Of a stretch of 64,000 nucleotides of DNA, positions 1-64,000 are shown in pieces. Position numbers and translations under genes: made by a program. Source of the stretch: Angustibacter luteus (lineage in GTDB: Bacteria > Actinomycetota > Actinomycetes > Actinomycetales > Angustibacteraceae); NCBI RefSeq assembly GCF_039541115.1, contig NZ_BAABFP010000005.1, forward strand, positions 294,447 to 358,446, read 5' to 3'. Within the stretch, counting starts at the first letter, position 1; each line of letters begins with the position of its first letter. The notes under the pieces are model-generated. The model did no database searches. It saw only the letters and a list, made by a program, of their open reading frames with translations, and was not told the DNA's origin.

Positions 1-806
1 AGCACGACCGGCAGCCCGGAGTCCGGCAGGCGATGGTTGAGGGCGTACAGGCGCAGCGTGACCGGGTCGTCCGCATAGCCACCGTCGAGATGGATCACGG
101 ACGGGCTGTCTCGGAAGGCTGGTTTCGACAGCAGCTGGGCACCGGTCAGGCGCGGGCCCGTGATCCAGTTGGCCGGCAGCGTCAGGTGCGGCGCCTCGGC
201 GTTCGGCCCGCCGTCCGGCAGCCCCGCGTCAGCCGGGCGCAGGAACTCCGGGTCCACCGCCTCGTACCCGTAGCGGCGGCTGCTCATGGTCGAGTACGGG
301 GAGGCGTAAGGGTGCCCGCCCGTCGCGTTCGCCGCTGCCGCGCTGTCCTCGAGCACCTCGTGCTGGAGCTCGAAGGAGTGACCCAACTCCTGGCAGGCGG
401 CGTCGAACGGCGTACTGCGGTCGACCACGGTCACGAAGACCTTCTTGGTGCCGCCGCTACCGGGGACGTCGACCTGGCCGCCGCCCCACCACCCCGTCGG
501 CTGGGCGAACCACAGCAGCAGCACGTCCGTGGCGTCCCAGTCCGGATGCACCTGGCTGGTGACCTCGGCGGCGACGGCGGACTCGAAGGCCGGGCGTCCG
601 GCCGGAGCGGACGGCGGGGTCTGGGTGGACAGGACGGGCGGGTACAGCGTGTGGTCGAGTGCGTAGAGCCCTCGGGACGACAGGAACCAGAAGTTGCCGA
701 GGCTGTACATCCGCAGCGGCTGCATCCAGTTCGTCATCAGCTCGTCCGACCACACGGTGCTGGCGTCCGTGTTCGACGCTGCCCTGACGCGAACGACCGC
801 GATCAT
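1..806 (-). CDS. Putative metallopeptidase-like protein, 3' part beyond window
   Basis: An open frame runs leftward from ATG at 806 off the window edge; about 268 residues are visible and no stop is met. I do not recognise the family. Around residues 139-149 the protein reads QELGHSFELQH. This matches the metzincin zinc signature HExxHxxGxxH except that the first His is Gln and the Gly is Glu. The surroundings (a Gly-Ser stretch, then VFVTVVDR, then this motif) resemble a small peptidase fold. Either the protein is a catalytically dead relative or the similarity is incidental. There is no signal peptide at the N terminus. The divergent neighbour is a peptidoglycan-binding protein. The function is open; the coding assignment rests on the uninterrupted frame and the normal protein composition. 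Confidence 0.6.
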   Translation of the reverse strand, partial: MIAVVRVRAASNTDASTVWSDELMTNWMQPLRMYSLGNFWFLSSRGLYALDHTLYPPVLSTQTPPSAPAGRPAFESAVAAEVTSQVHPDWDATDVLLLWFAQPTGWWGGGQVDVPGSGGTKKVFVTVVDRSTPFDAACQELGHSFELQHEVLEDSAAAANATGGHPYASPYSTMSSRRYGYEAVDPEFLRPADAGLPDGGPNAEAPHLTLPANWITGPRLTGAQLLSKPAFRDSPSVIHLDGGYADDPVTLRLYALNHRLPDSGLPVV

Positions 807-928
807 GCCCCTCAGTGTCGCGCTGACCCGCGGGCAGCACAACGGCCGTTGACGTCGTTCGCCGACGGGGAGGATGGTGAAGCGCGCGGTTCGGTGTCGA
901 GCCGCGCAGCAAGCACCAGGGGGCAGTC

Positions 929-1390
929 ATGTCAGGTTCACTCAGCCCGTTCCCGCTCGTCAGCGAAGGTGCCCACGACCATCCCGTCCGGACCCTGCAG
1001 GACCTGCTCAACGAGCACGGCTACGGCCTGGTCGTCGACGGGCTCTTCGGCCCGCTGACGGACGGCGCGGTCCGCGCGTTCCAGCAGGCCAAGGGCCTGG
1101 CCGTCGACGGGATCGTCGGCCCGATCACCTGGTCCGAGGTGGTCGTGACGGTCCGGCAGGGCAGCGAGGGTGACGCCGTGCGCGGCGTGCAGGAGGAGTT
1201 CCAGTTCCGCAACGAGTCCGGCGACCCCTCCAAGGGGCTCGCGGTGGACGGGATCTTCGGACCCAGGACGGACGCCGCTGTGCGCGGGTTCCAGGAGGCG
1301 CTGCACGCCGACACCCCGTCCGTCGTGGTGGACGGGATCGTCGGTCCGGTGACCTGGCAGGCCCTGATCAGCGGGATGCTCTCCTTCTGA
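929..1390 (+). CDS. Tandem peptidoglycan-binding domain protein
   Basis: The 153-residue protein consists of two PG_binding_1 repeats (about residues 15-70 and 80-150). Each carries the family pattern VDGxxGPxTxxAVRxFQ: LVVDGLFGPLTDGAVRAF and LAVDGIFGPRTDAAVRGF, each followed by a shorter VVDGIVGPxTW half-repeat. The family binds peptidoglycan non-catalytically. No signal peptide or membrane segment is visible, so the export route is unclear. The start at 929 follows an AGGGGG ribosome site by 5-6 nt. It stands alone between a leftward gene and an MmcQ-type gene. Confidence 0.85.
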   Translation: MSGSLSPFPLVSEGAHDHPVRTLQDLLNEHGYGLVVDGLFGPLTDGAVRAFQQAKGLAVDGIVGPITWSEVVVTVRQGSEGDAVRGVQEEFQFRNESGDPSKGLAVDGIFGPRTDAAVRGFQEALHADTPSVVVDGIVGPVTWQALISGMLSF

Positions 1391-1436
1391 GTGCTCGCTC
1401 CGCGGCGCTGTCGGTGGTCACTGCCACGATCGACGG

Positions 1437-1808
1437 GTGGCGACCATCGACGACGTCCGGGCCGTGCTGGCCGACCTGCCGCGCAGCGATGAGGTGGTGG
1501 TGCGCGACCGGGTGAAGTTCCGGGTCGGGCAGATCGTCTACGTCGCGTTCTCCCAGGACGAGACCGAGATCGGGTTCGGCTTCCCGAAGGAGGAGCGCGC
1601 CGCCCTGGTGGCGGAGCGTCCGGAGGTGTTCTTCCTCCCCCGCCCGTCGGAGCTGCGCTTCAACTGGGTCGAGGCCCACCTCGACGCGTTGGACCCGGAC
1701 GAGCTGGCCGAGCTGGGGCTCGACGCGTGGCGGATGTGCGTCCCGAAGAAGGTCTCCCGCGAGCACGACCTCACGGTCGAGGCGGCCACCGGTACGCTCC
1801 CGCCATGA
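1437..1808 (+). CDS. MmcQ/YjbR family protein
   Basis: The 123-residue protein has the CyaY-like MmcQ/YjbR fold signature: an N-terminal helix, a VRDRVKFRVGQIVYVAF strand pair, a conserved Phe-Pro-Lys loop (FGFPKEER), and a terminal helix with ELAELGLDAWRMCVPKK. The family is small and cytosolic, with suspected DNA binding and no fixed function. The GTG start at 1437 lies 6 nt after CACGAT, which fits a leaderless transcript with an imperfect -10 box. The stop overlaps the next gene's start (ATGA), so the two are translationally coupled. Confidence 0.8.
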   Translation: MATIDDVRAVLADLPRSDEVVVRDRVKFRVGQIVYVAFSQDETEIGFGFPKEERAALVAERPEVFFLPRPSELRFNWVEAHLDALDPDELAELGLDAWRMCVPKKVSREHDLTVEAATGTLPP

Positions 1809-2284
1809 CCGACGACGTGACCCTCGTGGACCTGGCGGGCGAGGAGCTCGCGACGTACCTCGTGCACCTGGAGAAGTCCTACGCCGACGACATGCACCGG
1901 CTCGGTGGGGTGCCGATCGACGAGGCCCGGGAGAAGTCCCGGCGCAGCATGGCCGAGCTGTTCCCGGACGGCCAGCCCGCCGAGGGCAACCAGCTCTGGC
2001 GGGCGCAGGACCCCGAGGGCGCCACCGTCGGCATCCTGTGGCTGGCTCGGCGCGACGACGGGGCCGGCGACCCGTACGCCTGGATCTACGACATCGAGGT
2101 GGAGGAGTCCCGACGCGGGCAGGGCTGGGGTCGTCAGCTGATGCGGGCCGCCGAGCGGATCAGCCGCGAGTGGGGCCTGCGCTCGTTGCGGCTCAACGTC
2201 TTCGGTGACAACGCCACCGCCCGCAACCTGTACCGCAGCCAGGGCTTCCGCGAGCAGGCCGTGCAGATGGCGAAGGATCTCTGA
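1805..2284 (+). CDS. GNAT family N-acetyltransferase
   Basis: A 159-residue GNAT-fold protein. The acetyl-CoA site is visible as IYDIEVEESRRGQGWGRQLMRAAE (the RRGQGWG loop fits the Q/RxxGxG/A motif), followed by SLRLNVFGDNATARNLYRSQGF, the typical strand 5 and helix 4. The substrate cannot be told. I chose ATG 1805, which overlaps the upstream stop, over a longer in-frame start at 1727 because the extra residues look like out-of-frame arginine-rich sequence. It is coupled to the MmcQ gene and 8 nt from pabB. Confidence 0.85.
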   Translation: MTDDVTLVDLAGEELATYLVHLEKSYADDMHRLGGVPIDEAREKSRRSMAELFPDGQPAEGNQLWRAQDPEGATVGILWLARRDDGAGDPYAWIYDIEVEESRRGQGWGRQLMRAAERISREWGLRSLRLNVFGDNATARNLYRSQGFREQAVQMAKDL

Positions 2285-2292
2285 GCGAGTCG

Positions 2293-3369
2293 GTGTCCGG
2301 CGCGACGGTTGTCGAGCAGGCGGTCGAGCAGGCGGCCCGGGAGCCCGTCGCCTGGTTCGCGGACCGGGTCGCCCACGACCTCGTGGACCTGGTCCGTTGC
2401 GGTTCGTCGGACGGCGCCCCCGCCGTGCTGGACCACGTCGAGCGCAGCGGCGGCTGGTGGGCCCTCGTCGCGGACTACGAGGGTGCGGTCGTGGCCGCGC
2501 GCTTCGCGGACGCGTCCCGGACGGAGCCCGCGGCCGGCGGGCCCTGGCCGGGACTGGACGCCAGTGGCTGGTCGTCGTCCCTGTCCGAGGCCCAGTACGT
2601 CGAGGCCTGCCGCGAGGTGCGGTCGCGGATCGCCCGCGGCGAGGTCTACCAGGTCAACGTCTGCCGGGTGCTGGAGCAGGACCTGCCCGAGGACGCTGAC
2701 GTGGTCGCGCTGGCCCGGTTGCTGCGGGGCCGCCATCCCGCGCCGTACGCCGGCGCCGTCGTCCTGCCGGGGGTCGTCGAGGTCGTGTGCGCCTCACCCG
2801 AGCTCTTCCTGAGCCGGCGCGGCGACCTCGTGACTACCGGCCCGATCAAGGGCACGGCGGTGACGTCGGAGCGGCTGCTCCCCAAGGACGTCGACGAGAA
2901 CGTGATGATCGTCGACCTGGCGCGCAACGACCTGTCGATCGCCTGCTCACCCGGCACCGTCGAGGTCAGTGACCTGCTCGCCGTCGAGCAGCATCCCGGG
3001 CTGGTCCACCTGGTCTCACGGGTCCGTGGTCGGCTGCGACCCGACGTCGGTTGGGGCGGGCTGTGGTCGGCCATGACACCGCCGGCCTCGGTCACCGGCG
3101 CGCCGAAGTCCAGCGCGCTGCGGGCGATCACCGACCTGGAGCCGGTGGCGCGTGGGCCGTACTGCGGTGCCGTCGGCTGGATCGACGTCGACGCGGGCAC
3201 GGCGGAGCTGGCCGTGGGCATCCGCACCTTCTGGACGGCCCGCCGAGACGGACGTCGGGTGCTGCGGTTCGGCGCCGGCGCCGGCATCACCTGGGGCTCG
3301 GACCCGCACGCCGAGTGGGCGGAGACCGAGCTCAAGGCCTCCCGCCTCCTGGCGGTGGCCGCCGGCTGA
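2293..3369 (+). CDS. pabB: Aminodeoxychorismate synthase component I
   Basis: A 358-residue chorismate-binding enzyme. With a glutamine amidotransferase subunit this family converts chorismate to 4-amino-4-deoxychorismate for folate. Visible motifs: EVYQVNVCR near residue 117, PIKGT (the Lys is the PabB-type nucleophile; anthranilate synthases have Ala there), DENVMIVDLARNDLS, TPPASVTGAPK, and a C-terminal FGAGAGITWGSDPxxEWxETxxKA. The N-terminal domain is short compared with full-length PabB. The GTG at 2293 is the first in-frame start after the previous gene. No pabA is in the window. The pabC gene follows 36 nt downstream, which supports the assignment over anthranilate or isochorismate synthase. 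Confidence 0.88.
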   Translation: MSGATVVEQAVEQAAREPVAWFADRVAHDLVDLVRCGSSDGAPAVLDHVERSGGWWALVADYEGAVVAARFADASRTEPAAGGPWPGLDASGWSSSLSEAQYVEACREVRSRIARGEVYQVNVCRVLEQDLPEDADVVALARLLRGRHPAPYAGAVVLPGVVEVVCASPELFLSRRGDLVTTGPIKGTAVTSERLLPKDVDENVMIVDLARNDLSIACSPGTVEVSDLLAVEQHPGLVHLVSRVRGRLRPDVGWGGLWSAMTPPASVTGAPKSSALRAITDLEPVARGPYCGAVGWIDVDAGTAELAVGIRTFWTARRDGRRVLRFGAGAGITWGSDPHAEWAETELKASRLLAVAAG

Positions 3370-3405
3370 GGGGCCGCCTGCCGCAGGCTCTGCGAGGATG
3401 TGGCC

Positions 3406-4251
3406 ATGACGGACGACGGCCTGCGGGCCTGGGTCAACGGGGCCCTGGTCGAGCCTGGAGCGCCCGCTGTGGCCGCTCTCGACCACGGCGTGACCGTGGG
3501 GGACGGGGTCTTCGAGACCCTCAAGGTGGTCGACGGGGTGCCGTTCGCGCTGACCCGGCACCTGCGCCGGCTCGCCTCCTCCGCGGCGGGGCTGGGGCTC
3601 CTGCCGCCGGACCCGCAGGTGATCCGTGACGGCATCGACCAGGTCCTGCTGGACCCGCTCGAGCGCGGTCGGCTGCGCATCACGATGACGGCCGGCCCCG
3701 GACCCCTCGGCTCGGGTCGCGGGGATGCGGCCGCCACCTACGTGGTCGTCGCCGCCCCGGCGCCCCGGCACGAGCTGACCGCGCGGGTGAGCGTCGTCCC
3801 GTGGACGCGCAACGAGCGCAGCGCGGTGGCCGGGCTCAAGACGACGTCCTACGCGGAGAACGTGGTCGCCCTCGCGTACGCGACGGCGCGCGGCGGCAGC
3901 GAGGCGTTGCTCGCCAACACCCGTGGTCAGCTCTGCGAGGGCACTGGATCCAACGTCTTCCTGGTCTCGGGCGAGCGGCTGCTCACGCCACCGCTGTCCT
4001 CAGGTTGCCTCGCCGGCATCACTCGCGAGCTGCTCATCGAGTGGGCGATCGCCGATGGTGTCGACGTCGACGAGGCAGACCTCGGCCTCGACGACCTGCG
4101 CGGCGCGGACGAGGTCATGATCACCTCGTCGACCCGAGACGTCCAGGCGGTCGCCGCCGTCGACGACCGTCAGCTGGACGCGCCAGGGCCGGTGACCCGG
4201 CGGCTCACCGAGCTGTTCGCCCGGTGCGCCGCGCGGGACCTCGACCCGTAG
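3406..4251 (+). CDS. pabC: Aminodeoxychorismate lyase (class IV aminotransferase fold)
   Basis: A 281-residue PLP enzyme of fold type IV. Seen are the N-terminal DHGVTVGDGVFETLKV, the likely PLP lysine in GLKTTSYAENV, and CEGTGSNVFLV ahead of the C-terminal domain. The family splits aminodeoxychorismate to p-aminobenzoate plus pyruvate; related enzymes are branched-chain or D-amino-acid aminotransferases. Position directly after pabB decides for the lyase. ATG 3406 has GAGG 8 nt upstream; a GTG at 3400 is the alternative. It converges on ssgB with 35 nt between stops and no obvious hairpin. Confidence 0.85.
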   Translation: MTDDGLRAWVNGALVEPGAPAVAALDHGVTVGDGVFETLKVVDGVPFALTRHLRRLASSAAGLGLLPPDPQVIRDGIDQVLLDPLERGRLRITMTAGPGPLGSGRGDAAATYVVVAAPAPRHELTARVSVVPWTRNERSAVAGLKTTSYAENVVALAYATARGGSEALLANTRGQLCEGTGSNVFLVSGERLLTPPLSSGCLAGITRELLIEWAIADGVDVDEADLGLDDLRGADEVMITSSTRDVQAVAAVDDRQLDAPGPVTRRLTELFARCAARDLDP

Positions 4252-4286
4252 ACCCAGGTGCGTGACGCCCCGGGCCAGATGCGGGG

Positions 4287-4703
4287 CTAGGACGCCAGCA
4301 GCTCGGCGATCGCCGTGTCCACGTCCAGGTGGTCACCCTCGTAGCCGAGCGGCACCGCGTCGTACGTGCGGGCCAGGAAGCACTCGAGGCCCTCGGCGTC
4401 GGCCGCGAGCAGCGCGGAGCCGTCAGGCGAGCTCAGCTGGAGCATGACCACCGCGCGGTCATCCTCCACCGTCGGCCAGACCCGGACGTCGCCGTCGCCG
4501 CAGGGGGCGTGCAGGCCGTCGCTGAGCAGGTCTCTGCCCAGCACCCAAGAGATCGCCTCCTCGCCGGCACGGAAGGTGGCCTCGACGGCATAGGGGTCGC
4601 ATGCCTCGAACCGCAAGGTGGCGGTGAGGAGCAGTCCCTCGTCACCGGGGACGACGAGACGCAGGTCGACGTCGTCCACGACTGACACGGGGGGCTGGAG
4701 CAT
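4287..4703 (-). CDS. ssgB: SsgA-like sporulation/cell-division regulator, SsgB type
   Basis: A 138-residue SsgA/SALP-family protein with the family features: an N-terminal LRFEACDPYAVEATFRAGEE block, a central ISWVLGRDLLSDGLHAPCGDGDVRVWP block, and a C-terminal acidic tail. In Streptomyces SsgB recruits FtsZ to sporulation septa. The SsgB assignment, rather than another SALP, rests on the length and on location: in Streptomyces ssgB lies near thrS, as here, and the neighbour is a PGPGW membrane protein. AGGAGG stands 6 nt before the ATG. The upstream region is relatively AT-rich. SALPs occur only in morphologically complex actinomycetes. Confidence 0.85.
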   Translation of the reverse strand: MLQPPVSVVDDVDLRLVVPGDEGLLLTATLRFEACDPYAVEATFRAGEEAISWVLGRDLLSDGLHAPCGDGDVRVWPTVEDDRAVVMLQLSSPDGSALLAADAEGLECFLARTYDAVPLGYEGDHLDVDTAIAELLAS

Positions 4704-4930
4704 GGTGGTCCTCCTGGGGTTGGGCGGGGTGTGCCCTCGTCGTGGCTAATGTGCCCCAACTGGAGGCGGGTCAAACCTGGGTGTCCGATATCCGTCATAA
4801 GTCGTCCGCTTTGTCCGATCTGCTTCTCTCGCAAGGTCAAGCGCTGGTCAAGTCCGGTCCAACGTCGGCCAAAACGTGCGATGGAGAGGTTCGGCGCGGC
4901 CGAGCGGCGCTCGCCACGTACCCTGTTCTG

Positions 4931-5386
4931 GTGACGACCACGGGGCCGACGGCGGGGGCCGAGCAGGACGAGCAGGAGCCCGTCGAGCGGGACGACGACT
5001 GGGCCTGGCGCGCTCGGATCAGGGCGAACCGCACCAGCTACCGGATCTACCGCGCGGTGGTCGGCGTCGTGGGTCTGGCCATCGTGGTGGCTGGCATCAT
5101 CGCGATCCCCGCACCCGGCCCGGGCTGGGCCATCGTCTTCGTCGGCCTGGCGATCCTGGCCAGCGAGTTCGAGAAGGCCGACCGGCTGCTGCAGTTCGCC
5201 CGGCGGCACGTGCAGCGCTGGACGCAGTGGGTGGGGGACCAGGCGTGGTGGGTCCGAGTGCTGCTCGGTCTGGCGACGCTGGTGCTGGTGCTGGCCCTGT
5301 TCTGGACGTACTTCACCCTGGTCGGCGTGCCCACCTGGTTCCCGGACCCGGCCGAGGACGTCCTGCACGACGTGCCCGGCCTGTAG
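4931..5386 (+). CDS. TIGR02611-type PGPGW membrane protein
   Basis: A 151-residue integral membrane protein. After a charged N-terminal tail (about 1-35) come a membrane segment, the signature PAPGPGWAIVFVGLAILASEFEKA (about 55-80), an amphipathic RHVQRWTQWV helix, and a final membrane segment ending LFWTYFTLVG. The PGPGW family has no known reaction. It is divergent from ssgB, a pairing seen in other actinomycetes, so a role in the envelope or division is an inference only. GTG 4931 is 6 nt after TACCCT, suggesting a leaderless message; the frame stays open further upstream to 4742 but without protein-like sequence. Confidence 0.8.
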   Translation: MTTTGPTAGAEQDEQEPVERDDDWAWRARIRANRTSYRIYRAVVGVVGLAIVVAGIIAIPAPGPGWAIVFVGLAILASEFEKADRLLQFARRHVQRWTQWVGDQAWWVRVLLGLATLVLVLALFWTYFTLVGVPTWFPDPAEDVLHDVPGL

Positions 5387-5399
5387 CGACCAGCCGATT

Positions 5400-5428
5400 T
5401 CTGACGGCCGTCGCTGATCGGGTAAGGT
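5400..5428 (+). promoter_or_regulatory. Probable promoter of tRNA-Val
   Basis: TCTGAC (5400-5405), a 17-nt spacer and TAAGGT (5423-5428) form a housekeeping-type promoter. The predicted start is near 5435, leaving a leader of about 35 nt before the tRNA. The -35 is a moderate match to TTGACA. Confidence 0.5.
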
Positions 5429-5469
5429 GATTCTCCGCGCTGCCGGTGGTGGCGCGGCCGTACGAGTAC

Positions 5470-5544
5470 GGGCGATTGGCTCAGTGGTAGAGCGCCTCGT
5501 TCACACCGAGGAGGTCACTGGTTCGAACCCAGTATCGCCCACCA
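5470..5544 (+). tRNA. tRNA-Val (anticodon CAC)
   Basis: A complete cloverleaf can be folded: acceptor GGGCGAT paired with ATCGCCC, D arm GCTC/GAGC with loop AGTGGTA, anticodon stem CCTCG/CGAGG with loop TTCACAC (anticodon CAC, reading GUG), variable AGGTC, and T arm ACTGG/CCAGT around TTCGAAC. The discriminator is A and the CCA end is encoded. It sits alone between a membrane protein gene and a convergent reductase gene. Confidence 0.97.
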
Positions 5545-5564
5545 GATCGACCACAGCGCTGCCC

Positions 5565-6125
5565 TCAGTGCGTCTCGTAGATGCCGAGCTGGATGCCGTT
5601 GGTGTAGGTGCGGGTCTCGCGCAGGGTGAGCTTCTGCTTGTCCTCGGCGTCGGTCGGGAAGAGCCGCTTGCCGCTGCCGAGGATGACCGGGAACACCATG
5701 AGGTTCCACTGGTCGACCAGGCCCGCGCCGTGCAGGGCTCGAGCGAGCGTCGCGCTGCCGTGCACCGCGATGGGACCTCCGTCGCCCTCCTTGAGGTCGC
5801 GGACGGCGGCGAGGTCCCGCACCACGGTCGTGTTGTGCCAGGTGGGGTGGTTCAACGTCGTGGACACGACGACCTTCTCCATCGTGTTGAACTTGTCGGC
5901 GAAGTCGCCGTCCCGCTCCGGCCAGGCCGCGGCGAACCCCTCGTACGTCGTCCGGCCGAGCAGCAGGGTCTGCGTGCCGAAGGTCTCCTCGACCTTGAAC
6001 TCGTAGCGGGCGGGGTCCTCCTCGATGTCGAAGGTCCAGCCGGAGTGCCGGTAGCCCTCCTCGCCGCCGGGCGCCTCCACGACGCCGTCCAGGGAGATGA
6101 ACTCGGTGACGAACAGGGTGCGCAT
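5565..6125 (-). CDS. Dihydrofolate reductase family protein (RibD C-terminal domain)
   Basis: A 186-residue protein starting MRTLFVTEFISLDGVVEAPGGEEG, the standard opening of the RibD_C/DHFR-like family. It continues with LLLGRTTYEGFAAAWP, GPIAVHGSATLARALHGAGLVDQ and FPVILGSGKRLF. This group reduces pterin- or flavin-related substrates with NADPH; most stand-alone members have no known substrate. It is not the folate-cycle DHFR. The ATG at 6125 is preceded by a GAGGA-like stretch. It lies head-on to tRNA-Val. The 229 nt upstream hold no convincing gene. Confidence 0.85.
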   Translation of the reverse strand: MRTLFVTEFISLDGVVEAPGGEEGYRHSGWTFDIEEDPARYEFKVEETFGTQTLLLGRTTYEGFAAAWPERDGDFADKFNTMEKVVVSTTLNHPTWHNTTVVRDLAAVRDLKEGDGGPIAVHGSATLARALHGAGLVDQWNLMVFPVILGSGKRLFPTDAEDKQKLTLRETRTYTNGIQLGIYETH

Positions 6126-6355
6126 GGGGTCCTCGTCTCGGGTCGTGGGGTGCTGCTTCCGACCTCACCACGAAAGGGGAGCGGCCGATACGACACCCGG
6201 GCCCGGGCCGGAGTCGCAGGCTCGCGGCGCTGGGCGCCTACTTCCGGGCGCCGAGCAGGAGGTCGGCGACGACTCCGCCGAGGCTTGGCTGTCCGCGGCG
6301 ATCGGGCGGCCCGTGACGCTGCAGCCCACGCACGGGAGACCAGCCTCTGCGGCAC

Positions 6356-7018
6356 TCACGGACTCGTGCCGCCGCGAGAATCGAGGCCCGCCTCCCGGGC
6401 GACCACGACAGCCCGCGCGCGGTCGCTCAGCCCAAGCTTGGCGAACACGTGCCGCACGTGGGTCTTGACGGTCGCCATGCTGATGAACAGCTCGCCGGCG
6501 ATCTCGGCATTGGACCATCCGGCACCGATCAGTGCGAGGATCTCCCGCTCGCGCTCGCTGAGGTCCGCGAACCCCGGTGGCTGCCGGGTCGGCACGGGCG
6601 GACGGTTCGAGAAGTGGCTCATCAGCCGAGCCGTGACCGTCGGCGAGAGCACGGGTTCGCCCGCCGCAGCGTGCCGCACCGCGTCGAGCAGTCCCTCGGC
6701 CGTGACGTCCTTGAGCAGGAAGCCGACGGCACCGGCGCGCAAGGCGTCCACGACGTGCTGGTCCAGGTCGAACGTGGTCAGCACGATGACTCGGGTGGAC
6801 GCCGCCGCGGACACGATGCGGCGGGTGGCCTCGACTCCGTCCATGACGGGCATGCGGACGTCCATCAGCACCACATCGGGCCCCAGCAGCGCCACCGCTT
6901 CCACCGCGGCGGCGCCGTCCGCCGCCTCGCCGACCACCTCGACGCCACCGAGCTCCAGGATCATCCGCAGGCCGTGCCGGACCAGGTCCTGGTCGTCGAC
7001 GACGAGCACCGACGTCAT
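6356..7018 (-). CDS. NarL/LuxR-family response regulator
   Basis: A 220-residue two-component regulator. The receiver domain (about 1-120) shows the acidic pair in [10 protein letters not shown], the phosphoacceptor Asp in [14 protein letters not shown], the conserved Thr in VIVLTTFD and the Lys in GFLLKDV. The LuxR helix-turn-helix follows (about 150-210: [53 protein letters not shown]). The start overlaps the stop of the upstream histidine kinase (ATGA), so they form one unit. A likely target is the divergent membrane-protein gene at 8307 with its palindrome; that is inference. Confidence 0.93.
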
Positions 7019-8130
7019 GGCGTGGCCCGCGCGATGAGCGGGATGCGGACGCGGACCTCGAAGCGGCCGTTGACGCAGGTCGCGTCGTAGCTGCCGCCGA
7101 GCAGCTCCGCGCGATGCCGGATCCCGGTCAGGCCGCGACCGGGTACCGGGGGGACACTGGCAGCGACGTCGTTCGTCGAGCGGACCTCGACCATGTCCGG
7201 CGTCCAGTCCACGTTCAGGCAGACAATCGCGCCGAGGGCGTGTCTGCCGGCGTTCGTGAGGCACTCTCGGACGATGCGGTGCACCGCGAGCGCGACGGGG
7301 GTCTGCTCGGGCGGGGTATCTCCGGTGACGGCCAACGAGTTCGCGATCCCGACGGATCGGGCCCGAGCCGCCAGCGTGAGGAGATCCTCCTCGCCCGCCC
7401 GCTGGGCGTCCTGCTGGGGTGACAGGACATCCAGCACGCCGCGGATCTCGCCGAGCGTCCGATGGGCCGTGCTGCGGATGGCCTCGACCGGCTCCACAGC
7501 ACGCTCGGGCGTCACCCTCAAGGCAGCGGCCGCAGCCTCGGCCTGGATGGCGATCAGCGTGACCTCGTGGCCGACCACGTCGTGCAGCTCCTGGGCGATG
7601 CGCGCTCGTTCGGAGCCCACCGCGGCCTCTTCCGCACGCAGTCGCTCCGCCCGCAGCTGCTCTGCGAGGCTGGCCAGCGCCAGGTTCTGAGCCCGCTGGT
7701 GCCTGACCAGGCGACCGGCAAGCACCGGCGCGACCACGACGAGAACAGCACCTACCGATGCCACCGCCTGCTCGGGACCCAGCAGGGTCCCGGCCACCGA
7801 GGCGAGCGCGGCCCAGACCGTGACGAGCACGACGGCGAGCCGGGGGGCCCCCAGCGATCCCAGCGAGAAGAACTGCAGCAGGACGACCACGAAACCGAGC
7901 ACCGGGTACCCGTCGAGGGGGATCAGCCAGAACGCGGACGACGCGAGCGCCGACTCGACGGGATACGTGTGTCGCCAGGCGAGCGGGAGCGTCGACCCGA
8001 CCACGTAGAGCACGGCCGGTACGGGGCCAGCGATCGGGAAGAACGCCTGCTGGACGATGCCGGCCAGCATGAGGATCCCGGTCAGCAGGACGTCCAGGCG
8101 GGTGCTGCGAAGTCGGGCGACGAGGCTCAC
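7015..8130 (-). CDS. Sensor histidine kinase (HisKA_3 type)
   Basis: A 371-residue NarX/DesK-like kinase. The N-terminal half (about 10-150) has four to six hydrophobic segments and no sizeable extracytoplasmic domain, so the stimulus is probably sensed in or at the membrane. The dimerisation/phosphoacceptor box is [27 protein letters not shown] with the His in LHD. HATPase motifs follow: [11 protein letters not shown] (N box, with R instead of K or H after AG) and [17 protein letters not shown] (G box). It is cotranscribed with the response regulator downstream and diverges from the 8307 gene. Confidence 0.92.
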
Positions 8131-8264
8131 GGCCGCGAGCGTAGGGGCGCGCCCGGCACTCCCGCATCACCCCAGGGGATGAGCGCAGGCCTGCCAGCGG
8201 GCTGACCGGGAGCCCGCCCAGCGATCGATGCGCGGACCAGCGGGCCGGCCCTAGCGTCGTGGCA

Positions 8265-8280
8265 CGGCTCGATCGAGCCG
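8265..8280. promoter_or_regulatory. Perfect 16-bp palindrome, candidate operator
   Basis: CGGCTCGATCGAGCCG is a perfect inverted repeat. It lies 26 nt before the ATG at 8307, in the 176-bp divergent spacer shared with the two-component operon. The size and position suit a dimeric regulator such as the adjacent LuxR-type protein. Confidence 0.45.
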
Positions 8281-8306
8281 AAATCGTTGCTACGAAAGGA
8301 ACTCCG

Positions 8307-9020
8307 ATGACCAGCACCAGCGTCGACGTCCCGCTGGAGCGCCGGGGCCGTACCGATCCCGGCCCGGCCGGCGACGCCCTGGCCCGAGTTAGCGCCCGCT
8401 TCGGGATCGCGTTCACCGTCTGCCAGCTCGGCGTCATGGTGGCCATGTCGGTCTTCGTGCTACCCAAGGGCGGGCAGCCTGGCGAGCCACCTCTGCTCTG
8501 GGGCCAGCACGTCCTTGCCGCAGCTGACCTGTACCGGTGGGGCAACTACGTCTTCATGGTCGCGGGCACGCTCATGCTGGGCTTCCTCGGCGTCGTCCAG
8601 CTGCGACTGCGGCGGGTGGATGGCACCGGGGTGCTCGCGACCGTGGCCACCGCGGCCGGCGCCTTGCTCGCGCTGGTCTGGCCGTTCGCCGCCGTGCTGC
8701 ACGACGTCGCGCTGGAGACCGCCGACGCTGGCACCGACCTGCGCATGCTCGCTGGCTGGGACGCCATCGCGCCGTTCTCGCTGGCGTTCTCGGTGCTGCC
8801 CCGACTGTTCTTCATCGGTGCGATTGTGCTCGGCCTGCGGCTTGGCGAAACGGCACCTTGGCTGCAGCGGACCGGCCTGGTCCTGCTGCCGCTGAGCCTG
8901 CTGGGCAGCGCGACCCTCCTCGCTGGCTCGATGTTCCCGGCGCTGGCGCTCAGCACCCTCGGTTACGAGCTGTGGGTGGGTGCAGTTGCCTGGCACTGGC
9001 TGCGCACGAGCCGGGGTTGA
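8307..9020 (+). CDS. Multi-pass membrane protein of unknown function
   Basis: A 237-residue protein with about six hydrophobic segments (near 32-52, 80-102, 115-135, 150-170, 178-195 and 203-232) and a short charged N-terminal tail. I recognise no family. ATG 8307 has GAAAGGA 8 nt upstream; an open frame extends back to 8259 but crosses the palindrome. Divergent from a sensor kinase/response regulator pair, it may be the effector of that system. The codon usage is normal for the window. Confidence 0.8.
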
Positions 9021-9027
9021 CGAGGCA

Positions 9028-9033
9028 TAGGCT
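9028..9033 (+). promoter_or_regulatory. -10 box of a leaderless start
   Basis: TAGGCT ends 6 nt before GTG 9040, the geometry expected when transcription starts at the first base of the start codon. No clear -35 is seen. Confidence 0.5.
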
Positions 9034-9039
9034 CGTGGA

Positions 9040-9669
9040 GTGAGTGAGAACAGTGCAGTCGGCCGGGTGGTGAGCTTGCACTCCTACCCGGTCAAGTCGA
9101 TGGGCGCCCCGGACCTCGACCAGGTCCAGGTGCTCGCCACGGGGCTCGAGCACGACCGCGGCTGGGCGGTGGTCGGCGAGGACGGCGCGGTCGTCACCGC
9201 CCGCCAGGTCGCGGGCCTGCGCGAGATGCGGGCGAGCGCGCCGTCCGCACCGAGCGGGTCGCCTTCGCTGCTGCTCGCCGGAGCCGGACCGCTGGTCGGC
9301 GATGGCGCCGCGGCCGCCCTGTCGGCGGCGATCGGCCAGGCGGTCGAGCTGCGGCCGGCACCGACCGCCGGCCCAGGTTTCAACGAGGTGGCCCCGGTGC
9401 ACCTGGTCAGCCGTCAGGCCGTCGAGCGCGCGGCGGCCGATGAGGGGACCCACCTCGGCGACCCGGCGTGCAGCGTCGAGCAGCCGCGCGCGAACGTCGT
9501 GGTCGAGCTCGACGGCGACGACCTGGAGACTGCGTGGGTCGGGCGTGAGGTCAGCATGGGGGACGTCGTCCTGAGGATCAGCAGGCAGCCCAAGCACTGC
9601 CTCGGGGTGTACGCGGACGTCGTCCGGCCAGGCCTGCTGCGGGTCGGGGACGACGTCCGCCTCGGCTGA
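9040..9669 (+). CDS. MOSC domain-containing protein
   Basis: A 209-residue protein with an N-terminal MOSC_N-like beta-barrel part ([36 protein letters not shown]) and a MOSC domain (about 110-205) with the conserved Cys in [20 protein letters not shown] proteins carry sulfur for molybdenum-cofactor enzymes or act as molybdoenzymes of the mARC type; the Cys in the final segment is the ligand expected there. The substrate is unknown. No partner gene adjoins. The start is probably leaderless (TAGGCT at -12). Confidence 0.85.
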
Positions 9670-9791
9670 GCCCGTCCGGCCTGCGAACCCGCCGCGAAAC
9701 CCGCTCGGCCACGCCGGTGCGACGTCGATACGATCAGGCGGACCGGCTCCAGTCCGGCGTACCACCCACCGAGCAAGCCCAGGAGGCCTCC

Positions 9792-11783
9792 GTGTCCGCC
9801 CAGATCACCGTGTCCGTCGCCGGGAGCGAGCGATCGGTCGCGGCGGGGACGACGGCCGGCGAGCTCTTCGCGGACGACACCCGAGGGCCCCAGGCCGTCG
9901 TCGTCGCCCGGGTCGGTGGCGAGCTGCGCGACCTGGACCACGAGCTGGCCGACGGGGACGTCGTCGAGCCGGTCACCGTCGACAGCGAGGACGGCCTGGC
10001 CGTGCTGCGGCACTCGACCGCGCACGTGCTCGCCCAGGCGGTCCAGCAGATCAACCCGAAGGCGCGGTTGGGCATCGGACCGCCCGTGCGCGACGGCTTC
10101 TATTACGACTTCGACGTCGAGGTCCCGTTCACCCCGGACGACGTCAAGGCCCTCGAGAAGGCCATGCAGCGCATCATCAACGAGGGCCAGACCTTCAGCC
10201 GGCGCGCCGTCTCGGACGACGAGGCCCGCGCCGAGCTGGCCGACGAGCCCTACAAGCTCGAGCTGATCGGGCTCAAGGGTGGCGCGGCCGAGGACGCGGC
10301 CGAGGGTGCGAGCGCTGAGGTCGGCGGCAGCGAGCTGACCATCTACGACAACCTGCGCAAGGACGGGTCGCTGGCCTGGAAGGATCTGTGCCGCGGCCCC
10401 CACCTGCCCTCGACCAAGCTGATCGGCAACTCCTTCAAGCTGATGCGCACCGCTGCGGCGTACTGGCGCGGGAGTGAGAAGAACCCGCAGCTGCAGCGGG
10501 TCTACGGCACCGCGTGGCCCAGCAAGGACGACCTGAAGGCGTACCTGGACCGCCTCGCCGAGGCCGAGCGCCGCGACCACCGCAAGCTGGGCAGCGAGCT
10601 CGACCTGTTCTCGTTCCCGGACGCGATCGGTTCGGGGCTGGTCGTCTTCCACCCCAAGGGTGGCGTGATCAAGCGCGAGATGGAGGACTACGTCCGCGCC
10701 CGGCACATCGAGGAGGGCTTCTCGTACGTCGGCACCCCGCACATCACCAAGCAGGGCCTGTTCGAGACCTCCGGGCACCTGCCGTACTTCGCGGACACCA
10801 TGTTCCCGCCCATGGAGATGGAGGGGAGCAACTACTACCTCAAGGCCATGAACTGCCCGATGCACAACCTGATCTTCGCCTCGCGCGGCCGGTCCTACCG
10901 CGAGCTCCCGTTGCGGTTGTTCGAGTTCGGCTCGGTGTACCGCTTCGAGAAGTCCGGGGTCGTGCACGGCCTGACCCGGGTGCGTGGCCTGACCCAGGAC
11001 GACTCGCACTCCTACGTCACGGCCGAGCAGGCGCCGGCCGAGGTCAAGCACCTGCTCGACTTCGTCCTGTCGTTGCTGCGGGACTTCGGGCTGGACGACT
11101 ACTACCTCGAGCTGTCCACCCGGGACGAGAGCAAGGACAAGTTCATCGGCTCGGACGAGCAGTGGGCGGTGGCCACCAAGGTGCTCGAGGACGTCGCGGT
11201 CGCGTCGGGCCTCGAGCTGGTGCCCGACCCGGGTGGTGCGGCGTACTACGGGCCGAAGATCTCCGTCCAGGCGCGGGACGCGATCGGCCGCACCTGGCAG
11301 ATGTCGACCATCCAGTACGACTTCAACCAGCCGGCCCGTTTCGAGCTGGAGTACCAGGCGGCGGATGGCTCGCGTCAGCAGCCGGTGATGATCCACTCGG
11401 CGAAGTTCGGATCGATCGAGCGCTTCTTCGGGGTCCTGGTGGAGCACTACGCCGGTGCCTTCCCGGCCTGGCTCGCGCCCGTGCAGGTCGTCGGGATCCC
11501 GGTGGCCGAGGTGCACGAGCAGTACCTGCACGACGTCGCGGCCACCCTGCGCGCGCAGGGCGTGCGGGTCGAGGTGGACGTCGCGGACGACCGCTTCCCC
11601 AAGAAGATCCGCAACGCGCAGAAGGCCAAGGTGCCGTTCATGCTGATCGCGGGCGACGACGACGTCAGCAAGGGCGCGGTCTCGTTCCGCTACCGCGACG
11701 GCAGCCAGAACAACGGCGTCGCGGTGGACGACGCGGTGGCCGAGATCCTGGAGGCGATCCGCACCCGGGCCACCACCCCGTGA
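9792..11783 (+). CDS. thrS: Threonine--tRNA ligase
   Basis: A 663-residue class II synthetase charging tRNA-Thr. Domains in order: TGS (about 1-65), the N2 editing domain with [11 protein letters not shown] (HxxxH) and the later [10 protein letters not shown] (together the editing zinc-like site), the catalytic core with [32 protein letters not shown] (motif 2) and [21 protein letters not shown] (motif 3), and an anticodon-binding domain. GTG 9792 follows AGGAGG with 5-nt spacing and is preferred to an in-frame start at 9717. TACGAT at 9729-9734 may be the -10 box. The stop overlaps the HIT gene. Confidence 0.97.
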
Positions 11784-12346
11784 GCGAGGACGCCGGCGAG
11801 GTTGCTGCGGAGTCGGCGAACGCCTTCGTGGGGGAGCCGGACGGTTTCGAGCGCCTCTGGACGCCGCACCGGATGGTCTACCTCGGGGGCGAGAACAAGC
11901 CCACCGACGCCACGCCGGCGCAGTGCCCGTTCTGCCGGGCGCCGACGCTGGACGACGAGGCCGGTCTGGTCGTGCACCGCGGCGAGTCCACGTACGTCGT
12001 GCTGAACCTGTACCCGTACAGCCCCGGCCACCTCATGGTGTGCCCGTACCGGCACGTCAGCGACTACATCGAGCTGACCGATGACGAGACGGTCGAGATC
12101 GCCGAGCTGACGAAGCAGGCGATCCGCACGCTCGCAACGGTTTCGGGGCCACACGGCTTCAACGTGGGGATGAACCAGGGCGCGGTCGCCGGGGCCGGCA
12201 TCGCCGCGCACCTGCACCAGCACGTCGTCCCGCGGTGGGGCGGCGACTCGAACTTCCTCCCGATCATCGCCCGCACCAAGGCCCTCCCGGTCCTGCTGGG
12301 GGACACGAGGCAGCAGCTCGCCGAGGCGTGGGGCGCCACGGCATAA
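11780..12346 (+). CDS. HIT-family AP4A phosphorylase-like protein
   Basis: A 188-residue HIT protein with the catalytic triad region [12 protein letters not shown] (HxHxHxx) and an upstream CPFCRAP zinc-type pair. Its place after thrS matches Rv2613c of M. tuberculosis, an AP4A phosphorylase that cleaves the diadenosine tetraphosphate made by aminoacyl-tRNA synthetases. That coupling makes biochemical sense here. The GTG start overlaps the thrS stop (GTGA). Confidence 0.9.
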
Positions 12347-12363
12347 CGATCCCGAATGGCTGG

Positions 12364-12372
12364 TTGTCCACA
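12364..12372 (+). other. DnaA-box-like sequence (TTGTCCACA)
   Basis: TTGTCCACA is the high-GC actinobacterial DnaA box. It lies in the 77-bp gap between the HIT and HNH genes. The surrounding 14 bases (CTGGTTGTCCACAG, 12360-12373) recur exactly ahead of rel. Confidence 0.4.
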
Positions 12373-12411
12373 GATCCGTTGCGGGACAGGCATTCTGTCG
12401 GTGGTCGCGCG

Positions 12412-12417
12412 TAGGTT
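12412..12417 (+). promoter_or_regulatory. -10 box of a leaderless start
   Basis: TAGGTT lies exactly 6 nt before ATG 12424. There is no ribosome-binding site, so the HNH gene is probably translated from a leaderless mRNA. Confidence 0.5.
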
Positions 12418-12423
12418 CGAGGC

Positions 12424-13794
12424 ATGTCATCCAGCCCGGTCGCACCCGCCAGCGAGGCGTCCGCCGCGCTGGTGCAGGTGCTGGCCGGGCTGGGCCGGCT
12501 GGCCGCGGTGGAGTCCTGGCAGGTCTCGGACGACGACCTCGCGGGTGCGGTGGCGGCGCTCGACCGGGTGACCCGCCTGGCCCAGGCCCACGGCACGCGA
12601 CTGCTGGCCGAGGCCGGCTCACGAGGGCTGCCCGGCCAGGCCGGGCACGCCCGGCTGGAGCACTGGCTGTCGGCGCAGCTGCCGACGACGAACCCGCGAG
12701 CCGCAGCCGCTCAGGCGCGGCGGGCCGAGCGGCTGTTCACCTCCGCCGTGGCGGCCGAGCTCGGGCCGACACGCGAGGCCCTCTTGGCCGGGGCGCTCTC
12801 GGTGGAGCAGGCGGACGTGGTTGCCGGCACGGTCGAGGCGCTCGTCCCGCCCGCCCTGCCGGCGGGCGTGGTCCCGGACGTCGCGGTCTGCGAGGGCCAG
12901 GCGTTCCTCATCGAGCAGGCGGCGCACTTCGACCCGTTGCGGCTCCGCCGGTTGGCCACCTACCTGCGGCACCGCCTCGACCCCGACGCCGACGAGCGGC
13001 TAGCCCACGACGAGGACGCCCAGACCAGAGCCCGGGCGCTGACCCTCGCCAGCACCTCGTCGGGGATGGTGCACGTCGAGGGACTGCTCACCCAGGTGTG
13101 CGGCGCCGCCCTGCGGACGGCCCTCGACGCGTGGACGGCACCGCAACCCGCCGCCGTCGGCGCCCCTGACCCCAGGTCGGCCGCGCAACGACGGCACGAC
13201 GGCCTCCAGCACCTTGCCGAGCGGGCCATCGCCGCTCCCGAGCTGCTCCCGACGACGCACGGCAGTCCCTATCGAGTCGTTGTGACGGTCCCGCACGAGA
13301 CGCTGGCCGCGGCTGTCGTCGGCGCCAAGGTCACGGGCTTGGCGCCCGCGACGATGCCCGACGGCACCGCGCTCAGCTCCACCACCCTGGCCACCCTCAC
13401 CTGCACCGCCGACCTCCTCCCCGTCGTGATCGACGGCGTGGGCAACCCGCTGGACGTCGGCCGCACGCAGCGCTCGTTCACCGCGAGGCAGCGGCACGCC
13501 CTCTCAGTGCGCGACCGCGGCTGCACCTGGCCGGGCTGCGGCGCGCCACCCGAGTGGACAGATGCGCACCACCTGCAGCCCTGGTCGGACGGCGGCTCCA
13601 CCGACCTCGACAACGCCGCCCTGCTCTGCGGCCACCATCACCGCTACGTGCATCGCACCAGCCAGACCGGTCGCCTCGTCGACGGCGAAGGGCACTGGGA
13701 CACCGGCCCACCGCGCGACCGCCCGCCGCATCCCACCATCACCCGAGCCACCCGACTTCTCGACGCCCTCGCACGCCGATGGCGCACGCCCTGA
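12424..13794 (+). CDS. DUF222/HNH endonuclease domain protein (13E12-repeat family)
   Basis: A 456-residue protein of the actinobacterial 13E12/REP type. The N-terminal DUF222 region (about 1-290) is helical and Ala/Leu-rich. The C-terminal HNH nuclease (about 355-415) reads CTWPGCGAPPEWTDAHHLQPWSDGG and continues to TDLDNAALLCGHHHRYVH, with Cys pairs and the HH/N/H catalytic residues intact. The family is multicopy in actinobacteria and often linked to mobile or phage DNA; its biological role is unsettled. It interrupts the thrS-HIT-pgsA order known elsewhere. The start is probably leaderless. A DnaA-type box lies upstream and a large hairpin downstream. Confidence 0.88.
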   Translation: MSSSPVAPASEASAALVQVLAGLGRLAAVESWQVSDDDLAGAVAALDRVTRLAQAHGTRLLAEAGSRGLPGQAGHARLEHWLSAQLPTTNPRAAAAQARRAERLFTSAVAAELGPTREALLAGALSVEQADVVAGTVEALVPPALPAGVVPDVAVCEGQAFLIEQAAHFDPLRLRRLATYLRHRLDPDADERLAHDEDAQTRARALTLASTSSGMVHVEGLLTQVCGAALRTALDAWTAPQPAAVGAPDPRSAAQRRHDGLQHLAERAIAAPELLPTTHGSPYRVVVTVPHETLAAAVVGAKVTGLAPATMPDGTALSSTTLATLTCTADLLPVVIDGVGNPLDVGRTQRSFTARQRHALSVRDRGCTWPGCGAPPEWTDAHHLQPWSDGGSTDLDNAALLCGHHHRYVHRTSQTGRLVDGEGHWDTGPPRDRPPHPTITRATRLLDALARRWRTP

Positions 13795-13860
13795 GGGCAG
13801 AACAGGGACCCCTTGGCGGCGCTGCTGCGCCGCGCCGACGATCGTCGATCGAGGACCCAG

Positions 13861-13933
13861 CGTGGGCGGCGGAACCCGGCGGGCGGCGTCAAACGAGCTT
13901 GCGAGAGCCGCCCAGAGGGTTCCGCCGACCACG
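13861..13933. terminator. Long imperfect hairpin with conserved 20-nt loop
   Basis: Outer arms 13861-13877 and 13917-13933 pair over 17 positions with one mismatch; inner arms 13881-13887 and 13907-13913 pair perfectly. The loop begins at 13888 with GTCAAACGAGCTTGCGAGAG, which is the exact reverse complement of 23288-23307 in the hairpin after pdxS. It sits where the HNH gene (+) meets the HTTM gene (-) and includes the HTTM stop codon, so it may end transcription from both sides. There is no U tract. A 7-bp hairpin at 13816-13833 precedes it. Confidence 0.55.
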
Positions 13934-14761
13934 CGTCACCGAGCCCACCCAACCCGGCACCAACACGACCTTCTCCAGCGGCAGGAACGCCAACAGGCAG
14001 ATGACGAGCGGCAGGAAGTGGATCTTCAGCAGCAGGTAGGTCGTGAGGTGGAAGCCACTGAAGATCGCGATCGCCAGGTAGAGCGCCCTGTCGCGCAGGA
14101 ACAGCAGGATCGGCGAGAGCGTCTCGAGGATGATCAGCGCCCACTGCGAGGCGACGACCGCCCACGGCCAGCGCAGCAGCTGGTCGGCGAGGGAGGTTCC
14201 GCGGCGGACGAACGCCCAGGTGAAGATGGCGCTGTTCGGCCAGCCCCACCCGCCGAAGCGAATCTTCGCGACGGCCGAGAGGAAGTACGTCGCCACGACG
14301 CCGACCTGGATGCACCGCAACGCCCAGCCGGCGGCCTCGCTGACCCCGGTGTCCCGCCAGCGAGCCCGCCCGACCGTCGGCAGCACCAGCAGCGCGATCA
14401 TCAGCGCGGTGTGGTCGTGGTCGATCTTCCCGTAGGAGAAGTTGTTGGAGACCCAGTCGAGCATCCCGGCGGCGCACACCCACCCGGCCAGTCTCGGCAG
14501 CCGCCCGGCCGCGGCGACCAGCGCGCTCACCACGATCACGAGGGCCAGCACCCGCACGTAGTCGTGGCTGGGCGCGGGCAGGTGGAACAGCGTGCGGATG
14601 CCCAGCGGCTTGTACAGCTGCTCGGGCGCGTCGCCGTGCGACCAGGCGCCGTTGGAGATCTTCCACATGTCGAACAGCACGAACAGGTAGATGGCGGTGC
14701 GCAGCACGGCCACCCGGGCCAGCGGCACCTCCGGCGCGGCCCAGCGTCGCAGCGCGTTCAC
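13889..14761 (-). CDS. HTTM-domain membrane protein, copy B
   Basis: A 290-residue multi-pass protein of the HTTM (vitamin K-dependent gamma-carboxylase-like) type. It aligns without gaps over its first 170 residues to copy A at 15222-16088: LARVAVLRTAIYLFVLFD, YKPLGIRTLFHLP, YGKIDHDH at 110-117, SEAAGWALRCIQVGVVATYFLSAVAKIRFGG (about 141-171), VRRGTSL, and a C-terminal FHLTTYLLLKIHFLP. In known members the fold carboxylates Glu or has uncharacterised roles in the membrane; no reaction can be assigned here. The GTG start overlaps the stop of the WPFG protein before it. It is the last gene of the leftward operon. Confidence 0.82.
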   Translation of the reverse strand: MNALRRWAAPEVPLARVAVLRTAIYLFVLFDMWKISNGAWSHGDAPEQLYKPLGIRTLFHLPAPSHDYVRVLALVIVVSALVAAAGRLPRLAGWVCAAGMLDWVSNNFSYGKIDHDHTALMIALLVLPTVGRARWRDTGVSEAAGWALRCIQVGVVATYFLSAVAKIRFGGWGWPNSAIFTWAFVRRGTSLADQLLRWPWAVVASQWALIILETLSPILLFLRDRALYLAIAIFSGFHLTTYLLLKIHFLPLVICLLAFLPLEKVVLVPGWVGSVTRGRRNPLGGSRKLV

Positions 14762-15225
14762 GGCGTCCCGGCCAGGGGCTGCGGGTCGAGGGGGTCCACG
14801 ACAGTCCAGGTCGCCAGCACCTCGTGCGTCGTCCCCGCGACCCGGCCGTCGTGCAGGTGCGTGACGTCGTCCACCAGCCGGACCTCGCGGTACCGCGGCC
14901 ACTCCGGGTGCCGGCGGGCCGCGGCGACCGCGATGTCCTGCAGTCGTGCCGGGTCCGCCTGGATGAGTTTCGCCTGGTCCTCGATCTCGGCTCTCCGCAG
15001 CCCGACGCCGCCGGGGGTGAGCGGAACCCGCACCGTGTCGCCGTCCACCGTGACCGCCTCGACACCGGGGGAGTTGACCTGCCCGTCGTCCGGTACCGAG
15101 AACGCGTACTGGCCCATCGACCCGAACGGCCACTCGCGGTCGCTGCCGACTAGCGTGCCCAGCAGCAGGGCGACCGAACCGACGAGCAGCAGGGTGAGCC
15201 GCCAGGCGTAGGAGGCCCTGCTCAC
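14758..15225 (-). CDS. Small membrane-anchored WPFG protein, copy B
   Basis: A 155-residue protein with one N-terminal membrane anchor (about 7-27) followed by an extracytoplasmic domain that opens with EWPFGSMGQYAF. Later VPLTPGGVGLRRAEIEDQAKLIQADPARLQDIA matches VGLSPSSIGLNRAEVEGRSGQIEAHPAMLGTLA of copy A, so the two are paralogues. Small proteins with a WPF-type motif after a single anchor are found next to HTTM genes in other bacteria; their job is unknown, and partner or substrate of the HTTM protein are both possible. It overlaps both neighbours by GTGA. Confidence 0.75.
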   Translation of the reverse strand: MSRASYAWRLTLLLVGSVALLLGTLVGSDREWPFGSMGQYAFSVPDDGQVNSPGVEAVTVDGDTVRVPLTPGGVGLRRAEIEDQAKLIQADPARLQDIAVAAARRHPEWPRYREVRLVDDVTHLHDGRVAGTTHEVLATWTVVDPLDPQPLAGTP

Positions 15226-16088
15226 GGGGCCGGGACGTCGTCCGGGGCCGCCGTCGCGCGTCGCGCACGCCACCAGGCGAACAGCCGGTCGCGATACTCC
15301 TCCAGCGGCAGGAAGGCCAGCAGCATCACCAGGTGCGGCCAGAAGGCGATGGTGATGGCGGAGTAGGTGGCCGCGTGGAACAGGTACCAGCCCAGCACCA
15401 TGAGCCGACGCCAGCGCTCGGGCACGAAGAAGATCGTCCAGGACAGCAGCTCGGCGGCCATGATCAGCCACTGGCTCAGGTGCAGCAGCCACGGCACGTG
15501 CAGCAGCTGCTCGCCGAGCGGGGTGCCCCGGCGGACGACGGCGCGCGCCAGCGTCGCCGAGTTCACCCACTCGGGGCCGCCGAACCGCAGCTTGGCCACA
15601 CCGGACAGGACGTACGTCGCGATGGCCCCGAGCTGGACGGCCCGGATCGCGAAGCCGGCCGCCTCGCTGAGCCGCTTGTCGTGCAGGTGCGCCGTGCCCA
15701 CGGTCGGCAGCAGCAGCAGGGCGAGGATGAAGTCGCCGCGGTCGTGGTCGACCTTGCCGTAGGCGAACGCGACGTACTGGTACCAGGCCCAGGTCAGGGC
15801 CACGAACCACCCGGCCGCCCGCGGGTAGCGCCCGGTCATGGCGACGAGTGCGCCGACGACCGAACCCCACTTGAGCAGCTCGACGAGTAGCACCGTCGCG
15901 GCCGGCAGGTGGAAGATCGTCCCGATGTGCAGCGGCTCGTACCAGACCGGGTCGGCGTAGCCGTGGTACCAGCCGGACGTGTGCAGGAACACGACGTCGA
16001 CGATCACGAACGCGTAGACCGCGAGCCGCAGCAGGGCCACCCGCTCCAGCGGCATGGGGGCGAACAGCCACCCGCGCAGCCGGTTCAC
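15222..16088 (-). CDS. HTTM-domain membrane protein, copy A
   Basis: A 288-residue HTTM-type membrane protein, paralogous to copy B. Shared landmarks fall at identical residue numbers: LERVALLRLAVYAFVIVD (14-31), FHLP (59-62), YGKVDHDR (110-117), SEAAGFAIRAVQLGAIATYVLSGVAKLRFGG (141-171), then VRRGTPLGEQLL and FHAATYSAITIAFWPH. About six to eight hydrophobic segments are present. The conserved His, Lys and Asp residues cluster near membrane borders, as expected for a membrane enzyme, but no reaction is assigned. The GTG start overlaps the upstream WPFG gene's stop. Confidence 0.83.
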   Translation of the reverse strand: MNRLRGWLFAPMPLERVALLRLAVYAFVIVDVVFLHTSGWYHGYADPVWYEPLHIGTIFHLPAATVLLVELLKWGSVVGALVAMTGRYPRAAGWFVALTWAWYQYVAFAYGKVDHDRGDFILALLLLPTVGTAHLHDKRLSEAAGFAIRAVQLGAIATYVLSGVAKLRFGGPEWVNSATLARAVVRRGTPLGEQLLHVPWLLHLSQWLIMAAELLSWTIFFVPERWRRLMVLGWYLFHAATYSAITIAFWPHLVMLLAFLPLEEYRDRLFAWWRARRATAAPDDVPAP

Positions 16089-16561
16089 GAGCCGGCCTGC
16101 CAGACGGCGATCTCGGTCTCGCGGACCTCACCGGTGGGGACGCGGTCCGCCAGCACGGTCTCGCGGCGCAGCAGCCGGACGGCGGACCACGGCTCGTCGT
16201 GCGGGCGCAGCCGGGCGTGGCTCGCGGCGAGGGTGCCGAGCATCGCGGGGTGGGCCTCGATCTGCCCGCTGCGACCCTCGACCTCGGCCCGGTTCAGCCC
16301 GATGGACGACGGGCTCAGGCCGACGTCGTGCCAGGCCGGGTCGGACTCGGTGCGGACCTGCACGGCGAACGCGATCACGGAGCCGGACGGCGCCGACGAC
16401 GTCGCGAACATCCGCCAGGGCCCGAACGGCCACCAGTCGTCCTGACCGACCACGGAGCCGGCGAGGAACAGCAGGGAGAGGCCGCCGAGCACGCCGACCC
16501 GCCACGCACGACGACCAGGGCTCAGCCGAAGCGTCTCGTCGGCAGCCAGGCGGGTTCGCAC
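16085..16561 (-). CDS. Small membrane-anchored WPFG protein, copy A
   Basis: A 158-residue protein: a positively charged N terminus, one membrane segment (about 22-40), then QDDWWPFGPWRMFATSS at 40-56 and a soluble domain ending EIAVWQAG. It is homologous to copy B (155 residues), though the sequences have diverged well beyond recent duplication. The start is 9 nt downstream of the EF-G-like gene's stop and the end overlaps HTTM copy A, placing it second in a five-gene leftward run. Confidence 0.75.
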   Translation of the reverse strand: MRTRLAADETLRLSPGRRAWRVGVLGGLSLLFLAGSVVGQDDWWPFGPWRMFATSSAPSGSVIAFAVQVRTESDPAWHDVGLSPSSIGLNRAEVEGRSGQIEAHPAMLGTLAASHARLRPHDEPWSAVRLLRRETVLADRVPTGEVRETEIAVWQAGS

Positions 16562-16570
16562 CCGCCGATG

Positions 16571-18742
16571 CTAACCGTGCGCCGGGGTGTGGACCGGCGC
16601 ATCCGCGCTGTCGGCGAGTATCCGTTCGGCCACGTTCGCGGGCACCGGATCGTGGCGCACGTAACCCCGAGTAAACACGCCGGTACCGTGCGCGACCGAC
16701 CGCAGCTCGATGGCGTACCGGGCCAGCGACGTCGCCGGGACGTCGGCGCGCACGGTGCTGCGCCCGTTCCCCAGCGGCTCGGTGCCGGTCACCCGCCCCC
16801 GCCGCGACGACAGGTCCGTCATCACGGCGCCCACGTACTCGTCGTCCACCGTGATCTCCACCTCGTCCACCGGCTCGAGCAGCCGCAGCCCCGAGGCTGC
16901 GGCGTCCTCCAGCGCCAACCCGCCGGCCTGCGCGAACGCCGCGTCGCTGGAGTCGACCGAGTGCGACTTCCCGCCGGTCAGGGTGACGCGGACGTCCGTC
17001 AGCGGGTAGCCGGCCATCAGGCCGCGCTCGGCCCGGGCCCGCACACCCTTCTCCACGCTCGAGATGTACTGCCGCGGCACGGATCCGCCGACGACCTTGT
17101 CGACGAACTCCAGCCCGCTGCCCGGGGGCAGCGGCTCGACGTCGATCTCGCACACCGCGAACTGCCCGTGCCCGCCGCTCTGCTTGACCAGCCGGCCCCG
17201 CCCGGTGCCGGCCGACTGGAACGTCTCGCGCAGCGATACCCGGTGCGCGATGGCCTCGACCTGGACGCCGTAGCGGTCCTTGAGCCGGTCCAGCACGAGC
17301 GCGACGTGCGCCTCACCCATCGCCCACAGCACCAGCTGCTGGGTCTTGGGGTCGTGCTCGATCCGGACGGTCGCGTCCTCCACGGTGAGCCGGCCGAGAG
17401 ACTCCGCCATCTTCTCCTCGTCCGACGGCGAGGCGGCCCGGATCGCCACGGGCAGCAAGGGTTCGGGCAGTACCCACGGCTCGATCAGCAACGGGTTGTC
17501 GATGTCGGACAACGTGTCGCTGGTCTCCGCCCGGGTCAGCCGAGCCACCGTGCAGATGTCGCCGGCGATGCAGCGGCCGGTCGGGCGCAGCGTCGCGCCG
17601 AGCGGGCTGGTGAGCACGCCCACCTTCTCGTCGACGTCGTGGTCCTCGTGGTTCTCCAGCGTCGCTCCCGCGAACCGTGCGCTGTGACCGGAGACGTGCA
17701 CCGCGGTGTCCGGGTGCAGGGTGCCGGAGAAGACCCGCACCAGGCTGACCCGCCCGACGTACGCGTCGGTCGTGGTCTTGATGACCTCGGCGACCAGCGG
17801 CCCGCCCGGGTCGCAGCTGATCGGGCTACGCGGGTCGCCGTCCGGGCTGGTGACGGCGGGCAGCGGATGCGCCAGCGGTGACGGGAAGCCCTGGGCGAGG
17901 ATCTCCAGCAGCTCGTGCACGCCCACGCCGTTCAGGCCGACCACCGGCAGCACCGGGAAGAAGGACCCCCGCGACACCGCCCGCTCCAGGTCGGGGACCA
18001 GGATCTCCAGCCCCACCTCCTCGCCGCCCAGGTAGCGGTCCATCAGGGCGTCGTCCTCGGACTCCTGGATGATCGCCTCGATGAGGTCCGAGCGCTTGCC
18101 CTCGACGAGCTCGCGGTGCTGCGGGTCGGCGTCGCGCACCTCGGGCGCCATCCGGCCGCTGTAGTCGTACAGCTGCAACGAGAGCAGGCCGATCAGCCCG
18201 GCCACGGGGTCGCTGTCCGACCCGGCCGCCCCCTCGTCGTGCAACGGCAGGTACAACGGCACCACGCCCTCGCCGAACACCCGCTGACACACCGCGACGG
18301 ACTCGTCGAAGTCGGCTCGCGGCTGGTCGAGCTTGGTCACCACGACGGCCCGCGGCATGCCGACCGAGGCGCACTCGTCCCACAGCAGGGCGGTGGCGCC
18401 GTCCAGGCCGTCCACCGCCGAGATCACGAACAGGGCGGCGTCCGCACCGCGCAGCCCTGCGCGCAGCTCACCGACGTAGTCCGGGTGGCCGGGGGTGTCG
18501 ATCAGGTTCAGCTTGATGCCGGCGTGCTCGGTGCTGGCGACCGCGACCGACACGGAACGGCGCTGCTTGCGGGCCTGCTCGTCGAAGTCCGTGACCGTCG
18601 TGCCGTCCTGCACCGTCCCCGGCCGGGAGACGGCACCGGTCGCGGCGAGCAACGCCTCGACCAGTGTCGTCTTGCCGCTGCCGGCATGACCGACGAGGAC
18701 GACGTTGCGCACCCGCTCCGGTGCGGTGGCCTCGTGCGCCAT
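16571..18742 (-). CDS. Elongation factor G-like GTPase (EF-G2/FusA2 type)
   Basis: A 723-residue translational GTPase paralogue. The GTPase motifs are GHAGSGKTT (G1), DTPGHPD (G3) and VVTKLD (G4; the usual NKxD has Thr in place of Asn, as in other EF-G-like paralogues). Domains II to V follow, including the domain IV stretch RGRLVKQSGGHGQFAVCEIDVEPL. It resembles M. tuberculosis FusA2 and the EF-G-like gene beside pgsA in Streptomyces, so it is not the main EF-G. The role is unknown; ribosome rescue or stress translation are possibilities. The ATG at 18742 follows GGGAGG by 5 nt. It leads the operon carrying the WPFG/HTTM pairs. Confidence 0.88.
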   Translation of the reverse strand: MAHEATAPERVRNVVLVGHAGSGKTTLVEALLAATGAVSRPGTVQDGTTVTDFDEQARKQRRSVSVAVASTEHAGIKLNLIDTPGHPDYVGELRAGLRGADAALFVISAVDGLDGATALLWDECASVGMPRAVVVTKLDQPRADFDESVAVCQRVFGEGVVPLYLPLHDEGAAGSDSDPVAGLIGLLSLQLYDYSGRMAPEVRDADPQHRELVEGKRSDLIEAIIQESEDDALMDRYLGGEEVGLEILVPDLERAVSRGSFFPVLPVVGLNGVGVHELLEILAQGFPSPLAHPLPAVTSPDGDPRSPISCDPGGPLVAEVIKTTTDAYVGRVSLVRVFSGTLHPDTAVHVSGHSARFAGATLENHEDHDVDEKVGVLTSPLGATLRPTGRCIAGDICTVARLTRAETSDTLSDIDNPLLIEPWVLPEPLLPVAIRAASPSDEEKMAESLGRLTVEDATVRIEHDPKTQQLVLWAMGEAHVALVLDRLKDRYGVQVEAIAHRVSLRETFQSAGTGRGRLVKQSGGHGQFAVCEIDVEPLPPGSGLEFVDKVVGGSVPRQYISSVEKGVRARAERGLMAGYPLTDVRVTLTGGKSHSVDSSDAAFAQAGGLALEDAAASGLRLLEPVDEVEITVDDEYVGAVMTDLSSRRGRVTGTEPLGNGRSTVRADVPATSLARYAIELRSVAHGTGVFTRGYVRHDPVPANVAERILADSADAPVHTPAHG

Positions 18743-18854
18743 GCATCCTCCCAAGCCTGGTCCGGCCGCCGAATGGTCCCGATCACGGCTCGTCCCACCC
18801 TGGCCCGAGCGACCCGCGGACACAAGCGCTCGACGCCGGTCGCTCAGGCCTGGA

Positions 18855-18860
18855 TACGAT
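18855..18860 (+). promoter_or_regulatory. -10 box of a leaderless start
   Basis: TACGAT lies 6 nt before GTG 18867. No ribosome-binding site separates it from the start codon, suggesting a leaderless first cistron for the PIM operon. Confidence 0.5.
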
Positions 18861-18866
18861 CGGCCG

Positions 18867-19493
18867 GTGCTGAACCGCTTCGCGCGAGCCCTGTTCACCC
18901 GGCTGCTGACCCCCGTGGCCGGGTTCCTGCTGCGCCTGGGCATCAGTCCGGACGTCGTCACGCTGGTCGGCACCCTCGGCGTCAGCGCCGGGGCGCTGGC
19001 CCTGTACCCGACCGGTCACCTGCTCGCCGGGACGCTGGTGATCACCGCGTTCGTCTTCAGCGACACCGTGGACGGGATCATGGCGCGCGCCTCGGGACGG
19101 TCCAGCTCGTGGGGCGCCTACCTGGACTCCACGCTCGACCGGGTCGGGGACGCCGCCATCTTCGGGGGCCTCGTGCTGTGGTTCACCGGCGACGGCGACG
19201 ACCGGCTCACCGGGGTGCTCGCGCTGGCCTGCCTGGCCTTGGGCGCGGTCGTGTCGTACTCCAAGGCGCGGGCCGAGGGGCTCGGGATGACCGCCAACGT
19301 CGGCATCGCCGAGCGGGCGGACCGGCTGGTCGCCGTTCTGGTCACCACCGGCCTCGTCGGCCTCGGCCTGCCCGTCGTGGTGCTGACCGTCGTGCTGGGC
19401 GTGCTCGCCCTGGCCAGCCTGATCACGGTGGTGCAGCGCATGCTCGAGGTCCGCCGGCAGGCGCTGCGGTCCGCTCCGCCGGCCAGCCCGTGA
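18867..19493 (+). CDS. pgsA: CDP-alcohol phosphatidyltransferase, probable phosphatidylinositol phosphate synthase
   Basis: A 208-residue membrane enzyme with the full CDP-alcohol phosphotransferase signature DGIMARASGRSSSWGAYLDSTLDR (DGxxARx8GxxxDxxxD), two metal-binding Asp pairs and about six membrane segments. In actinobacteria the copy at this locus (Rv2612c, PgsA1) joins CDP-diacylglycerol and inositol-1-phosphate to make phosphatidylinositol phosphate. The next two genes use that lipid, which supports PI rather than PG synthesis. GTG 18867 is probably leaderless. The stop overlaps the acyltransferase start. Confidence 0.9.
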   Translation: MLNRFARALFTRLLTPVAGFLLRLGISPDVVTLVGTLGVSAGALALYPTGHLLAGTLVITAFVFSDTVDGIMARASGRSSSWGAYLDSTLDRVGDAAIFGGLVLWFTGDGDDRLTGVLALACLALGAVVSYSKARAEGLGMTANVGIAERADRLVAVLVTTGLVGLGLPVVVLTVVLGVLALASLITVVQRMLEVRRQALRSAPPASP

Positions 19494-20461
19494 CCCCTGC
19501 GCCCGGCCCCGTCGGCCCCAGCCGCCTCGAGCGCGCGCGGGAGCGGCTCGGCTACCTGGCGTACTCCGCCGGGTGGCGCATCGTGCGGCTGCTGCCCGAG
19601 GCCGTGGCGTACCGGACCTTCGACGGCATCGCCGACCTCGCCTGGCGGCGGCGGGGCAGCGGCGTCCAGCGCCTCGAGGCGAACCTGGCCCGGGCCCGGC
19701 CCGACCTGGATGCCGACGACCTGCACGAGCTCGCCCGCAGTGGCCTGCGCTCGTACCTGCGCTACTGGTGCGACAGCTTCCGGCTGCCGGACTGGGACGA
19801 GCAGCGCATCGTCTCCACCGTCCGCACCGAGGGCGACGAGCCCGTCCGGGCGGCGCTCGCGTCCGGGCAGGGCGTCGTCATGTTCCTGGGGCACCTGGGC
19901 AACTGGGACCACGCCGGCGCCTGGGCGACCCTGCAGCTGCAGCCCGTCACCACGGTTGCCGAGCGGCTCAAGCCCGAGCAGCTGTTCGACCGGTTCGTGA
20001 CCTTCCGCGAGCGGCTCGGCATGACGATCATCCCGCTGACCGGCGGCTCGGACGTCTTCCGCTCCCTGCTCCGGGTGCTGCGGGGCGGCGGTTTCGTGCC
20101 GCTGCTCGCCGACCGCGACCTGACCGACGGCGGGGTCGAGGTGGACTTCCTCGGTGAGCCCGCACGGATGGCGGTCGGGCCAGCCGCACTGGCCCTGGCG
20201 ACCGGCGCCGCGTTGTTCGCCGTGACGATCCGGTACGAGCCCACGTCCCGGGGCCGGCACGGGATCGTCATCACGTGGCACCCGCAGATCGCCACGGACG
20301 ACGTCGGTACGGGGCGCGCGGCGGTCACCGCCCTGACCCAGCGCTGCGCGGACCACCTCGCCGCCGCGATCCGGTCCCACCCGCAGGACTGGCACATGCT
20401 GCAGCGGGTGTTCACCGCCGACCTCGACCCGGCCCGCGTCACCAGCACGAGGCCGGCATGA
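19490..20461 (+). CDS. Phosphatidylinositol mannoside acyltransferase (LpxL/HtrB-like)
   Basis: A 323-residue lysophospholipid-acyltransferase-fold protein with the catalytic HxxxxD box in FLGHLGNWDHAGAW and a later GGGFVPLLADRDLTDGGVEVDFLG (the substrate-binding block of the LpxL/HtrB family). By position it matches PatA (Rv2611c), which acylates the mannose of PIM1/PIM2 on the cytosolic face of the membrane. The GTG start overlaps pgsA and the ATGA stop overlaps pimA. Confidence 0.9.
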   Translation: MTPAPGPVGPSRLERARERLGYLAYSAGWRIVRLLPEAVAYRTFDGIADLAWRRRGSGVQRLEANLARARPDLDADDLHELARSGLRSYLRYWCDSFRLPDWDEQRIVSTVRTEGDEPVRAALASGQGVVMFLGHLGNWDHAGAWATLQLQPVTTVAERLKPEQLFDRFVTFRERLGMTIIPLTGGSDVFRSLLRVLRGGGFVPLLADRDLTDGGVEVDFLGEPARMAVGPAALALATGAALFAVTIRYEPTSRGRHGIVITWHPQIATDDVGTGRAAVTALTQRCADHLAAAIRSHPQDWHMLQRVFTADLDPARVTSTRPA

Positions 20462-21603
20462 GGATCGGCATCGTCTGCCCCTACTCGTTCGACGTCCCCG
20501 GCGGGGTGCAGTTCCACGTCCGGGACCTGGCGGAGCACCTGATCGGGCAGGGGCACGTGGTCAGCGTGCTCGCCCCGGCGGACGACGATACCCCGGTCCC
20601 GTCGTACGTGAGCCCGTCGGGCCGTGCGGTTCCGGTGCCCTACAACGGATCCGTGGCAAGGGTGAACTTCGGCCCGGTGAGCGCCCGCCGGGTGCGCCGG
20701 TGGCTGGAGGCCGGGCAGTTCGACGTCCTGCACATCCACGAGCCGGTGACGCCGAGCCTGTCGCTGCTCGCGCTGTGGGCGTACGACGGCCCGATCGTGG
20801 CGACCTTCCACACCTCGAACCTGCGCTCGCGCGCCATGCAGGCGGCCTACCCGCTGATGCGGCCCAGCCTGGAGAAGATCAGCGCCCGCATCGCGGTCAG
20901 CGAGGACGCCCGGCACACCGTCACCACCCACATCGGGGGCGACGCGGTGGTCATCCCGAACGGCGTGTTCGTCGACCGGTTCGCGGATGCCCCGGTGCGG
21001 CCGGAGTGGCAGGGCACGGCGGACGCCCCGACCGTCGCCTTCGTCGGCCGGCTCGACGAACCGCGCAAGGGACTGCCGGTGCTGTTCGAGGCTATGCCGA
21101 GCGTGCTCGCCGACCGGCCCGGCCTGCGCCTGCTGGTCGCCGGCCGCGGCGACGCCGAGGAGGCCGCGGAGCTGCTCGCGCCGAACCTGCGCCCCGCGGT
21201 CGAGTTCCTGGGCATGGTCGACGACCAGGCCAAGGCGTCCCTGCTGCGCTCGGTCGACCTCTACGTCGCGCCGCACACCGGCGGTGAGAGCTTCGGCATC
21301 GTGCTGGTCGAGGCGATGAGCGCCGGAGCGCCGGTGCTGGCCAGCGAGCTGGACGCCTTCCGTCGGGTGCTGGACGACGGCGCCCTCGGCGCGCTCTTCG
21401 GCACCGGTGACCCGGTCGACCTCGCCTCGTCCCTGAGTGCCCTGCTGGCCGACGAGCCGCGGCGTGCCCAGCTGAGCGCGGCAGCGTCCGTCGCCGTCCG
21501 GCGCTACGACTGGTCCGTCGTCGCGCGCGACGTCCTGGCCGTGTACGAGACGGTCCTCGGCGGCGGCCACGTCGAGGCCGACCTGCTCGGAGGGACCCCA
21601 TGA
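20458..21603 (+). CDS. pimA: Phosphatidylinositol alpha-mannosyltransferase
   Basis: A 381-residue GT4/GT-B glycosyltransferase. The N-terminal MRIGIVCPYSFDVPGGVQFHVRDLAEHL has the Gly loop for GDP-mannose. HIHEPVTPSLSLLAL and FHTSNLRSR carry the His residues of PimA, and the GT4 E-x7-E motif is GGESFGIVLVEAMSAGAPVLAS. It transfers the first mannose to phosphatidylinositol. The order pgsA-patA-pimA is the known mannolipid operon. Confidence 0.93.
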   Translation: MRIGIVCPYSFDVPGGVQFHVRDLAEHLIGQGHVVSVLAPADDDTPVPSYVSPSGRAVPVPYNGSVARVNFGPVSARRVRRWLEAGQFDVLHIHEPVTPSLSLLALWAYDGPIVATFHTSNLRSRAMQAAYPLMRPSLEKISARIAVSEDARHTVTTHIGGDAVVIPNGVFVDRFADAPVRPEWQGTADAPTVAFVGRLDEPRKGLPVLFEAMPSVLADRPGLRLLVAGRGDAEEAAELLAPNLRPAVEFLGMVDDQAKASLLRSVDLYVAPHTGGESFGIVLVEAMSAGAPVLASELDAFRRVLDDGALGALFGTGDPVDLASSLSALLADEPRRAQLSAAASVAVRRYDWSVVARDVLAVYETVLGGGHVEADLLGGTP

Positions 21604-22187
21604 ACCTGCCCACGGTGCTCGCCATCCTGCTGGTGCTGGCGCTGCTGGCCTGGTACCTGTCCTTCCAGGCCAGCCGGCTCGACCGCCTGCACCACCGGGT
21701 CGAGGGGGCGAAGAACGCCCTGGACGCGCAGCTGGTCCGGCGGGCCGAGGCCGCGATCGAGCTGGCCACCTCGGGCGCGCTGGACCCGGCGTCCGGGCTG
21801 CTGGTCACCGATGCGGCGTCCCGGGCGCTCGAGGCCGGTGAGCTGGACGCCCTCGTGCACCACGACAAGGACGCCGGACCGGTCCTGCTCGTGCTCGGTG
21901 AGCGGGAGTCGGCGGAGTCCGACCTGTCCCGGGCGCTGCGCGCCACCCTGCCGGGCACGCTGCCGGCCACGCTCAGCGCCGACCCGAGGGTGGGGCCGCT
22001 GGTCGACCGGCTCGGCGCCGCGTGCCACCGGGTCCGGCTCGCCCGCCGGTTCCTGAACGGCGCCGTCACCGACGCCACCCGGGTGCGCGGCAAGTGGGTC
22101 GTGCGCTGGGCCCGGCTCGCCGGACGGGCCGACCTGCCCGGAACCTTCGAGATGGACGACGACCCGCCCGAGGCGCTCGCCCACTGA
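21600..22187 (+). CDS. Membrane-anchored protein of the PIM operon
   Basis: A 195-residue protein with an N-terminal membrane segment (about 4-22), then a helical cytosolic part (RLDRLHHRVEGAKNALDAQLVRRAEAAIELA) that loosely recalls LemA-type helices. The C-terminal half is rich in Ala, Leu and Arg. A protein of this size and layout follows pimA in other actinomycetes. The function is unknown. ATG overlaps the pimA stop. The last codons and the stop belong to a 14-bp tandem repeat that continues downstream. Confidence 0.8.
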   Translation: MNLPTVLAILLVLALLAWYLSFQASRLDRLHHRVEGAKNALDAQLVRRAEAAIELATSGALDPASGLLVTDAASRALEAGELDALVHHDKDAGPVLLVLGERESAESDLSRALRATLPGTLPATLSADPRVGPLVDRLGAACHRVRLARRFLNGAVTDATRVRGKWVVRWARLAGRADLPGTFEMDDDPPEALAH

Positions 22188-22230
22188 ACGTCGCCCACTG
22201 AGCGTCGCCCACTGAGCGTCGTCCACTGAG
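22175..22230 (+). repeat. Four tandem 14-bp units spanning a stop codon
   Basis: The unit CGTCGCCCACTGAG occurs at 22189-22202 and 22203-22216, with one change at 22217-22230 and three changes in the first copy at 22175-22188. The first copy includes the TGA of the preceding gene. Replication slippage at the gene end is the simplest explanation. Confidence 0.85.
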
Positions 22231-22347
22231 CTGCTGACGAGGTGGCAGGGCCCGCGCGTCTCGGGCTACAGGATGGGTACGGACGGCGGCGCGCTGGCCC
22301 GTACGATGGGGGGACCTGAGTCCTTTCGAGCTTGTGAGGTCAACACC

Positions 22348-23250
22348 GTGTCCAGCGAGACCACTGCGCCCGTCACCGGCACCGCCCGCGTCAAGCGCGG
22401 CATGGCCGAGATGCTCAAGGGCGGCGTCATCATGGACGTCGTCAACGCCGAGCAGGCGAAGATCGCCGAGGACGCCGGCGCGGTCGCCGTCATGGCGCTC
22501 GAGCGCGTCCCGGCCGACATCCGCGCCCAGGGCGGCGTGTCCCGGATGAGCGACCCGGACATGATCGACGGCATCATCGAGGCCGTCTCGATCCCGGTCA
22601 TGGCCAAGGCCCGGATCGGCCACTTCGTCGAGGCCCAGGTGCTGCAGTCGCTGGGCGTCGACTACGTGGACGAGTCCGAGGTGCTCACCCCCGCCGACTA
22701 CGCCAACCACATCGACAAGTGGCAGTTCACCGTGCCGTTCGTGTGCGGTGCCACCAACCTGGGCGAGGCGCTGCGCCGGATCACCGAGGGCGCGGCGATG
22801 ATCCGGTCCAAGGGCGAGGCCGGCACGGGTGACGTGTCCAACGCGACCACGCACATGCGCAAGATCGGCGGCGAGATCCGTCGGCTGAGCACGCTGGCCG
22901 AGGACGAGCTGTACGTCGCCGCCAAGGAGCTCCAGGCGCCGCTCGAGCTGGTCCGCGAGGTCGCCGAGAAGGGCAAGCTGCCCGTCGTGCTGTTCACCGC
23001 CGGCGGCATCGCCACCCCGGCCGACGCGGCCATGATGATGCAGCTCGGCGCCGAGGGCGTGTTCGTCGGCTCCGGCATCTTCAAGTCCGGCAACCCCGCC
23101 CAGCGCGCCGAGGCGATCGTGAAGGCCACCACCTTCTTCGACGACCCCGACGTGCTCGCGAAGGTCTCCCGCGGCCTCGGCGAGGCGATGGTGGGTATCA
23201 ACGTCGACGAGATCCCCGAGCCGCACCGGCTCGCCGAGCGCGGCTGGTAG
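22348..23250 (+). CDS. pdxS: Pyridoxal 5'-phosphate synthase subunit PdxS
   Basis: A 300-residue TIM-barrel synthase that makes PLP from ribose 5-phosphate, glyceraldehyde 3-phosphate and ammonia from PdxT. Conserved stretches: [48 protein letters not shown] (first catalytic Lys), [51 protein letters not shown] 22348 has GAGGT 7 nt upstream; a start at 22273 would add non-conserved residues. TACGAT at 22302-22307 may be the -10 box. Confidence 0.97.
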
Positions 23251-23266
23251 TAGGGGTCCGCGCACC

Positions 23267-23329
23267 CGACGAAGCCCCGGCCGCCGACTCTCGCAAGCTC
23301 GTTTGACGTCGGCGGCCGGGGCTTCGTCG
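23267..23329. terminator. Strong bidirectional hairpin terminator between pdxS and kynU
   Basis: Arms 23267-23288 and 23308-23329 pair over 22 bp without mismatch; the core is GAAGCCCCGGCCGCCGAC. The 19-nt loop with one flanking base (23288-23307) is the reverse complement of the loop of the hairpin at 13861-13933. Position between convergent genes fits a shared terminator. No U run follows on either strand. Confidence 0.75.
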
Positions 23330-23369
23330 TGTGCGCTCGGTTCTCAGGCGGGCCGGGTGGGGCGGGTGG

Positions 23370-24629
23370 TCAGGTGACCGTGGAGCGGGTGGTGAAGCGC
23401 GCCTCGAGGTGCTCGTCGTTGGCCAGGACCTCGGCGAGGTGCTGCGCCGCCGCCAGCGCGTCCGCGTGCGAGAGGTACAGCGGCGCGAAGCCGAGCCGGA
23501 TGATGTCGGGCTCGCGGAAGTCGCCGATCACTCCGCGGGCGATCAGGGCCTGCACCACGGCGTACGCCTGGGGGTGCCGCAGCGCGACCTGCGAGCCGCG
23601 TCGGACGTCGTCCAGCGGGGTCGCGAGCACCGCGTCCGGCACGAGGTCGCGCAGGCACTCGACGAAGAACCCGGTGAGCGACAACGACTTCGCGCGCACC
23701 TGGGTCATGTCCAGCCCGTCGTAGGCGCGCAGCGCCTCCTCCAGCGCCAGCATCGACAGCAGCGGGGGAGTGCCGACCCGCGCGCGGGCGATCCCCTCCG
23801 CCGGCGCGAAGCTCCCTTCCATCGCGAACGGCCGCGCGTGCCCGTGCCACCCCGTCAGCGGCTGGTCGAAGTCGCCCTGGTGCCGGGTGGCGACGTACAC
23901 GAAGGCGGGTGCACCCGGTCCACCGTTGAGGTACTTGTAGCCGCAGCCGACGGCGAGGTCGACGCTGTGCTCGTCCAGGCCCACCGGCACGACACCGGCC
24001 GAGTGGCACAGGTCCCACAGGGAGAGCGCTCCGGCGGCCTGGGTGGCGGCGGTGATGCCCGGCAGGTCCCACAGCTCGCCGGTGCGGTAGTCGACGTGCG
24101 ACAGCGAGACCAGCGCGACCTCGTCGCCGCGCTCGCGCAGGACGTCGGGCACGCCGTCCGGGCGCGAGTGCACGATCTCCAGCCCGGCCAGCGCCGCCGC
24201 TCCCTCCAGCACGTACTGGTCGGTGGGGAACACGCCCGGGTCGCTCACCACCACGCGCCGACCCGGGCGCATCCGGGACGCCGCCACGTAGCACTTGAAG
24301 AGGTTCACCGACGTCGTGTCGCCCACGCTGATCTGGCCGGCGGCGGACCCGACCAGGGCGCCGACGGCGTCCCCGATGCGAGTGGGGGCGCCCCACCAGT
24401 CGTGGGTGTTCCAGGACGCGATCAGGTCGGTGCCCCACTGCTGCCGGACGACGTCCGCGACCGCGGCCGGGACGCTGGCCGGCAGGGCGCCGAGGGAGTT
24501 CCCGTCGAGGTAGATGACGCCCTCGGGCAGCGCGAACCGCTCTCGGGCGTGGGCGACCGGGTCGGCCGCGTCGAGGGCGGTGGCACGAGCGGTCAGCCCG
24601 GCGAGGTCGGCAGCGGCGTCGGTGCTCAT
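23370..24629 (-). CDS. kynU: Kynureninase
   Basis: A 419-residue PLP enzyme that cleaves kynurenine to anthranilate and alanine. Seen are YLDGNSLGALP near the N terminus, WGTDLIASWNTHDWWGAP, the active Asp in LWDLCHSAGVVP, and the PLP Lys in GCGYKYLNGGPGAPAF, all typical of KynU. No kynA or kynB is in the window, so the pathway context is elsewhere. It follows a GNAT gene by 22 nt on the same strand and ends at the strong hairpin shared with pdxS. Confidence 0.95.
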   Translation of the reverse strand: MSTDAAADLAGLTARATALDAADPVAHARERFALPEGVIYLDGNSLGALPASVPAAVADVVRQQWGTDLIASWNTHDWWGAPTRIGDAVGALVGSAAGQISVGDTTSVNLFKCYVAASRMRPGRRVVVSDPGVFPTDQYVLEGAAALAGLEIVHSRPDGVPDVLRERGDEVALVSLSHVDYRTGELWDLPGITAATQAAGALSLWDLCHSAGVVPVGLDEHSVDLAVGCGYKYLNGGPGAPAFVYVATRHQGDFDQPLTGWHGHARPFAMEGSFAPAEGIARARVGTPPLLSMLALEEALRAYDGLDMTQVRAKSLSLTGFFVECLRDLVPDAVLATPLDDVRRGSQVALRHPQAYAVVQALIARGVIGDFREPDIIRLGFAPLYLSHADALAAAQHLAEVLANDEHLEARFTTRSTVT

Positions 24630-24651
24630 GGACGAACGGTAGCGGCCGGGC

Positions 24652-25215
24652 TCAGCGGGCCTGCCGTCGCCAGGTCCCGGCGTCGATGGCGTAGAGGACG
24701 TGCCGCTGGCCCTCCCAGCCCGGCGTCCGCGGGTGGTCGAAGTCGCGCTCCGGGCGATGCGTGAGGCCGAGCTTGGTCATCACCCGGCGGGAGCTCGCGT
24801 TGCGGGTCGTGGTGAACGAGACCACCTCGTCCAGGCCCAGCCCGTCGAACGCGACCTCCAGCGCGGCGCGGGCCGCCTCGGGCGCGAAACCCTGACCCCA
24901 GTGCGGGTGGGCGAGCCGCCAGCCGACCTCGACGCACGGCGACGGCAGCAGGTCGGGCGTCGGGTTGAGCCCGGTGAACCCGATGAAGTCGCCGGTGTCC
25001 AGCCGCTCCACCGCCCACAGTCCCCAGCCGTGCGCGACCAGCTGCGCCTCGAGCCGGTCCAGCATGGCGTCGCTCGCCGCCAGGTCCAACGCGTTCGGGA
25101 AGTGGCGCATGACCTCGGGGTCGGCGTTGAGCGCGGCGTACGGCTCGCGGTCGGCGTCCCTCCAGTGCCGCAGGAGCAGCCGGTCCGTGCGGATCTCGTC
25201 GAATCGCGGGCCCAT
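24652..25215 (-). CDS. RimJ/RimL-type GNAT acetyltransferase
   Basis: A 187-residue protein with the RimJ/RimL opening [33 protein letters not shown], the acetyl-CoA loop region [21 protein letters not shown], and [13 protein letters not shown] near the end. The group acetylates protein N termini or small molecules; this member's substrate is unknown. It is upstream of kynU in the same direction and divergent from pdxT across only 38 bp. Confidence 0.85.
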
Positions 25216-25239
25216 GCAGGCACCGTACGGCGGCGCCCC

Positions 25240-25245
25240 TAGGCT
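25240..25245 (+). promoter_or_regulatory. -10 box ahead of pdxT
   Basis: TAGGCT lies 8 nt before GTG 25254 in the 38-bp divergent spacer. It suggests a very short or absent leader and argues for GTG 25254 over the in-frame TTG at 25245, which begins inside the box. Confidence 0.45.
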
Positions 25246-25253
25246 TGACGACC

Positions 25254-25862
25254 GTGAGCAGCGACCCCGTCATCGGCGTCCTCGCCCTGCAGGGCGACGT
25301 GCGCGAGCACCTGTCCGTCCTCGCGGCGACCGGTGCGCTGGCCCGACCGGTACGCCGGCCCGCCGAGCTGGAGGGCCTGCAGGGCATCGTGCTGCCCGGC
25401 GGGGAGTCGACCACCATCGACAAGCTGTCCCGGATCTTCGAGCTGCGCGACCCGCTGGTGGCAGCCCTGCGGGCCGGGCTGCCGGCCTACGGCTCGTGCG
25501 CGGGCATGATCATGCTGGCCGACCGCATCCTGGACGGCCGGTCCGACCAGCAGACGTTCGGTGGCCTGGACATCACGGTCCGGCGCAACGCCTTCGGCCG
25601 GCAGGTGGCCTCGTTCGAGGAGGACCTGCACCTGGAGGGGGTGCCCGGCGGCCCGGTCCGTGCCGTGTTCATCCGCGCGCCGTGGGTGGAGGAGGCGGGC
25701 GAGTCCGTCGAGGTCATCGGGCGCGTCGAGGACGGTCCGGCCGAAGGTAGGATCGTCGCCGTCCGCCAGGGCGGGCTGCTGGCGACGTCGTTCCACCCCG
25801 AGGTGACGGGCGACGCCCGCGTGCACGAGCTGTTCGTCGAGATGGTGAGGGAGCGTTCATGA
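25254..25862 (+). CDS. pdxT: Pyridoxal 5'-phosphate synthase glutaminase subunit PdxT
   Basis: A 202-residue class I glutamine amidotransferase feeding ammonia to PdxS. The nucleophile Cys is in [10 protein letters not shown], and the His-Glu pair in [11 protein letters not shown]. The oxyanion loop is VLPGGESTT. It is separated from pdxS by the kynU/GNAT pair, whereas in many bacteria the two adjoin. The stop overlaps the yebC start (ATGA). Confidence 0.95.
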
Positions 25863-26623
25863 GCGGCCACTCCAAGTGGGCGACCACCAAGCACCAGAAG
25901 GCGGCCAAGGACGCCAAGCGCAGCAAGGTGTTCGCGAAGCTGATCAAGAACATCGAGGTCGCGGCGCGCACCGGTGGCGGCGACCCGGCGGGCAACCCCA
26001 CCCTGTACGACGCCATCCAGAAGGCGAAGAAGACCTCGGTCCCGAACGAGAACATCGACCGCGCGGTCAAGCGCGGCTCCGGGGCCGAGGCGGGCGGCTC
26101 CGACTGGCAGACGATCATGTACGAGGGCTACGGCCCCGGCGGGGTGGCGTTCCTGGTCGAGTGCCTCACCGACAACAAGAACCGTGCCGCGATGGAGGTC
26201 CGCACCGCGCTGACCCGCAGCGGCGGCAGCCTGGCCGACCCCGGCAGCGTGGCGTACCTGTTCTCCCGCAAGGGCGTCGTCCTGCTCGACAAGACCCAGG
26301 ACGGTCGCGCGCTCAGCGAGGACGCCATCCTGGACGCGGTGCTGGACGCCGGCGCCGAGGAGGTCAACGACAACGGCGAGACCTGGGAGGTCGTGAGCGA
26401 GCCGACCGACCTGGTCGCCGTCCGCACCGCCTTGCAGGACGCCGGGATCGACTACGAGTCGGCCGAGGCGCAGTTCGTGCCGAGCACCCAGATCGAGCTC
26501 GACGTCGACGGCGCCAAGAAGGTCTTCAAGCTGATCGACGCGCTGGAGGACAGCGACGACGTGCAGAACGTCTACGCCAACTTCGACGTCAGCGACGAAA
26601 CGATGGAGCTGGTCGACGCCTGA
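25859..26623 (+). CDS. yebC: YebC/PmpR-family regulatory protein
   Basis: A 254-residue YebC-type protein opening [37 protein letters not shown], with the [30 protein letters not shown] block next. Members act as transcriptional regulators or as translation factors easing ribosome stalling at proline stretches. The gene sits ahead of ruvCAB in most bacteria, as here, but with a 347-nt gap. Confidence 0.95.
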
Positions 26624-26674
26624 GCCGGCAGCGCCGGTGCTGGTCGCGCCGGGGCCGTTCGCGGACGGACCAGA

Positions 26675-26839
26675 TCAGCTGCCCAGCCCGTACATGACCT
26701 CGGGCGGCAGGTAGGGCGGCGGCGGGTCCTCGTGCGGCGCACTCGCGGGCACGGACGTCGTCCACGTCGAGGGCGCCGGCGCGGCGGGCAGTCGGGAGTA
26801 GTCCCGGACCAGCTCCTGCGCCTGCGAAATCGGGGCCAT
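26675..26839 (-). CDS. Possible small protein (54 residues)
   Basis: A leftward frame in the yebC-ruvC gap encodes MAPISQAQELVRDYSRLPAA, then a Pro-rich segment ending PPPYLPPEVMYGLGS. The sequence is less arginine-rich than shadow frames in this genome and has an ordered, protein-like end. No strong ribosome site is seen and I know no homologue. The rest of the 347-nt gap (26624-26970) holds only the ruvC promoter and SOS box at its right end. Confidence 0.4.
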   Translation of the reverse strand: MAPISQAQELVRDYSRLPAAPAPSTWTTSVPASAPHEDPPPPYLPPEVMYGLGS

Positions 26840-26939
26840 GAGCGTCAGTGTGCGGGCCGTCGGCCAATCTGTCGAGACCCTGCGCGTGCTCCGGCGCGCC
26901 GACCCGCCCGCGGGCCCGCGCGTGTGTAGCGTTGGCGCC

Positions 26940-26953
26940 CGAACAGGTGTTCG
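26940..26953. promoter_or_regulatory. SOS box (LexA operator) of ruvCAB
   Basis: CGAACAGGTGTTCG matches the actinobacterial LexA operator CGAACRNRYGTTCG at every position. It lies 17 nt before the ruvC start and just after a TAGCGT -10 candidate (26927-26932), where bound LexA would block initiation. Confidence 0.85.
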
Positions 26954-26970
26954 GACGACTGGAGGACTGC

Positions 26971-27495
26971 GTGCGCGTGCTGGGCGTCGACCCCGGGCTG
27001 ACCCGCTGTGGTGTGGGCGTGGTCTCCGGAGCGCCGGGCCGGCCACTGGACCTGGTGGCCGTCGGGGTCGTCCGCACCCCCGCAGACCTACCGGTGGCGC
27101 TGCGGCTGGTCCAGCTCGAGCGGGCGCTCGAGGAGTGGCTGGACGCGACGGACCCCGACGCGGTAGCCGTCGAGCGCGTCTTCAGCCAGCACAACGTCCG
27201 CACGGTGATGGGCACGGCGCAGGCCTCCGCGGTCGCGATGGTGGTCGCGGCCCGTCGTGGTCTGCCGGTCGCGCTGCACACCCCCAGCGAGGTGAAGGCC
27301 GCAGTGAGTGGCAACGGCCGCGCGGACAAGGCCCAGGTGGCCGCGATGGTGACCCGGCTGCTGCGGCTCGACGCCGCCCCCAAGCCGGCCGATGCCAGCG
27401 ATGCGCTGGCCCTCGCGATCTGTCACGTGTGGCGCGGGGGCGCGAGCGCGCGGATCGAGGCCGCCCTGGCCAAGGCGCACGGCGGTGCCCGGTGA
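26971..27495 (+). CDS. ruvC: Crossover junction endodeoxyribonuclease RuvC
   Basis: A 174-residue Holliday-junction resolvase with the catalytic acids visible: Asp in [12 protein letters not shown], Glu in [10 protein letters not shown], and the C-terminal pair in [16 protein letters not shown] 26971 follows GGAGG by 5 nt. It is the first gene of the LexA-controlled ruvCAB operon, with its stop overlapping ruvA (GTGA). Confidence 0.96.
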
Positions 27496-28097
27496 TCGCC
27501 TCGGTCAGCGGCGTCGTCCAGCAGGTCAGCCTGGACGCTGCGGTGGTCTCCGTCGGCGGCGTCGGCCTGCTGGTGCAGGCCAGCCCGCGCACCCTGGCCG
27601 GCCTGCGCGAGGGCCAGCCGACGCTGCTGGCCACGTCGCTGGTGGTCCGCGAGGACTCGCTGACCCTCTTCGGCTTCGCGGACGACGACGAGCGGGCCAC
27701 GTTCGAGGCGCTGCAGTCGGTGACCGGCATCGGCCCGCGCCTGGCGCTGTCCCTGCTCGCGGTGCACGACCCCGAGGCGCTGCGGCGGGCGGTGGCCACT
27801 GACGACCTGGCGGCGCTGCGCAAGGTCCCTGGGGTGGGCCTGAAGAGCGCCCAGCGGATGGTGCTCGAGCTCAAGGGCAAGCTCGGCCTGCCCGGCGGCC
27901 CCGGAGCCGCACCGCTGAATGAGCCCGAGCCGGACGACGAGGCCTGGCGTGGTCAGGTCCGCGACGCGCTCGTCGGGCTGGGCTGGGCGGCCAAGGCCGC
28001 CGACGACGCCATCGCGAAGGTGGCGCCGGCAGCCGGTGAGCCCGTCGACGTCCCGGCGGTGCTGCGGGCCGCCCTGCAGCGGCTGGGCCGCGCATGA
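27492..28097 (+). CDS. ruvA: Holliday junction branch migration protein RuvA
   Basis: A 201-residue protein: an N-terminal OB fold ([29 protein letters not shown]-like), two helix-hairpin-helix motifs ([14 protein letters not shown] and [21 protein letters not shown]), and a C-terminal RuvB-binding domain after a short Pro/Glu linker. It tetramerises on four-way junctions and loads RuvB. It overlaps both ruvC and ruvB. Confidence 0.96.
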
Positions 28098-29233
28098 GCC
28101 CGGCGCGCGACGTCCCCGACGACTTCGACCTGCCGCCCCGCGTCGTGACGCAGGACGCGGACGCCGAGGAGCGGGCGGCCGAGTCCGCGCTGCGCCCGAC
28201 GAGCCTGGCCGAGCTGGTCGGCCAGACGCGGGTGCGCGACCAGCTCGACCTGGTGCTGCAGGCTGCCCGCCGGCGCGGGACCGCGCCGGACCACGTGCTG
28301 CTGTCCGGGCCGCCCGGGCTCGGCAAGACGACGCTCGCGCTGATCATCGGCGCCGAGATGTCGGCGCCTGTCCGGGTGACCAGCGGTCCGGCGATCCAGC
28401 ACGCGGGGGACCTGGCCGCGATCCTGTCGTCGCTGGCCGAGGGCGAGGTGCTCTTCCTGGACGAGATCCACCGGATGTCGCGCCCCGCGGAGGAGATGCT
28501 CTACCTCGCCATGGAGGACTTCCGGGTCGACGTGGTGGTCGGCAAGGGGCCGGGGGCGACCGCGATCCCGCTGGAGCTGCCGCGCTTCACCCTGGTGGGC
28601 GCCACCACGCGCTCCGGCCTGCTGCCGGCGCCGCTGCGTGACCGGTTCGGCTTCACGGCCCACCTCGACTTCTACAGCCCGGTCGAGCTGGACGAGCTGC
28701 TGCACCGGTCCGCCCGACTGCTCGGCATCGAGCTGGACCAGGACGCCTCGACCGAGATCGCCGGGCGCTCGCGCGGCACGCCGCGCATCGCGAACCGGCT
28801 GCTGCGCCGGGTGCGGGACTGGGCCCAGGTGCATGGCGGTGGCCGCATCGACCTGGCCGCGGCCCGCGCCGCGCTGGAGCTCTACGACGTCGACGAGGCC
28901 GGGCTGGACCGCCTCGACCGCGCGGTCCTGCAGGCGCTGTGCACCCGGTTCGGCGGGGGACCGGTCGGCCTCGCGACCCTGGCCGTGTCGGTCGGCGAGG
29001 AGACCGAGACGGTCGAGACCGTGGTCGAGCCGTTCCTGGTCCGTGAGGGTCTGCTGCTGCGCACGCCGCGCGGGCGGGCCGCCACCCCCCAGGCCTGGGC
29101 GCACCTCGGCCTGACGCCGCCGAGGCCCACGCCGGGCGCGGCCGCGCAGCTCAACCTGCTCGAGGACGCACCCGATGGAACCTTCGGCACCGACGCCGAC
29201 GTTGGTCCCTCAGGCGGCGAGCGCTTCCGCTGA
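28094..29233 (+). CDS. ruvB: Holliday junction DNA helicase RuvB
   Basis: A 379-residue AAA+ motor. Walker A is [12 protein letters not shown], Walker B is LFLDEIHRM, sensor 1 lies in [20 protein letters not shown], and the Arg finger region and C-terminal winged helix ([20 protein letters not shown]) follow. The last 35 residues are an extra tail compared with shorter homologues. Last gene of the SOS operon. Confidence 0.97.
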
Positions 29234-29282
29234 CCCAGCCGGCGGACCAGGACCATCGTTGCGATTCCGTGTCCGCGTTGGT

Positions 29283-29311
29283 TTGGTCGCCCGGCGACGC
29301 TCACATAGACT
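29283..29311 (+). promoter_or_regulatory. Probable promoter for yajC-secD-secF
   Basis: TTGGTC (29283-29288), a 17-nt spacer and TAGACT (29306-29311) make one of the best housekeeping-type promoters in the window. The start would be near 29318, about 80 nt before yajC, and it separates the Sec genes from the SOS-controlled ruv operon. Confidence 0.55.
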
Positions 29312-29398
29312 CGCCTGTTGGCCCAGCCGTCCACACGGGACGAACTGGACGTACCCGACATTGACCGACGCAGAGCGTCGCGGAAGGACCATGGGCGC

Positions 29399-29725
29399 GT
29401 GAAAGCTTCGGACCTGCTGATCTTCGCCTTGCCGGTGATCCTGCTGCTGTTCCTGTTCCAGTCCCAGCGCCGTCGGCAGCGGACGTTCACGTCGCTGCAG
29501 GACCAGCTCGCGGCCGGCCAGGAGGTCGTCACGACGTCCGGGCTGTACGGCCGCATCGTCAGCCTCGACGAGCGCGTCGTCGTGCTCGAGACCGGTCCGG
29601 GCCAGACCGTGCGGTGGGACCGCCGCGCGATCGCCAGCGTCGTTCCCGAAGACAGCGTGGTGCCGGGCGACGCGCCCACCCCCCCCGCAGACCCGGCGCC
29701 CGACGCCCAGAACGACGAGAAGTGA
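29399..29725 (+). CDS. yajC: Preprotein translocase accessory subunit YajC
   Basis: A 108-residue YajC: an N-terminal membrane segment (about 5-22, DLLIFALPVILLLFLF), the QSQRRRQRTFTSLQDQLAAGQEVVTTSGLYGRIVSLDERVVVLE core, and an acidic, Pro-rich tail. It partners SecDF at the Sec channel. GTG 29399 gives the canonical start; GGAAGGA is 10-11 nt upstream, slightly far. Confidence 0.93.
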   Translation: MKASDLLIFALPVILLLFLFQSQRRRQRTFTSLQDQLAAGQEVVTTSGLYGRIVSLDERVVVLETGPGQTVRWDRRAIASVVPEDSVVPGDAPTPPADPAPDAQNDEK

Positions 29726-29734
29726 GCGCCTGAC

Positions 29735-31525
29735 GTGGCTGGACCCAACAAGCGGCACGGTCGACCGAGCCGTCCCCTCCTCGCCCTCCTCGGGCTCATC
29801 CTGGTCCTGGGCGGCGTCATCGCCGCGCAGGTGAAGTGGGCCGACGGCCAGTGGACCCCGCAGCTCGGCCTCGACCTCGAGGGCGGCACCCAGATCGTGC
29901 TGCAGCCGGTCATCAAGGGCGGCGGCAAGGTGGACGACGCGACGCTGCGGCAGTCGGTGGACATCATCCGGGCCCGCATCGACGGCTCGGGTGTCGGCGA
30001 GGCCGAGATCACCACCGAGGGCGGCCGCAACATCGTGGTCGCGGTGCCCGGCAAGGTGACCGACGCCCAGCGCCGCCTGATCACCCAGTCCTCGCAGCTG
30101 CAGTTCCGGCCGGTGCTCGCCGAGGCGGCCGCGCAGCCCACGCCGACCGCCACGTCCACCGCGACGTCCACCCCGAGTGGCACCGCGACGGGTACGGCGA
30201 CGCCCAAGGCGACCGCGACGGCCACGGCCAGCCCCACCACGAGCAGCGAGAAGGCGGCACTGCCGCAGTCCCTGCTGAAGAGCGGGACGACCGCGACCCC
30301 GTCCGCGACGCCCACGGCATCCGCGTCGCCGACCGCCTCCGGTGCAGTCACCCCGGCGCCGAAGCCGACCAGCCCGAGCGACCTGAACCAGATCACTCCG
30401 CAGATCCAGGCCCAGTTCGAGGCCGAGACGTGCTCGGACGCGACGAAGCTGCCGGACAGCCAAGCCGATCCGAACGCACCGCTGGTGACCTGCTCCGCGG
30501 ATCTGTCGACCAAGTACATCCTCGGCCCCGTCGAGGTGGACGGCAGCGACATCAAGAGTGCGACTGCGGGTCTGCAGCAGCTGCAGAACGGTGGCACCTC
30601 CACCACCTGGGAGATCCAGCTCGCCTTCAACGGCGAGGGCACGGACAAGTTCTCCGAGACGACGACGCGGCTCTACACCCTGACGCCGCCGCAGAACCAG
30701 TTCGCCATCGTGCTCGACGGGCGAGTCATCTCGGCTCCGCAGACCAACGAGCCGATCACCGGTGGCACCGCCTCGATCACGGGCAACTTCACCCAGAAGA
30801 GCTCGCTGGAGCTGGCGAACCAGCTGAAGTACGGCGCTCTCCCGCTCTCGTTCACCAAGCAGACGGAAGAGGAGATCAGCCCGCTGCTCGGCAAGGAGCA
30901 GCTCCAGCGCGGTCTGATCGCCGGTCTGATCGGCCTGCTGCTCGTGGTGCTCTACTCGCTGCTGCAGTACCGCGCCCTCGGCTTCGTGACGGTGGCGTCG
31001 CTGCTGGTCGCGGGGGTGATCACCTACGAGGTCGTCGTCGTGCTCGGCAACTCGTCGGGCCTGCGGCTGACCCTGGCCGGGATCACCGGTCTGATCGTGT
31101 CGATCGGTGTCACCGCCGACTCGTTCATCGTCTACTTCGAACGGGTCCGGGACGAGGTGCGTGACGGACGTAGCCTGCGCTCGGCCGTGGACACCGGGTG
31201 GAAGCGGGCCCGACGCACGATCCTGGCGGCGGACTCGATCAACTTCCTCGCTGCGGTCGTGCTGTACATCCTGGCCGCCGGTGGCGTGCGCGGGTTCGCG
31301 TACACGCTCGGCCTGGCCACGATCATCGACGTCGTCGTCGTCGTGCTCTTCACCCACCCGCTGCTGACCATCCTGGCCCGGACGAAGTTCTTCGGTCAGG
31401 GTCATCGCTGGTCCGGTCTCGACCCCGAGCGCCTCGGTGCCGGGACGGCGATCGGTGTGAAGGCCAACCTCGGCACCATCGCCTCGCGTCGCGCCGCCGC
31501 CGCCACGACCCCCCAGGACGCCTGA
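29735..31525 (+). CDS. secD: Protein translocase subunit SecD
   Basis: A 596-residue RND-type Sec accessory protein using the proton gradient to pull secreted proteins outward. A first membrane helix (about 15-33) precedes LGLDLEGGTQIVL, a P1 periplasmic domain, and a five-helix C-terminal membrane block with YSLLQYRALGFVTVASLLVAGV and GITGLIVSIGVTADSFIVYFERVRDE. P1 is interrupted (about residues 132-215) by an 80-residue Thr/Ala/Pro/Ser tract made of near-repeats such as TATSTPSGTATGTATPKATA. The stop overlaps secF (TGATG). Confidence 0.95.
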   Translation: MAGPNKRHGRPSRPLLALLGLILVLGGVIAAQVKWADGQWTPQLGLDLEGGTQIVLQPVIKGGGKVDDATLRQSVDIIRARIDGSGVGEAEITTEGGRNIVVAVPGKVTDAQRRLITQSSQLQFRPVLAEAAAQPTPTATSTATSTPSGTATGTATPKATATATASPTTSSEKAALPQSLLKSGTTATPSATPTASASPTASGAVTPAPKPTSPSDLNQITPQIQAQFEAETCSDATKLPDSQADPNAPLVTCSADLSTKYILGPVEVDGSDIKSATAGLQQLQNGGTSTTWEIQLAFNGEGTDKFSETTTRLYTLTPPQNQFAIVLDGRVISAPQTNEPITGGTASITGNFTQKSSLELANQLKYGALPLSFTKQTEEEISPLLGKEQLQRGLIAGLIGLLLVVLYSLLQYRALGFVTVASLLVAGVITYEVVVVLGNSSGLRLTLAGITGLIVSIGVTADSFIVYFERVRDEVRDGRSLRSAVDTGWKRARRTILAADSINFLAAVVLYILAAGGVRGFAYTLGLATIIDVVVVVLFTHPLLTILARTKFFGQGHRWSGLDPERLGAGTAIGVKANLGTIASRRAAAATTPQDA

Positions 31526-32694
31526 TGTTCAGCTTCGCCGCATTCGGCAACCAGCTCTACACGGGCGAGCGCTCGATCGAGGTCGTGCGCCGCCAGAAGA
31601 TCTGGTACGCGATCTCGGCCGTGATCCTGCTGCTGTCCCTGGTCGCGCTGCTGACCCGCGGTCTCGTTCTGGGGCTGGAGTTCACCGGCGGCACGGAGTT
31701 CCGCGTCGTGTCGGTGCAGACGACGAACACCATCCCCGGTGCGGACGCCGTCACCGAGGGAGCCCCGGGCGCCGAGGCCAACGTGACCACCGTCGGCAGC
31801 TCCTCGATCCGCGTGCAGACCGACGAGCTCACCGACGCCCAGATCGACAAGGTCACCGCCGCGCTCGCCAAGGCGTACGGCGTGCCGGAGGACAACGTCA
31901 CGGTCTCCACCGTGGGTCCGTCGTGGGGTCAGACCGTGTCCAAGAAGGCGATCCAGGGTCTGGTCGTCTTCCTGATCCTGGTGGCGCTGTTCATCTCGGT
32001 CTACTTCCGCACCTGGAAGATGGCGCTGTCCGCGATCATCGCTCTCGTGCACGACCTGTTCATCACGGTCGGCATCTACGCCTTGGTCGGGTTCGAGGTG
32101 ACCCCTGCGTCCGTCATCGGGTTCCTGACGATCCTCGGGTACTCCCTGTACGACACCGTCGTGGTGTTCGACAAGGTGCGCGAGAACACCGACCACATCA
32201 CGACGCAGACGAAGCGCACCTACTCCGAGGCCGCGAACCTCGCCGTCAACCAGACGCTGGTGCGGTCCATCAACACCTCCGTGGTGGCGCTGCTGCCGGT
32301 CGGGTCGATCCTGTTCATCGGGGCCTTCTGGCTCGGTGCGGGCACGCTGAAGGACCTGTCGCTGGCGCTGTTCGTCGGTATCGCCACCGGTACGTACTCG
32401 TCCATCTTCATCGCGACCCCGTTGCTCGCGGACCTGCGTGAGCGCGAGCCCGAGATGAAGGCGCTGAAGAAGCGCGTGCTGTCCCGGCGCACCGGTGCCG
32501 TGGCCCCGACGGCCGGCGGCCGCGCCAGCCGCGCCGCCGCAGCGGGCACCGCCACCGCGGTGCTCGAGCGCGACGTGCAGGACGAGGCGGACTCGGACGA
32601 CGCGGCACCGCCGGCGCCGCAGGACGGGCCCGGGTCCCGGCCGCGTCAGACGGGTCCGCGCAACCAGCCCAAGCGCAAGCCCCGCCGCAAGTGA
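31525..32694 (+). CDS. secF: Protein translocase subunit SecF
   Basis: A 389-residue SecF with the LGLEFTGGTEFRVV motif after the first membrane helix, the GPSWGQTVSKKAIQGLVVFLILVALFISVYFRTWKMALSAI block, GFLTILGYSLYDTVVVFDKVREN and the final two helices. A C-terminal tail of about 90 residues, first Ala/Arg-rich then acidic and finally Lys/Arg/Pro-rich, extends into the cytosol. It works with SecD and YajC and overlaps apt. Confidence 0.95.
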   Translation: MFSFAAFGNQLYTGERSIEVVRRQKIWYAISAVILLLSLVALLTRGLVLGLEFTGGTEFRVVSVQTTNTIPGADAVTEGAPGAEANVTTVGSSSIRVQTDELTDAQIDKVTAALAKAYGVPEDNVTVSTVGPSWGQTVSKKAIQGLVVFLILVALFISVYFRTWKMALSAIIALVHDLFITVGIYALVGFEVTPASVIGFLTILGYSLYDTVVVFDKVRENTDHITTQTKRTYSEAANLAVNQTLVRSINTSVVALLPVGSILFIGAFWLGAGTLKDLSLALFVGIATGTYSSIFIATPLLADLREREPEMKALKKRVLSRRTGAVAPTAGGRASRAAAAGTATAVLERDVQDEADSDDAAPPAPQDGPGSRPRQTGPRNQPKRKPRRK

Positions 32695-33236
32695 GCCCTG
32701 CCTCCGACGCCGCGCCCACAGCGGCTGACCTGCTCGCCCGCTTCGTCCGGGACGTCCCGGACTTCCCGTCGGCCGGGGTGATGTTCAAGGACATCGCCCC
32801 GCTCCTGGCCGACGGGCCGGCCTTCGGTGCGGTCGTGGGCGATCTGGCCGACCGCTACCGCGGCACGGTCGACGCCGTCGTCGGGATCGAGGCCCGCGGG
32901 TTCATGCTGGCCGCGCCGGTCGCCGTGACGCTCGGAGTCGGCTTCGTGCCGGTCCGCAAGGCCGGGAAGCTGCCTGGCCCCGTGTGGGCCGCCGAGTACG
33001 CGCTCGAGTACGGCACGGCGGAGATCGAGGTCCAGCAGGACGCCTTCGGGGCGGGACGCCGGGTGCTGGTGCTGGACGACGTCCTGGCTACCGGGGGAAC
33101 GGCCGAGGCCACCTGCGAGCTGGTCGAGCGAGCCGGCGCCGAGGTGGTCGAGCTCGCCGTCCTGCTCGAGCTGGCCTTCCTGAGCGGCCGCGACAAGCTG
33201 CCCGGTCGGCCGGTGCACGCCCTGCTGACCGTCTGA
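32691..33236 (+). CDS. apt: Adenine phosphoribosyltransferase
   Basis: A 181-residue type I PRTase that salvages adenine to AMP. Visible are RDVPDFPSAGVMFKDIAPLL, VGIEARGFMLAAPVA, VPVRKAGKLPG and the PRPP loop VLVLDDVLATGGTAEAT. GTG 32691 overlaps the secF stop. The secF-apt-rel order is the actinobacterial norm. Confidence 0.96.
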   Translation: MSPASDAAPTAADLLARFVRDVPDFPSAGVMFKDIAPLLADGPAFGAVVGDLADRYRGTVDAVVGIEARGFMLAAPVAVTLGVGFVPVRKAGKLPGPVWAAEYALEYGTAEIEVQQDAFGAGRRVLVLDDVLATGGTAEATCELVERAGAEVVELAVLLELAFLSGRDKLPGRPVHALLTV

Positions 33237-33282
33237 CCCGTTCGCGCGGGAATCGCCCGCACACGTTGGGCCGTTTGCCTGG

Positions 33283-33291
33283 TTGTCCACA
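33283..33291 (+). other. DnaA-box-like sequence (TTGTCCACA)
   Basis: TTGTCCACA is embedded in CTGGTTGTCCACAG (33279-33292), the same 14-mer as at 12360-12373. It lies 40 nt upstream of the TAGACT -10 candidate (33331-33336) of rel. Confidence 0.4.
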
Positions 33292-33371
33292 GGGCTGGGA
33301 CGGTCTCGTGGGCTGATGCCCCCGGGTCCGTAGACTGGTTCGACGGTGGTAGGACGGCGGACGGAGCACAC

Positions 33372-35777
33372 GTGTCAGATCCCACGCGCACGGCCACGAG
33401 CGCAGGCAGCGGCGAGGACGACGTCCCCGCCGCGGTGCCTGACGTCGTCGAGGCCGGCGCCGGGTCTGACCAGTCCGCGGACGACGCGTCGGTGCACACG
33501 GGTTCGATCCCGACGTCCAGCCGGGTGCGGGCCCGCCTGCACCGGCTGGGCGGGCAGCGCTCGGCCAGCAGCCCGGTGCTGGAGCCGCTCCTGCGCGCCG
33601 TGCGGGCCACCCACCCGAAGGCCGACGTCAGCGTCATCGAGCGCGCGTACGAGGTGGCCGAGCTGGCCCACCGCGGCCAGCAGCGCAACAGCGGCGACCC
33701 GTACATCACCCACCCGCTGGCGGTCGCCACGATCCTCGCCGAGCTGGGCATGACCGAGGCCACCCTCGCGGCGGCGCTGCTGCACGACACGGTGGAGGAC
33801 ACCGACTACACCCTGGACACGCTGCGCAAGGACTTCGGCGACGAGGTCGCGATGCTGGTCGACGGGGTGACCAAGCTCGACAAGGTCACCTACGGCGAGG
33901 CCGCGCAGGCCGAGACCGTCCGCAAGATGGTCGTGGCGATGGCCCGGGACATCCGGGTGCTGGTGATCAAGCTGGCGGACCGGCTGCACAACGCCCGGAC
34001 GTGGCGCTACGTGTCGGTGGAGTCCGCCCAGCGCAAGGCGCGCGAGACCCTCGAGATCTACGCGCCACTGGCCCACCGGCTCGGCATGAACACCATCAAG
34101 TGGGAGCTCGAGGACCTCTCGTTCGCGACGCTCTACCCCAAGGTCTACGACGAGATCGTGCGGCTGGTCAGCGAGCGAGCACCGGCCCGCGAGGAGTACC
34201 TGGCGAAGGTCCGCGAGCAGGTCACGGCAGACCTGCGGGGCGCCAAGCTGAAGGCCACGGTGACGGGTCGGCCGAAGCACTACTACTCGATCTACCAGAA
34301 GATGATCGTCCGCGGCCGCGACTTCGAGGACATCTACGACCTGGTCGGCGTGCGGGTGCTGGTGGAGTCCGTGCGCGACTGCTACGCGGCGCTGGGTGCG
34401 CTGCACGCGCGGTGGAACCCGGTGCCAGGGCGGTTCAAGGACTACATCGCCATGCCCAAGTTCAACATGTACCAGTCGTTGCACACGACGGTCATCGGGC
34501 CGAGCGGCAAGCCGGTCGAGATCCAGATCCGCACCTTCACCATGCACCGCCGGGCCGAGTTCGGCGTTGCCGCGCACTGGAAGTACAAGGAGCAGCCGTC
34601 GGCGAGCGCACCGGCCGAGGTGGAGGCGGGCGCGACGGACATGGCCTGGCTGCGCCAGCTGCTCGACTGGCAGCGGGAGACCTCCGACCCCGGCGAGTTC
34701 CTCGACTCGCTGCGGTTCGAGATCAACGCCCGCGAGGTCTACGTGTTCACGCCCAAGGGTGACGTGGTGGCGCTGCCGGCCGGCGCGACGCCGGTGGACT
34801 TCGCGTACGCGGTGCACACCGAGGTCGGGCACCGCACCATCGGTGGTCGGGTGAACGGTCGCCTGGTGCCGTTGGAGTCGACGCTGGAGAACGGCGACGT
34901 CGTCGAGGTGCTGACGTCCAAGGCCGCCACCGCTGGCCCCAGCCGGGACTGGCTGGCCTTCGTGAAGAGTCCGCGGGCGCGCAACAAGATCCGCCAGTGG
35001 TTCAGCAAGGAGCGCCGCGAGGAGGCCATCGACCGCGGGAAGGACGAGATCGCCAAGGTGATGCGCAAGCAGCACCTGCCCCTGCAGCGGCTGATGTCGC
35101 ACGAGTCCCTGCTGGCGATCGCGACCGAGCTCCGGTACGCCGACATCGACGCCCTGTACGCGGCGATCGGCGAGAGCCACGTGTCTGCGCAGAGCGTGGT
35201 GGCCAAGCTCGTCCAGTCCCTCGGCGGCGAGGAGGGGGCGAGCGAGGACCTGGCGGAGGCCACGCTGCCGAGCCGGGTCTCGCGCCGTCCTCGCACGGGC
35301 GACCCGGGCGTGGTGGTCAAGGGCGTGGACGACCTGTGGGTCAAGCTGGCTCGATGCTGTACGCCGGTGCCGGGCGACCCGATCATGGGCTTCGTCACCC
35401 GGGGCAGCGGGGTGTCCGTCCACCGCGATGACTGCACGAACGTCGCGGGGTTGCTCGCCGAGCCGGACCGCATCGTCGAGGTGGAGTGGGCGCCGTCGTC
35501 CGCGACCGTGTTCCTCGTCCAGATCCAGGTCGAGGCGCTGGACCGGTCCCGGCTGCTGTCGGACGTCACGCGGGTGCTGTCGGACGCGCACGTGAACATC
35601 CTGTCCGCCACCGTTCAGACGTCCCGGGACCGGGTCGCCGTCTCACGGTTCTCGTTCGAGATGGGCGACCCCGGTCACCTGGGGCACGTGCTCAACGCGG
35701 TCCGTCGCGTCGATGGCGTCTTCGACGCCTACCGGCTCACCGGAGGACGTCCCACGCCTACACAAAGTGACGCCTAA
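33372..35777 (+). CDS. rel: Bifunctional (p)ppGpp synthetase/hydrolase Rel
   Basis: An 801-residue long RSH protein. An N-terminal low-complexity tail (about 1-70) is followed by the HD hydrolase ([15 protein letters not shown] to [14 protein letters not shown]), the synthetase ([54 protein letters not shown]), then TGS, the helical and Cys-containing region ([13 protein letters not shown]) and a C-terminal ACT domain. The RFKD stretch is the RxKD motif of bifunctional enzymes; synthetase-only RelA has an acidic ExDD. GTG 33372 is the annotated start. Confidence 0.96.
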
Positions 35778-35878
35778 TTACCCTGTGTGCAGCAAGCGCT
35801 ACCGGAAAACGTCAAGTAGGCACGGCACCTGCCGACTCTGCAGAGTGAGGAACGTCCTCGACGAACAGGGAGCAGCGC

Positions 35879-37444
35879 GTGCCACGGTCGGACGAGCCTG
35901 CGTGGATCCGCGAGCTGGAGACACGCCTCGGCAAGGCGGAAGCGCCGGCTGCCGTCGACGCGGCTGCCTGGCTCGCCCAGGCCGGGCCCGACGCCGACCC
36001 GGTGCTGGTCCGCCGGATGCGCCTGATCACTGCGCTGGCCGACAGCCGGACGGGTCGGGTGGGCGATGGCGCCGCTGCCATCCGCGACATCCGCGAGTGG
36101 GCGGTCGAGCACCGGGAGCCCTACCTGCAGGCTCGGACCGAGCGCATCCTCGGGACGCTGCTGCGGGTCGCGGGGGAGACCTCCGTCAGCCTGGAGCACG
36201 CCGTGGCCTCGGTCGAGCTGCTCAGCGACGACGTCTGGCCGGAGATCCGGGCCGACCACCTGGTCGGCCTCGCCGACGCGCTGTCGGTGAACGGGTCCGT
36301 GGACGGCGCGGTGCAGCGCTACCAGGAGGCACTGGTGCTGCTGCAGGGCGGCACCACCCTGGGTCAGCGGCTCATGGCGCTCAACAACCTCGCGTACACG
36401 CTGTACGAGGCAGGCCGGTTCGACGAGGCGGCCGCCATCGCCCAGGAGATCCGCGACGTCAACGCCGCCAACGGGCTCGAGCTCACCCTGCACGCGGTCG
36501 ACAGCATCGCCAGCATCTACCTCGCGCTCGGCCGAGACGCTGACGCCGCCGTGCTCTTCGAGAGCGTGGACCTCACGGCGTCGGCACCCCCCGAGGACAT
36601 CGCGACCGTCCAGCTCACCCGGTCCATCGTGCTGCGCAAGCGCGGCGACCTGGACGGCGCCCGCGCCGACCTGGACGCCTGCCGGCAGTACTGCCTCGAC
36701 CACGGCGTCGGCTCGGTACACGTGCAGGCGTTGCGCGAGCGCGCCGAGCTGTCCGCTGCGATGGGCCAGTTCGAGGCCGCCTTCACGCAGTACAAGGACT
36801 TCCACGAGCAGTCGCTGACCCAGCAGCAGGTCGAGCGCGAGGCCCGCGCCCGGATGATGCAGGCGATCTTCGAGACCGAGGAGGCCCGGCGCGAGAGCGC
36901 TCGCTTCCGCGAGATGTCCTACCGGGACGCGCTCACCCAGCTCTACAACCGCCGCTACGTGGACGAGCACCTCACGCCGCTGCTGGACCTCGGCGTGGTG
37001 TCCGACCAGCCCGTCGCGGTGGCCTTCGTCGACCTGGACCACTTCAAGTCCGTCAACGACACGTACTCGCACGAGGTCGGCGACGAGGTCCTGCGCCGCC
37101 TGGCCGGCATCCTGGAGCGGGGCGTCTACGGCGTGCACGACGGGTTCGCCGCCCGGATGGGTGGCGAGGAGTTCCTGCTCGTCCTGCCCGGCCAGGCCGC
37201 CGACGTCGCGGCGACCGTCCTGGAGCGCGCCCGGCTGAGCGTCGAGCAGGCCGACTGGGCGGCGGTCGCGCCCGGCCTGCACGTGACGGTCAGCATCGGG
37301 TGCGCCACGACCGTGGACGACGCGCACGACCGGCTCACCCTGCTGGCCCGCGCGGACGAGCGGCTCTACGAGGCCAAGCGATCCGGGCGCAACCGGGTCG
37401 TCGGCGTCCCGGCCACCGCGAAATCAGGCGCCGAAGTCGGCTAG
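35879..37444 (+). CDS. Diguanylate cyclase with TPR-like sensor region
   Basis: A 521-residue soluble protein. The N-terminal 330 residues are TPR-like helical pairs (LMALNNLAYTLYEAGRFDEAAAIAQEI, VDSIASIYLALGRDADAAVLFESV), then a coiled linker (QQQVEREARARMMQAIFETEEARRES) and a GGDEF domain with YRDALTQLYNRRYVDE, FVDLDHFKSVNDTYSHEVGDEVL and the active loop GGEEF at 428-432. The allosteric RxxD site before it reads GVHD, so product inhibition is probably lost. No membrane segment. It lies 101 nt after rel and overlaps the convergent DUF349 gene by 21 bp. Confidence 0.93.
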   Translation: MPRSDEPAWIRELETRLGKAEAPAAVDAAAWLAQAGPDADPVLVRRMRLITALADSRTGRVGDGAAAIRDIREWAVEHREPYLQARTERILGTLLRVAGETSVSLEHAVASVELLSDDVWPEIRADHLVGLADALSVNGSVDGAVQRYQEALVLLQGGTTLGQRLMALNNLAYTLYEAGRFDEAAAIAQEIRDVNAANGLELTLHAVDSIASIYLALGRDADAAVLFESVDLTASAPPEDIATVQLTRSIVLRKRGDLDGARADLDACRQYCLDHGVGSVHVQALRERAELSAAMGQFEAAFTQYKDFHEQSLTQQQVEREARARMMQAIFETEEARRESARFREMSYRDALTQLYNRRYVDEHLTPLLDLGVVSDQPVAVAFVDLDHFKSVNDTYSHEVGDEVLRRLAGILERGVYGVHDGFAARMGGEEFLLVLPGQAADVAATVLERARLSVEQADWAAVAPGLHVTVSIGCATTVDDAHDRLTLLARADERLYEAKRSGRNRVVGVPATAKSGAEVG

Positions 37445-38917
37445 CGCACCGCGCGCCTGCTCGAGCCACTGCTCACGGGCCTCCAGCGAGGCCTGCAGCT
37501 CGGCCACCTTGGCCGCCTTGCCCGCCGTCTGCGCCTTGGCGATCTGCTCGTGCAGGTCGCTGATCACGACCTCGAGCTGGTCGACGGCGCTCTGCGCGCG
37601 GGCCCGGGCCTCGGGGTTGGTGTTCTTCCACCGGTCGTCCTCGGCCGAGCGCACGGCCTGCTCGACCGCGCGCATCCGCCGCTCGATGCGGTCCATGTCG
37701 CCCCGCGGCACGTGACCCGCTGCCTCCCACCGGTCCTGGATGTCCCGCAGCCGCGAGCGCGCCTCGGTGAGGTTGCTGACCGGTACCAGCTTCTCGGCCT
37801 CGTCCAGCAGGGACTCCTTGGTCGCCAGGTTCGCGCCGAACTCCGCGTCCTGCTCGGCCTGCACCGCGTGCCGCGCCGCGAAGAACGCGTCCTGCGCGGC
37901 GCTGAACCGGGTCCACAGCTCGTCGTCGTCCTTGCGGGCCGCGCGACCCGCCGCCCGCCAGCGGTCCATCAACCGCTTGAACGCGGCGGCGGAGGGACCC
38001 CAGTCCGTCGAGGTCTGCAGCGCCTCGGCCTCCTTGACCAGTCGCTCCTTGGCCTCGCGTGCCTCCTCGTGCTGCTCGTCGAGGTGGGCGAAGTGCTGGC
38101 GACGCTTGCGGTCGAAGGCCGTGCGGGCGTGGCTGAACCGCTTCCACAGCTCGTCCTCGGAACGGCGGTCCAGTCGAGCGGGGGGAGGCTCGCCGCCCCC
38201 CTGACCCGCGCCCTGACCCGTGCTGTGGCCACCCCCGCGCCCGGCCGCCTTCTGCTCGGTGCGCCACTGCTCGAACAGCTGCTTCATCCGCAGGCCGTCC
38301 GCACGCCACTGGGTCCGCTCGGCGGGGACCGCGGCGATGGCCTCGGCCTCCTCGACCAGCGCGGTCCGCCGGGCCTTCGCCTCCTCGCGGGCGGCGCTGC
38401 GGGCGTGCTCGTCGTGCTCGCGGCGGGCCGCCAGCGCAGGGGCGAGGGCCTCGATCCGCGCGTGCAGGGCCGCCAGGTCGCCGACGGCGTGCGCGTCCGC
38501 CGCCGCCGCGCGTAGCTTGGCCACGCCCGACTCGATCTCGGACGCCGGCACGTCCGCCGTGCCGAGGCGCTGCTCGAACAGGTCGACCTGGGCCACGATC
38601 TCGTCGTACTTGCGGCCGAAGTACGCGAGCGCCTCGTCCGGGCTGGCGCCGGGGTACGACCCGACCTCCCGCTCGCCGTCCGAGGTCGTCACGAAGACCG
38701 TGCCGTCGTCCGCGACGCGGCCGAACTTCGACGGGTCGCTGGTCGGTGCGGCCGGTGTCGGTGCCGTGGGGCGCGGTGCGTGCGGGCGCGGTGCCTGCGG
38801 CCTCGGTGCGCTCGGCCGCGGCGGTGCTGCCTGCTCGGGGGTGGCCTGCTCGGGGGCGGCCTGCTCGGGCTCGGGCTGGGGTGCCGGCGCGGGCGCCGGT
38901 GTCTGGTCGTCGGTCAC
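37424..38917 (-). CDS. DUF349 domain-containing protein
   Basis: A 497-residue cytosolic protein: a Pro/Ala/Gln N-terminal tail with near-repeats (PEQAAPEQATPEQAAP, then APRP units), a small YxGxxPDEALAYFGRKYDE segment, and three or four helical DUF349 repeats with the WxAxGxxxRxxxDxLWxRF pattern (RWRAAGRAARKDDDELWTRF; RWEAAGHVPRGDMDRIERRM). One repeat is split by a Gly/Gln insert (GGGHSTGQGAGQGGGEPPP). The function is unknown. A DUF349 gene near rel is also seen in Streptomyces. The GTG start overlaps the cyclophilin stop. Confidence 0.88.
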   Translation of the reverse strand: MTDDQTPAPAPAPQPEPEQAAPEQATPEQAAPPRPSAPRPQAPRPHAPRPTAPTPAAPTSDPSKFGRVADDGTVFVTTSDGEREVGSYPGASPDEALAYFGRKYDEIVAQVDLFEQRLGTADVPASEIESGVAKLRAAAADAHAVGDLAALHARIEALAPALAARREHDEHARSAAREEAKARRTALVEEAEAIAAVPAERTQWRADGLRMKQLFEQWRTEQKAAGRGGGHSTGQGAGQGGGEPPPARLDRRSEDELWKRFSHARTAFDRKRRQHFAHLDEQHEEAREAKERLVKEAEALQTSTDWGPSAAAFKRLMDRWRAAGRAARKDDDELWTRFSAAQDAFFAARHAVQAEQDAEFGANLATKESLLDEAEKLVPVSNLTEARSRLRDIQDRWEAAGHVPRGDMDRIERRMRAVEQAVRSAEDDRWKNTNPEARARAQSAVDQLEVVISDLHEQIAKAQTAGKAAKVAELQASLEAREQWLEQARGALADFGA

Positions 38918-39699
38918 TTCTTCTCCACCGTGATGCTCTCGATGGTCACGGGCGTCTTCGGGGCGCCGTCCGCGCTGCCGTCGGCCGTGCCGGCCGCCGC
39001 GACGGTCTGCAGCACGTCCAGGCCGTTGGTCACCTTGCCGAAGATGCTGTAGCCGCCCGTCGTCGTGGGCAGGTCCGTGTCCTTGTAGACCATGAAGAAC
39101 TGGCTGCCGTTGGTGTTGGGGTCGTCACCGCGGGCCATGGCCAGCGTCCCGGCCGGGTACTTGCCGTCCTTCGGTGCGTTCTCGATCCCGTACTGGTAGC
39201 CGGGACCGCCGCTGCCCGTGCCGGTGGGGTCGCCACACTGCAGCACGTAGATGCCGGACGTCGTGAGCCGGTGACAGCTCGTGTCGTCGTAGAAGCCGTC
39301 CTTGCTCAGGAAGATGAACGAGGCGACCGTCTGGGGGGCCTTGTCGCCGTACAGCTCCATGGTGATGTCACCGGCGCTGGTCTTGACGGTCGCGTTCCAG
39401 GTCGCGTTCTCGGCCAGCGACTTGGCCGGCGCGCTGGGGTACGACTTCGGCGTCTTGGTCGGTGCGGTCGAGCCGCTGGCGTTCGCGGTCGGCGAGGACG
39501 TCGCCCCCGCAGCCGAGCTGGAGCTGTCGTCGGGCAGCAGCTGGGTGAGTAGGACGACGCCGCCGGCGACCAGCACCACCGCGAGCACGGCTCCGATGAC
39601 CTGCTGGTTGCGCCGCTTGCGGGCTGCGCGCTCGGCCAGGTTCTTCTGGCGCTTGGCGTAGCGTCGCTTGGCTCGTTCGCGGTCGCGCTCGATCGGCAC
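38914..39699 (-). CDS. Membrane-anchored cyclophilin-type peptidyl-prolyl isomerase
   Basis: A 261-residue protein with a strongly basic N terminus, one membrane segment (about 33-53), a Ser/Ala/Thr linker, and a cyclophilin domain (about 95-258) with FYDDTSCHRL, GTLAMARGDDPNTNGSQFFMVYKD and YSIFGKVTNGLDVL. The domain should lie outside the membrane and isomerise Xaa-Pro bonds in exported proteins. It corresponds to the ppiB-like gene next to rel in M. tuberculosis. Confidence 0.92.
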   Translation of the reverse strand: MPIERDRERAKRRYAKRQKNLAERAARKRRNQQVIGAVLAVVLVAGGVVLLTQLLPDDSSSSAAGATSSPTANASGSTAPTKTPKSYPSAPAKSLAENATWNATVKTSAGDITMELYGDKAPQTVASFIFLSKDGFYDDTSCHRLTTSGIYVLQCGDPTGTGSGGPGYQYGIENAPKDGKYPAGTLAMARGDDPNTNGSQFFMVYKDTDLPTTTGGYSIFGKVTNGLDVLQTVAAAGTADGSADGAPKTPVTIESITVEKK

Positions 39700-39831
39700 G
39701 CCGGCCCTCCTGCTCTGTCCGTGCGGGGTCGTCCCCAGGCTCCCTGAGGCGGTCAGTCTAGGGATGCCGCGGGATGGACGGACTGGGTGGCGGTCACGAA
39801 CCGGTCACGAGCAGTGCCCGGACCGCTCGGT

Positions 39832-39837
39832 TAGGCT
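39832..39837 (+). promoter_or_regulatory. -10 box of a leaderless start
   Basis: TAGGCT ends 6 nt before GTG 39844. The 144-bp spacer is shared with the divergent cyclophilin operon. Confidence 0.5.
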
Positions 39838-39843
39838 CTGGGC

Positions 39844-40548
39844 GTGCTGCTCACCGGGTTCCCCAGTGCCGTGTTCGGCACCAACTGCTACGTCGTGGCC
39901 CCGGCGGCCGGCGAGGAGTGCCTGGTGGTCGACCCGGGCATCGAGGTGCTGGGCCAGCTGGGCGACGTGCTGCGCGAGCACCGGCTGCGGCCGGCGGCCG
40001 TCCTGCTCACCCACGGGCACGTCGACCACACGTACTCGGTCACCCCGGTCTGCGGCTCGAACAGCGTCGCCGCCTACATCCACACCGATGACCGCGACCG
40101 CCTCGTGGACCCGCTGACGGAGTTCGCCTCGTCCGGTCTGCTGGCGATGCTGGAGCAGCAGTTCGGGCGGGCCGCGACCTGGGCGCAGCCGCAGGACGTC
40201 GTCGAGATCGCCGACGAGACGGTGCTCGAGCTCGCGGGGCTGCGGGTGCGGGTCGTGCACGCGCCCGGGCACACCGAGGGTTCGGTGATGTTCGCCCTGG
40301 ACGACGTCCCCGAGGGCGCGCCGGCCGACGTGAGCGCGTCACTGCTGACGGGCGACGTCCTGTTCGCCGGCAGCATCGGTCGCACCGACCTGCCGGGCGG
40401 CGACCACGCTGCGATGCTGGCGTCGCTGCGACATCGGGTCCTGCCGCAGCCGGACGACACGCTCGTCCTGCCTGGCCACGGACCTGTCACGACCATCGGC
40501 CGCGAGCGCGCCACGAACCCGTTCCTGCGCGAGCTGCTGGCGTCCTGA
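39844..40548 (+). CDS. Metallo-beta-lactamase-fold hydrolase (glyoxalase II-like)
   Basis: A 234-residue MBL-fold enzyme with the metal motif LLTHGHVDHTYSV (HxHxDH), further metal ligands in VVHAPGHTEGSVMF and the Asp in LLTGDVLFAGSIGRTDLPGGD, and the terminal His in VLPGHGPVTTIGRER. The group covers hydroxyacylglutathione-hydrolase-like thioesterases; M. tuberculosis has the same gene between ppiB and hisS. The substrate is unknown. The start is probably leaderless. Confidence 0.9.
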   Translation: MLLTGFPSAVFGTNCYVVAPAAGEECLVVDPGIEVLGQLGDVLREHRLRPAAVLLTHGHVDHTYSVTPVCGSNSVAAYIHTDDRDRLVDPLTEFASSGLLAMLEQQFGRAATWAQPQDVVEIADETVLELAGLRVRVVHAPGHTEGSVMFALDDVPEGAPADVSASLLTGDVLFAGSIGRTDLPGGDHAAMLASLRHRVLPQPDDTLVLPGHGPVTTIGRERATNPFLRELLAS

Positions 40549-40591
40549 GCGGCCCGGTCCCACCGACCGACCACGACCGAGAAGGAACCGC

Positions 40592-41956
40592 ATGTCCCGT
40601 CCCACCCCGCTGTCCGGGTACCCCGAGTGGCTGCCGGCCCAGCGCGCCGTCGAGCAGCAGGTCGTCGACGAGCTGCGCCGCACGTTCGAGCTGCACGGTT
40701 TCGCCGGCATCGAGACCCGCGCGGTCGAGCCGATGGCGCAGCTGCTGCGCAAGGGCGAGATCGACAAGGAGGTGTACGTCGTCTCCCGGCTGCACGCCGA
40801 CGCCGACGCCCAGCCGGAGTCCGACGACCGCCGGCTCGGCCTGCACTTCGACCTCACCGTGCCGTTCGCCCGGTACGTGCTGGAGAACTCCGGCAAGCTG
40901 CAGTTCCCGTTCCGCCGCTACCAGATCCAGAAGGTGTGGCGGGGTGAGCGCCCGCAGGAGGGTCGGTACCGCGAGTTCTGCCAGGCCGACATCGACGTGG
41001 TCGGGGACGGCGTGCTGCCCTTCCACCACGACATCGAGGTCGTGGAGGTGATGGCCGAGGCGATGTCCCGGCTACCGCTGCCGCCGCTGCGGATGCAGGT
41101 CAACAACCGCAAGCTCGTGCAGGGCTTCTACCGCGGCCTGGGCGTCGAGGACGTCGCCGCCGTGCTGCGCGCCGTCGACAAGCTCGACAAGGTCGGCCCG
41201 GACGCCGTCCGCGCCGCCCTGGTCGCCGAGGGGCACTCGGACGCCGTCGCGGACGCCTGCCTGCGGCTGGCGGCCATCAGCGGCACGGACGCCGCCGTCG
41301 TCGAGGAGGTCCGGGCGCTCGGCGTGCACTCCGACGAGCTGGACGAGGGCCTGCACGAGCTCGCCACCCTGCTGGACGCCACCGGCGGACGTCGCGGCAC
41401 CGTCCAGGTCGTCGCGGCGCTGAAGATCGCCCGCGGCCTCGACTACTACACCGGAACCGTCATGGAGACGGTCATGGAGGGCTACGAGCAGCTGGGCTCG
41501 ATCAGCGCGGGCGGCCGCTACGACGCCCTGGCCAGCGACGGCAGCACCACCTACCCAGGTGTCGGCATCTCCTTCGGCGTGAGCCGCACGCTGGGGCCGC
41601 TGCTGGCCCGCGGGGTGCTGACCGGGTCGCGGTCGACCCCGAGCGCGGTCCTGGTGGCGCTCGCGTCCGAGGAGGCCCGCCCGCAGGCCCGGGCGGTGGC
41701 CGCCGCACTGCGCGCGCGGGGCATCGCCTGCGAGCTGGCGCCGGCCGCGCAGAAGTACGGCAAGCAGATCCGGCAGGCCGAACGACGCGGCATCCCGTAC
41801 GTCTGGTTCCCGGCCGAGGCGACCGCGGACGGCGCGCCGGCGGTGCGCGACATCCGCACCGGCGAGCAGACCGGCGCGGACGACGCGAGCTGGCTGCCGC
41901 CGGACGCCGACCTGCGCCCGTCCGTGATCCAGCCCGACGACGAGCAGGGAGAGTGA
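40592..41956 (+). CDS. hisS: Histidine--tRNA ligase
   Basis: A 454-residue class II synthetase charging tRNA-His. Motif 2 is RYQIQKVWRGERPQEGRYREFCQADIDVVG; the HisRS-specific ARGLDYYTGTVME and the motif 3 block GGRYDAL and PGVGISFGVSR follow, then an anticodon domain with CELAPAAQKYGKQIRQAERRGIPYVWF. ATG 40592 has a GAAGGA site. It is coupled to an aldo/keto reductase by a GTGA overlap. Confidence 0.95.
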   Translation: MSRPTPLSGYPEWLPAQRAVEQQVVDELRRTFELHGFAGIETRAVEPMAQLLRKGEIDKEVYVVSRLHADADAQPESDDRRLGLHFDLTVPFARYVLENSGKLQFPFRRYQIQKVWRGERPQEGRYREFCQADIDVVGDGVLPFHHDIEVVEVMAEAMSRLPLPPLRMQVNNRKLVQGFYRGLGVEDVAAVLRAVDKLDKVGPDAVRAALVAEGHSDAVADACLRLAAISGTDAAVVEEVRALGVHSDELDEGLHELATLLDATGGRRGTVQVVAALKIARGLDYYTGTVMETVMEGYEQLGSISAGGRYDALASDGSTTYPGVGISFGVSRTLGPLLARGVLTGSRSTPSAVLVALASEEARPQARAVAAALRARGIACELAPAAQKYGKQIRQAERRGIPYVWFPAEATADGAPAVRDIRTGEQTGADDASWLPPDADLRPSVIQPDDEQGE

Positions 41957-42948
41957 GCGAGATGGAGCACCGCAGGCTCGGCAGGACCGGCCGCGACGTG
42001 TCGGTGGTGGGGCTGGGCTGCTGGCAGCTCGGCGCTGACTGGGGCGAGGTCAGCGAGCAGGACGCGCTCGCCACGCTGCACGCGGCGGCCGACGCCGGTG
42101 TCACGTTCTTCGACACCGCGGACGTCTACGGCGACGGACGCAGCGAGCGGCTGGTGGGCCAGCTCCTGCGCGCGCGGCCGGACGACGGCTTGTTCGCCGC
42201 GACCAAGATGGGTCGGCGCGCTGACCCGCACGTGGCGGCCGCGTTCACCGGCGAGAACCTGCGCGCCTGGAACGACCGCAGCCGGCGCAACCTCGGGGTC
42301 GACGTCCTGGACCTCGTGCAGCTGCACTGCCCGCCGACGTCCGTGCTGTCCGACGACAGGGTGTACGACGAGCTGGACGCGATGGTCGACGAGGGGCGCC
42401 TGCGCGCCTACGGGGTGTCCGTCGAGACCGTGGACGAGGCGCTGACCGCGATCGCCCGCCCGCACGTCGCGAGCATCCAGATCATCCTGAACGTGTTCCG
42501 GCGCAAGCCCCTGGAGCGGGTGCTGCCGGCTGCGGTGGAGGCTGGGGTCGGCATCGTCGTCCGGGTGCCGCTGGCCAGCGGGCTGCTCAGCGGGAAGTAC
42601 GACGAGACCACGACGTTCGCCGCGGACGACCACCGCACCTACAACCGGTCGGGTGAGGCGTTCGACGTGGGCGAGACGTTCGCGGGCGTGCCCTTCGAGG
42701 TCGGCGTCGAGGCCGCCCGCGAGGTGGCCGCGCTCACGCCGTCGGGTGCGACGACCGCCCAGCTGGCGCTGCGCTGGGTGCTCGACCGCCCCGGCGTGAG
42801 CGTCGTCATCCCGGGGGCGCGGACCGCCGACCAGGCGCGGGCGAACGCCGCCTCGGCCGAGCTGGCCCCGCTGGACACGACCACCGACGAGCGGCTCGAG
42901 GAGATCTACGACCGCCTCGTCCGGGCCCACGTGCACGACCGCTGGTAG
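41953..42948 (+). CDS. Aldo/keto reductase
   Basis: A 331-residue NADPH-dependent TIM-barrel oxidoreductase with the catalytic tetrad visible: Asp and Tyr in FFDTADVYGDGRSE, Lys in AATKMGRR, His in LVQLHCPP. The cofactor region VVIPGARTADQARANA is typical of the family. The substrate is unknown. Its start overlaps the hisS stop. It faces the PilZ gene. Confidence 0.9.
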   Translation: MSEMEHRRLGRTGRDVSVVGLGCWQLGADWGEVSEQDALATLHAAADAGVTFFDTADVYGDGRSERLVGQLLRARPDDGLFAATKMGRRADPHVAAAFTGENLRAWNDRSRRNLGVDVLDLVQLHCPPTSVLSDDRVYDELDAMVDEGRLRAYGVSVETVDEALTAIARPHVASIQIILNVFRRKPLERVLPAAVEAGVGIVVRVPLASGLLSGKYDETTTFAADDHRTYNRSGEAFDVGETFAGVPFEVGVEAAREVAALTPSGATTAQLALRWVLDRPGVSVVIPGARTADQARANAASAELAPLDTTTDERLEEIYDRLVRAHVHDRW

Positions 42949-42959
42949 CGGGGCAGGGG

Positions 42960-42987
42960 CACCAGCCGCGGGTCACCAGCCGCGGGT
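42960..42987 (+). repeat. Perfect 14-bp tandem duplication at the PilZ stop codon
   Basis: CACCAGCCGCGGGT occurs at 42960-42973 and 42974-42987. The junction contains the stop codon (42973-42975) of the leftward PilZ gene, whose last residues TRGW are encoded by the second unit. Confidence 0.85.
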
Positions 42988-43668
42988 GCGGCCCGGCGTC
43001 CGCGCACCCGAGGTCTTCACCTCGGCGCGCCGGCTGCGCATGGCCAGCTGGGCTCGCTCCTGCGCGAACACGAGCTTCGCGAACCGCTCGGCGTGCTGGT
43101 GCGGCAGGTCCACGAACGACCCGCGCAGCCCGAAGTTGCCGACCGCGATGACGGTGAGCCGGACCGGGACCCGACCGGCTCCCTCGGGCAGCTCGACGTC
43201 GATGCTGAGCACCGTGCCGGGCGTCACGGTCCCCGCGGTGCCGACGTCGAGGGTGGCCAGCATGCCGCCGGCGGAGATGTTGCGGGTCCGGCCGCGGACG
43301 ACCACGGAGGCCAGGTCGGGGTTCTCGGGTGGGGCCGGCAGGGTCACGTGGATCGTCAGCTCGAGCTCGCCGCGCACCTCGTTGCGGCGCTGGGTCGGCG
43401 CGGCCGGGGGAGCGCCCAGGGCCAGCACCATGCCGCTCCCGTCGTCGACTACCCGGGCCGGCAGCGACAGCAGCCCCGTCGGGGTGGACAGCTGGGCCTC
43501 ACCCGGCCCCAGGCCGAGCGCGTCGCTGGGCCCGATGACGGCGACCCGTGCGCCCGCGCCGGCTCCTCCGTCGGAGTCCAGGTGGGCCTCGGCGAGGGTC
43601 TTGAGGGTCATCCGCTGACCGCCGGCCCGCAGCGTGAGGGTCGAGCCAGCCGCGATGGTGACGTCCAT
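42973..43668 (-). CDS. PilZ domain protein, likely c-di-GMP receptor
   Basis: A 231-residue protein with a YcgR-like N-terminal beta region (about 1-88) and a PilZ domain with both ligand motifs: RRNEVR (RxxxR, 95-99) and RTRNISAGGML (the D/NxSxxG motif, with Asn at 130). These should bind c-di-GMP. No partner domain or membrane segment is seen. A possible GCCGATAG -10-like element (complement of 43732-43739) lies about 65 nt upstream. The diguanylate cyclase at 35879 and PilB at 61332 offer a c-di-GMP context in the window. Confidence 0.88.
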   Translation of the reverse strand: MDVTIAAGSTLTLRAGGQRMTLKTLAEAHLDSDGGAGAGARVAVIGPSDALGLGPGEAQLSTPTGLLSLPARVVDDGSGMVLALGAPPAAPTQRRNEVRGELELTIHVTLPAPPENPDLASVVVRGRTRNISAGGMLATLDVGTAGTVTPGTVLSIDVELPEGAGRVPVRLTVIAVGNFGLRGSFVDLPHQHAERFAKLVFAQERAQLAMRSRRAEVKTSGARTPGRTRGW

Positions 43669-43762
43669 TCCCGCTGAGCCCTCCTCAGTGCTCGTCCGAG
43701 AAAGCGCGCACAGTGCTGCTTCTCGACCTGCCTATCGGCCGCCGACGACCATAAAGGAGACA

Positions 43763-43810
43763 ATGAGTCACGCGAAATCCGATGCGGGACGACACACCCG
43801 GGCACCGTAG
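43763..43810 (+). CDS. Possible upstream small ORF (15 residues) before aspS
   Basis: [15 protein letters not shown] is preceded by AAAGGAG three nt from the ATG, a good but close ribosome site. It ends 46 nt before the aspS start and its TAG overlaps a TAGGAT that could be the -10 box for aspS. It contains only one Asp codon, so it does not look like an amino-acid attenuator. It may be a spurious match. Confidence 0.3.
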
Positions 43811-43856
43811 GATTCACCCCGAAAGCCGAATCCGACCACCCCGAGGGGGTACCCCC

Positions 43857-45674
43857 GTGTTGCGCACGCACGAGGTGGGCACGCTGCGTGCCGACCACGC
43901 CGGACAGACCGTCACGCTCACCGGATGGGTCGGCGGTCGCCGCGATCACGGTGGGGTGGCCTTCCTGGACCTGCGCGACGCGAGCGGCATCGCCCAGGTC
44001 GTCGTCCGCGACGAGGTGCTCGAGTCGTCCGGTGCCCACGGGCTGCGCAACGAGTACTGCGTGCAGATCACCGGCACGGTCGGGCTGCGCCCGGCGGGGA
44101 ACCAGAACCCCAACCTGCCCACGGGCGAGATCGAGGTCACCGCCGCCGAGCTCGAGGTGCTCAGCGAGTCCGCGCCGCTGCCCTTCCAGATCGACGAGCG
44201 CGTCGAGGTCGGCGAGGAGGCCCGCCTCAAGCACCGCTACCTGGACCTGCGCCGGCCCGGCCCGGCCGCTGCGATCCGGCTGCGCAGCGAGGTCAACAAG
44301 GCCGCCCGCGCCGTCCTGGACGCCCGCGACTTCGTCGAGATCGAGACCCCGACCCTCACCCGGTCCACCCCCGAGGGGGCCCGCGACTTCCTGGTCCCGG
44401 CCCGCCTGCAGCCCGGCAGCTGGTACGCCCTGCCGCAGAGCCCGCAGCTGTTCAAGCAGCTGCTCATGGTGGCCGGCATGGAGCGGTACTACCAGATCGC
44501 CCGCTGCTACCGGGACGAGGACTTTCGCGCCGACCGCCAGCCCGAGTTCACCCAGCTCGACATCGAGATGAGCTTCGTCGAGCAGGACGACGTCCTCGAG
44601 CTCGGCGAGGCCGTCGCCACGTCGCTGTGGTCCCTGATCGGCTACGACCTGCCCACCCCGCTGCCGCGGCTCACCTACGCGGACTCCATGCGCCGCTACG
44701 GCACCGACAAGCCCGACCTGCGGTTCGCCAACGAGCTCGTCGAGTGCACCGAGTACTTCGCCAGCACCCCGTTCCGGGTGTTCCAGGCTGAGTACGTCGG
44801 CGCCGTCGTGATGCCCGGCGGTGCCAGCCAGCCGCGCAAGCAGCTCGACGCCTGGCAGGACTGGGCCAAGCAGCGCGGCGCCCGCGGCCTCGCGTACGTG
44901 CTCGTCGGCGAGGACGGCGAGCTCGGCGGTCCGGTCGCCAAGAACCTCTCGGACGACGAGCGCGCCGGCCTGGCCGCGCACGTCGGCGCCCAGCCGGGGG
45001 ACTGCGTGTTCTTCGCCGCCGGTGCCACCAAGTCCTCCCGGGCTCTGCTGGGCGCAGCCCGGCTCGAGATCGGCAAGCGCTGCGAGCTGATCGACGAGTC
45101 CGCCTGGGCGTTCGCCTGGGTGCTCGACGCCCCGCTCTTCGAGCCGGCCTCCGACGCCGTCGCCAGCGGTGACGTCGCGGTCGGCTCCGGCGCCTGGACA
45201 GCCGTGCACCACGCCTTCACCTCGCCGAAGGCGGAGTTCGCCGACACCTTCGACACCGACCCCGGCCCGGCGCTCGCCTACGCCTACGACATGGTCTGCA
45301 ACGGCAACGAGATCGGCGGCGGGTCGATCCGTATCCACCGCCGCGACGTGCAGGAGCGGGTCTTCAAGGTCATGGGCCTGACGGAGGAGGAGGCGCAGGA
45401 GAAGTTCGGCTTCCTGCTGGACGCCTTCGCGTTCGGCGCGCCCCCGCACGGCGGCATCGCGTTCGGCTGGGACCGCATCTGCGCCCTGCTGTCCCGCACG
45501 GACTCCATCCGCGACGTGATCGCGTTCCCCAAGTCCGGCGCCGGCTTCGACCCGCTGACCAGCGCCCCCGCGCCGATCACCGCGCAGCAGCGCAAGGAGG
45601 CCGGAGTGGACGCCAAGCCCAAGGCGCCGGCGGTCGACAACGCGGACCTCGCGGAGGTCCCCACCGCGCACTGA
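43857..45674 (+). CDS. aspS: Aspartate--tRNA(Asp/Asn) ligase
   Basis: A 605-residue bacterial-type AspRS. Seen are the anticodon OB fold ([40 protein letters not shown]), motif 2 ([31 protein letters not shown]), the GAD insertion domain, and motif 3 ([15 protein letters not shown]). Whether it is discriminating cannot be judged here. GTG 43857 follows GAGGGGG; a start at 43782 would add unrelated residues. TAGGAT at 43808-43813 may be its -10 box. A strong hairpin lies just downstream. Confidence 0.96.
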
Positions 45675-45686
45675 CGCCATCCCCTC

Positions 45687-45737
45687 CGTGATCATGCACG
45701 TTCGCCCAGCCTGCGGGGGCGAACGTGCATGATCACG
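45687..45737. terminator. Hairpin with conserved GTGATCATGCACGTTC stem, copy 1
   Basis: Arms 45687-45707 and 45717-45737 pair perfectly over 21 bp around a 9-nt loop; flanking CCCCTC and AGGGGG can extend it with a bulge. It lies between convergent aspS and a GNAT gene, and the GNAT stop codon (45733-45735) is inside the right arm. The stem core is shared with the hairpin at 51974-52040. Confidence 0.7.
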
Positions 45738-46497
45738 AGGGGGGCGGGGGTGGGGCGGCGAGCCCCCGGCTGGACCAGCGGTGGTCCCCACCGAAACCCA
45801 GCCGGCGGTACAGGCGCCGCGCCACGGTGTTGTCCGAGTACATGCCCAGGGTGACCACCTCGTGGCCGCGCTCGAACGCCCAGCGGGTGGCCGCCGCCGT
45901 CACGGCCGCCCCGAGCCCGCGACCCCGGTACGCCGGGTCCGTCGCGATGGACGCCAGCCCGGGCACGCCGGGCGGGTCCTCCTCGACGGCCGCGCACGCG
46001 ACCAGGCGCGCGCCGTCCCGCACGCCCAACCAGGCGACCACACCGGGGTCCGCCACCGTCGCGCTGTGCCGCGGGCTGGACCGGGCGAGCAGGTCCGTCA
46101 CGTCGGGCAACCGCCCGGCGCCCACCGGCTCCACCAGGACGTCGGGCGCCGGCGGCGCGGTCGCCGTCAGCATCCACTCCCAGTCGTCCCCGATGCCCGG
46201 CACGATGCGGGCCGCGAGCGCGTCGTCCAGCCGGGGGAGCGTGCCGAACGGCACCGTGATGCGGCGGACGTCCCCGGCCAGCGCGAGCAGCTCGGGCAGC
46301 CGGGCGGCCGCCACGTCAGGCGTGGCGACCACGGTGAGGTTGTCCCGCCAGTGCGGGGTGCGCCGGACCCAGGCCACCCCGGGCCCGAGACCCCACGCGC
46401 GCACCGGACGTCGGCGGTCCACCATCCAGCGGACGAACGGGTCGCCGGCGCTCGCGGCCACCAGCTCGTCGTAGGACGTGAGCGCCTCGAGCGTCAT
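45733..46497 (-). CDS. GNAT family N-acetyltransferase, two-domain
   Basis: A 254-residue protein. The C-terminal half is a GNAT domain with ASIATDPAYRGRGLGAAVTAAATRWAFERG (the RGRGLG acetyl-CoA loop) and NTVARRLYRRLGF. The N-terminal half is a degenerate GNAT-like region. The end is a short Pro-rich tail (AAPPPPPS) read from the hairpin region, suggesting recent change at the 3' end. The start overlaps the MMPL stop by one nt, making it the last gene of the operon. The substrate is unknown. Confidence 0.8.
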   Translation of the reverse strand: MTLEALTSYDELVAASAGDPFVRWMVDRRRPVRAWGLGPGVAWVRRTPHWRDNLTVVATPDVAAARLPELLALAGDVRRITVPFGTLPRLDDALAARIVPGIGDDWEWMLTATAPPAPDVLVEPVGAGRLPDVTDLLARSSPRHSATVADPGVVAWLGVRDGARLVACAAVEEDPPGVPGLASIATDPAYRGRGLGAAVTAAATRWAFERGHEVVTLGMYSDNTVARRLYRRLGFGGDHRWSSRGLAAPPPPPS

Positions 46498-48707
46498 CAG
46501 TGCGTACCGATCCCGATCCGGTCGTGCAGCCGGCGCAACGGGCCGGGTGCCCACCAGTTCCACTCGCCGAGCAGCGTCATGGTGGCGGGCACCAGCAGCA
46601 TCCGGACCAGCGTGGCGTCGATCGCCACCGCGACCATCAGCGCCACCCCGGTCTGCTTCACCACGAGCACCTGGGCGGCCAGCAGGCCGGCGAACACGAT
46701 GATGACGAGCAGCGCCGCCGACGTGATGATCCGCCCCGAGCGCTGCAGCCCGATCGCCACGGACTCGTCGTTGGACAGGCCCAGGTCGTGCTGCTCCTTG
46801 ATCCGGGAGAGCAGGAACACCTCGTAGTCCATGGCGAGCCCGAAGCCGAACGCCAGCACCAGCGGCGGGATCGTCGTCTCGATCCCGCCGGTGGACGTGA
46901 ACGAGAGCAGCCCCTCCAGGTGCCCGCGCTCGAACACCCAGGTCACCACGCCGAGCGAGGCGCCGAGCGAGATCACGTTCATCACCAGCGCCTTGACCGG
47001 CACCAGCACGGATCCGGTCATCAGGAAGAGCAGCACGAACGTCGCCAGCACCACCAGCGCGATCGACCACGGGGCGGTGCGCAGGATCGAGGCGCTGAAG
47101 TCGACCTGACCGGCGGCCTGGCCCGTCACCCAGATCGGGAAGTCCGGCCGGTCCGCGCGCAGCCGCTGCACCACGTCGCCGGCGGTCTGGCCGCCGGGGT
47201 CGTGCCCGTCCACCCGCACCCCCAGGGTGACGACGGCACCCTCCTGCTGCGGCGGGTCGACGGCCTGCACCCCGTCCACCGTGGCGACGTCCGTCGCCCA
47301 GGCCCGGACGTCGGCGATCGGCGCCCGCGCGACGACGGTGAGGTCGGGCCCGGCCAGGGCCGGGTAGCGCTCGGCGATCCGGTCGAACCCGTCGCGCTGG
47401 GACGAGCCGACGGGCATCAGCTCGGTGCCGGACGAGCGCAGGTGCAGCCCGAAGGCCGGGACGGCGAGCAGCACGAGCAGGGCGGTCACCCCGAGCGCGA
47501 TGGGCCAGGGGTGCCGCTGCACCCGGCGGGCCAGCCGGGAGAACACGCCCTCGGCGGGGGCGACGTCCCCGAACCGTGCCAGCAGGCCGCGCAGCAACGG
47601 CACGCGGCTGAGCAGTCCGGGGCGCACCAGCCGCGGCCCGGCCAGCGACAGCAGGGCGGGCACGAAGGTCAGCGCCACCAGCAGCGCCACCACCACGACA
47701 CTGACCCCGGCCGCGCCGAGCGCTCGCAGGATCTGCGCCTGGAAGAGCATCAGGCCGGACAGGCTGATGGCCACGATGAGCCCGGAGAACAGCACCGTGC
47801 GACCGGCGACGGCCACGGTGCGCCCGACGGCGGCTATGACCTGCTCGCGGTCCGGTTCGCCGTGCGGCCAGGGCACGGCGCGCAGCTCCTCGCGGAACCG
47901 GCTGACGACGAGCAACCCGTAGTCGATGCACAGGCCCAGGCCGAGGATCGTCACGACGTTGACGACGGTGGCGTCCAGGTCGATCACGCCGGAGAACACC
48001 CACAGCGAGGCCAGTCCACCCGCGATCGAGGCGATCGCCCCGGCCAGCGGGATCCCGGCGGCCAGGAAGCCGCCGAAGACCAGCACCATGACCAGCAGGC
48101 TCACGGGCAGCGCGATCCCCTCACCTCGGCGCAGGTCCAGCTCGACCTGGTGGGTGATCTCGTCGACCAGCTGGGGCAGGCTCGTCGTGCGCGCCTGGAC
48201 GCCGGGCAGCTGACCGGCCGCCTCGTCGACCGCAGCCTCGATGGCGTCCGTGTGCTCGGTGGACACGTCCCGGGGCAGGTCGGCCGCCAGCCGCGCGGTG
48301 ACCGCGATCCCCTGCCCGTCCGCGGCGAGCAGGGTCCGGCCGGCGGCACCGCTCAGCCCGCCCGGCACGTCGTACGGCGAGGTGACCTTCGAGACGTCGG
48401 GGATCTCGCCGAGGGTCCGGGTGAGGTCCTGGACCGTGCTGCGCGCCTGCGCGGACGACGGGTCGACGCCGTCCAGCGTGATGACCACGGCCGGGCCGTC
48501 GGCGTGCTGGTCGGCGAGCAGGTCGCGGCCGACCCGGGACTCGCCGGGCACCACGGGCTCGCCGCTGGTCAGCCGGTTGAACAGCGACGCGCTGCCGAAG
48601 ACACCGAGCGCCAGGCCGAAGGCGACGACCACGGCCGCCAGCCAGCCCAGCGCCACCAGCCTCGCGTGACGGGCCTCGAAGCGGCCGAGTCGTTCGAGGA
48701 AGGTCAC
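46497..48707 (-). CDS. MMPL-family RND transporter
   Basis: A 736-residue membrane protein with the MMPL/HAE2 layout: helix, large extracytoplasmic domain (about 45-170), five helices, a second large domain (about 395-510), five helices. The proton-relay motifs are CIDYGLLVVSRFREE and MDYEVFLLSRIKEQ. Family members export lipids or toxic compounds. GTG 48707 was chosen because the frame upstream runs into the kinase gene on another reading. It is 38 nt after the kinase stop and may be cotranscribed with the two-component pair. Confidence 0.88.
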   Translation of the reverse strand: MTFLERLGRFEARHARLVALGWLAAVVVAFGLALGVFGSASLFNRLTSGEPVVPGESRVGRDLLADQHADGPAVVITLDGVDPSSAQARSTVQDLTRTLGEIPDVSKVTSPYDVPGGLSGAAGRTLLAADGQGIAVTARLAADLPRDVSTEHTDAIEAAVDEAAGQLPGVQARTTSLPQLVDEITHQVELDLRRGEGIALPVSLLVMVLVFGGFLAAGIPLAGAIASIAGGLASLWVFSGVIDLDATVVNVVTILGLGLCIDYGLLVVSRFREELRAVPWPHGEPDREQVIAAVGRTVAVAGRTVLFSGLIVAISLSGLMLFQAQILRALGAAGVSVVVVALLVALTFVPALLSLAGPRLVRPGLLSRVPLLRGLLARFGDVAPAEGVFSRLARRVQRHPWPIALGVTALLVLLAVPAFGLHLRSSGTELMPVGSSQRDGFDRIAERYPALAGPDLTVVARAPIADVRAWATDVATVDGVQAVDPPQQEGAVVTLGVRVDGHDPGGQTAGDVVQRLRADRPDFPIWVTGQAAGQVDFSASILRTAPWSIALVVLATFVLLFLMTGSVLVPVKALVMNVISLGASLGVVTWVFERGHLEGLLSFTSTGGIETTIPPLVLAFGFGLAMDYEVFLLSRIKEQHDLGLSNDESVAIGLQRSGRIITSAALLVIIVFAGLLAAQVLVVKQTGVALMVAVAIDATLVRMLLVPATMTLLGEWNWWAPGPLRRLHDRIGIGTH

Positions 48708-48745
48708 GCGGCCCAGGATCCCAGGCCATCCGCGGCGTCCCGACG

Positions 48746-50227
48746 TCAGGTCTGGTCGGCCTGCAGAACGTCCGTCAGGGTGGGCTCGACGAGCGGCAGC
48801 CGGACCTCGAACCGGGTGTCGCCCGGCTTCGAGACGACCTGGATGTCGCCGCCGTGCTTGCCGGTGACGACCCGGTAGGAGATGTCCAGGCCGAGGCCCG
48901 TGCCGGCGCCGACCGGCTTGGTGGTGAAGAACGGCTCGAAGATGCGGCTGCGCAGCTCCGGCGGCACCCCCGGACCGTCGTCCCCGACGCTCACCAGCAC
49001 GTGGTCGTCCTGGACCTCGGTGTGCAGCCGGATCGTGCCGCCCGGCCCGGTGGCCTGGGCTGCGTTGTCGATGAGGTTGGTCCAGACCTGGTTGAGCTCG
49101 GCTGGGTATCCCGGCACCAGCGGCAGGTCGTCGCAGTAGTCCTTCACCACGGTGACCCCCTTCAGCTTGGCGCTCAGCATCACCAGGGTCGAGTCCAGCC
49201 CCTCGTGCAGGTCGGTCTGCTGGAACGGCGCCCGGTCGAGCTGGGAGTAGTTCTTGGCCGCCCCGACGAGCTGGCTGATCCGGTTCACCGAGTCGGTGAT
49301 CTCGCGCATCAGGGAGTCGGTCTCCAGCGAGTAGGCCACCCACGCGAAGCCCGTCTGCCGGTCGTCCGCGTGCAACGTCCGGTAGACCTTCTCGGCCCAG
49401 GACACGTCGAGCCCGGCCGTGACGTAGATCCCGGCCAGGTCGAAGCCTCGCTGGATCTCGTGCTCCTCGAGCCAGTCGCCCAGCTCGTCCTCGGCGTCGC
49501 TGCGCTCCATGGCACTGCGCCGGGGTGCCGTCTCGGACAGGGCCAGCGCCTCGTTCTGCAGGTTCACCAGCTCGTGCAGGACGTCGGCCGGGATGTGCCC
49601 GTCGGCCAGGTAGTCCAGCTTGCTGCGCATGTGCTCGACTCGCGTGCGGAGCTGGTCGACCGCGCGCTCGGCCGCGGACGCCGGGTTGTTCAGCTCGTGG
49701 GTCAGGCCGGCCGACAGCGCACCGAGCGCCTGCAGCCGCTGCTGGTCGCCGACCCGCTCCTGGGTGCGGCGCATGCCGGCCGCGATGCCGTCCAGCAGGT
49801 GCACGGCGATCGGGAAGTGCTCGTGCATGAACGCGGCGAACTCCTCGGCCGGCACCGCCAGGAACGTGGCGTCGGTGCCGGCGCGCACGCTGGCGACGTA
49901 CGTCGAGGGCCGGTCGGCCTGCTTGATCCACGAGGCGGTCGCACCGCCGTAGGCGCCGCGGAAGTCGGTGCGGGTGACCTCGACCTCGACCGCGCCGACC
50001 TGCCGGGTCATCACCATCGTGCCGGTCAACAGCTGGTAGAAGCACTCGGCCGGCTCACCTTCGTGGGTCAGGTACTCGCCGGCCCGGATGCTGGTGCGCC
50101 GTCCGTTCTCCACGAACCACGCGAGCTGCTCGTCCGTCAGGCTCTCCAGCAGGAAGAGCGTGCGCAGCTCCTCGGCGGAGACCCGGTCGTCGGGGGTGGT
50201 GGCGCTGGTGGCGTCGGTGGTGGTCAT
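48746..50227 (-). CDS. Histidine kinase with N-terminal cyclic-nucleotide-binding-like domain
   Basis: A 493-residue soluble kinase. The N-terminal CRP-type domain (about 18-155) is recognisable by SIRAGEYLTHEGEPAECFYQLLTGTMVMTR. The phosphoacceptor box is LGALSAGLTHELNNPASAAERAV with His at 177. HATPase_c shows LNQVWTNLIDNAAQATG (N box), VGDDGPGVPPELRSRIFEPFFTTK (G1 and F box) and GTGLGLDISY (G2). No membrane segment, so it senses an internal signal. It starts 1 nt after the receiver/reductase fusion gene, its obvious partner. Confidence 0.92.
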   Translation of the reverse strand: MTTTDATSATTPDDRVSAEELRTLFLLESLTDEQLAWFVENGRRTSIRAGEYLTHEGEPAECFYQLLTGTMVMTRQVGAVEVEVTRTDFRGAYGGATASWIKQADRPSTYVASVRAGTDATFLAVPAEEFAAFMHEHFPIAVHLLDGIAAGMRRTQERVGDQQRLQALGALSAGLTHELNNPASAAERAVDQLRTRVEHMRSKLDYLADGHIPADVLHELVNLQNEALALSETAPRRSAMERSDAEDELGDWLEEHEIQRGFDLAGIYVTAGLDVSWAEKVYRTLHADDRQTGFAWVAYSLETDSLMREITDSVNRISQLVGAAKNYSQLDRAPFQQTDLHEGLDSTLVMLSAKLKGVTVVKDYCDDLPLVPGYPAELNQVWTNLIDNAAQATGPGGTIRLHTEVQDDHVLVSVGDDGPGVPPELRSRIFEPFFTTKPVGAGTGLGLDISYRVVTGKHGGDIQVVSKPGDTRFEVRLPLVEPTLTDVLQADQT

Positions 50228-50228
50228 C

Positions 50229-51911
50229 TCACAACCTCTCCAGGTACTGGTGCACGAGCGTCACGGCGAGTGCACCCTCGCCCACGGCCGAGGCGACCCG
50301 CTTGACCGAGGTCGAGCGGACGTCGCCGGCCGCGAAGATCCCCGGGACCGACGTCTCCAGCGGCCAGGGGTCGCGCTTGGGCTCCCAGCCGTCCGGCCGT
50401 CGGCCCTCGTGCATCAGGTCGGCACCGGCCAGCACGAAGCCGCGCTCGTCCCGGCTCAGCACGCCGTCCATCCACTCGGTCAGCGGCTGCGCTCCGATGA
50501 ACACGAACAGGTGCGAGGCCGGGGACTCGGTCAGCTCGCCCGAGTCCAGGTTGCGCAAGGTCACCCGCTCCAGGTGGCCGTCGCCGCCCGCGCCGCTGAC
50601 CGCCGTCCGGGTGCGCACCTCGATGGTGTCGATCCCGGCGATCTGCTCGATCAGGTAGTGCGACATCGACGAGACCAGGGACTCGGCGCGCACGACCAGC
50701 ACGACGCGGGCCGCGAAGCGCGAAAGGTAGACGGCGGCCTGGCCGGCGGAGTTGGCGCCGCCGACGACGTAGACGACCTCGCCGCTGCAGTCCGCGGCCT
50801 CGGTGAGCGCCGCGCCGTAGTACACGCCGTTGCCGACGAACTGCTCGACGCCGTCCGCGCCCAGCAGCCGGTACTGCACGCCGGTGGCCAGCACCAGGCA
50901 GTGCGCCTGCAGGCACGACCCGTCGGCGAACCGCACGCCGCGCCGGGCGCCCACCACCTCGAGGCCGACGACCTCGCGGGTCGTCACGATTTCGGCGCCG
51001 AACCGCACGGCCTGACGTCGGGCCCGGTCGGTGAGCGCGGCCCCGGACACGCCGTCCGGGAAGCCCAGGTAGTTCTCGATCCGCGAGCTCTGGCCGGCCT
51101 GACCGCCGGTGGCCTGCCGCTCGACGATGACCGTGCGCAGCCCCTCGGAGGCGGCGTAGACCGCCGCGCCCAGACCGGCGGGCCCACCGCCGACGATGAC
51201 CACGTCGTAGAAGTCGGTCGCCGGGTTCGTCGGCAGGCCGACCCGGTCGGCCAGCTCGGTGACGGACGGCGAGACCATCGGCTCCCCACCCGGCGTCAGG
51301 ACCACCGGGACGTCGGTCGCCGCCGCGCCGCAGGCCTCGAGCAGCCGCGCACCATCCGGGTCGTCCGCGCCGATCCACTGGTACGGCACGCCGTTGCGGG
51401 CCAGGAACTCGCGCACCTCGTGCGAGCGGGCGGACCACCGGTGCCCGATGACCCGGATGATGTCCACCGGTGCGTCACCGGAGGCGCGCCAGGTGGCGAG
51501 CAGCTCCTCCACCACCGGGTAGAGCAGCTCCTCGGGCGGGCTCCACGGCTTGAGCAGGTAGTGGTCGAGATCGACCGTGTTGATCGCGGTGATGGCGGCG
51601 TCGGTGTCCGCGTACGCGGTGAGCAGGACGCGGCGGGCGCGCGGGAACAGGTCCATGGCCTGCTCGAGGAACTCCACGCCGCTCATCCCCGGCATCCGCT
51701 GGTCCGCGAGCAGGACGGCCACGCTCTCGCCGCGGGAGGCCAGCTCCCGCAACGCCTCCAGCGCCTCCGACCCGGACTCGGCGCGCACCACCCGGTAGTC
51801 CTCGCCGTACTGCCGGCGCAGGTCGCGGGCGATCGCCCGGGAGACCCCGGGGTCGTCGTCCACGGTGAGGAGGACGGGTCGGCGGGGTGCGTCGGACGGC
51901 GCGCTCGTCAT
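50229..51911 (-). CDS. Fused response regulator/glutaredoxin-like/thioredoxin reductase-like flavoprotein
   Basis: A 560-residue fusion. Residues 1-130 are a receiver with TVDDD, phosphoacceptor Asp70 in LLADQRMPGMSG and Lys121 in LLKPW. Residues 148-225 look like glutaredoxin (IIRVIGHRWSARSHEVREFLARNGVPYQW), but the CxxC position is RWSAR. Residues 234-560 are a thioredoxin-reductase fold with VVIVGGGPAGLGAAVYAASEGL (FAD), VVYVVGGANSAGQAAVYL (NADPH) and FAAGDVR. The redox CxxC expected near 365 is replaced by YYGAAL. The flavin part may thus not reduce thioredoxin. ATG 51911 begins the protein-like sequence; an upstream start would translate the hairpin. Confidence 0.9.
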   Translation of the reverse strand: MTSAPSDAPRRPVLLTVDDDPGVSRAIARDLRRQYGEDYRVVRAESGSEALEALRELASRGESVAVLLADQRMPGMSGVEFLEQAMDLFPRARRVLLTAYADTDAAITAINTVDLDHYLLKPWSPPEELLYPVVEELLATWRASGDAPVDIIRVIGHRWSARSHEVREFLARNGVPYQWIGADDPDGARLLEACGAAATDVPVVLTPGGEPMVSPSVTELADRVGLPTNPATDFYDVVIVGGGPAGLGAAVYAASEGLRTVIVERQATGGQAGQSSRIENYLGFPDGVSGAALTDRARRQAVRFGAEIVTTREVVGLEVVGARRGVRFADGSCLQAHCLVLATGVQYRLLGADGVEQFVGNGVYYGAALTEAADCSGEVVYVVGGANSAGQAAVYLSRFAARVVLVVRAESLVSSMSHYLIEQIAGIDTIEVRTRTAVSGAGGDGHLERVTLRNLDSGELTESPASHLFVFIGAQPLTEWMDGVLSRDERGFVLAGADLMHEGRRPDGWEPKRDPWPLETSVPGIFAAGDVRSTSVKRVASAVGEGALAVTLVHQYLERL

Positions 51912-51973
51912 GTGCGTACTCAACCACCCGGGACCGTCGATCCATACCCCGTTCCCCCGCGCACCCCCGCCCG

Positions 51974-52040
51974 ACCCCGCGGTGATCATGCACGTTCACC
52001 CCGGCGTCCCGAGGGTGAACGTGCATGATCACCGCGGGGT
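51974..52040. repeat. Hairpin with conserved GTGATCATGCACGTTC stem, copy 2
   Basis: Arms 51974-52001 and 52013-52040 pair perfectly over 28 bp around an 11-nt loop. It shares GTGATCATGCACGTTC followed by RCCC with copy 1 at 45687. It lies between divergent genes (51911 leftward, 52092 rightward), so it is not placed as a normal terminator; a mobile or regulatory repeat is more likely. Confidence 0.8.
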
Positions 52041-52078
52041 GGGGGGAGTGGGCGGGAGTCGAGGTCGGCGCTCGCGGG

Positions 52079-52084
52079 TAGGTT
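52079..52084 (+). promoter_or_regulatory. -10 box of a leaderless start
   Basis: TAGGTT lies 7 nt before GTG 52092 with no ribosome-binding site between, suggesting a leaderless rarA transcript starting just beyond the hairpin. Confidence 0.5.
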
Positions 52085-52091
52085 CGGCGGC

Positions 52092-53423
52092 GTGGACGAC
52101 CTGTTCAGCGTGGACGACGCTCCCGACCGCCCGTCGGCTCCGCTGGCGGTGCGGATGCGGCCACGCACCCTGGACGACGTCGTCGGGCAGGGGCACCTGC
52201 TCGAGCCGGGCTCCCCGCTGCGCCGGCTGGTGGACCCGACGGCGGGGCCGGCGGGTCCGGCGTCCGTGGTTCTGTGGGGTCCACCGGGCACCGGCAAGAC
52301 GACGCTGGCGCACGTGGTCGCGGGTGGCACGGGCGGGGCGTTCGTCGAGCTCTCGGCCATCACCGCCGGGGTCAAGGACGTGCGGGCGGTGATGGACCGG
52401 GCCCGTGACGAGCTCGCGCTGCACCGGCGCGGCACGGTCCTGTTCCTGGACGAGATCCACCGCTTCACGAAGGCCCAGCAGGACGCCCTGCTGCCCGGTG
52501 TCGAGAACCGCTGGGTGGTGCTGGTCGCGGCGACCACCGAGAACCCGTCCTTCTCGGTGGTCGCGCCGCTGCTGTCCCGATCGCTGGTGCTGACGCTGCG
52601 GCCGCTGGACGACGAGGCGGTGCGGGTGCTCATCGAGCGGGCCGTGCTGGAGCCCCGCGGCCTGGCCGGGCAGGTCGAGCTGCAGCCGGACGCCCTGGAG
52701 CACCTGGTGCGGCTCGCCTCCGGCGACGCCCGCCGGGCGCTCACCGCACTGGAGGCGGCGGCCGGCGCCACGCTGTCCGCGGGGGAGCGCGAGGTCACCA
52801 CCGAGCACGCCGAGCGCGCCATCGACGCGGCCGTGCTGCGCTACGACCGCGAGGGCGACCAGCACTACGACGTGGCCAGCGCCTTCATCAAGTCGATGCG
52901 CGGCTCGGACGTCGACGCGTCGCTGCACTACCTGGCCAGGATGCTGGAGGCGGGGGAGGACGCCCGGTTCATCGCCCGGCGGATCGTCATCGCGGCGTCC
53001 GAGGACGTCGGGATGGCCGATCCCACGGCGCTGCAGACCGCGGTCGCCGCAGCCCAGGCCGTCCAGCTGATCGGCATGCCCGAGGCGCGGATCGTGCTGG
53101 CCCAGGCGGTCGTGCACCTGGCGACGGCACCCAAGTCCAACGCGTCCTACCTCGGCATCGACGCCGCGATCGCCGACGTCCGGGCGGGCCGGGCCGGCAC
53201 CGTGCCGGCGCACCTGCGCGACGCGCACTACCCCGGCGCCGCCAAGCTGGGCCACGGCCAGGGGTACCGGTACGCGCACGACGAGCCGCACGGGGTGGCC
53301 GAGCAGCAGTACCTGCCGGACTCGCTGGTCGGCCGGGAGTACTACACCCCGACCGACCGCGGGGCCGAGCGCGAGATCACCTCACGGCTCAATCGGCTGC
53401 GGCGCATCCTGCGCGGTCGCTGA
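52092..53423 (+). CDS. rarA: Replication-associated recombination protein RarA (MgsA)
   Basis: A 443-residue AAA+ clamp-loader-like ATPase acting at stalled forks. Walker A is [14 protein letters not shown], Walker B is [23 protein letters not shown], sensor 1 is [20 protein letters not shown], and the tetramerisation domain contains [28 protein letters not shown]. The C-terminal [12 protein letters not shown] is family-typical. The last 42 bp overlap the convergent DUF2470 gene. Confidence 0.95.
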
Positions 53424-54233
53424 GCCACGGCACGACGTGCGGCAGCCGGCCTGCGAGACGATCTCGGTGCTGATGGCCGCCCAGGCGTCCTCGTCGGCGT
53501 CGATCGGCCGGCCGAACGGCAGCCGCAGCAGGTGCCGGCGCTCCTGGTTGTCCCGGCACTGCACGGTGAGGCCGTACCGGTCGACGCCGACCGGCCGAGC
53601 CTCCACGGTCCGCTCGAGCGGCACCCCGCGGCCGTCCGGCAGCGGCAGCCGACCCAGCCCGTGCACCAGCTCGAGCAGCCGGGGCGAGAGCAGCGCACGG
53701 ACCCGGTCGAGCAGATCGGCCTCGTCCAGCCAGAGCGGGTCGGGCTCCGCCGCCCGGACGTCGTCGCCTTCGATCGTCACGCACCCACCGACCCAGTGCA
53801 GCTCGCCCTCGGCGACCTCGACCAGCAGCAGGTCGTAACCGTCCACCCCGTCCAACGGCCAGGCCCGGCGCAGCGCCTCGAGCGCCCCGGCCCCGTCCGC
53901 GGGACCCGCCAGCCGGGCCCAGCCGAGCAGCTCGAGGTGGGCGCGCGGGACCGTCAGGTCAGCCAGCGCGGCCTCGGCCCGGATGCACACCGAGATCGCC
54001 CAGTCGTCGCCGGCGGACGGCGCGCCGGGCACGGGGGTGGACAGAGCCGACCGCGAGCGCGGGTCGTGCGGCACGGCCAGTACCAGCTCGCCGCCGGGAA
54101 GCGCGGCGTGCAGCGCGGGCACGGCGTTGGCGTCGCCGAGCGGACCCGACACGGTCGCCGCGCCGATGCCCTCCAGCAGGGTGCGGGCGACCTCGGCGGA
54201 GGAGGGGAGCTGTCGCGGGTGGACCATCGTCAC
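53382..54233 (-). CDS. DUF2470 domain-containing protein, possible heme/iron role
   Basis: A 283-residue protein. The C-terminal DUF2470 domain shows [20 protein letters not shown] and [21 protein letters not shown]. The domain is found with split-barrel FMN/heme-binding folds (HugZ-type heme-iron utilisation proteins). The N-terminal 170 residues look like such a split barrel (VVSGP-like start, [14 protein letters not shown]), but I see no certain heme ligand. GTG 54233 has GGAGGA 5 nt upstream. The promoter region contains a DtxR/IdeR iron box, which supports iron regulation. Confidence 0.8.
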
Positions 54234-54293
54234 GGGTTCCTCCGGGGGGCGGCTGGGTGCTGCGGCGTGGTGCCGCGGGGGTGTTCGGTGAGA

Positions 54294-54312
54294 TAAGGTT
54301 AGCCTTACCTTA
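54294..54312. promoter_or_regulatory. DtxR/IdeR iron box
   Basis: TAAGGTTAGCCTTACCTTA matches the DtxR consensus TWAGGTTAGSCTAACCTWA at 18 of 19 positions. It lies 61 nt before the DUF2470 start and 26 nt before rpsD, so an iron-loaded repressor could act on either. Candidate -10 elements (TAAGGT, TACCTT) overlap the box. Confidence 0.8.
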
Positions 54313-54337
54313 CATCGATCACCACCGAAGGAGCACG

Positions 54338-54961
54338 ATGGTTGCCCACGCCTCGCGACGCGTCGTCCGGCGCTCGCGCGCCCTCGGCCTCGCGCTGACC
54401 CCGAAGGCCGTGAAGTACTTCGAGAAGCGGCCGTACCCGCCGGGCGAGCACGGGCGGGCCCGCCGTCCCAACAAGAGCGACTACTCGTCCCAGCTGCTCG
54501 AGAAGCAGCGGCTGCGGGCGCAGTACGGGATCCGTGAGGCGCAGCTGCGTCGGGCGTTCGAGGAGGCGCACCGCCGGTCCGGACGGACGGGCGAGGTGCT
54601 GGTCGAGCTGCTCGAGACGCGGCTGGACGCCGTGGTGCTGCGAGCCGGGATCGCGCGCACTATCGCGCAGGCCCGCCAGTCGGTCGTGCACCGGCACATC
54701 GAGGTCGACGGCCGGCTGGTCGACAAGCCGTCGTACCGGGTGCGCCCGGGCCAGGTCGTCGCGGTACGTGAGCGCAGCCGGCCCATGACGCCCTTCGTGG
54801 TGGCCGCCGCGAACGGTCACCGCGACGTCCTGCCCACCGTGCCCGGCTACCTGGCGCTCGGCTCGGACGGCCTGTCCGTCCGGTTGGAGCGCGAGCCCCG
54901 CCGGGCTGAGGTCCCGGTGACCTGCGACGTCGCCCTGGTCGTGGAGTTCTACGCGCGCTGA
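54338..54961 (+). CDS. rpsD: 30S ribosomal protein S4 (cysteine-free type)
   Basis: A 207-residue S4. The N terminus RRVVRRSRALGLALTPKAVKYFEKRPYPPGEHGRARRPNK lacks the four zinc Cys of the C+ form. The S4 RNA-binding domain is LDAVVLRAGIARTIAQARQSVVHRHIEVDGRLVDKPSYRVRPGQ. The sequence resembles the rpsD that lies near alaS in Streptomyces rather than the form in the rpoA operon of Mycobacterium. S4 organises 16S rRNA assembly. GAAGGAG is 5 nt before the ATG. The iron box 26 nt upstream is unusual for a ribosomal protein. Whether another rpsD exists in the genome cannot be seen. Confidence 0.95.
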   Translation: MVAHASRRVVRRSRALGLALTPKAVKYFEKRPYPPGEHGRARRPNKSDYSSQLLEKQRLRAQYGIREAQLRRAFEEAHRRSGRTGEVLVELLETRLDAVVLRAGIARTIAQARQSVVHRHIEVDGRLVDKPSYRVRPGQVVAVRERSRPMTPFVVAAANGHRDVLPTVPGYLALGSDGLSVRLEREPRRAEVPVTCDVALVVEFYAR

Positions 54962-54964
54962 CCT

Positions 54965-54982
54965 CCAGCCGGATTCGGCTGG
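54965..54982 (+). terminator. Short hairpin after rpsD
   Basis: CCAGCCG and CGGCTGG pair over 7 bp around GATT, beginning 4 nt after the rpsD stop. No U tract follows. Confidence 0.4.
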
Positions 54983-55083
54983 GACGGGCCGGACCGGCTC
55001 GGGTAGGGTCGGTGCGCTGCCGTCGCCCCGGTCAGCGCCCGGCGCCGCCGGGTGGTCACGGGGCCCGGGGAGGGATGCGTCGG

Positions 55084-55467
55084 ATGTCGGCTGGAGACAT
55101 CGCGGGACTCATCGCCGCCGTCGCCTTCGTGGCGCTGGTGGCGTTCTTGGCCGTGCCGATCCTGAAGCTCGGCAAGCTGATCGATGACACCCGCGGCACC
55201 GTGCAGGGCGTCACGCAGGAGACGATCCCGCTGCTGCACGAGGTCACCACGACGGTGACCACCACCAACGGCGAGCTCGAGCGCGTCTCGGCCATCACCA
55301 CCAACGTCCAGCAGGTGACGACGAACGTGTCGGCGCTGACCGCGCTCTTCGCGGCCACCCTGGGCTCGCCGGTGATCAAGGTCGCCGCGTTCACCTACGG
55401 CGTGCGGCAGGCACTGAGTGGTCGGGAGCCGTCGTCCGGTGGGCGCCGGCGTCGGCGGAAGGGCTGA
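55084..55467 (+). CDS. DUF948 membrane-anchored protein
   Basis: A 127-residue protein with one N-terminal membrane segment (about 6-26), a DUF948 helical part (LGKLIDDTRGTVQGVTQETIPLLHEVTTTVTTTNGELERV, methyl-accepting-like heptads) and a basic tail. The function is unknown; the gene and the next one precede alaS in related actinomycetes. ATG 55084 keeps about 10 nt from GGGAGGG; ATG 55075 is nearer than normal spacing allows. Confidence 0.8.
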   Translation: MSAGDIAGLIAAVAFVALVAFLAVPILKLGKLIDDTRGTVQGVTQETIPLLHEVTTTVTTTNGELERVSAITTNVQQVTTNVSALTALFAATLGSPVIKVAAFTYGVRQALSGREPSSGGRRRRRKG

Positions 55468-55472
55468 TCGGC

Positions 55473-55814
55473 GTGCGACGGATCTTCTGGGCGGTGCTCG
55501 GCGCCGTCGTCGGTGTGCTCGTCGTCCGCAAGGTGACGAAGACAGCGCAGGCGTACACCCCCGAGGGGGTGGCCCGTGGCCTGTCCGGGGTAGGCGAGGG
55601 GCTCCGCGAGATGGCCCAGGTCGTCCGCGAGTCCATGGCGGAGCGGGACGCGGAGCTGCGGCTCGCGCTGGGCGTGGACGAGGGGGTCATCGACCCGCGC
55701 CAGGCCTCCGCGCTGATCGAGCGACCCATGGCCGACCACTCCGCCGACCGGGCGGCTGAGGCCGACTTCGACCGCCCGACGAACCCGGCACACCGGCGCA
55801 CGCGAGCTTCCTAG
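55473..55814 (+). CDS. Small membrane protein, DUF6167-like
   Basis: A 113-residue protein with one N-terminal membrane segment (RRIFWAVLGAVVGVLVV), YTPEGVARGLSGVGEGLREMAQVVRESMAERDAELRLALG and a charged tail. It resembles the small DUF6167-type proteins that sit before alaS in Streptomyces. The GTG at 55473 is 5 nt after the DUF948 stop, so the two form a pair. The function is unknown. Confidence 0.75.
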   Translation: MRRIFWAVLGAVVGVLVVRKVTKTAQAYTPEGVARGLSGVGEGLREMAQVVRESMAERDAELRLALGVDEGVIDPRQASALIERPMADHSADRAAEADFDRPTNPAHRRTRAS

Positions 55815-55877
55815 GGGCCCTGTGCCCCCGCTCCGCGCCCCGTACCTTCTTCCTAGCCCCACGACAGGATGATCCCC

Positions 55878-58553
55878 ATGGAGACGGCCGAGATCCGGCG
55901 TCGGTGGTTGACGTACTTCGGGGACAACGGTCACACCGTCGTCCCGAGCAGCCCGCTTCCCTTCGAGGACCCGAACCTGCTGTTCGTGGCCGCGGGCATG
56001 GTGCCGTTCGTGAAGTACTTCGTCGGCCAGGAGTCGGCGCCCTACCAGCGGGCGACGAGCGTGCAGAAGTGCGTGCGCACCCTCGACATCGAGGAGGTGG
56101 GGCGCACCACCCGGCACGGCACGTTCTTCCAGATGAACGGCAACTTCAGCTTCGGCGACTACTTCAAGGAAGGCGCGATCCAGCTCGCGTGGGAGCTCGT
56201 CACGCGTCCGCAGTCCGATGGCGGCTTCGGCCTTCCTGAGAAGGACCTGCTCGTCACGATCTACCAGGACGACGACGAGAGCTACCGGCTCTGGCAGCGG
56301 ATCGCCGGCCTGCCCGACGAGAAGATCGTCCGGCTCGGCAAGAAGGACAACTACTGGCACATGGGAATCCCCGGCCCGGCCGGCCCGTGCTCGGAGATCC
56401 TGATCGACCGTGGCCCCGAGTTCGGCCCCGAGGGCGACGTCGAGAAGGCCGGCGATCGCTACCTGGAGTTCTGGAACCTGGTCTTCATGCAGGAGGAGCT
56501 CAGCGCGGTCCGCAGCAAGGCGGACTTCGACATCCGCGGCCCGCTGCCGAAGAAGAACATCGACACCGGCATGGGCCTGGAGCGGATGGCGTTCCTGCTG
56601 CAGGGGGTCGACAACATCTACGAGATCGACGAGGTCTACCCGGTCATCGAGGTGGCCGCCGACCTGGCCGGCAAGCGGTACGGCGCGAACCACGAGGACG
56701 ACGTGCGGCTCCGGGTGGTCGCCGACCACGTGCGCAGCGCGCTGATGATCATCTCGGACGGCGTGCTGCCCGGTAACGAGGGACGCGGCTACGTCCTGCG
56801 CCGGCTCATCCGGCGCGCGGTGCGCTCGATGCGGCTGCTCGGCGTCGACGCGCCCACGATGCCCGAGCTGCTGCCAGCCAGCCGGGACCGGATGAAGACC
56901 AGCTACCCCGAGGTCGAGCGCGACTTCGGCCGGATCAGCTCCGCCGCGTACGGCGAGGAGGAGGCGTTCCGCCGCACCCTGGCCGCCGGCACCACGATCC
57001 TGGACACCGCCGTGCGGGACGTGAAGTCCAGCGGCCGCACCACCCTCGGCGGCGACAAGGCCTTCCAGCTGCACGACACCTTCGGCTTCCCGATCGACCT
57101 GACGCTGGAGATGGCGGCCGAGCAGGGCGTGGACGTCGACGAGGTCGGCTTCCGCCAGCTGATGACGGCGCAGCGCGACCGCGCCAAGGCCGACGCCCGG
57201 GCGAAGAAGACCGGTCTCGTGGACACCTCCGCGTACCGCTCCCTGGCCGACGGACTGGGCCGCGACGTCGAGTTCACCGGCTACGACGAGGTCACCAGCG
57301 AGGCGCGGGTCAGCGGCCTGCTGGTCGACGGCCACCCGGCGAGCTCGGCGCGCGAGGGCGACGAGATCGAGCTGGTGCTGGACCGCACCCCGTTCTACGC
57401 CGAGGGCGGTGGGCAGCTGGCCGACGCCGGCCGGATCGAGCTGGACGGCGCGGTCATCGAGGTCTCCGACGTGCAGAAGCCACTCGGCTCGCTCATCGTG
57501 CACCGCGCGAAGGTGCTCAGCGGCGAGGTCGAGGTCGGCGCGTCCGGTCAGGCGCTGGTGGACGTGCAGCGCCGCCGCGCCATCAGCCGCGCGCACACGG
57601 CGACGCACATGGTGCACAAGGCGATCCGCGAGGCGCTCGGTGAGACCGCCACCCAGGCGGGCTCGGAGAACGCGCCGGGCCGGTTCCGGTTCGACTTCAG
57701 TGCCAACGCCGCGCTCCCGCCATCCGTGCTGCACGACGTCGAGGCGCGGGTGAACTCGCTGCTCGCCGAGGACCTCGAGGTGCACGCCGAGGTGATGACC
57801 CAGGCGCAGGCCGTCGAGGTCGGCGCCATGGCGCTGTTCGGTGAGAAGTACGGCGACGAGGTACGCGTCGTCTCGGTCGGGGAGTGGGCCCGCGAGCTGT
57901 GCGGCGGCACCCACGCGCAGCGCTCCGGCCAGCTCGGCCTGGTGTCCCTGCTCGGCGAGGCGTCGATCGGCTCCGGGGTCCGGCGGGTCGAGGCCCTGGT
58001 CGGCACCGACGCCTACGAGTACCTGGCCCGCGAGCACGCGCTGGTCGGCCAGCTGACCGAGGCACTCAAGGTGCGACCGGAGGAGCTGCCCGACCGGGTC
58101 GGGTCGATCCTGACCCGGCTGCGCGAGGCCGAGAAGCAGATCGCCGCGATGCGCCAGCAGCAGGTGCTGGCCGCGGCGGCGGGCCTCGCCTCGTCTGCCC
58201 GGGACGTCTACGGGGTGTCCTTCGTCGGGCACGACGCGGGGGAGGACGTCGACGCCGACGGCCTGCGCACGCTGCTGCTCGACGTGCGCGGCCGGATCAC
58301 CGGCCGGCCCGTCGTGGTCGCCGGCACCGCCGTGGCCAAGGGTCGTCCGGTCGTCGTCGTGGCGACCAACGACGAGGCGCGCCGGTGGGGCGTCAAGGCC
58401 GGCGAGCTCGTCCGCGAGGCCGCCAAGATCCTCGGGGGCGGTGGCGGCGGCAAGGACGACGTCGCGCAGGGCGGCGGTACCGACGCCGCTCGCACCGGCG
58501 AGGCGCTCGCCCGGATCGAGCACGTCGTCGGCGAGCGGGTGACCGCCCGCTGA
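55878..58553 (+). CDS. alaS: Alanine--tRNA ligase
   Basis: An 891-residue AlaRS. The catalytic core opens with [44 protein letters not shown], contains [18 protein letters not shown] and NKKDNYW-like metal contacts, and is followed by the editing domain ([36 protein letters not shown], the HxxxH and CxxxH zinc ligands) and a Gly-rich C-Ala domain ([16 protein letters not shown]). ATG 55878 fits AGGAT spacing and the family start; ATG 55869 is a possible alternative. Confidence 0.96.
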
Positions 58554-58581
58554 TGGACGGGCTGCCGATGACGGTGCTGCG

Positions 58582-59160
58582 ATGGCCGGCCTGACCCGGC
58601 GCGGGGTGCGGCTCGGTGTCGACGTCGGCGCCGTGCGGGTCGGCCTGGCGGTCAGCGACCTGCACGGGATGCTGGCGACGCCGGTCGAGACCCTGCGGCG
58701 GGACCAGGGAGCGGGCTCGGACCTGCAGCGGATCGTGGCCGAGGTCGTGGAGCGCGAGGCGATCGAGGTGGTCGTCGGGCTGCCCCGGTCGCTGTCCGGC
58801 CGCGAGGGACCGGCCGCGGCCGCCGCGCGGGCCTACGCGGTCGACCTGGCGGGGCGGCTGGGCGCCGCCGCACTGCCCGTCGGCGTGCGGCTGATCGACG
58901 AGCGCCTGTCCACGGTGGCGGCGCACCGCTCGCTGCGCGAGTCGGGGGTCGCCGGGCGCAAGCAGCGGGCCGTGGTCGACCAGGTGGCCGCCGTCGTGCT
59001 CCTGCAGCAGGCGCTGGACGGTGAACGCGCCAGCGGCGTTGCCCCGGGGGAGCTGCTGGAACCTGTATCCTTGTCTGCTGGCGGGGGCACGACGGCCGAC
59101 CCGGCCGCCGAAGACGACCCGAAGGCTGTCCCACCTGATGAGCGAGCCGAACGAGCCTGA
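58582..59160 (+). CDS. ruvX: Holliday junction resolvase-like RuvX (YqgF)
   Basis: A 192-residue RNase H-fold protein with catalytic Asp in GVDVGAVRVGLAVSD, EVVVGLPRSLSGREGPAA, and the IDERLSTVAAHRSL block. Besides junction cleavage the family is needed for 16S rRNA 5' end processing. The last 45 residues form a long acidic and Ala/Pro tail beyond the usual length. The stop overlaps mltG (TGATG). Confidence 0.93.
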   Translation: MAGLTRRGVRLGVDVGAVRVGLAVSDLHGMLATPVETLRRDQGAGSDLQRIVAEVVEREAIEVVVGLPRSLSGREGPAAAAARAYAVDLAGRLGAAALPVGVRLIDERLSTVAAHRSLRESGVAGRKQRAVVDQVAAVVLLQQALDGERASGVAPGELLEPVSLSAGGGTTADPAAEDDPKAVPPDERAERA

Positions 59161-60344
59161 TGCCTGACCGCCACGAGGACCACCCCCTGGGTGCCGTGAT
59201 CGCCGACGCGCACGAGCACCCGGCCGACGACGCCTACGCCAGCCGCTCCGCGCGGCGGCAGGCGCACGCCCACCACGCCCGCCGACGCCGCCGCAAGGGC
59301 CGCCGCAGCGTGGTCATCCTGGTGGCGTTGCTGGTGGTCGCCCTCGGTGGGTACGGCGCGTTCGCCGCGCTGAAGCCGCTGGTCACCCAGTTCACGGCGA
59401 GCGACGACTACGCGGGGCAGGGCAGCGGCGAGGTCACCATCACCGTCCCCGAGGGAGCCAGCGGCCGGGCCATCGGACGGGTGCTGCAGGAGGCCGGTGT
59501 CGTCAAGACGTCGAAGGCCTTCGTCGAAGCCGCCCAGGACAACGAGAAGTCCGGGTCGATCCAGCCGGGCCAGTACACGCTGCACCGGCAGATGTCGGGG
59601 GCGAGTGCCGTCACCATGCTGCTCGACCCGTCGGCCCGCAGCGCCGACAAGGTGACCGTCCGCGAGGGGCTGCGGGTCAACGAGATCCTGCCGCTGCTCG
59701 CCAAGGCCACCGGCCAGCCGCTCGCCGACTACAAGGCCGCGCTGAAGGACCCCGAGTCCCTCGGCATCCCGGCCTCCGCGAAGGGCAAGGCGGAGGGCTG
59801 GCTGTTCCCGGACACGTACGAGTTCGGCAGCGAGCTGACCGCCGAGCAGCAACTGTCCACGATGGTCGCCCGCACCCACGAGGTGCTCGACGGGCTGGGC
59901 GTCAGTGACCAGGAGGCGCAGCGCCTCCTGACGGTGGCCAGCATCGCCGAGGTCGAGGCCGGGTCGAAGACCGACTACGCCAAGGTCGCCCAGGTCATCG
60001 ACAACCGGCTCGCGAACAAGCTCGGCAACGGCGGCAAGCTGCAGCTCGACTCCACGGTCAGCTACGCGGTGGGCAAGCGGACCCTGACCACCACTGCGGC
60101 CGAGCGCGCCGTCGACTCGCCCTACAACACCTACCGGTACCCCGGGCTGCCGGCCGGTCCGATCTCGAACCCCGGCAAGGCCTCGATCCAGGGTGCGCTC
60201 AAACCGACCCCGGGCCCGTGGCTGTACTGGACGACGGTCAACCCCTCGACGGGTGAGACCCGGTTCGCGGTGACCTGGGCCGAGCACCAGCAGAACGTGA
60301 AGCTGTTCCAGGCCTGGTGCCAAGCACATCCGGGCAAGTGCTGA
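59160..60344 (+). CDS. mltG: Endolytic murein transglycosylase MltG
   Basis: A 394-residue protein: a His/Arg-rich cytosolic N terminus (about 1-50), one membrane helix (51-70), a LysM-like region and the YceG/MltG domain. The catalytic Glu is in TVASIAEVEAGS, followed by VIDNRLANKLGNGGKLQLDSTVSYAVG and SPYNTYRYPGLPAGPISNPGKASIQ. It cleaves nascent glycan strands outside the membrane, probably setting strand length. Coupled to ruvX and 10 nt from aroE. Confidence 0.95.
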   Translation: MPDRHEDHPLGAVIADAHEHPADDAYASRSARRQAHAHHARRRRRKGRRSVVILVALLVVALGGYGAFAALKPLVTQFTASDDYAGQGSGEVTITVPEGASGRAIGRVLQEAGVVKTSKAFVEAAQDNEKSGSIQPGQYTLHRQMSGASAVTMLLDPSARSADKVTVREGLRVNEILPLLAKATGQPLADYKAALKDPESLGIPASAKGKAEGWLFPDTYEFGSELTAEQQLSTMVARTHEVLDGLGVSDQEAQRLLTVASIAEVEAGSKTDYAKVAQVIDNRLANKLGNGGKLQLDSTVSYAVGKRTLTTTAAERAVDSPYNTYRYPGLPAGPISNPGKASIQGALKPTPGPWLYWTTVNPSTGETRFAVTWAEHQQNVKLFQAWCQAHPGKC

Positions 60345-60354
60345 CCGTGCGGTC

Positions 60355-61221
60355 ATGAGCGGCGCGCACCGGGCGGCCGTGCTCGGCTCACCGGTCGCGC
60401 ACTCGCTGTCCCCGGTGCTGCACCGCGCCGCCTACCTCAGCCTCGGCCTGCCGGACTGGCAGTACGACGCCATCGAGATCGACGCGCCCGACGACCTGCG
60501 CCGCTTCGTGACGACCCGGGACGTCTCCTGGGCCGGGCTGTCGCTGACCATGCCGCTGAAGCGCTGGGTGCAGCCGGTGCTGGGCCAGGTGTCCGAGCTG
60601 GCTGCGGCGACCGGCTCGGTGAACACGGTCCTGTTCCACGCCGGACGGGCCCCCAGCGGCCACAACACGGACGTCCACGGGGTCCGGGCCGCGCTGCTGG
60701 AGGGCGGCCTGACCTCGTGCGCGCGCGGCGTCGTGCTCGGCGGCGGTGCCACCGCCGCCTCGGCCGTGGCCGCGCTGGGCCGGCTGGGCTGCGCCCGCCC
60801 GCAGGTCGTCGTCCGGTCGCCGGAACGGGCCGTGGACGTCGTCGCCGCGGGTCGGGCGCTCGGTGTGGGCGTCGACCTGGTGGCCTGGTCGCACGCGCCG
60901 GCGCTGCTCGAGCGGGCCGACGTGGTGGTCAGCTCGGTGCCGTCGGACGCCCACGAGGAGGTCCGGGCGGTCCTGCCGGCCGCCGTGCACGGACTGCTGC
61001 TCGACGTCAGCTACCACCCGTGGCCGAGCGAGGTCGCGACGGCCTGGCGGGAGCGGGGCGGTCAGGCGGTCAGCGGCTTCGCCATGCTGCTGCACCAGGC
61101 GGTCGCTCAGGTCGCCCTGATGACGGGCAGCGACCCCGACGTCGCCGCGATGCGCGCCGCGGGGGAGGCGGCGCTGCGTTCGGTCACCGAGCGCGACGCA
61201 AACGACCCCAACCGGGGCTGA
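60355..61221 (+). CDS. aroE: Shikimate dehydrogenase
   Basis: A 288-residue enzyme of the shikimate pathway. Substrate site: AVLGSPVAHSLSPVLHRAAY and LSLTMPLKRWV (Lys as the base), then VNTVLF and GHNTDVHGV. The cofactor loop VLGGGATAASAVAAL is recognisable. The C-terminal GFAMLLHQAVAQVALMTG (Gln contact) is in place. The operon partner mltG upstream is the actinobacterial norm. Confidence 0.94.
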   Translation: MSGAHRAAVLGSPVAHSLSPVLHRAAYLSLGLPDWQYDAIEIDAPDDLRRFVTTRDVSWAGLSLTMPLKRWVQPVLGQVSELAAATGSVNTVLFHAGRAPSGHNTDVHGVRAALLEGGLTSCARGVVLGGGATAASAVAALGRLGCARPQVVVRSPERAVDVVAAGRALGVGVDLVAWSHAPALLERADVVVSSVPSDAHEEVRAVLPAAVHGLLLDVSYHPWPSEVATAWRERGGQAVSGFAMLLHQAVAQVALMTGSDPDVAAMRAAGEAALRSVTERDANDPNRG

Positions 61222-61262
61222 ACGGGTTCCTTCCCCTCAACCGGGCGGCGTCGTCGCTCAAG

Positions 61263-61276
61263 GTGACCACCGTCAC
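61263..61276. promoter_or_regulatory. CRP-like inverted repeat ahead of pilB
   Basis: GTGA-N6-TCAC (GTGACCACCGTCAC) has the half-site spacing of CRP/FNR-family operators and lies 55 nt before the pilB start. The outer T and A of the full consensus are missing. Confidence 0.35.
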
Positions 61277-61331
61277 GGTCGATGTCACGTCTTGTCACCG
61301 GACCACGGCCACAGGGGAGCGTGCTCGACTC

Positions 61332-62996
61332 ATGCAGCTTGCCGAGATCCTGCTCGCGGACGGGCTCGTCAGCGAGGGGCAGCTCTCTGCTGCCTTCGAG
61401 GAGCACCAGCGGGCCGGTCGCAGCCTCGGCCGCGTGCTGGTCGAGCAGGGCGTGCTGTCCGAGACGCAGCTGGTCAGCGCGCTCGCGCAGCAGATCGGCC
61501 TGCCCTTCGTCGACCTGACCGAGTACCCCGTGGACGCCGCCGCCACCGCGCGCATCTCCGGTGCCGTCGTCCGCCGGCACAACGCGCTGCCCATCGGCTA
61601 CACCGACGACGGCAAGCTGCTGGTCGCGATGGCCGACCCCGGCAACGTCTTCGCGCTCGACGACATCCGTTCGATGACCGGGCTGGACGTGCGTCCCGCG
61701 GTCGCGACCCGGGCGGACGTCCTCGGGGCGATCGATCGCTACTACCGCGCGGACGCCGACCTCGACGACATCACCAACGCCCTGGACCTCGTCGAGGACG
61801 ACGAGGACCTGTCCAAGGTGAAGGAGATCACCGAGGACGCGCCGATCGTCAAGTACGTCAACCTGTTGATCACCCAGGCGATCCAGGACCGGGCCTCCGA
61901 CATCCACCTCGAGCCGGGGGAGCACGACCTGCGGGTGCGGTACCGCATCGACGGCGTGCTGCACGAGATCATGCGTTCGCCCAAGGCGATCCAGAGCGGC
62001 GTCATCTCGCGGCTGAAGATCATGGCGGACATCAACATCGCCGAGCGCCGCATCCCGCAGGACGGTCGCCTCTCCGTCACCACCAACGGCAAGAAGATCG
62101 ACCTCCGCGTCGCCACCCTGCCGACGGTGTGGGGCGAGAAGGTCGTCATGCGCATCCTGGACAACTCCACCGCGCGGCTGACCCTGAACGACCTCGGCTT
62201 CTCCTCGGGCAACTACGAGCGGTACAGCGAGAGCTTCGTCAAGCCGTACGGCATGATCCTGGTGACCGGCCCGACGGGTTCGGGCAAGTCGACCACCCTG
62301 TACGCGACGTTGAACATCGTGAGCAAGCCCGAGGTCAACGTGATCACCGTCGAGGACCCGGTCGAGTACCGGCTCCCCGGGATCAACCAGGTGCAGGTCA
62401 ACGCCAAGGCCGGCCTGACCTTCGCCGCGGCGCTCCGCTCCATCCTGCGCTCGGACCCTGACGTCGTCCTGATCGGTGAGGTCCGCGACCACGAGACGGC
62501 GCAGATCGCCGTCGAGGCCGCCCTCACCGGCCACCTCGTGCTGACCACGCTGCACACCAACGACGCGCCGTCCGCCATCACCCGCTTGACCGAGATGGGC
62601 ATCGAGCCGTTCCTGGTCGGTTCGGCATTGGACTGCGTGCTGGCCCAACGTCTGACCCGCCGGCTGTGCAGCAAGTGCAAGGAGCCGTTCCAGCCGGAGC
62701 CGGCCGACCTCGAGCGGGTGGGCTTCCCGTGGACGCCGGGGGAGGAGCTGCCGGTGCTCTACCGTCCGGTGGGCTGCTCGACCTGCGCGAAGACCGGCTA
62801 CAAGGGCCGGGTCGCGCTGCACGAGGTCATGAAGGTGTCCGAGACCATCGAGCGGCACACCGTCGAGCGGGTCTCGGCCGCGGTGATCGGGGAGACCGCG
62901 CGGGCCGAGGGCATGACCACGCTCCGCATGGACGGCTGGCTGAAGGTGCTGGACGGCGTCACGTCCATCGAAGAGGTCCTGCGCGTCGTCGTGTGA
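61332..62996 (+). CDS. pilB: Type IV pilus assembly ATPase PilB (GspE family)
   Basis: A 554-residue hexameric motor. The N-terminal 100 residues (AEILLADGLVSEGQLSAAFEEHQ; SLGRVLVEQGVLSETQLVSALAQQIGLPFVDL) are an MshEN-like region, a known c-di-GMP-binding module. The ATPase has GPTGSGKSTTL (Walker A), an Asp box (VITVEDPVEYR), Walker B LIGEVRDHETAQIA, a His box LTTLHTNDA, and a tetracysteine zinc knuckle (CSKC and CSTC). It powers pilus extension. The paired pilT follows 109 nt downstream. Confidence 0.94.
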   Translation: MQLAEILLADGLVSEGQLSAAFEEHQRAGRSLGRVLVEQGVLSETQLVSALAQQIGLPFVDLTEYPVDAAATARISGAVVRRHNALPIGYTDDGKLLVAMADPGNVFALDDIRSMTGLDVRPAVATRADVLGAIDRYYRADADLDDITNALDLVEDDEDLSKVKEITEDAPIVKYVNLLITQAIQDRASDIHLEPGEHDLRVRYRIDGVLHEIMRSPKAIQSGVISRLKIMADINIAERRIPQDGRLSVTTNGKKIDLRVATLPTVWGEKVVMRILDNSTARLTLNDLGFSSGNYERYSESFVKPYGMILVTGPTGSGKSTTLYATLNIVSKPEVNVITVEDPVEYRLPGINQVQVNAKAGLTFAAALRSILRSDPDVVLIGEVRDHETAQIAVEAALTGHLVLTTLHTNDAPSAITRLTEMGIEPFLVGSALDCVLAQRLTRRLCSKCKEPFQPEPADLERVGFPWTPGEELPVLYRPVGCSTCAKTGYKGRVALHEVMKVSETIERHTVERVSAAVIGETARAEGMTTLRMDGWLKVLDGVTSIEEVLRVVV

Positions 62997-63105
62997 CCGG
63001 TGTCGCCCTCACGGCTCAAGACCGTGCCGGGGTGTGCCGATAGCGGCTGTGAAGCATCCAGCTCGACCGCCATGCAGGCGACGAGCCTGCCATGAGGGGA
63101 GTGCC

Positions 63106-64000
63106 GTGAGCACTGTCGGAGAGCCGTACGTGCCGGAGTTCGCTCCAGCTGGGACGCCGGCCGGTTACGCGCCTGTGACGGCGTCTGTTCCTGCCCAGCA
63201 GGCACCCGTCGCCGCGGCGCCCGTGCCGGTGGCCGCGCCCGCGCACGCTGCCCCGCCCGCGCACGCTGCGGCCCCGGCGGTGGCACCCACCCAGGCGGCC
63301 CCGCAGGCCTACGCGCGCACCAGCACCGAGCAGGTGTTCGAGCACGACCTGGCCATCAACGACCTGCTCATCGAGATGATCGAGACGGGCGCCAGCGACC
63401 TGCACATCACCTCGGGTGCGGCGCCGATGATCCGGCTGCGCGGCGAGCTGCGCACGATGGGCGAGCACGCCGTGCTGACCCCGCCGGTGCTGCAGCGCGC
63501 GATCTACGCGATGCTCTCGCAGCGTCAGCGCGAGCGCTTCGAGACCGACCTCGAGCTGGACTTCGCCTACTCCGTCCCGGGCCGGGCCCGGTTCCGCGTC
63601 AACGTCTACCGGCAGCGCGAGGCGCTGGGTGCGGCCTTCCGCCTGATCCCCTACGAGATCAAGCCGCTCGAGGCCCTCGGTATCCCGCCGGCCGTGAACA
63701 ACTTTGCCGGCCTGCCGCGTGGCCTCGTGCTGGTCACCGGGCCGACCGGTTCGGGCAAGTCGACCACCCTCGCGGGTGTCGTCGACCTGGCCAACCGCAC
63801 CCGGCACGAGCACATCATGACGGTCGAGGACCCGATCGAGTTCCTGCACCGCCACAAGGGCTGCATCGTCAACCAGCGTGAGGTCGGCGAGGACACCAAG
63901 TCCTTCGGCAACGCGCTGAAGCACGCGCTGCGACAGGACCCCGACATCATCCTGGTCGGTGAGATGCGTGACCTCGAGACGATCTCGGTGGCGCTGACCG
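63106..64000 (+). CDS. pilT: Twitching motility ATPase PilT, 3' end outside window
   Basis: About 298 residues are visible. An unusual N-terminal extension of about 70 residues is Ala/Pro/Val-rich (APVAAAPVPVAAPAHAAPPA), then the PilT domain: INDLLIEMIETGASDLHITSGAAPMIRLRGELRTM, RFRVNVYRQREALGAAFRLIP, Walker A GPTGSGKSTTLAG, VEDPIEFLH, and LRQDPDIILVGEMRDLETIS where the window ends. PilT retracts the pilus. GTG 63106 follows GAGGGGAG by about 5 nt. Confidence 0.93.
   Translation, partial: MSTVGEPYVPEFAPAGTPAGYAPVTASVPAQQAPVAAAPVPVAAPAHAAPPAHAAAPAVAPTQAAPQAYARTSTEQVFEHDLAINDLLIEMIETGASDLHITSGAAPMIRLRGELRTMGEHAVLTPPVLQRAIYAMLSQRQRERFETDLELDFAYSVPGRARFRVNVYRQREALGAAFRLIPYEIKPLEALGIPPAVNNFAGLPRGLVLVTGPTGSGKSTTLAGVVDLANRTRHEHIMTVEDPIEFLHRHKGCIVNQREVGEDTKSFGNALKHALRQDPDIILVGEMRDLETISVALT

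Follow-up and report, generated by a model that had tools for sequence, protein, structure and literature searches.

The question raised by this locus is what a small WPFG protein does together with the HTTM membrane protein encoded next to it, and whether the tandem arrangement of two such units is peculiar to the genome of Angustibacter luteus. Few bacterial HTTM proteins have a defined role. In animals, the vitamin K-dependent carboxylase (GGCX) modifies blood-clotting proteins, and in bacteria SdpA and SdpB process the exported peptide precursor SdpC. We consider it somewhat better than even (about 55%) that the two proteins of each WPFG-HTTM pair are subunits of one integral membrane enzyme belonging to the VKGC/SdpB superfamily, in which WPFG closes the active site.

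Layout, pairing and age of the locus

All five leftward genes of the original prediction were found in the window, i.e., the whole stretch of 64,000 nucleotides that was analysed:

16571..18742 (–), EF-G2 (elongation factor G-like protein), upstream neighbour, judged outside the system
16085..16561 (–), WPFG-A, 158 aa; anchored in the membrane by an N-terminal helix (15-38), followed by the linker WWPFGPWRMF (43-52) and an extracytoplasmic alpha/beta domain (56-158)
15222..16088 (–), HTTM-A, 288 aa, spans the membrane several times and has the GGCX membrane-core fold
14758..15225 (–), WPFG-B, 155 aa, paralogue of WPFG-A, with the linker EWPFGSMGQY in place of WWPFGPWRMF
13889..14761 (–), HTTM-B, 290 aa, paralogue of HTTM-A, in which the invariant residues of HTTM-A are also present
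15744..15746 (–), His115 codon of HTTM-A, counterpart of GGCX His160 (Glu pocket), H in 67/67 HTTM proteins
15591..15593 (–), Lys166 codon of HTTM-A, counterpart of GGCX Lys218 (catalytic base), K in 67/67
14417..14419 (–), His115 codon of HTTM-B, from the translation and the HTTM-A/B alignment
14264..14266 (–), Lys166 codon of HTTM-B, from the translation and the HTTM-A/B alignment

The four cassette genes are joined, as had been described, by stop-start overlaps, the 4-base GTGA being present at all three junctions; the EF-G2 gene is separated from WPFG-A by a 9-base gap, with no overlap. The EF-G-like gene encodes a full-scoring, ordinary EF-G2 (NF009377, 1103 bits against a cut-off of 890), a family known in mycobacteria as FusA2 and spread far more widely than WPFG-HTTM. 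Of the 37 genomes with WPFG, only 9 have EF-G2 on the cassette strand and no more than 2 kb upstream, tblastn matches included; EF-G2 itself occurs in 125 of the 198 genomes searched, mostly without the cassette. The notion of an operon meaningfully led by EF-G is not borne out by this distribution, because of which EF-G2 was rejected as the functional leader and left out of the system.

Pairing within the cassette is strict. Across the 198 genomes, all 42 WPFG genes are directly followed by an HTTM gene, and the two families are present in an identical set of 37 genomes (the class-wide HTTM search was made with a single-protein query). The co-occurrence that had been proposed was thus found, and the independent occurrence of WPFG or HTTM in most genomes, which would have spoken against it, was not seen.

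The two units resemble each other far beyond chance, HTTM-A and HTTM-B aligning without gaps (47% identity, 264 aa, E 2e-71) and WPFG-A and WPFG-B at 36% identity over 136 aa (E 4e-18). Since the HTTM-A/B alignment is gapless, the motifs YGKxDHD (110-116) and AKxRFGG (165-171) stand at the same residue numbers in both proteins, as had been noticed. That a two-gene unit was duplicated and then diverged is upheld by the congruent WPFG and HTTM trees, by the correlation of their distances (r = 0.87) and by the joint sorting of A and B copies in 6/6 loci with two copies, over which it was scored. Such joint duplication is compatible with, but no proof of, the earlier proposal that each WPFG protein works only with its own neighbouring HTTM protein. 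Other families of actinobacteria also carry the A and B types next to each other; because of this coexistence and of the agreement of the trees, A and B are ancient subfamilies, and the duplication is not confined to the A. luteus genome.

HTTM proteins and the VKGC membrane core

HTTM-B scores 24.9 bits against Pfam HTTM (PF05090), under the curated cut-off of 27.7, and HTTM-A has no match in a Pfam search, PF05090 included; both are assigned to HTTM by fold and profile comparison. With the structure model of HTTM-A (pLDDT 88.7), the best 16 Foldseek matches are all GGCX (probability 0.95-1.00), the next ones falling below 0.12, and by structural alignment residues 1-276 of the model superpose on 48-327 of human GGCX (Z 17.1, 261 residues, rmsd 3.9) at a sequence identity of 15-17%. 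The profile alignment of 67 HTTM proteins with GGCX and four bacterial single-chain VKGCs reaches E 2e-5; hhalign was uninformative when GGCX was entered as one sequence only or when global alignment was forced.

In GGCX, K218 is the active base, and H160, W223 and F286 build two pockets with M401/M402 of the linker (PMC12589487). GGCX H160, K218, W223, F286 and H287 correspond to HTTM H115, K166, W174, F237 and H238, each invariant in 67/67 proteins, while the position of GGCX Asn159 is occupied by Asp in 53/67 and by Ser in 12/67. The HTTM proteins are homologous to the VKGC core and have retained its catalytic residues. VKGC relatives were also looked for in viral contigs, where there were none.

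WPFG proteins and the segment following the core

No Pfam, NCBIfam or PDB sequence match was obtained for WPFG. The WPFG-A model consists of a membrane helix followed by a beta-alpha-beta domain, and the family is conserved along its entire length, the glutamates of RAE and EG being invariant (Glu95 in 68/68). A correspondence to the part of GGCX that follows the core had been predicted before the structural comparison was made. When the WPFG-A model was re-aligned to 996 chains, ranks 1-2 were taken by GGCX 330-492, in a weak match (Z 3.6-3.9; rmsd 8.6 at Z 3.9) whose target begins directly after the segment taken by HTTM-A; Foldseek searches with the WPFG model placed no GGCX among the top matches and returned spurious ones only (probability ≤0.15). 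Local profile matches fall on VKGC in the expected register, with 3/100 column shuffles equally good, and the same holds for SdpA (E 0.046; 2/200 shuffles equally good), profile E-values against VKGC or SdpA lying at 0.05-0.15, which alone is not significant. These weak direct matches suggest that WPFG may be the counterpart both of SdpA and of the stretch of VKGC beyond the core.

Compared with VKGC/GGCX (PF05090 plus PF22777), the pair keeps the whole membrane-core fold, and WPFG would, going by the weak structural match, take the position of TM9, the linker and the lumenal domain. The pair differs in being encoded by two genes rather than as one chain, with the WPFG gene upstream and not downstream, whereas in bacterial single-chain VKGCs the HTTM part and the lumenal domain are joined in one protein. 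It also lacks an arch-like domain, shows no match to the PF22777 lumenal domain when members of either family are searched at E 1 or 5, carries Asp or Ser for Asn159, and belongs to a genome without VKOR. PF22777 gave no match in 100 Actinomycetota genomes either, the present one included, in a search that had no positive-control match and by which absence is not proven.

Of the two roles that the original prediction left open for WPFG, substrate or subunit, the latter is favoured, because its folded domain, tethered to the membrane by an anchor, is conserved and corresponds in position to where GGCX continues beyond the HTTM core.

Proposed mechanism and competing explanations

In the two-subunit enzyme that we propose, the HTTM protein would be the catalytic membrane core, with a site close to Lys166 and His115 for a quinone, which in this lineage would be menaquinol. 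WPFG would be the separate counterpart of the post-core part of single-chain VKGC. It would contribute the final transmembrane helix, the linker that forms a wall of the active site, and an extracytoplasmic domain to which the substrate comes. Together the two proteins might then modify or mature an exported polypeptide, and the ancient A and B versions probably serve different substrates. Gamma-carboxylation as the reaction is unlikely, being one possibility among others. Rather doubtful, too, is the wider notion of a split VKGC-like class in Actinomycetes, which would carry out menaquinol-driven modification of exported proteins, possibly to gamma-carboxyglutamate or another glutamate-derived residue, without VKOR and in two versions for different substrates.

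As to the quinone cycle, VKOR (PF07884) has no match in the complete genome of A. luteus and, among the 198 genomes, is found in 22/37 WPFG-positive and 82/161 other genomes, i.e., with no association. A vitamin K cycle via VKOR was rejected on these grounds, and an animal-type quinone epoxide cycle is therefore not required.

A maturation pair of the SdpAB kind, with the same architecture and another chemistry, in which an exported peptide precursor is processed with no VKGC-type carboxylation, is possible but not probable. The HTTM profile finds a better match in SdpB (E 4e-9; against VKGC, E 2e-5), SdpB itself aligning to VKGC at E 1.5e-9; the gene order, a small anchored extracytoplasmic protein and then the HTTM protein, is the same, and SdpA resembles WPFG in its W(P/A)F linker and its GL(N/D)R motif. 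Against this, the SdpC family is present in 4/4 SdpB control genomes and in 0/37 WPFG-positive genomes, A. luteus included, for which reason SdpC was rejected as the substrate. HTTM-A and HTTM-B, moreover, are not recognised by the SdpB NCBIfam TIGR04033, nor is any of 26 members, and the GGCX His160 position, invariant in WPFG-type HTTMs, is not kept in SdpB (Q, T or H), which places their active site nearer to VKGC than to SdpB.

That the neighbouring HTTM enzyme has WPFG itself as its substrate, modifying for instance the conserved RAExE glutamates, is quite improbable. The strict one-to-one adjacency and the invariant glutamates on an exported domain agree with it, but WPFG is conserved at full length as a predicted folded domain and shows no features of a modified or cleaved peptide, and related HTTM enzymes combine a small protein or domain with a separate substrate (SdpA with SdpC; the lumenal domain with clotting factors). 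It is very improbable that the HTTM fold survives here without catalysis, in a membrane scaffold, a sensor or a component of a transporter, as might be supposed of a subfamily without known activity and so low in identity to GGCX, because a scaffold would not need a catalytic base, pocket histidine and quinone-pocket residues that are invariant (67/67) across many families.

A point against the proposed two-subunit enzyme is that no conserved, dedicated substrate gene was found around the pair; the surrounding clusters vary by lineage (thrS-HIT-pgsA-pimA; ffh-amt-glnD-smc; groEL), and identification of the substrate through a conserved neighbourhood was rejected.

The WPFG-HTTM system is compact, its genes are strictly paired, and it occurs in actinobacteria that are tractable; the WPFG family, described by no current library, gains a name and a testable role. 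The VKGC catalytic residues are kept, while in the proposed reading the substrate-side part would be a separate, removable protein, so that the role of the minimal VKGC core and menaquinol-driven protein modification in VKOR-less bacteria could be addressed directly. The system also bears on the relationship among VKGC, SdpAB and the HTTM pairs with DUF5819 (PF19136) partners of other actinobacteria. In the latter, too, an HTTM protein is accompanied by a small anchored protein, here with the motif NW.LFAP.P, and tandem copies are frequent. DUF5819 was rejected as a homologue of WPFG, there being no profile similarity (score 11.6 against a shuffled mean of 13.0), and the DUF5819-linked HTTMs differ from the WPFG-type ones in carrying Gly at the position of His160 and Met at that of Phe286.

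Layout of the cassette and pairing across genomes

The five leftward genes of the original prediction, an EF-G-like gene (EF-G2 according to NCBIfam) followed by WPFG-A, HTTM-A, WPFG-B and HTTM-B, are present as stated, and the stop-start linkage claimed for the four cassette genes takes the form of three GTGA overlaps, while the end of the EF-G-like gene lies 9 bases upstream of WPFG-A.

9717-21603: thrS, HIT, [cassette], EF-G2, pgsA, lipid acyltransferase and PimA-like glycosyltransferase genes, common to several actinobacterial families
12424-13794: DUF222/HNH protein gene, flanked by the HIT-domain gene and by HTTM-B (3' end)
16085-16088, (-): cassette junction, 4-base GTGA overlap
15222-15225, (-): cassette junction, 4-base GTGA overlap
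14758-14761, (-): cassette junction, 4-base GTGA overlap

HTTM-A and HTTM-B (47% identity) align without gaps, which explains why the two motifs singled out earlier stand at equal residue numbers in both; WPFG-A and WPFG-B share 36% identity. A Pfam search gave no match for HTTM-A and a single one, under the cut-off, for HTTM-B, so that routine annotation could miss both. WPFG, a novel family, had no match in Pfam, NCBIfam or PDB sequences, either singly or as 26 members.

In a scan of genome contigs, WPFG was directly upstream of HTTM in all 23 loci. A WPFG profile run against 198 genomes of the class found 42 copies in 37 of them, each copy followed by a same-strand HTTM, and a separate search of this sample with HTTM-A recovered the identical set of 37, with one additional fragment lying at the edge of a contig; the strict co-occurrence that was the main prediction is thus borne out. 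At one locus (L042, 7273-8102, genome G007) the HTTM extends over two reading frames, by frameshift or assembly error, and the WPFG gene adjoining it has an in-frame TAG within the profile match; L041 (G021) belongs to a different genome.

Relation to vitamin K-dependent carboxylase and SdpAB

The closest relatives of the pair are vitamin K-dependent carboxylase (VKGC; GGCX in human) and SdpAB. All 16 top Foldseek matches of the AlphaFold2 model of HTTM-A (pLDDT 88.7) are GGCX, whose residues 48-327 align with Z 17.1 over 261 residues (best unrelated row, Z 7.3), and a profile of 67 HTTMs matches over its full length (E 2e-5) a VKGC profile made from human GGCX and four plasmid-borne bacterial VKGCs of the single-chain type (Bernardetia, Paracoccus and two Persicobacter). 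In GGCX, Lys218 is the base deprotonating vitamin K hydroquinone, and the pocket residues include His160, Trp223 and Phe286 (PMC12589487). In the profile alignment these four correspond to Lys166, His115, Trp174 and Phe237, invariant in 67/67 HTTMs, as is His238, the counterpart of His287; almost all WPFG-type HTTMs have Asp or Ser in place of Asn159. The HTTM profile also matches SdpB (E 4e-9) from SdpABC-type operons of actinobacteria. SdpB and DUF5819-paired HTTMs keep Lys218 and not His160; on this point WPFG-type HTTMs are the nearer to VKGC. In other actinobacteria (L077-L096), DUF5819 and HTTM genes are neighbours, frequently with tandem copies, and these HTTMs retain Lys218 and His287, with Gly at His160.

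The structure predicted for WPFG-A comprises a single membrane helix (15-38), then a linker of low confidence that bears the WPFG motif, then a beta-alpha-beta domain; it was hypothesized ahead of the structure searches that WPFG may represent the post-core part of VKGC (last helix, linker and lumenal domain). Foldseek alone, with the WPFG-A model, returned nothing credible. After re-alignment of the 1000 top chains, GGCX took the first two ranks (Z 3.9 and 3.6, rmsd 8.6), its residues 330-492 being matched by the entire WPFG model. These Z values are low and would be dismissible but for the positional agreement, since the GGCX stretch begins at the end of the HTTM-A match. Profile comparisons, in the expected register, are suggestive only: 3 of 100 column shuffles scored as high against the VKGC C-terminal part and 2 of 200 against SdpA. 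Compared by eye, SWRMM of VKGC, PWRMF of WPFG-A and WPFFT/WAFFT of SdpA may sit at the position of the GGCX linker; in GGCX, Met401/Met402 of this linker keep the Glu pocket apart from the vitamin K pocket (PMC12589487). B-type WPFG has SMGQY at the place of PWRMF. SdpA of four SdpABC-type operons (SdpC-like, SdpA, SdpB; L097, L098, L099 and L100) in actinobacterial genomes carries GW(A/P)FFT and FGL(N/D/S)R motifs.

The pair is most likely a two-subunit enzyme, in which HTTM would be the quinone-binding catalytic core and WPFG an anchored subunit completing the active site and receiving an exported substrate. The residues kept in HTTM argue for VKGC-type catalysis. SdpAB demonstrates that such a combination, an HTTM protein plus a small anchored protein, is capable of acting on an exported third protein (PMC6818787). 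The earlier proposal that WPFG is either substrate or subunit of its HTTM can be narrowed to a probable subunit, the substrate role being disfavoured. No conserved neighbour able to be a dedicated substrate was found around the pair loci compared. Simple membership in SdpABC is opposed by the absence of SdpC from 37/37 WPFG-positive genomes. A full animal-type vitamin K cycle is disfavoured by the VKOR family (PF07884), found in 104/198 genomes of the class, which has no match in the complete A. luteus genome and no association with the pair across the 198.

Duplication and genomic neighbourhood

The cassette was rightly recognized as duplicated. Tandem double cassettes are found at L003 and, within another family, in three genomes (L037, L039, L040), and a Kineosporia locus (L025) has two pairs 2.3 kb apart. 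In trees built from 66 pairs, the second WPFG copies fall in one clade (support 0.93); the matching HTTM grouping is weakly supported (0.37) and takes in two further single-copy loci. Patristic distances of the two families correlate (r = 0.87), a value that includes shared species history and alone is no evidence of interaction, and A and B copies have not swapped partners in 6/6 double loci. It follows that the two-gene unit underwent a single, ancient duplication, after which it was lost or moved in many lineages. In genome G048 the thrS/pgsA site is occupied by a B-type pair (L043), and an A-type pair lies near ffh/amt (L036); the two copies can therefore separate yet persist.

In the window, as in many families, the pair lies between thrS-HIT and pgsA-acyltransferase-pimA; other placements are near ffh/amt/glnD/smc or near groEL. 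EF-G2 precedes the pair, in the same orientation and at a distance of about 2 kb or less, in just 9/37 WPFG-positive genomes (the window, L037, L038, L040, L041, L042, L044, L045 and L046), all in the thrS-HIT/pgsA-pimA neighbourhood, yet it is present in 125/198 genomes overall. Its link to the pair is therefore positional, the notion of a meaningful operon led by the GTPase is not supported, and EF-G2 was set aside as a part of the WPFG-HTTM system. Since HIT directly adjoins HTTM in several relatives (e.g., L043, L045), the DUF222/HNH gene in the window looks like an insertion.
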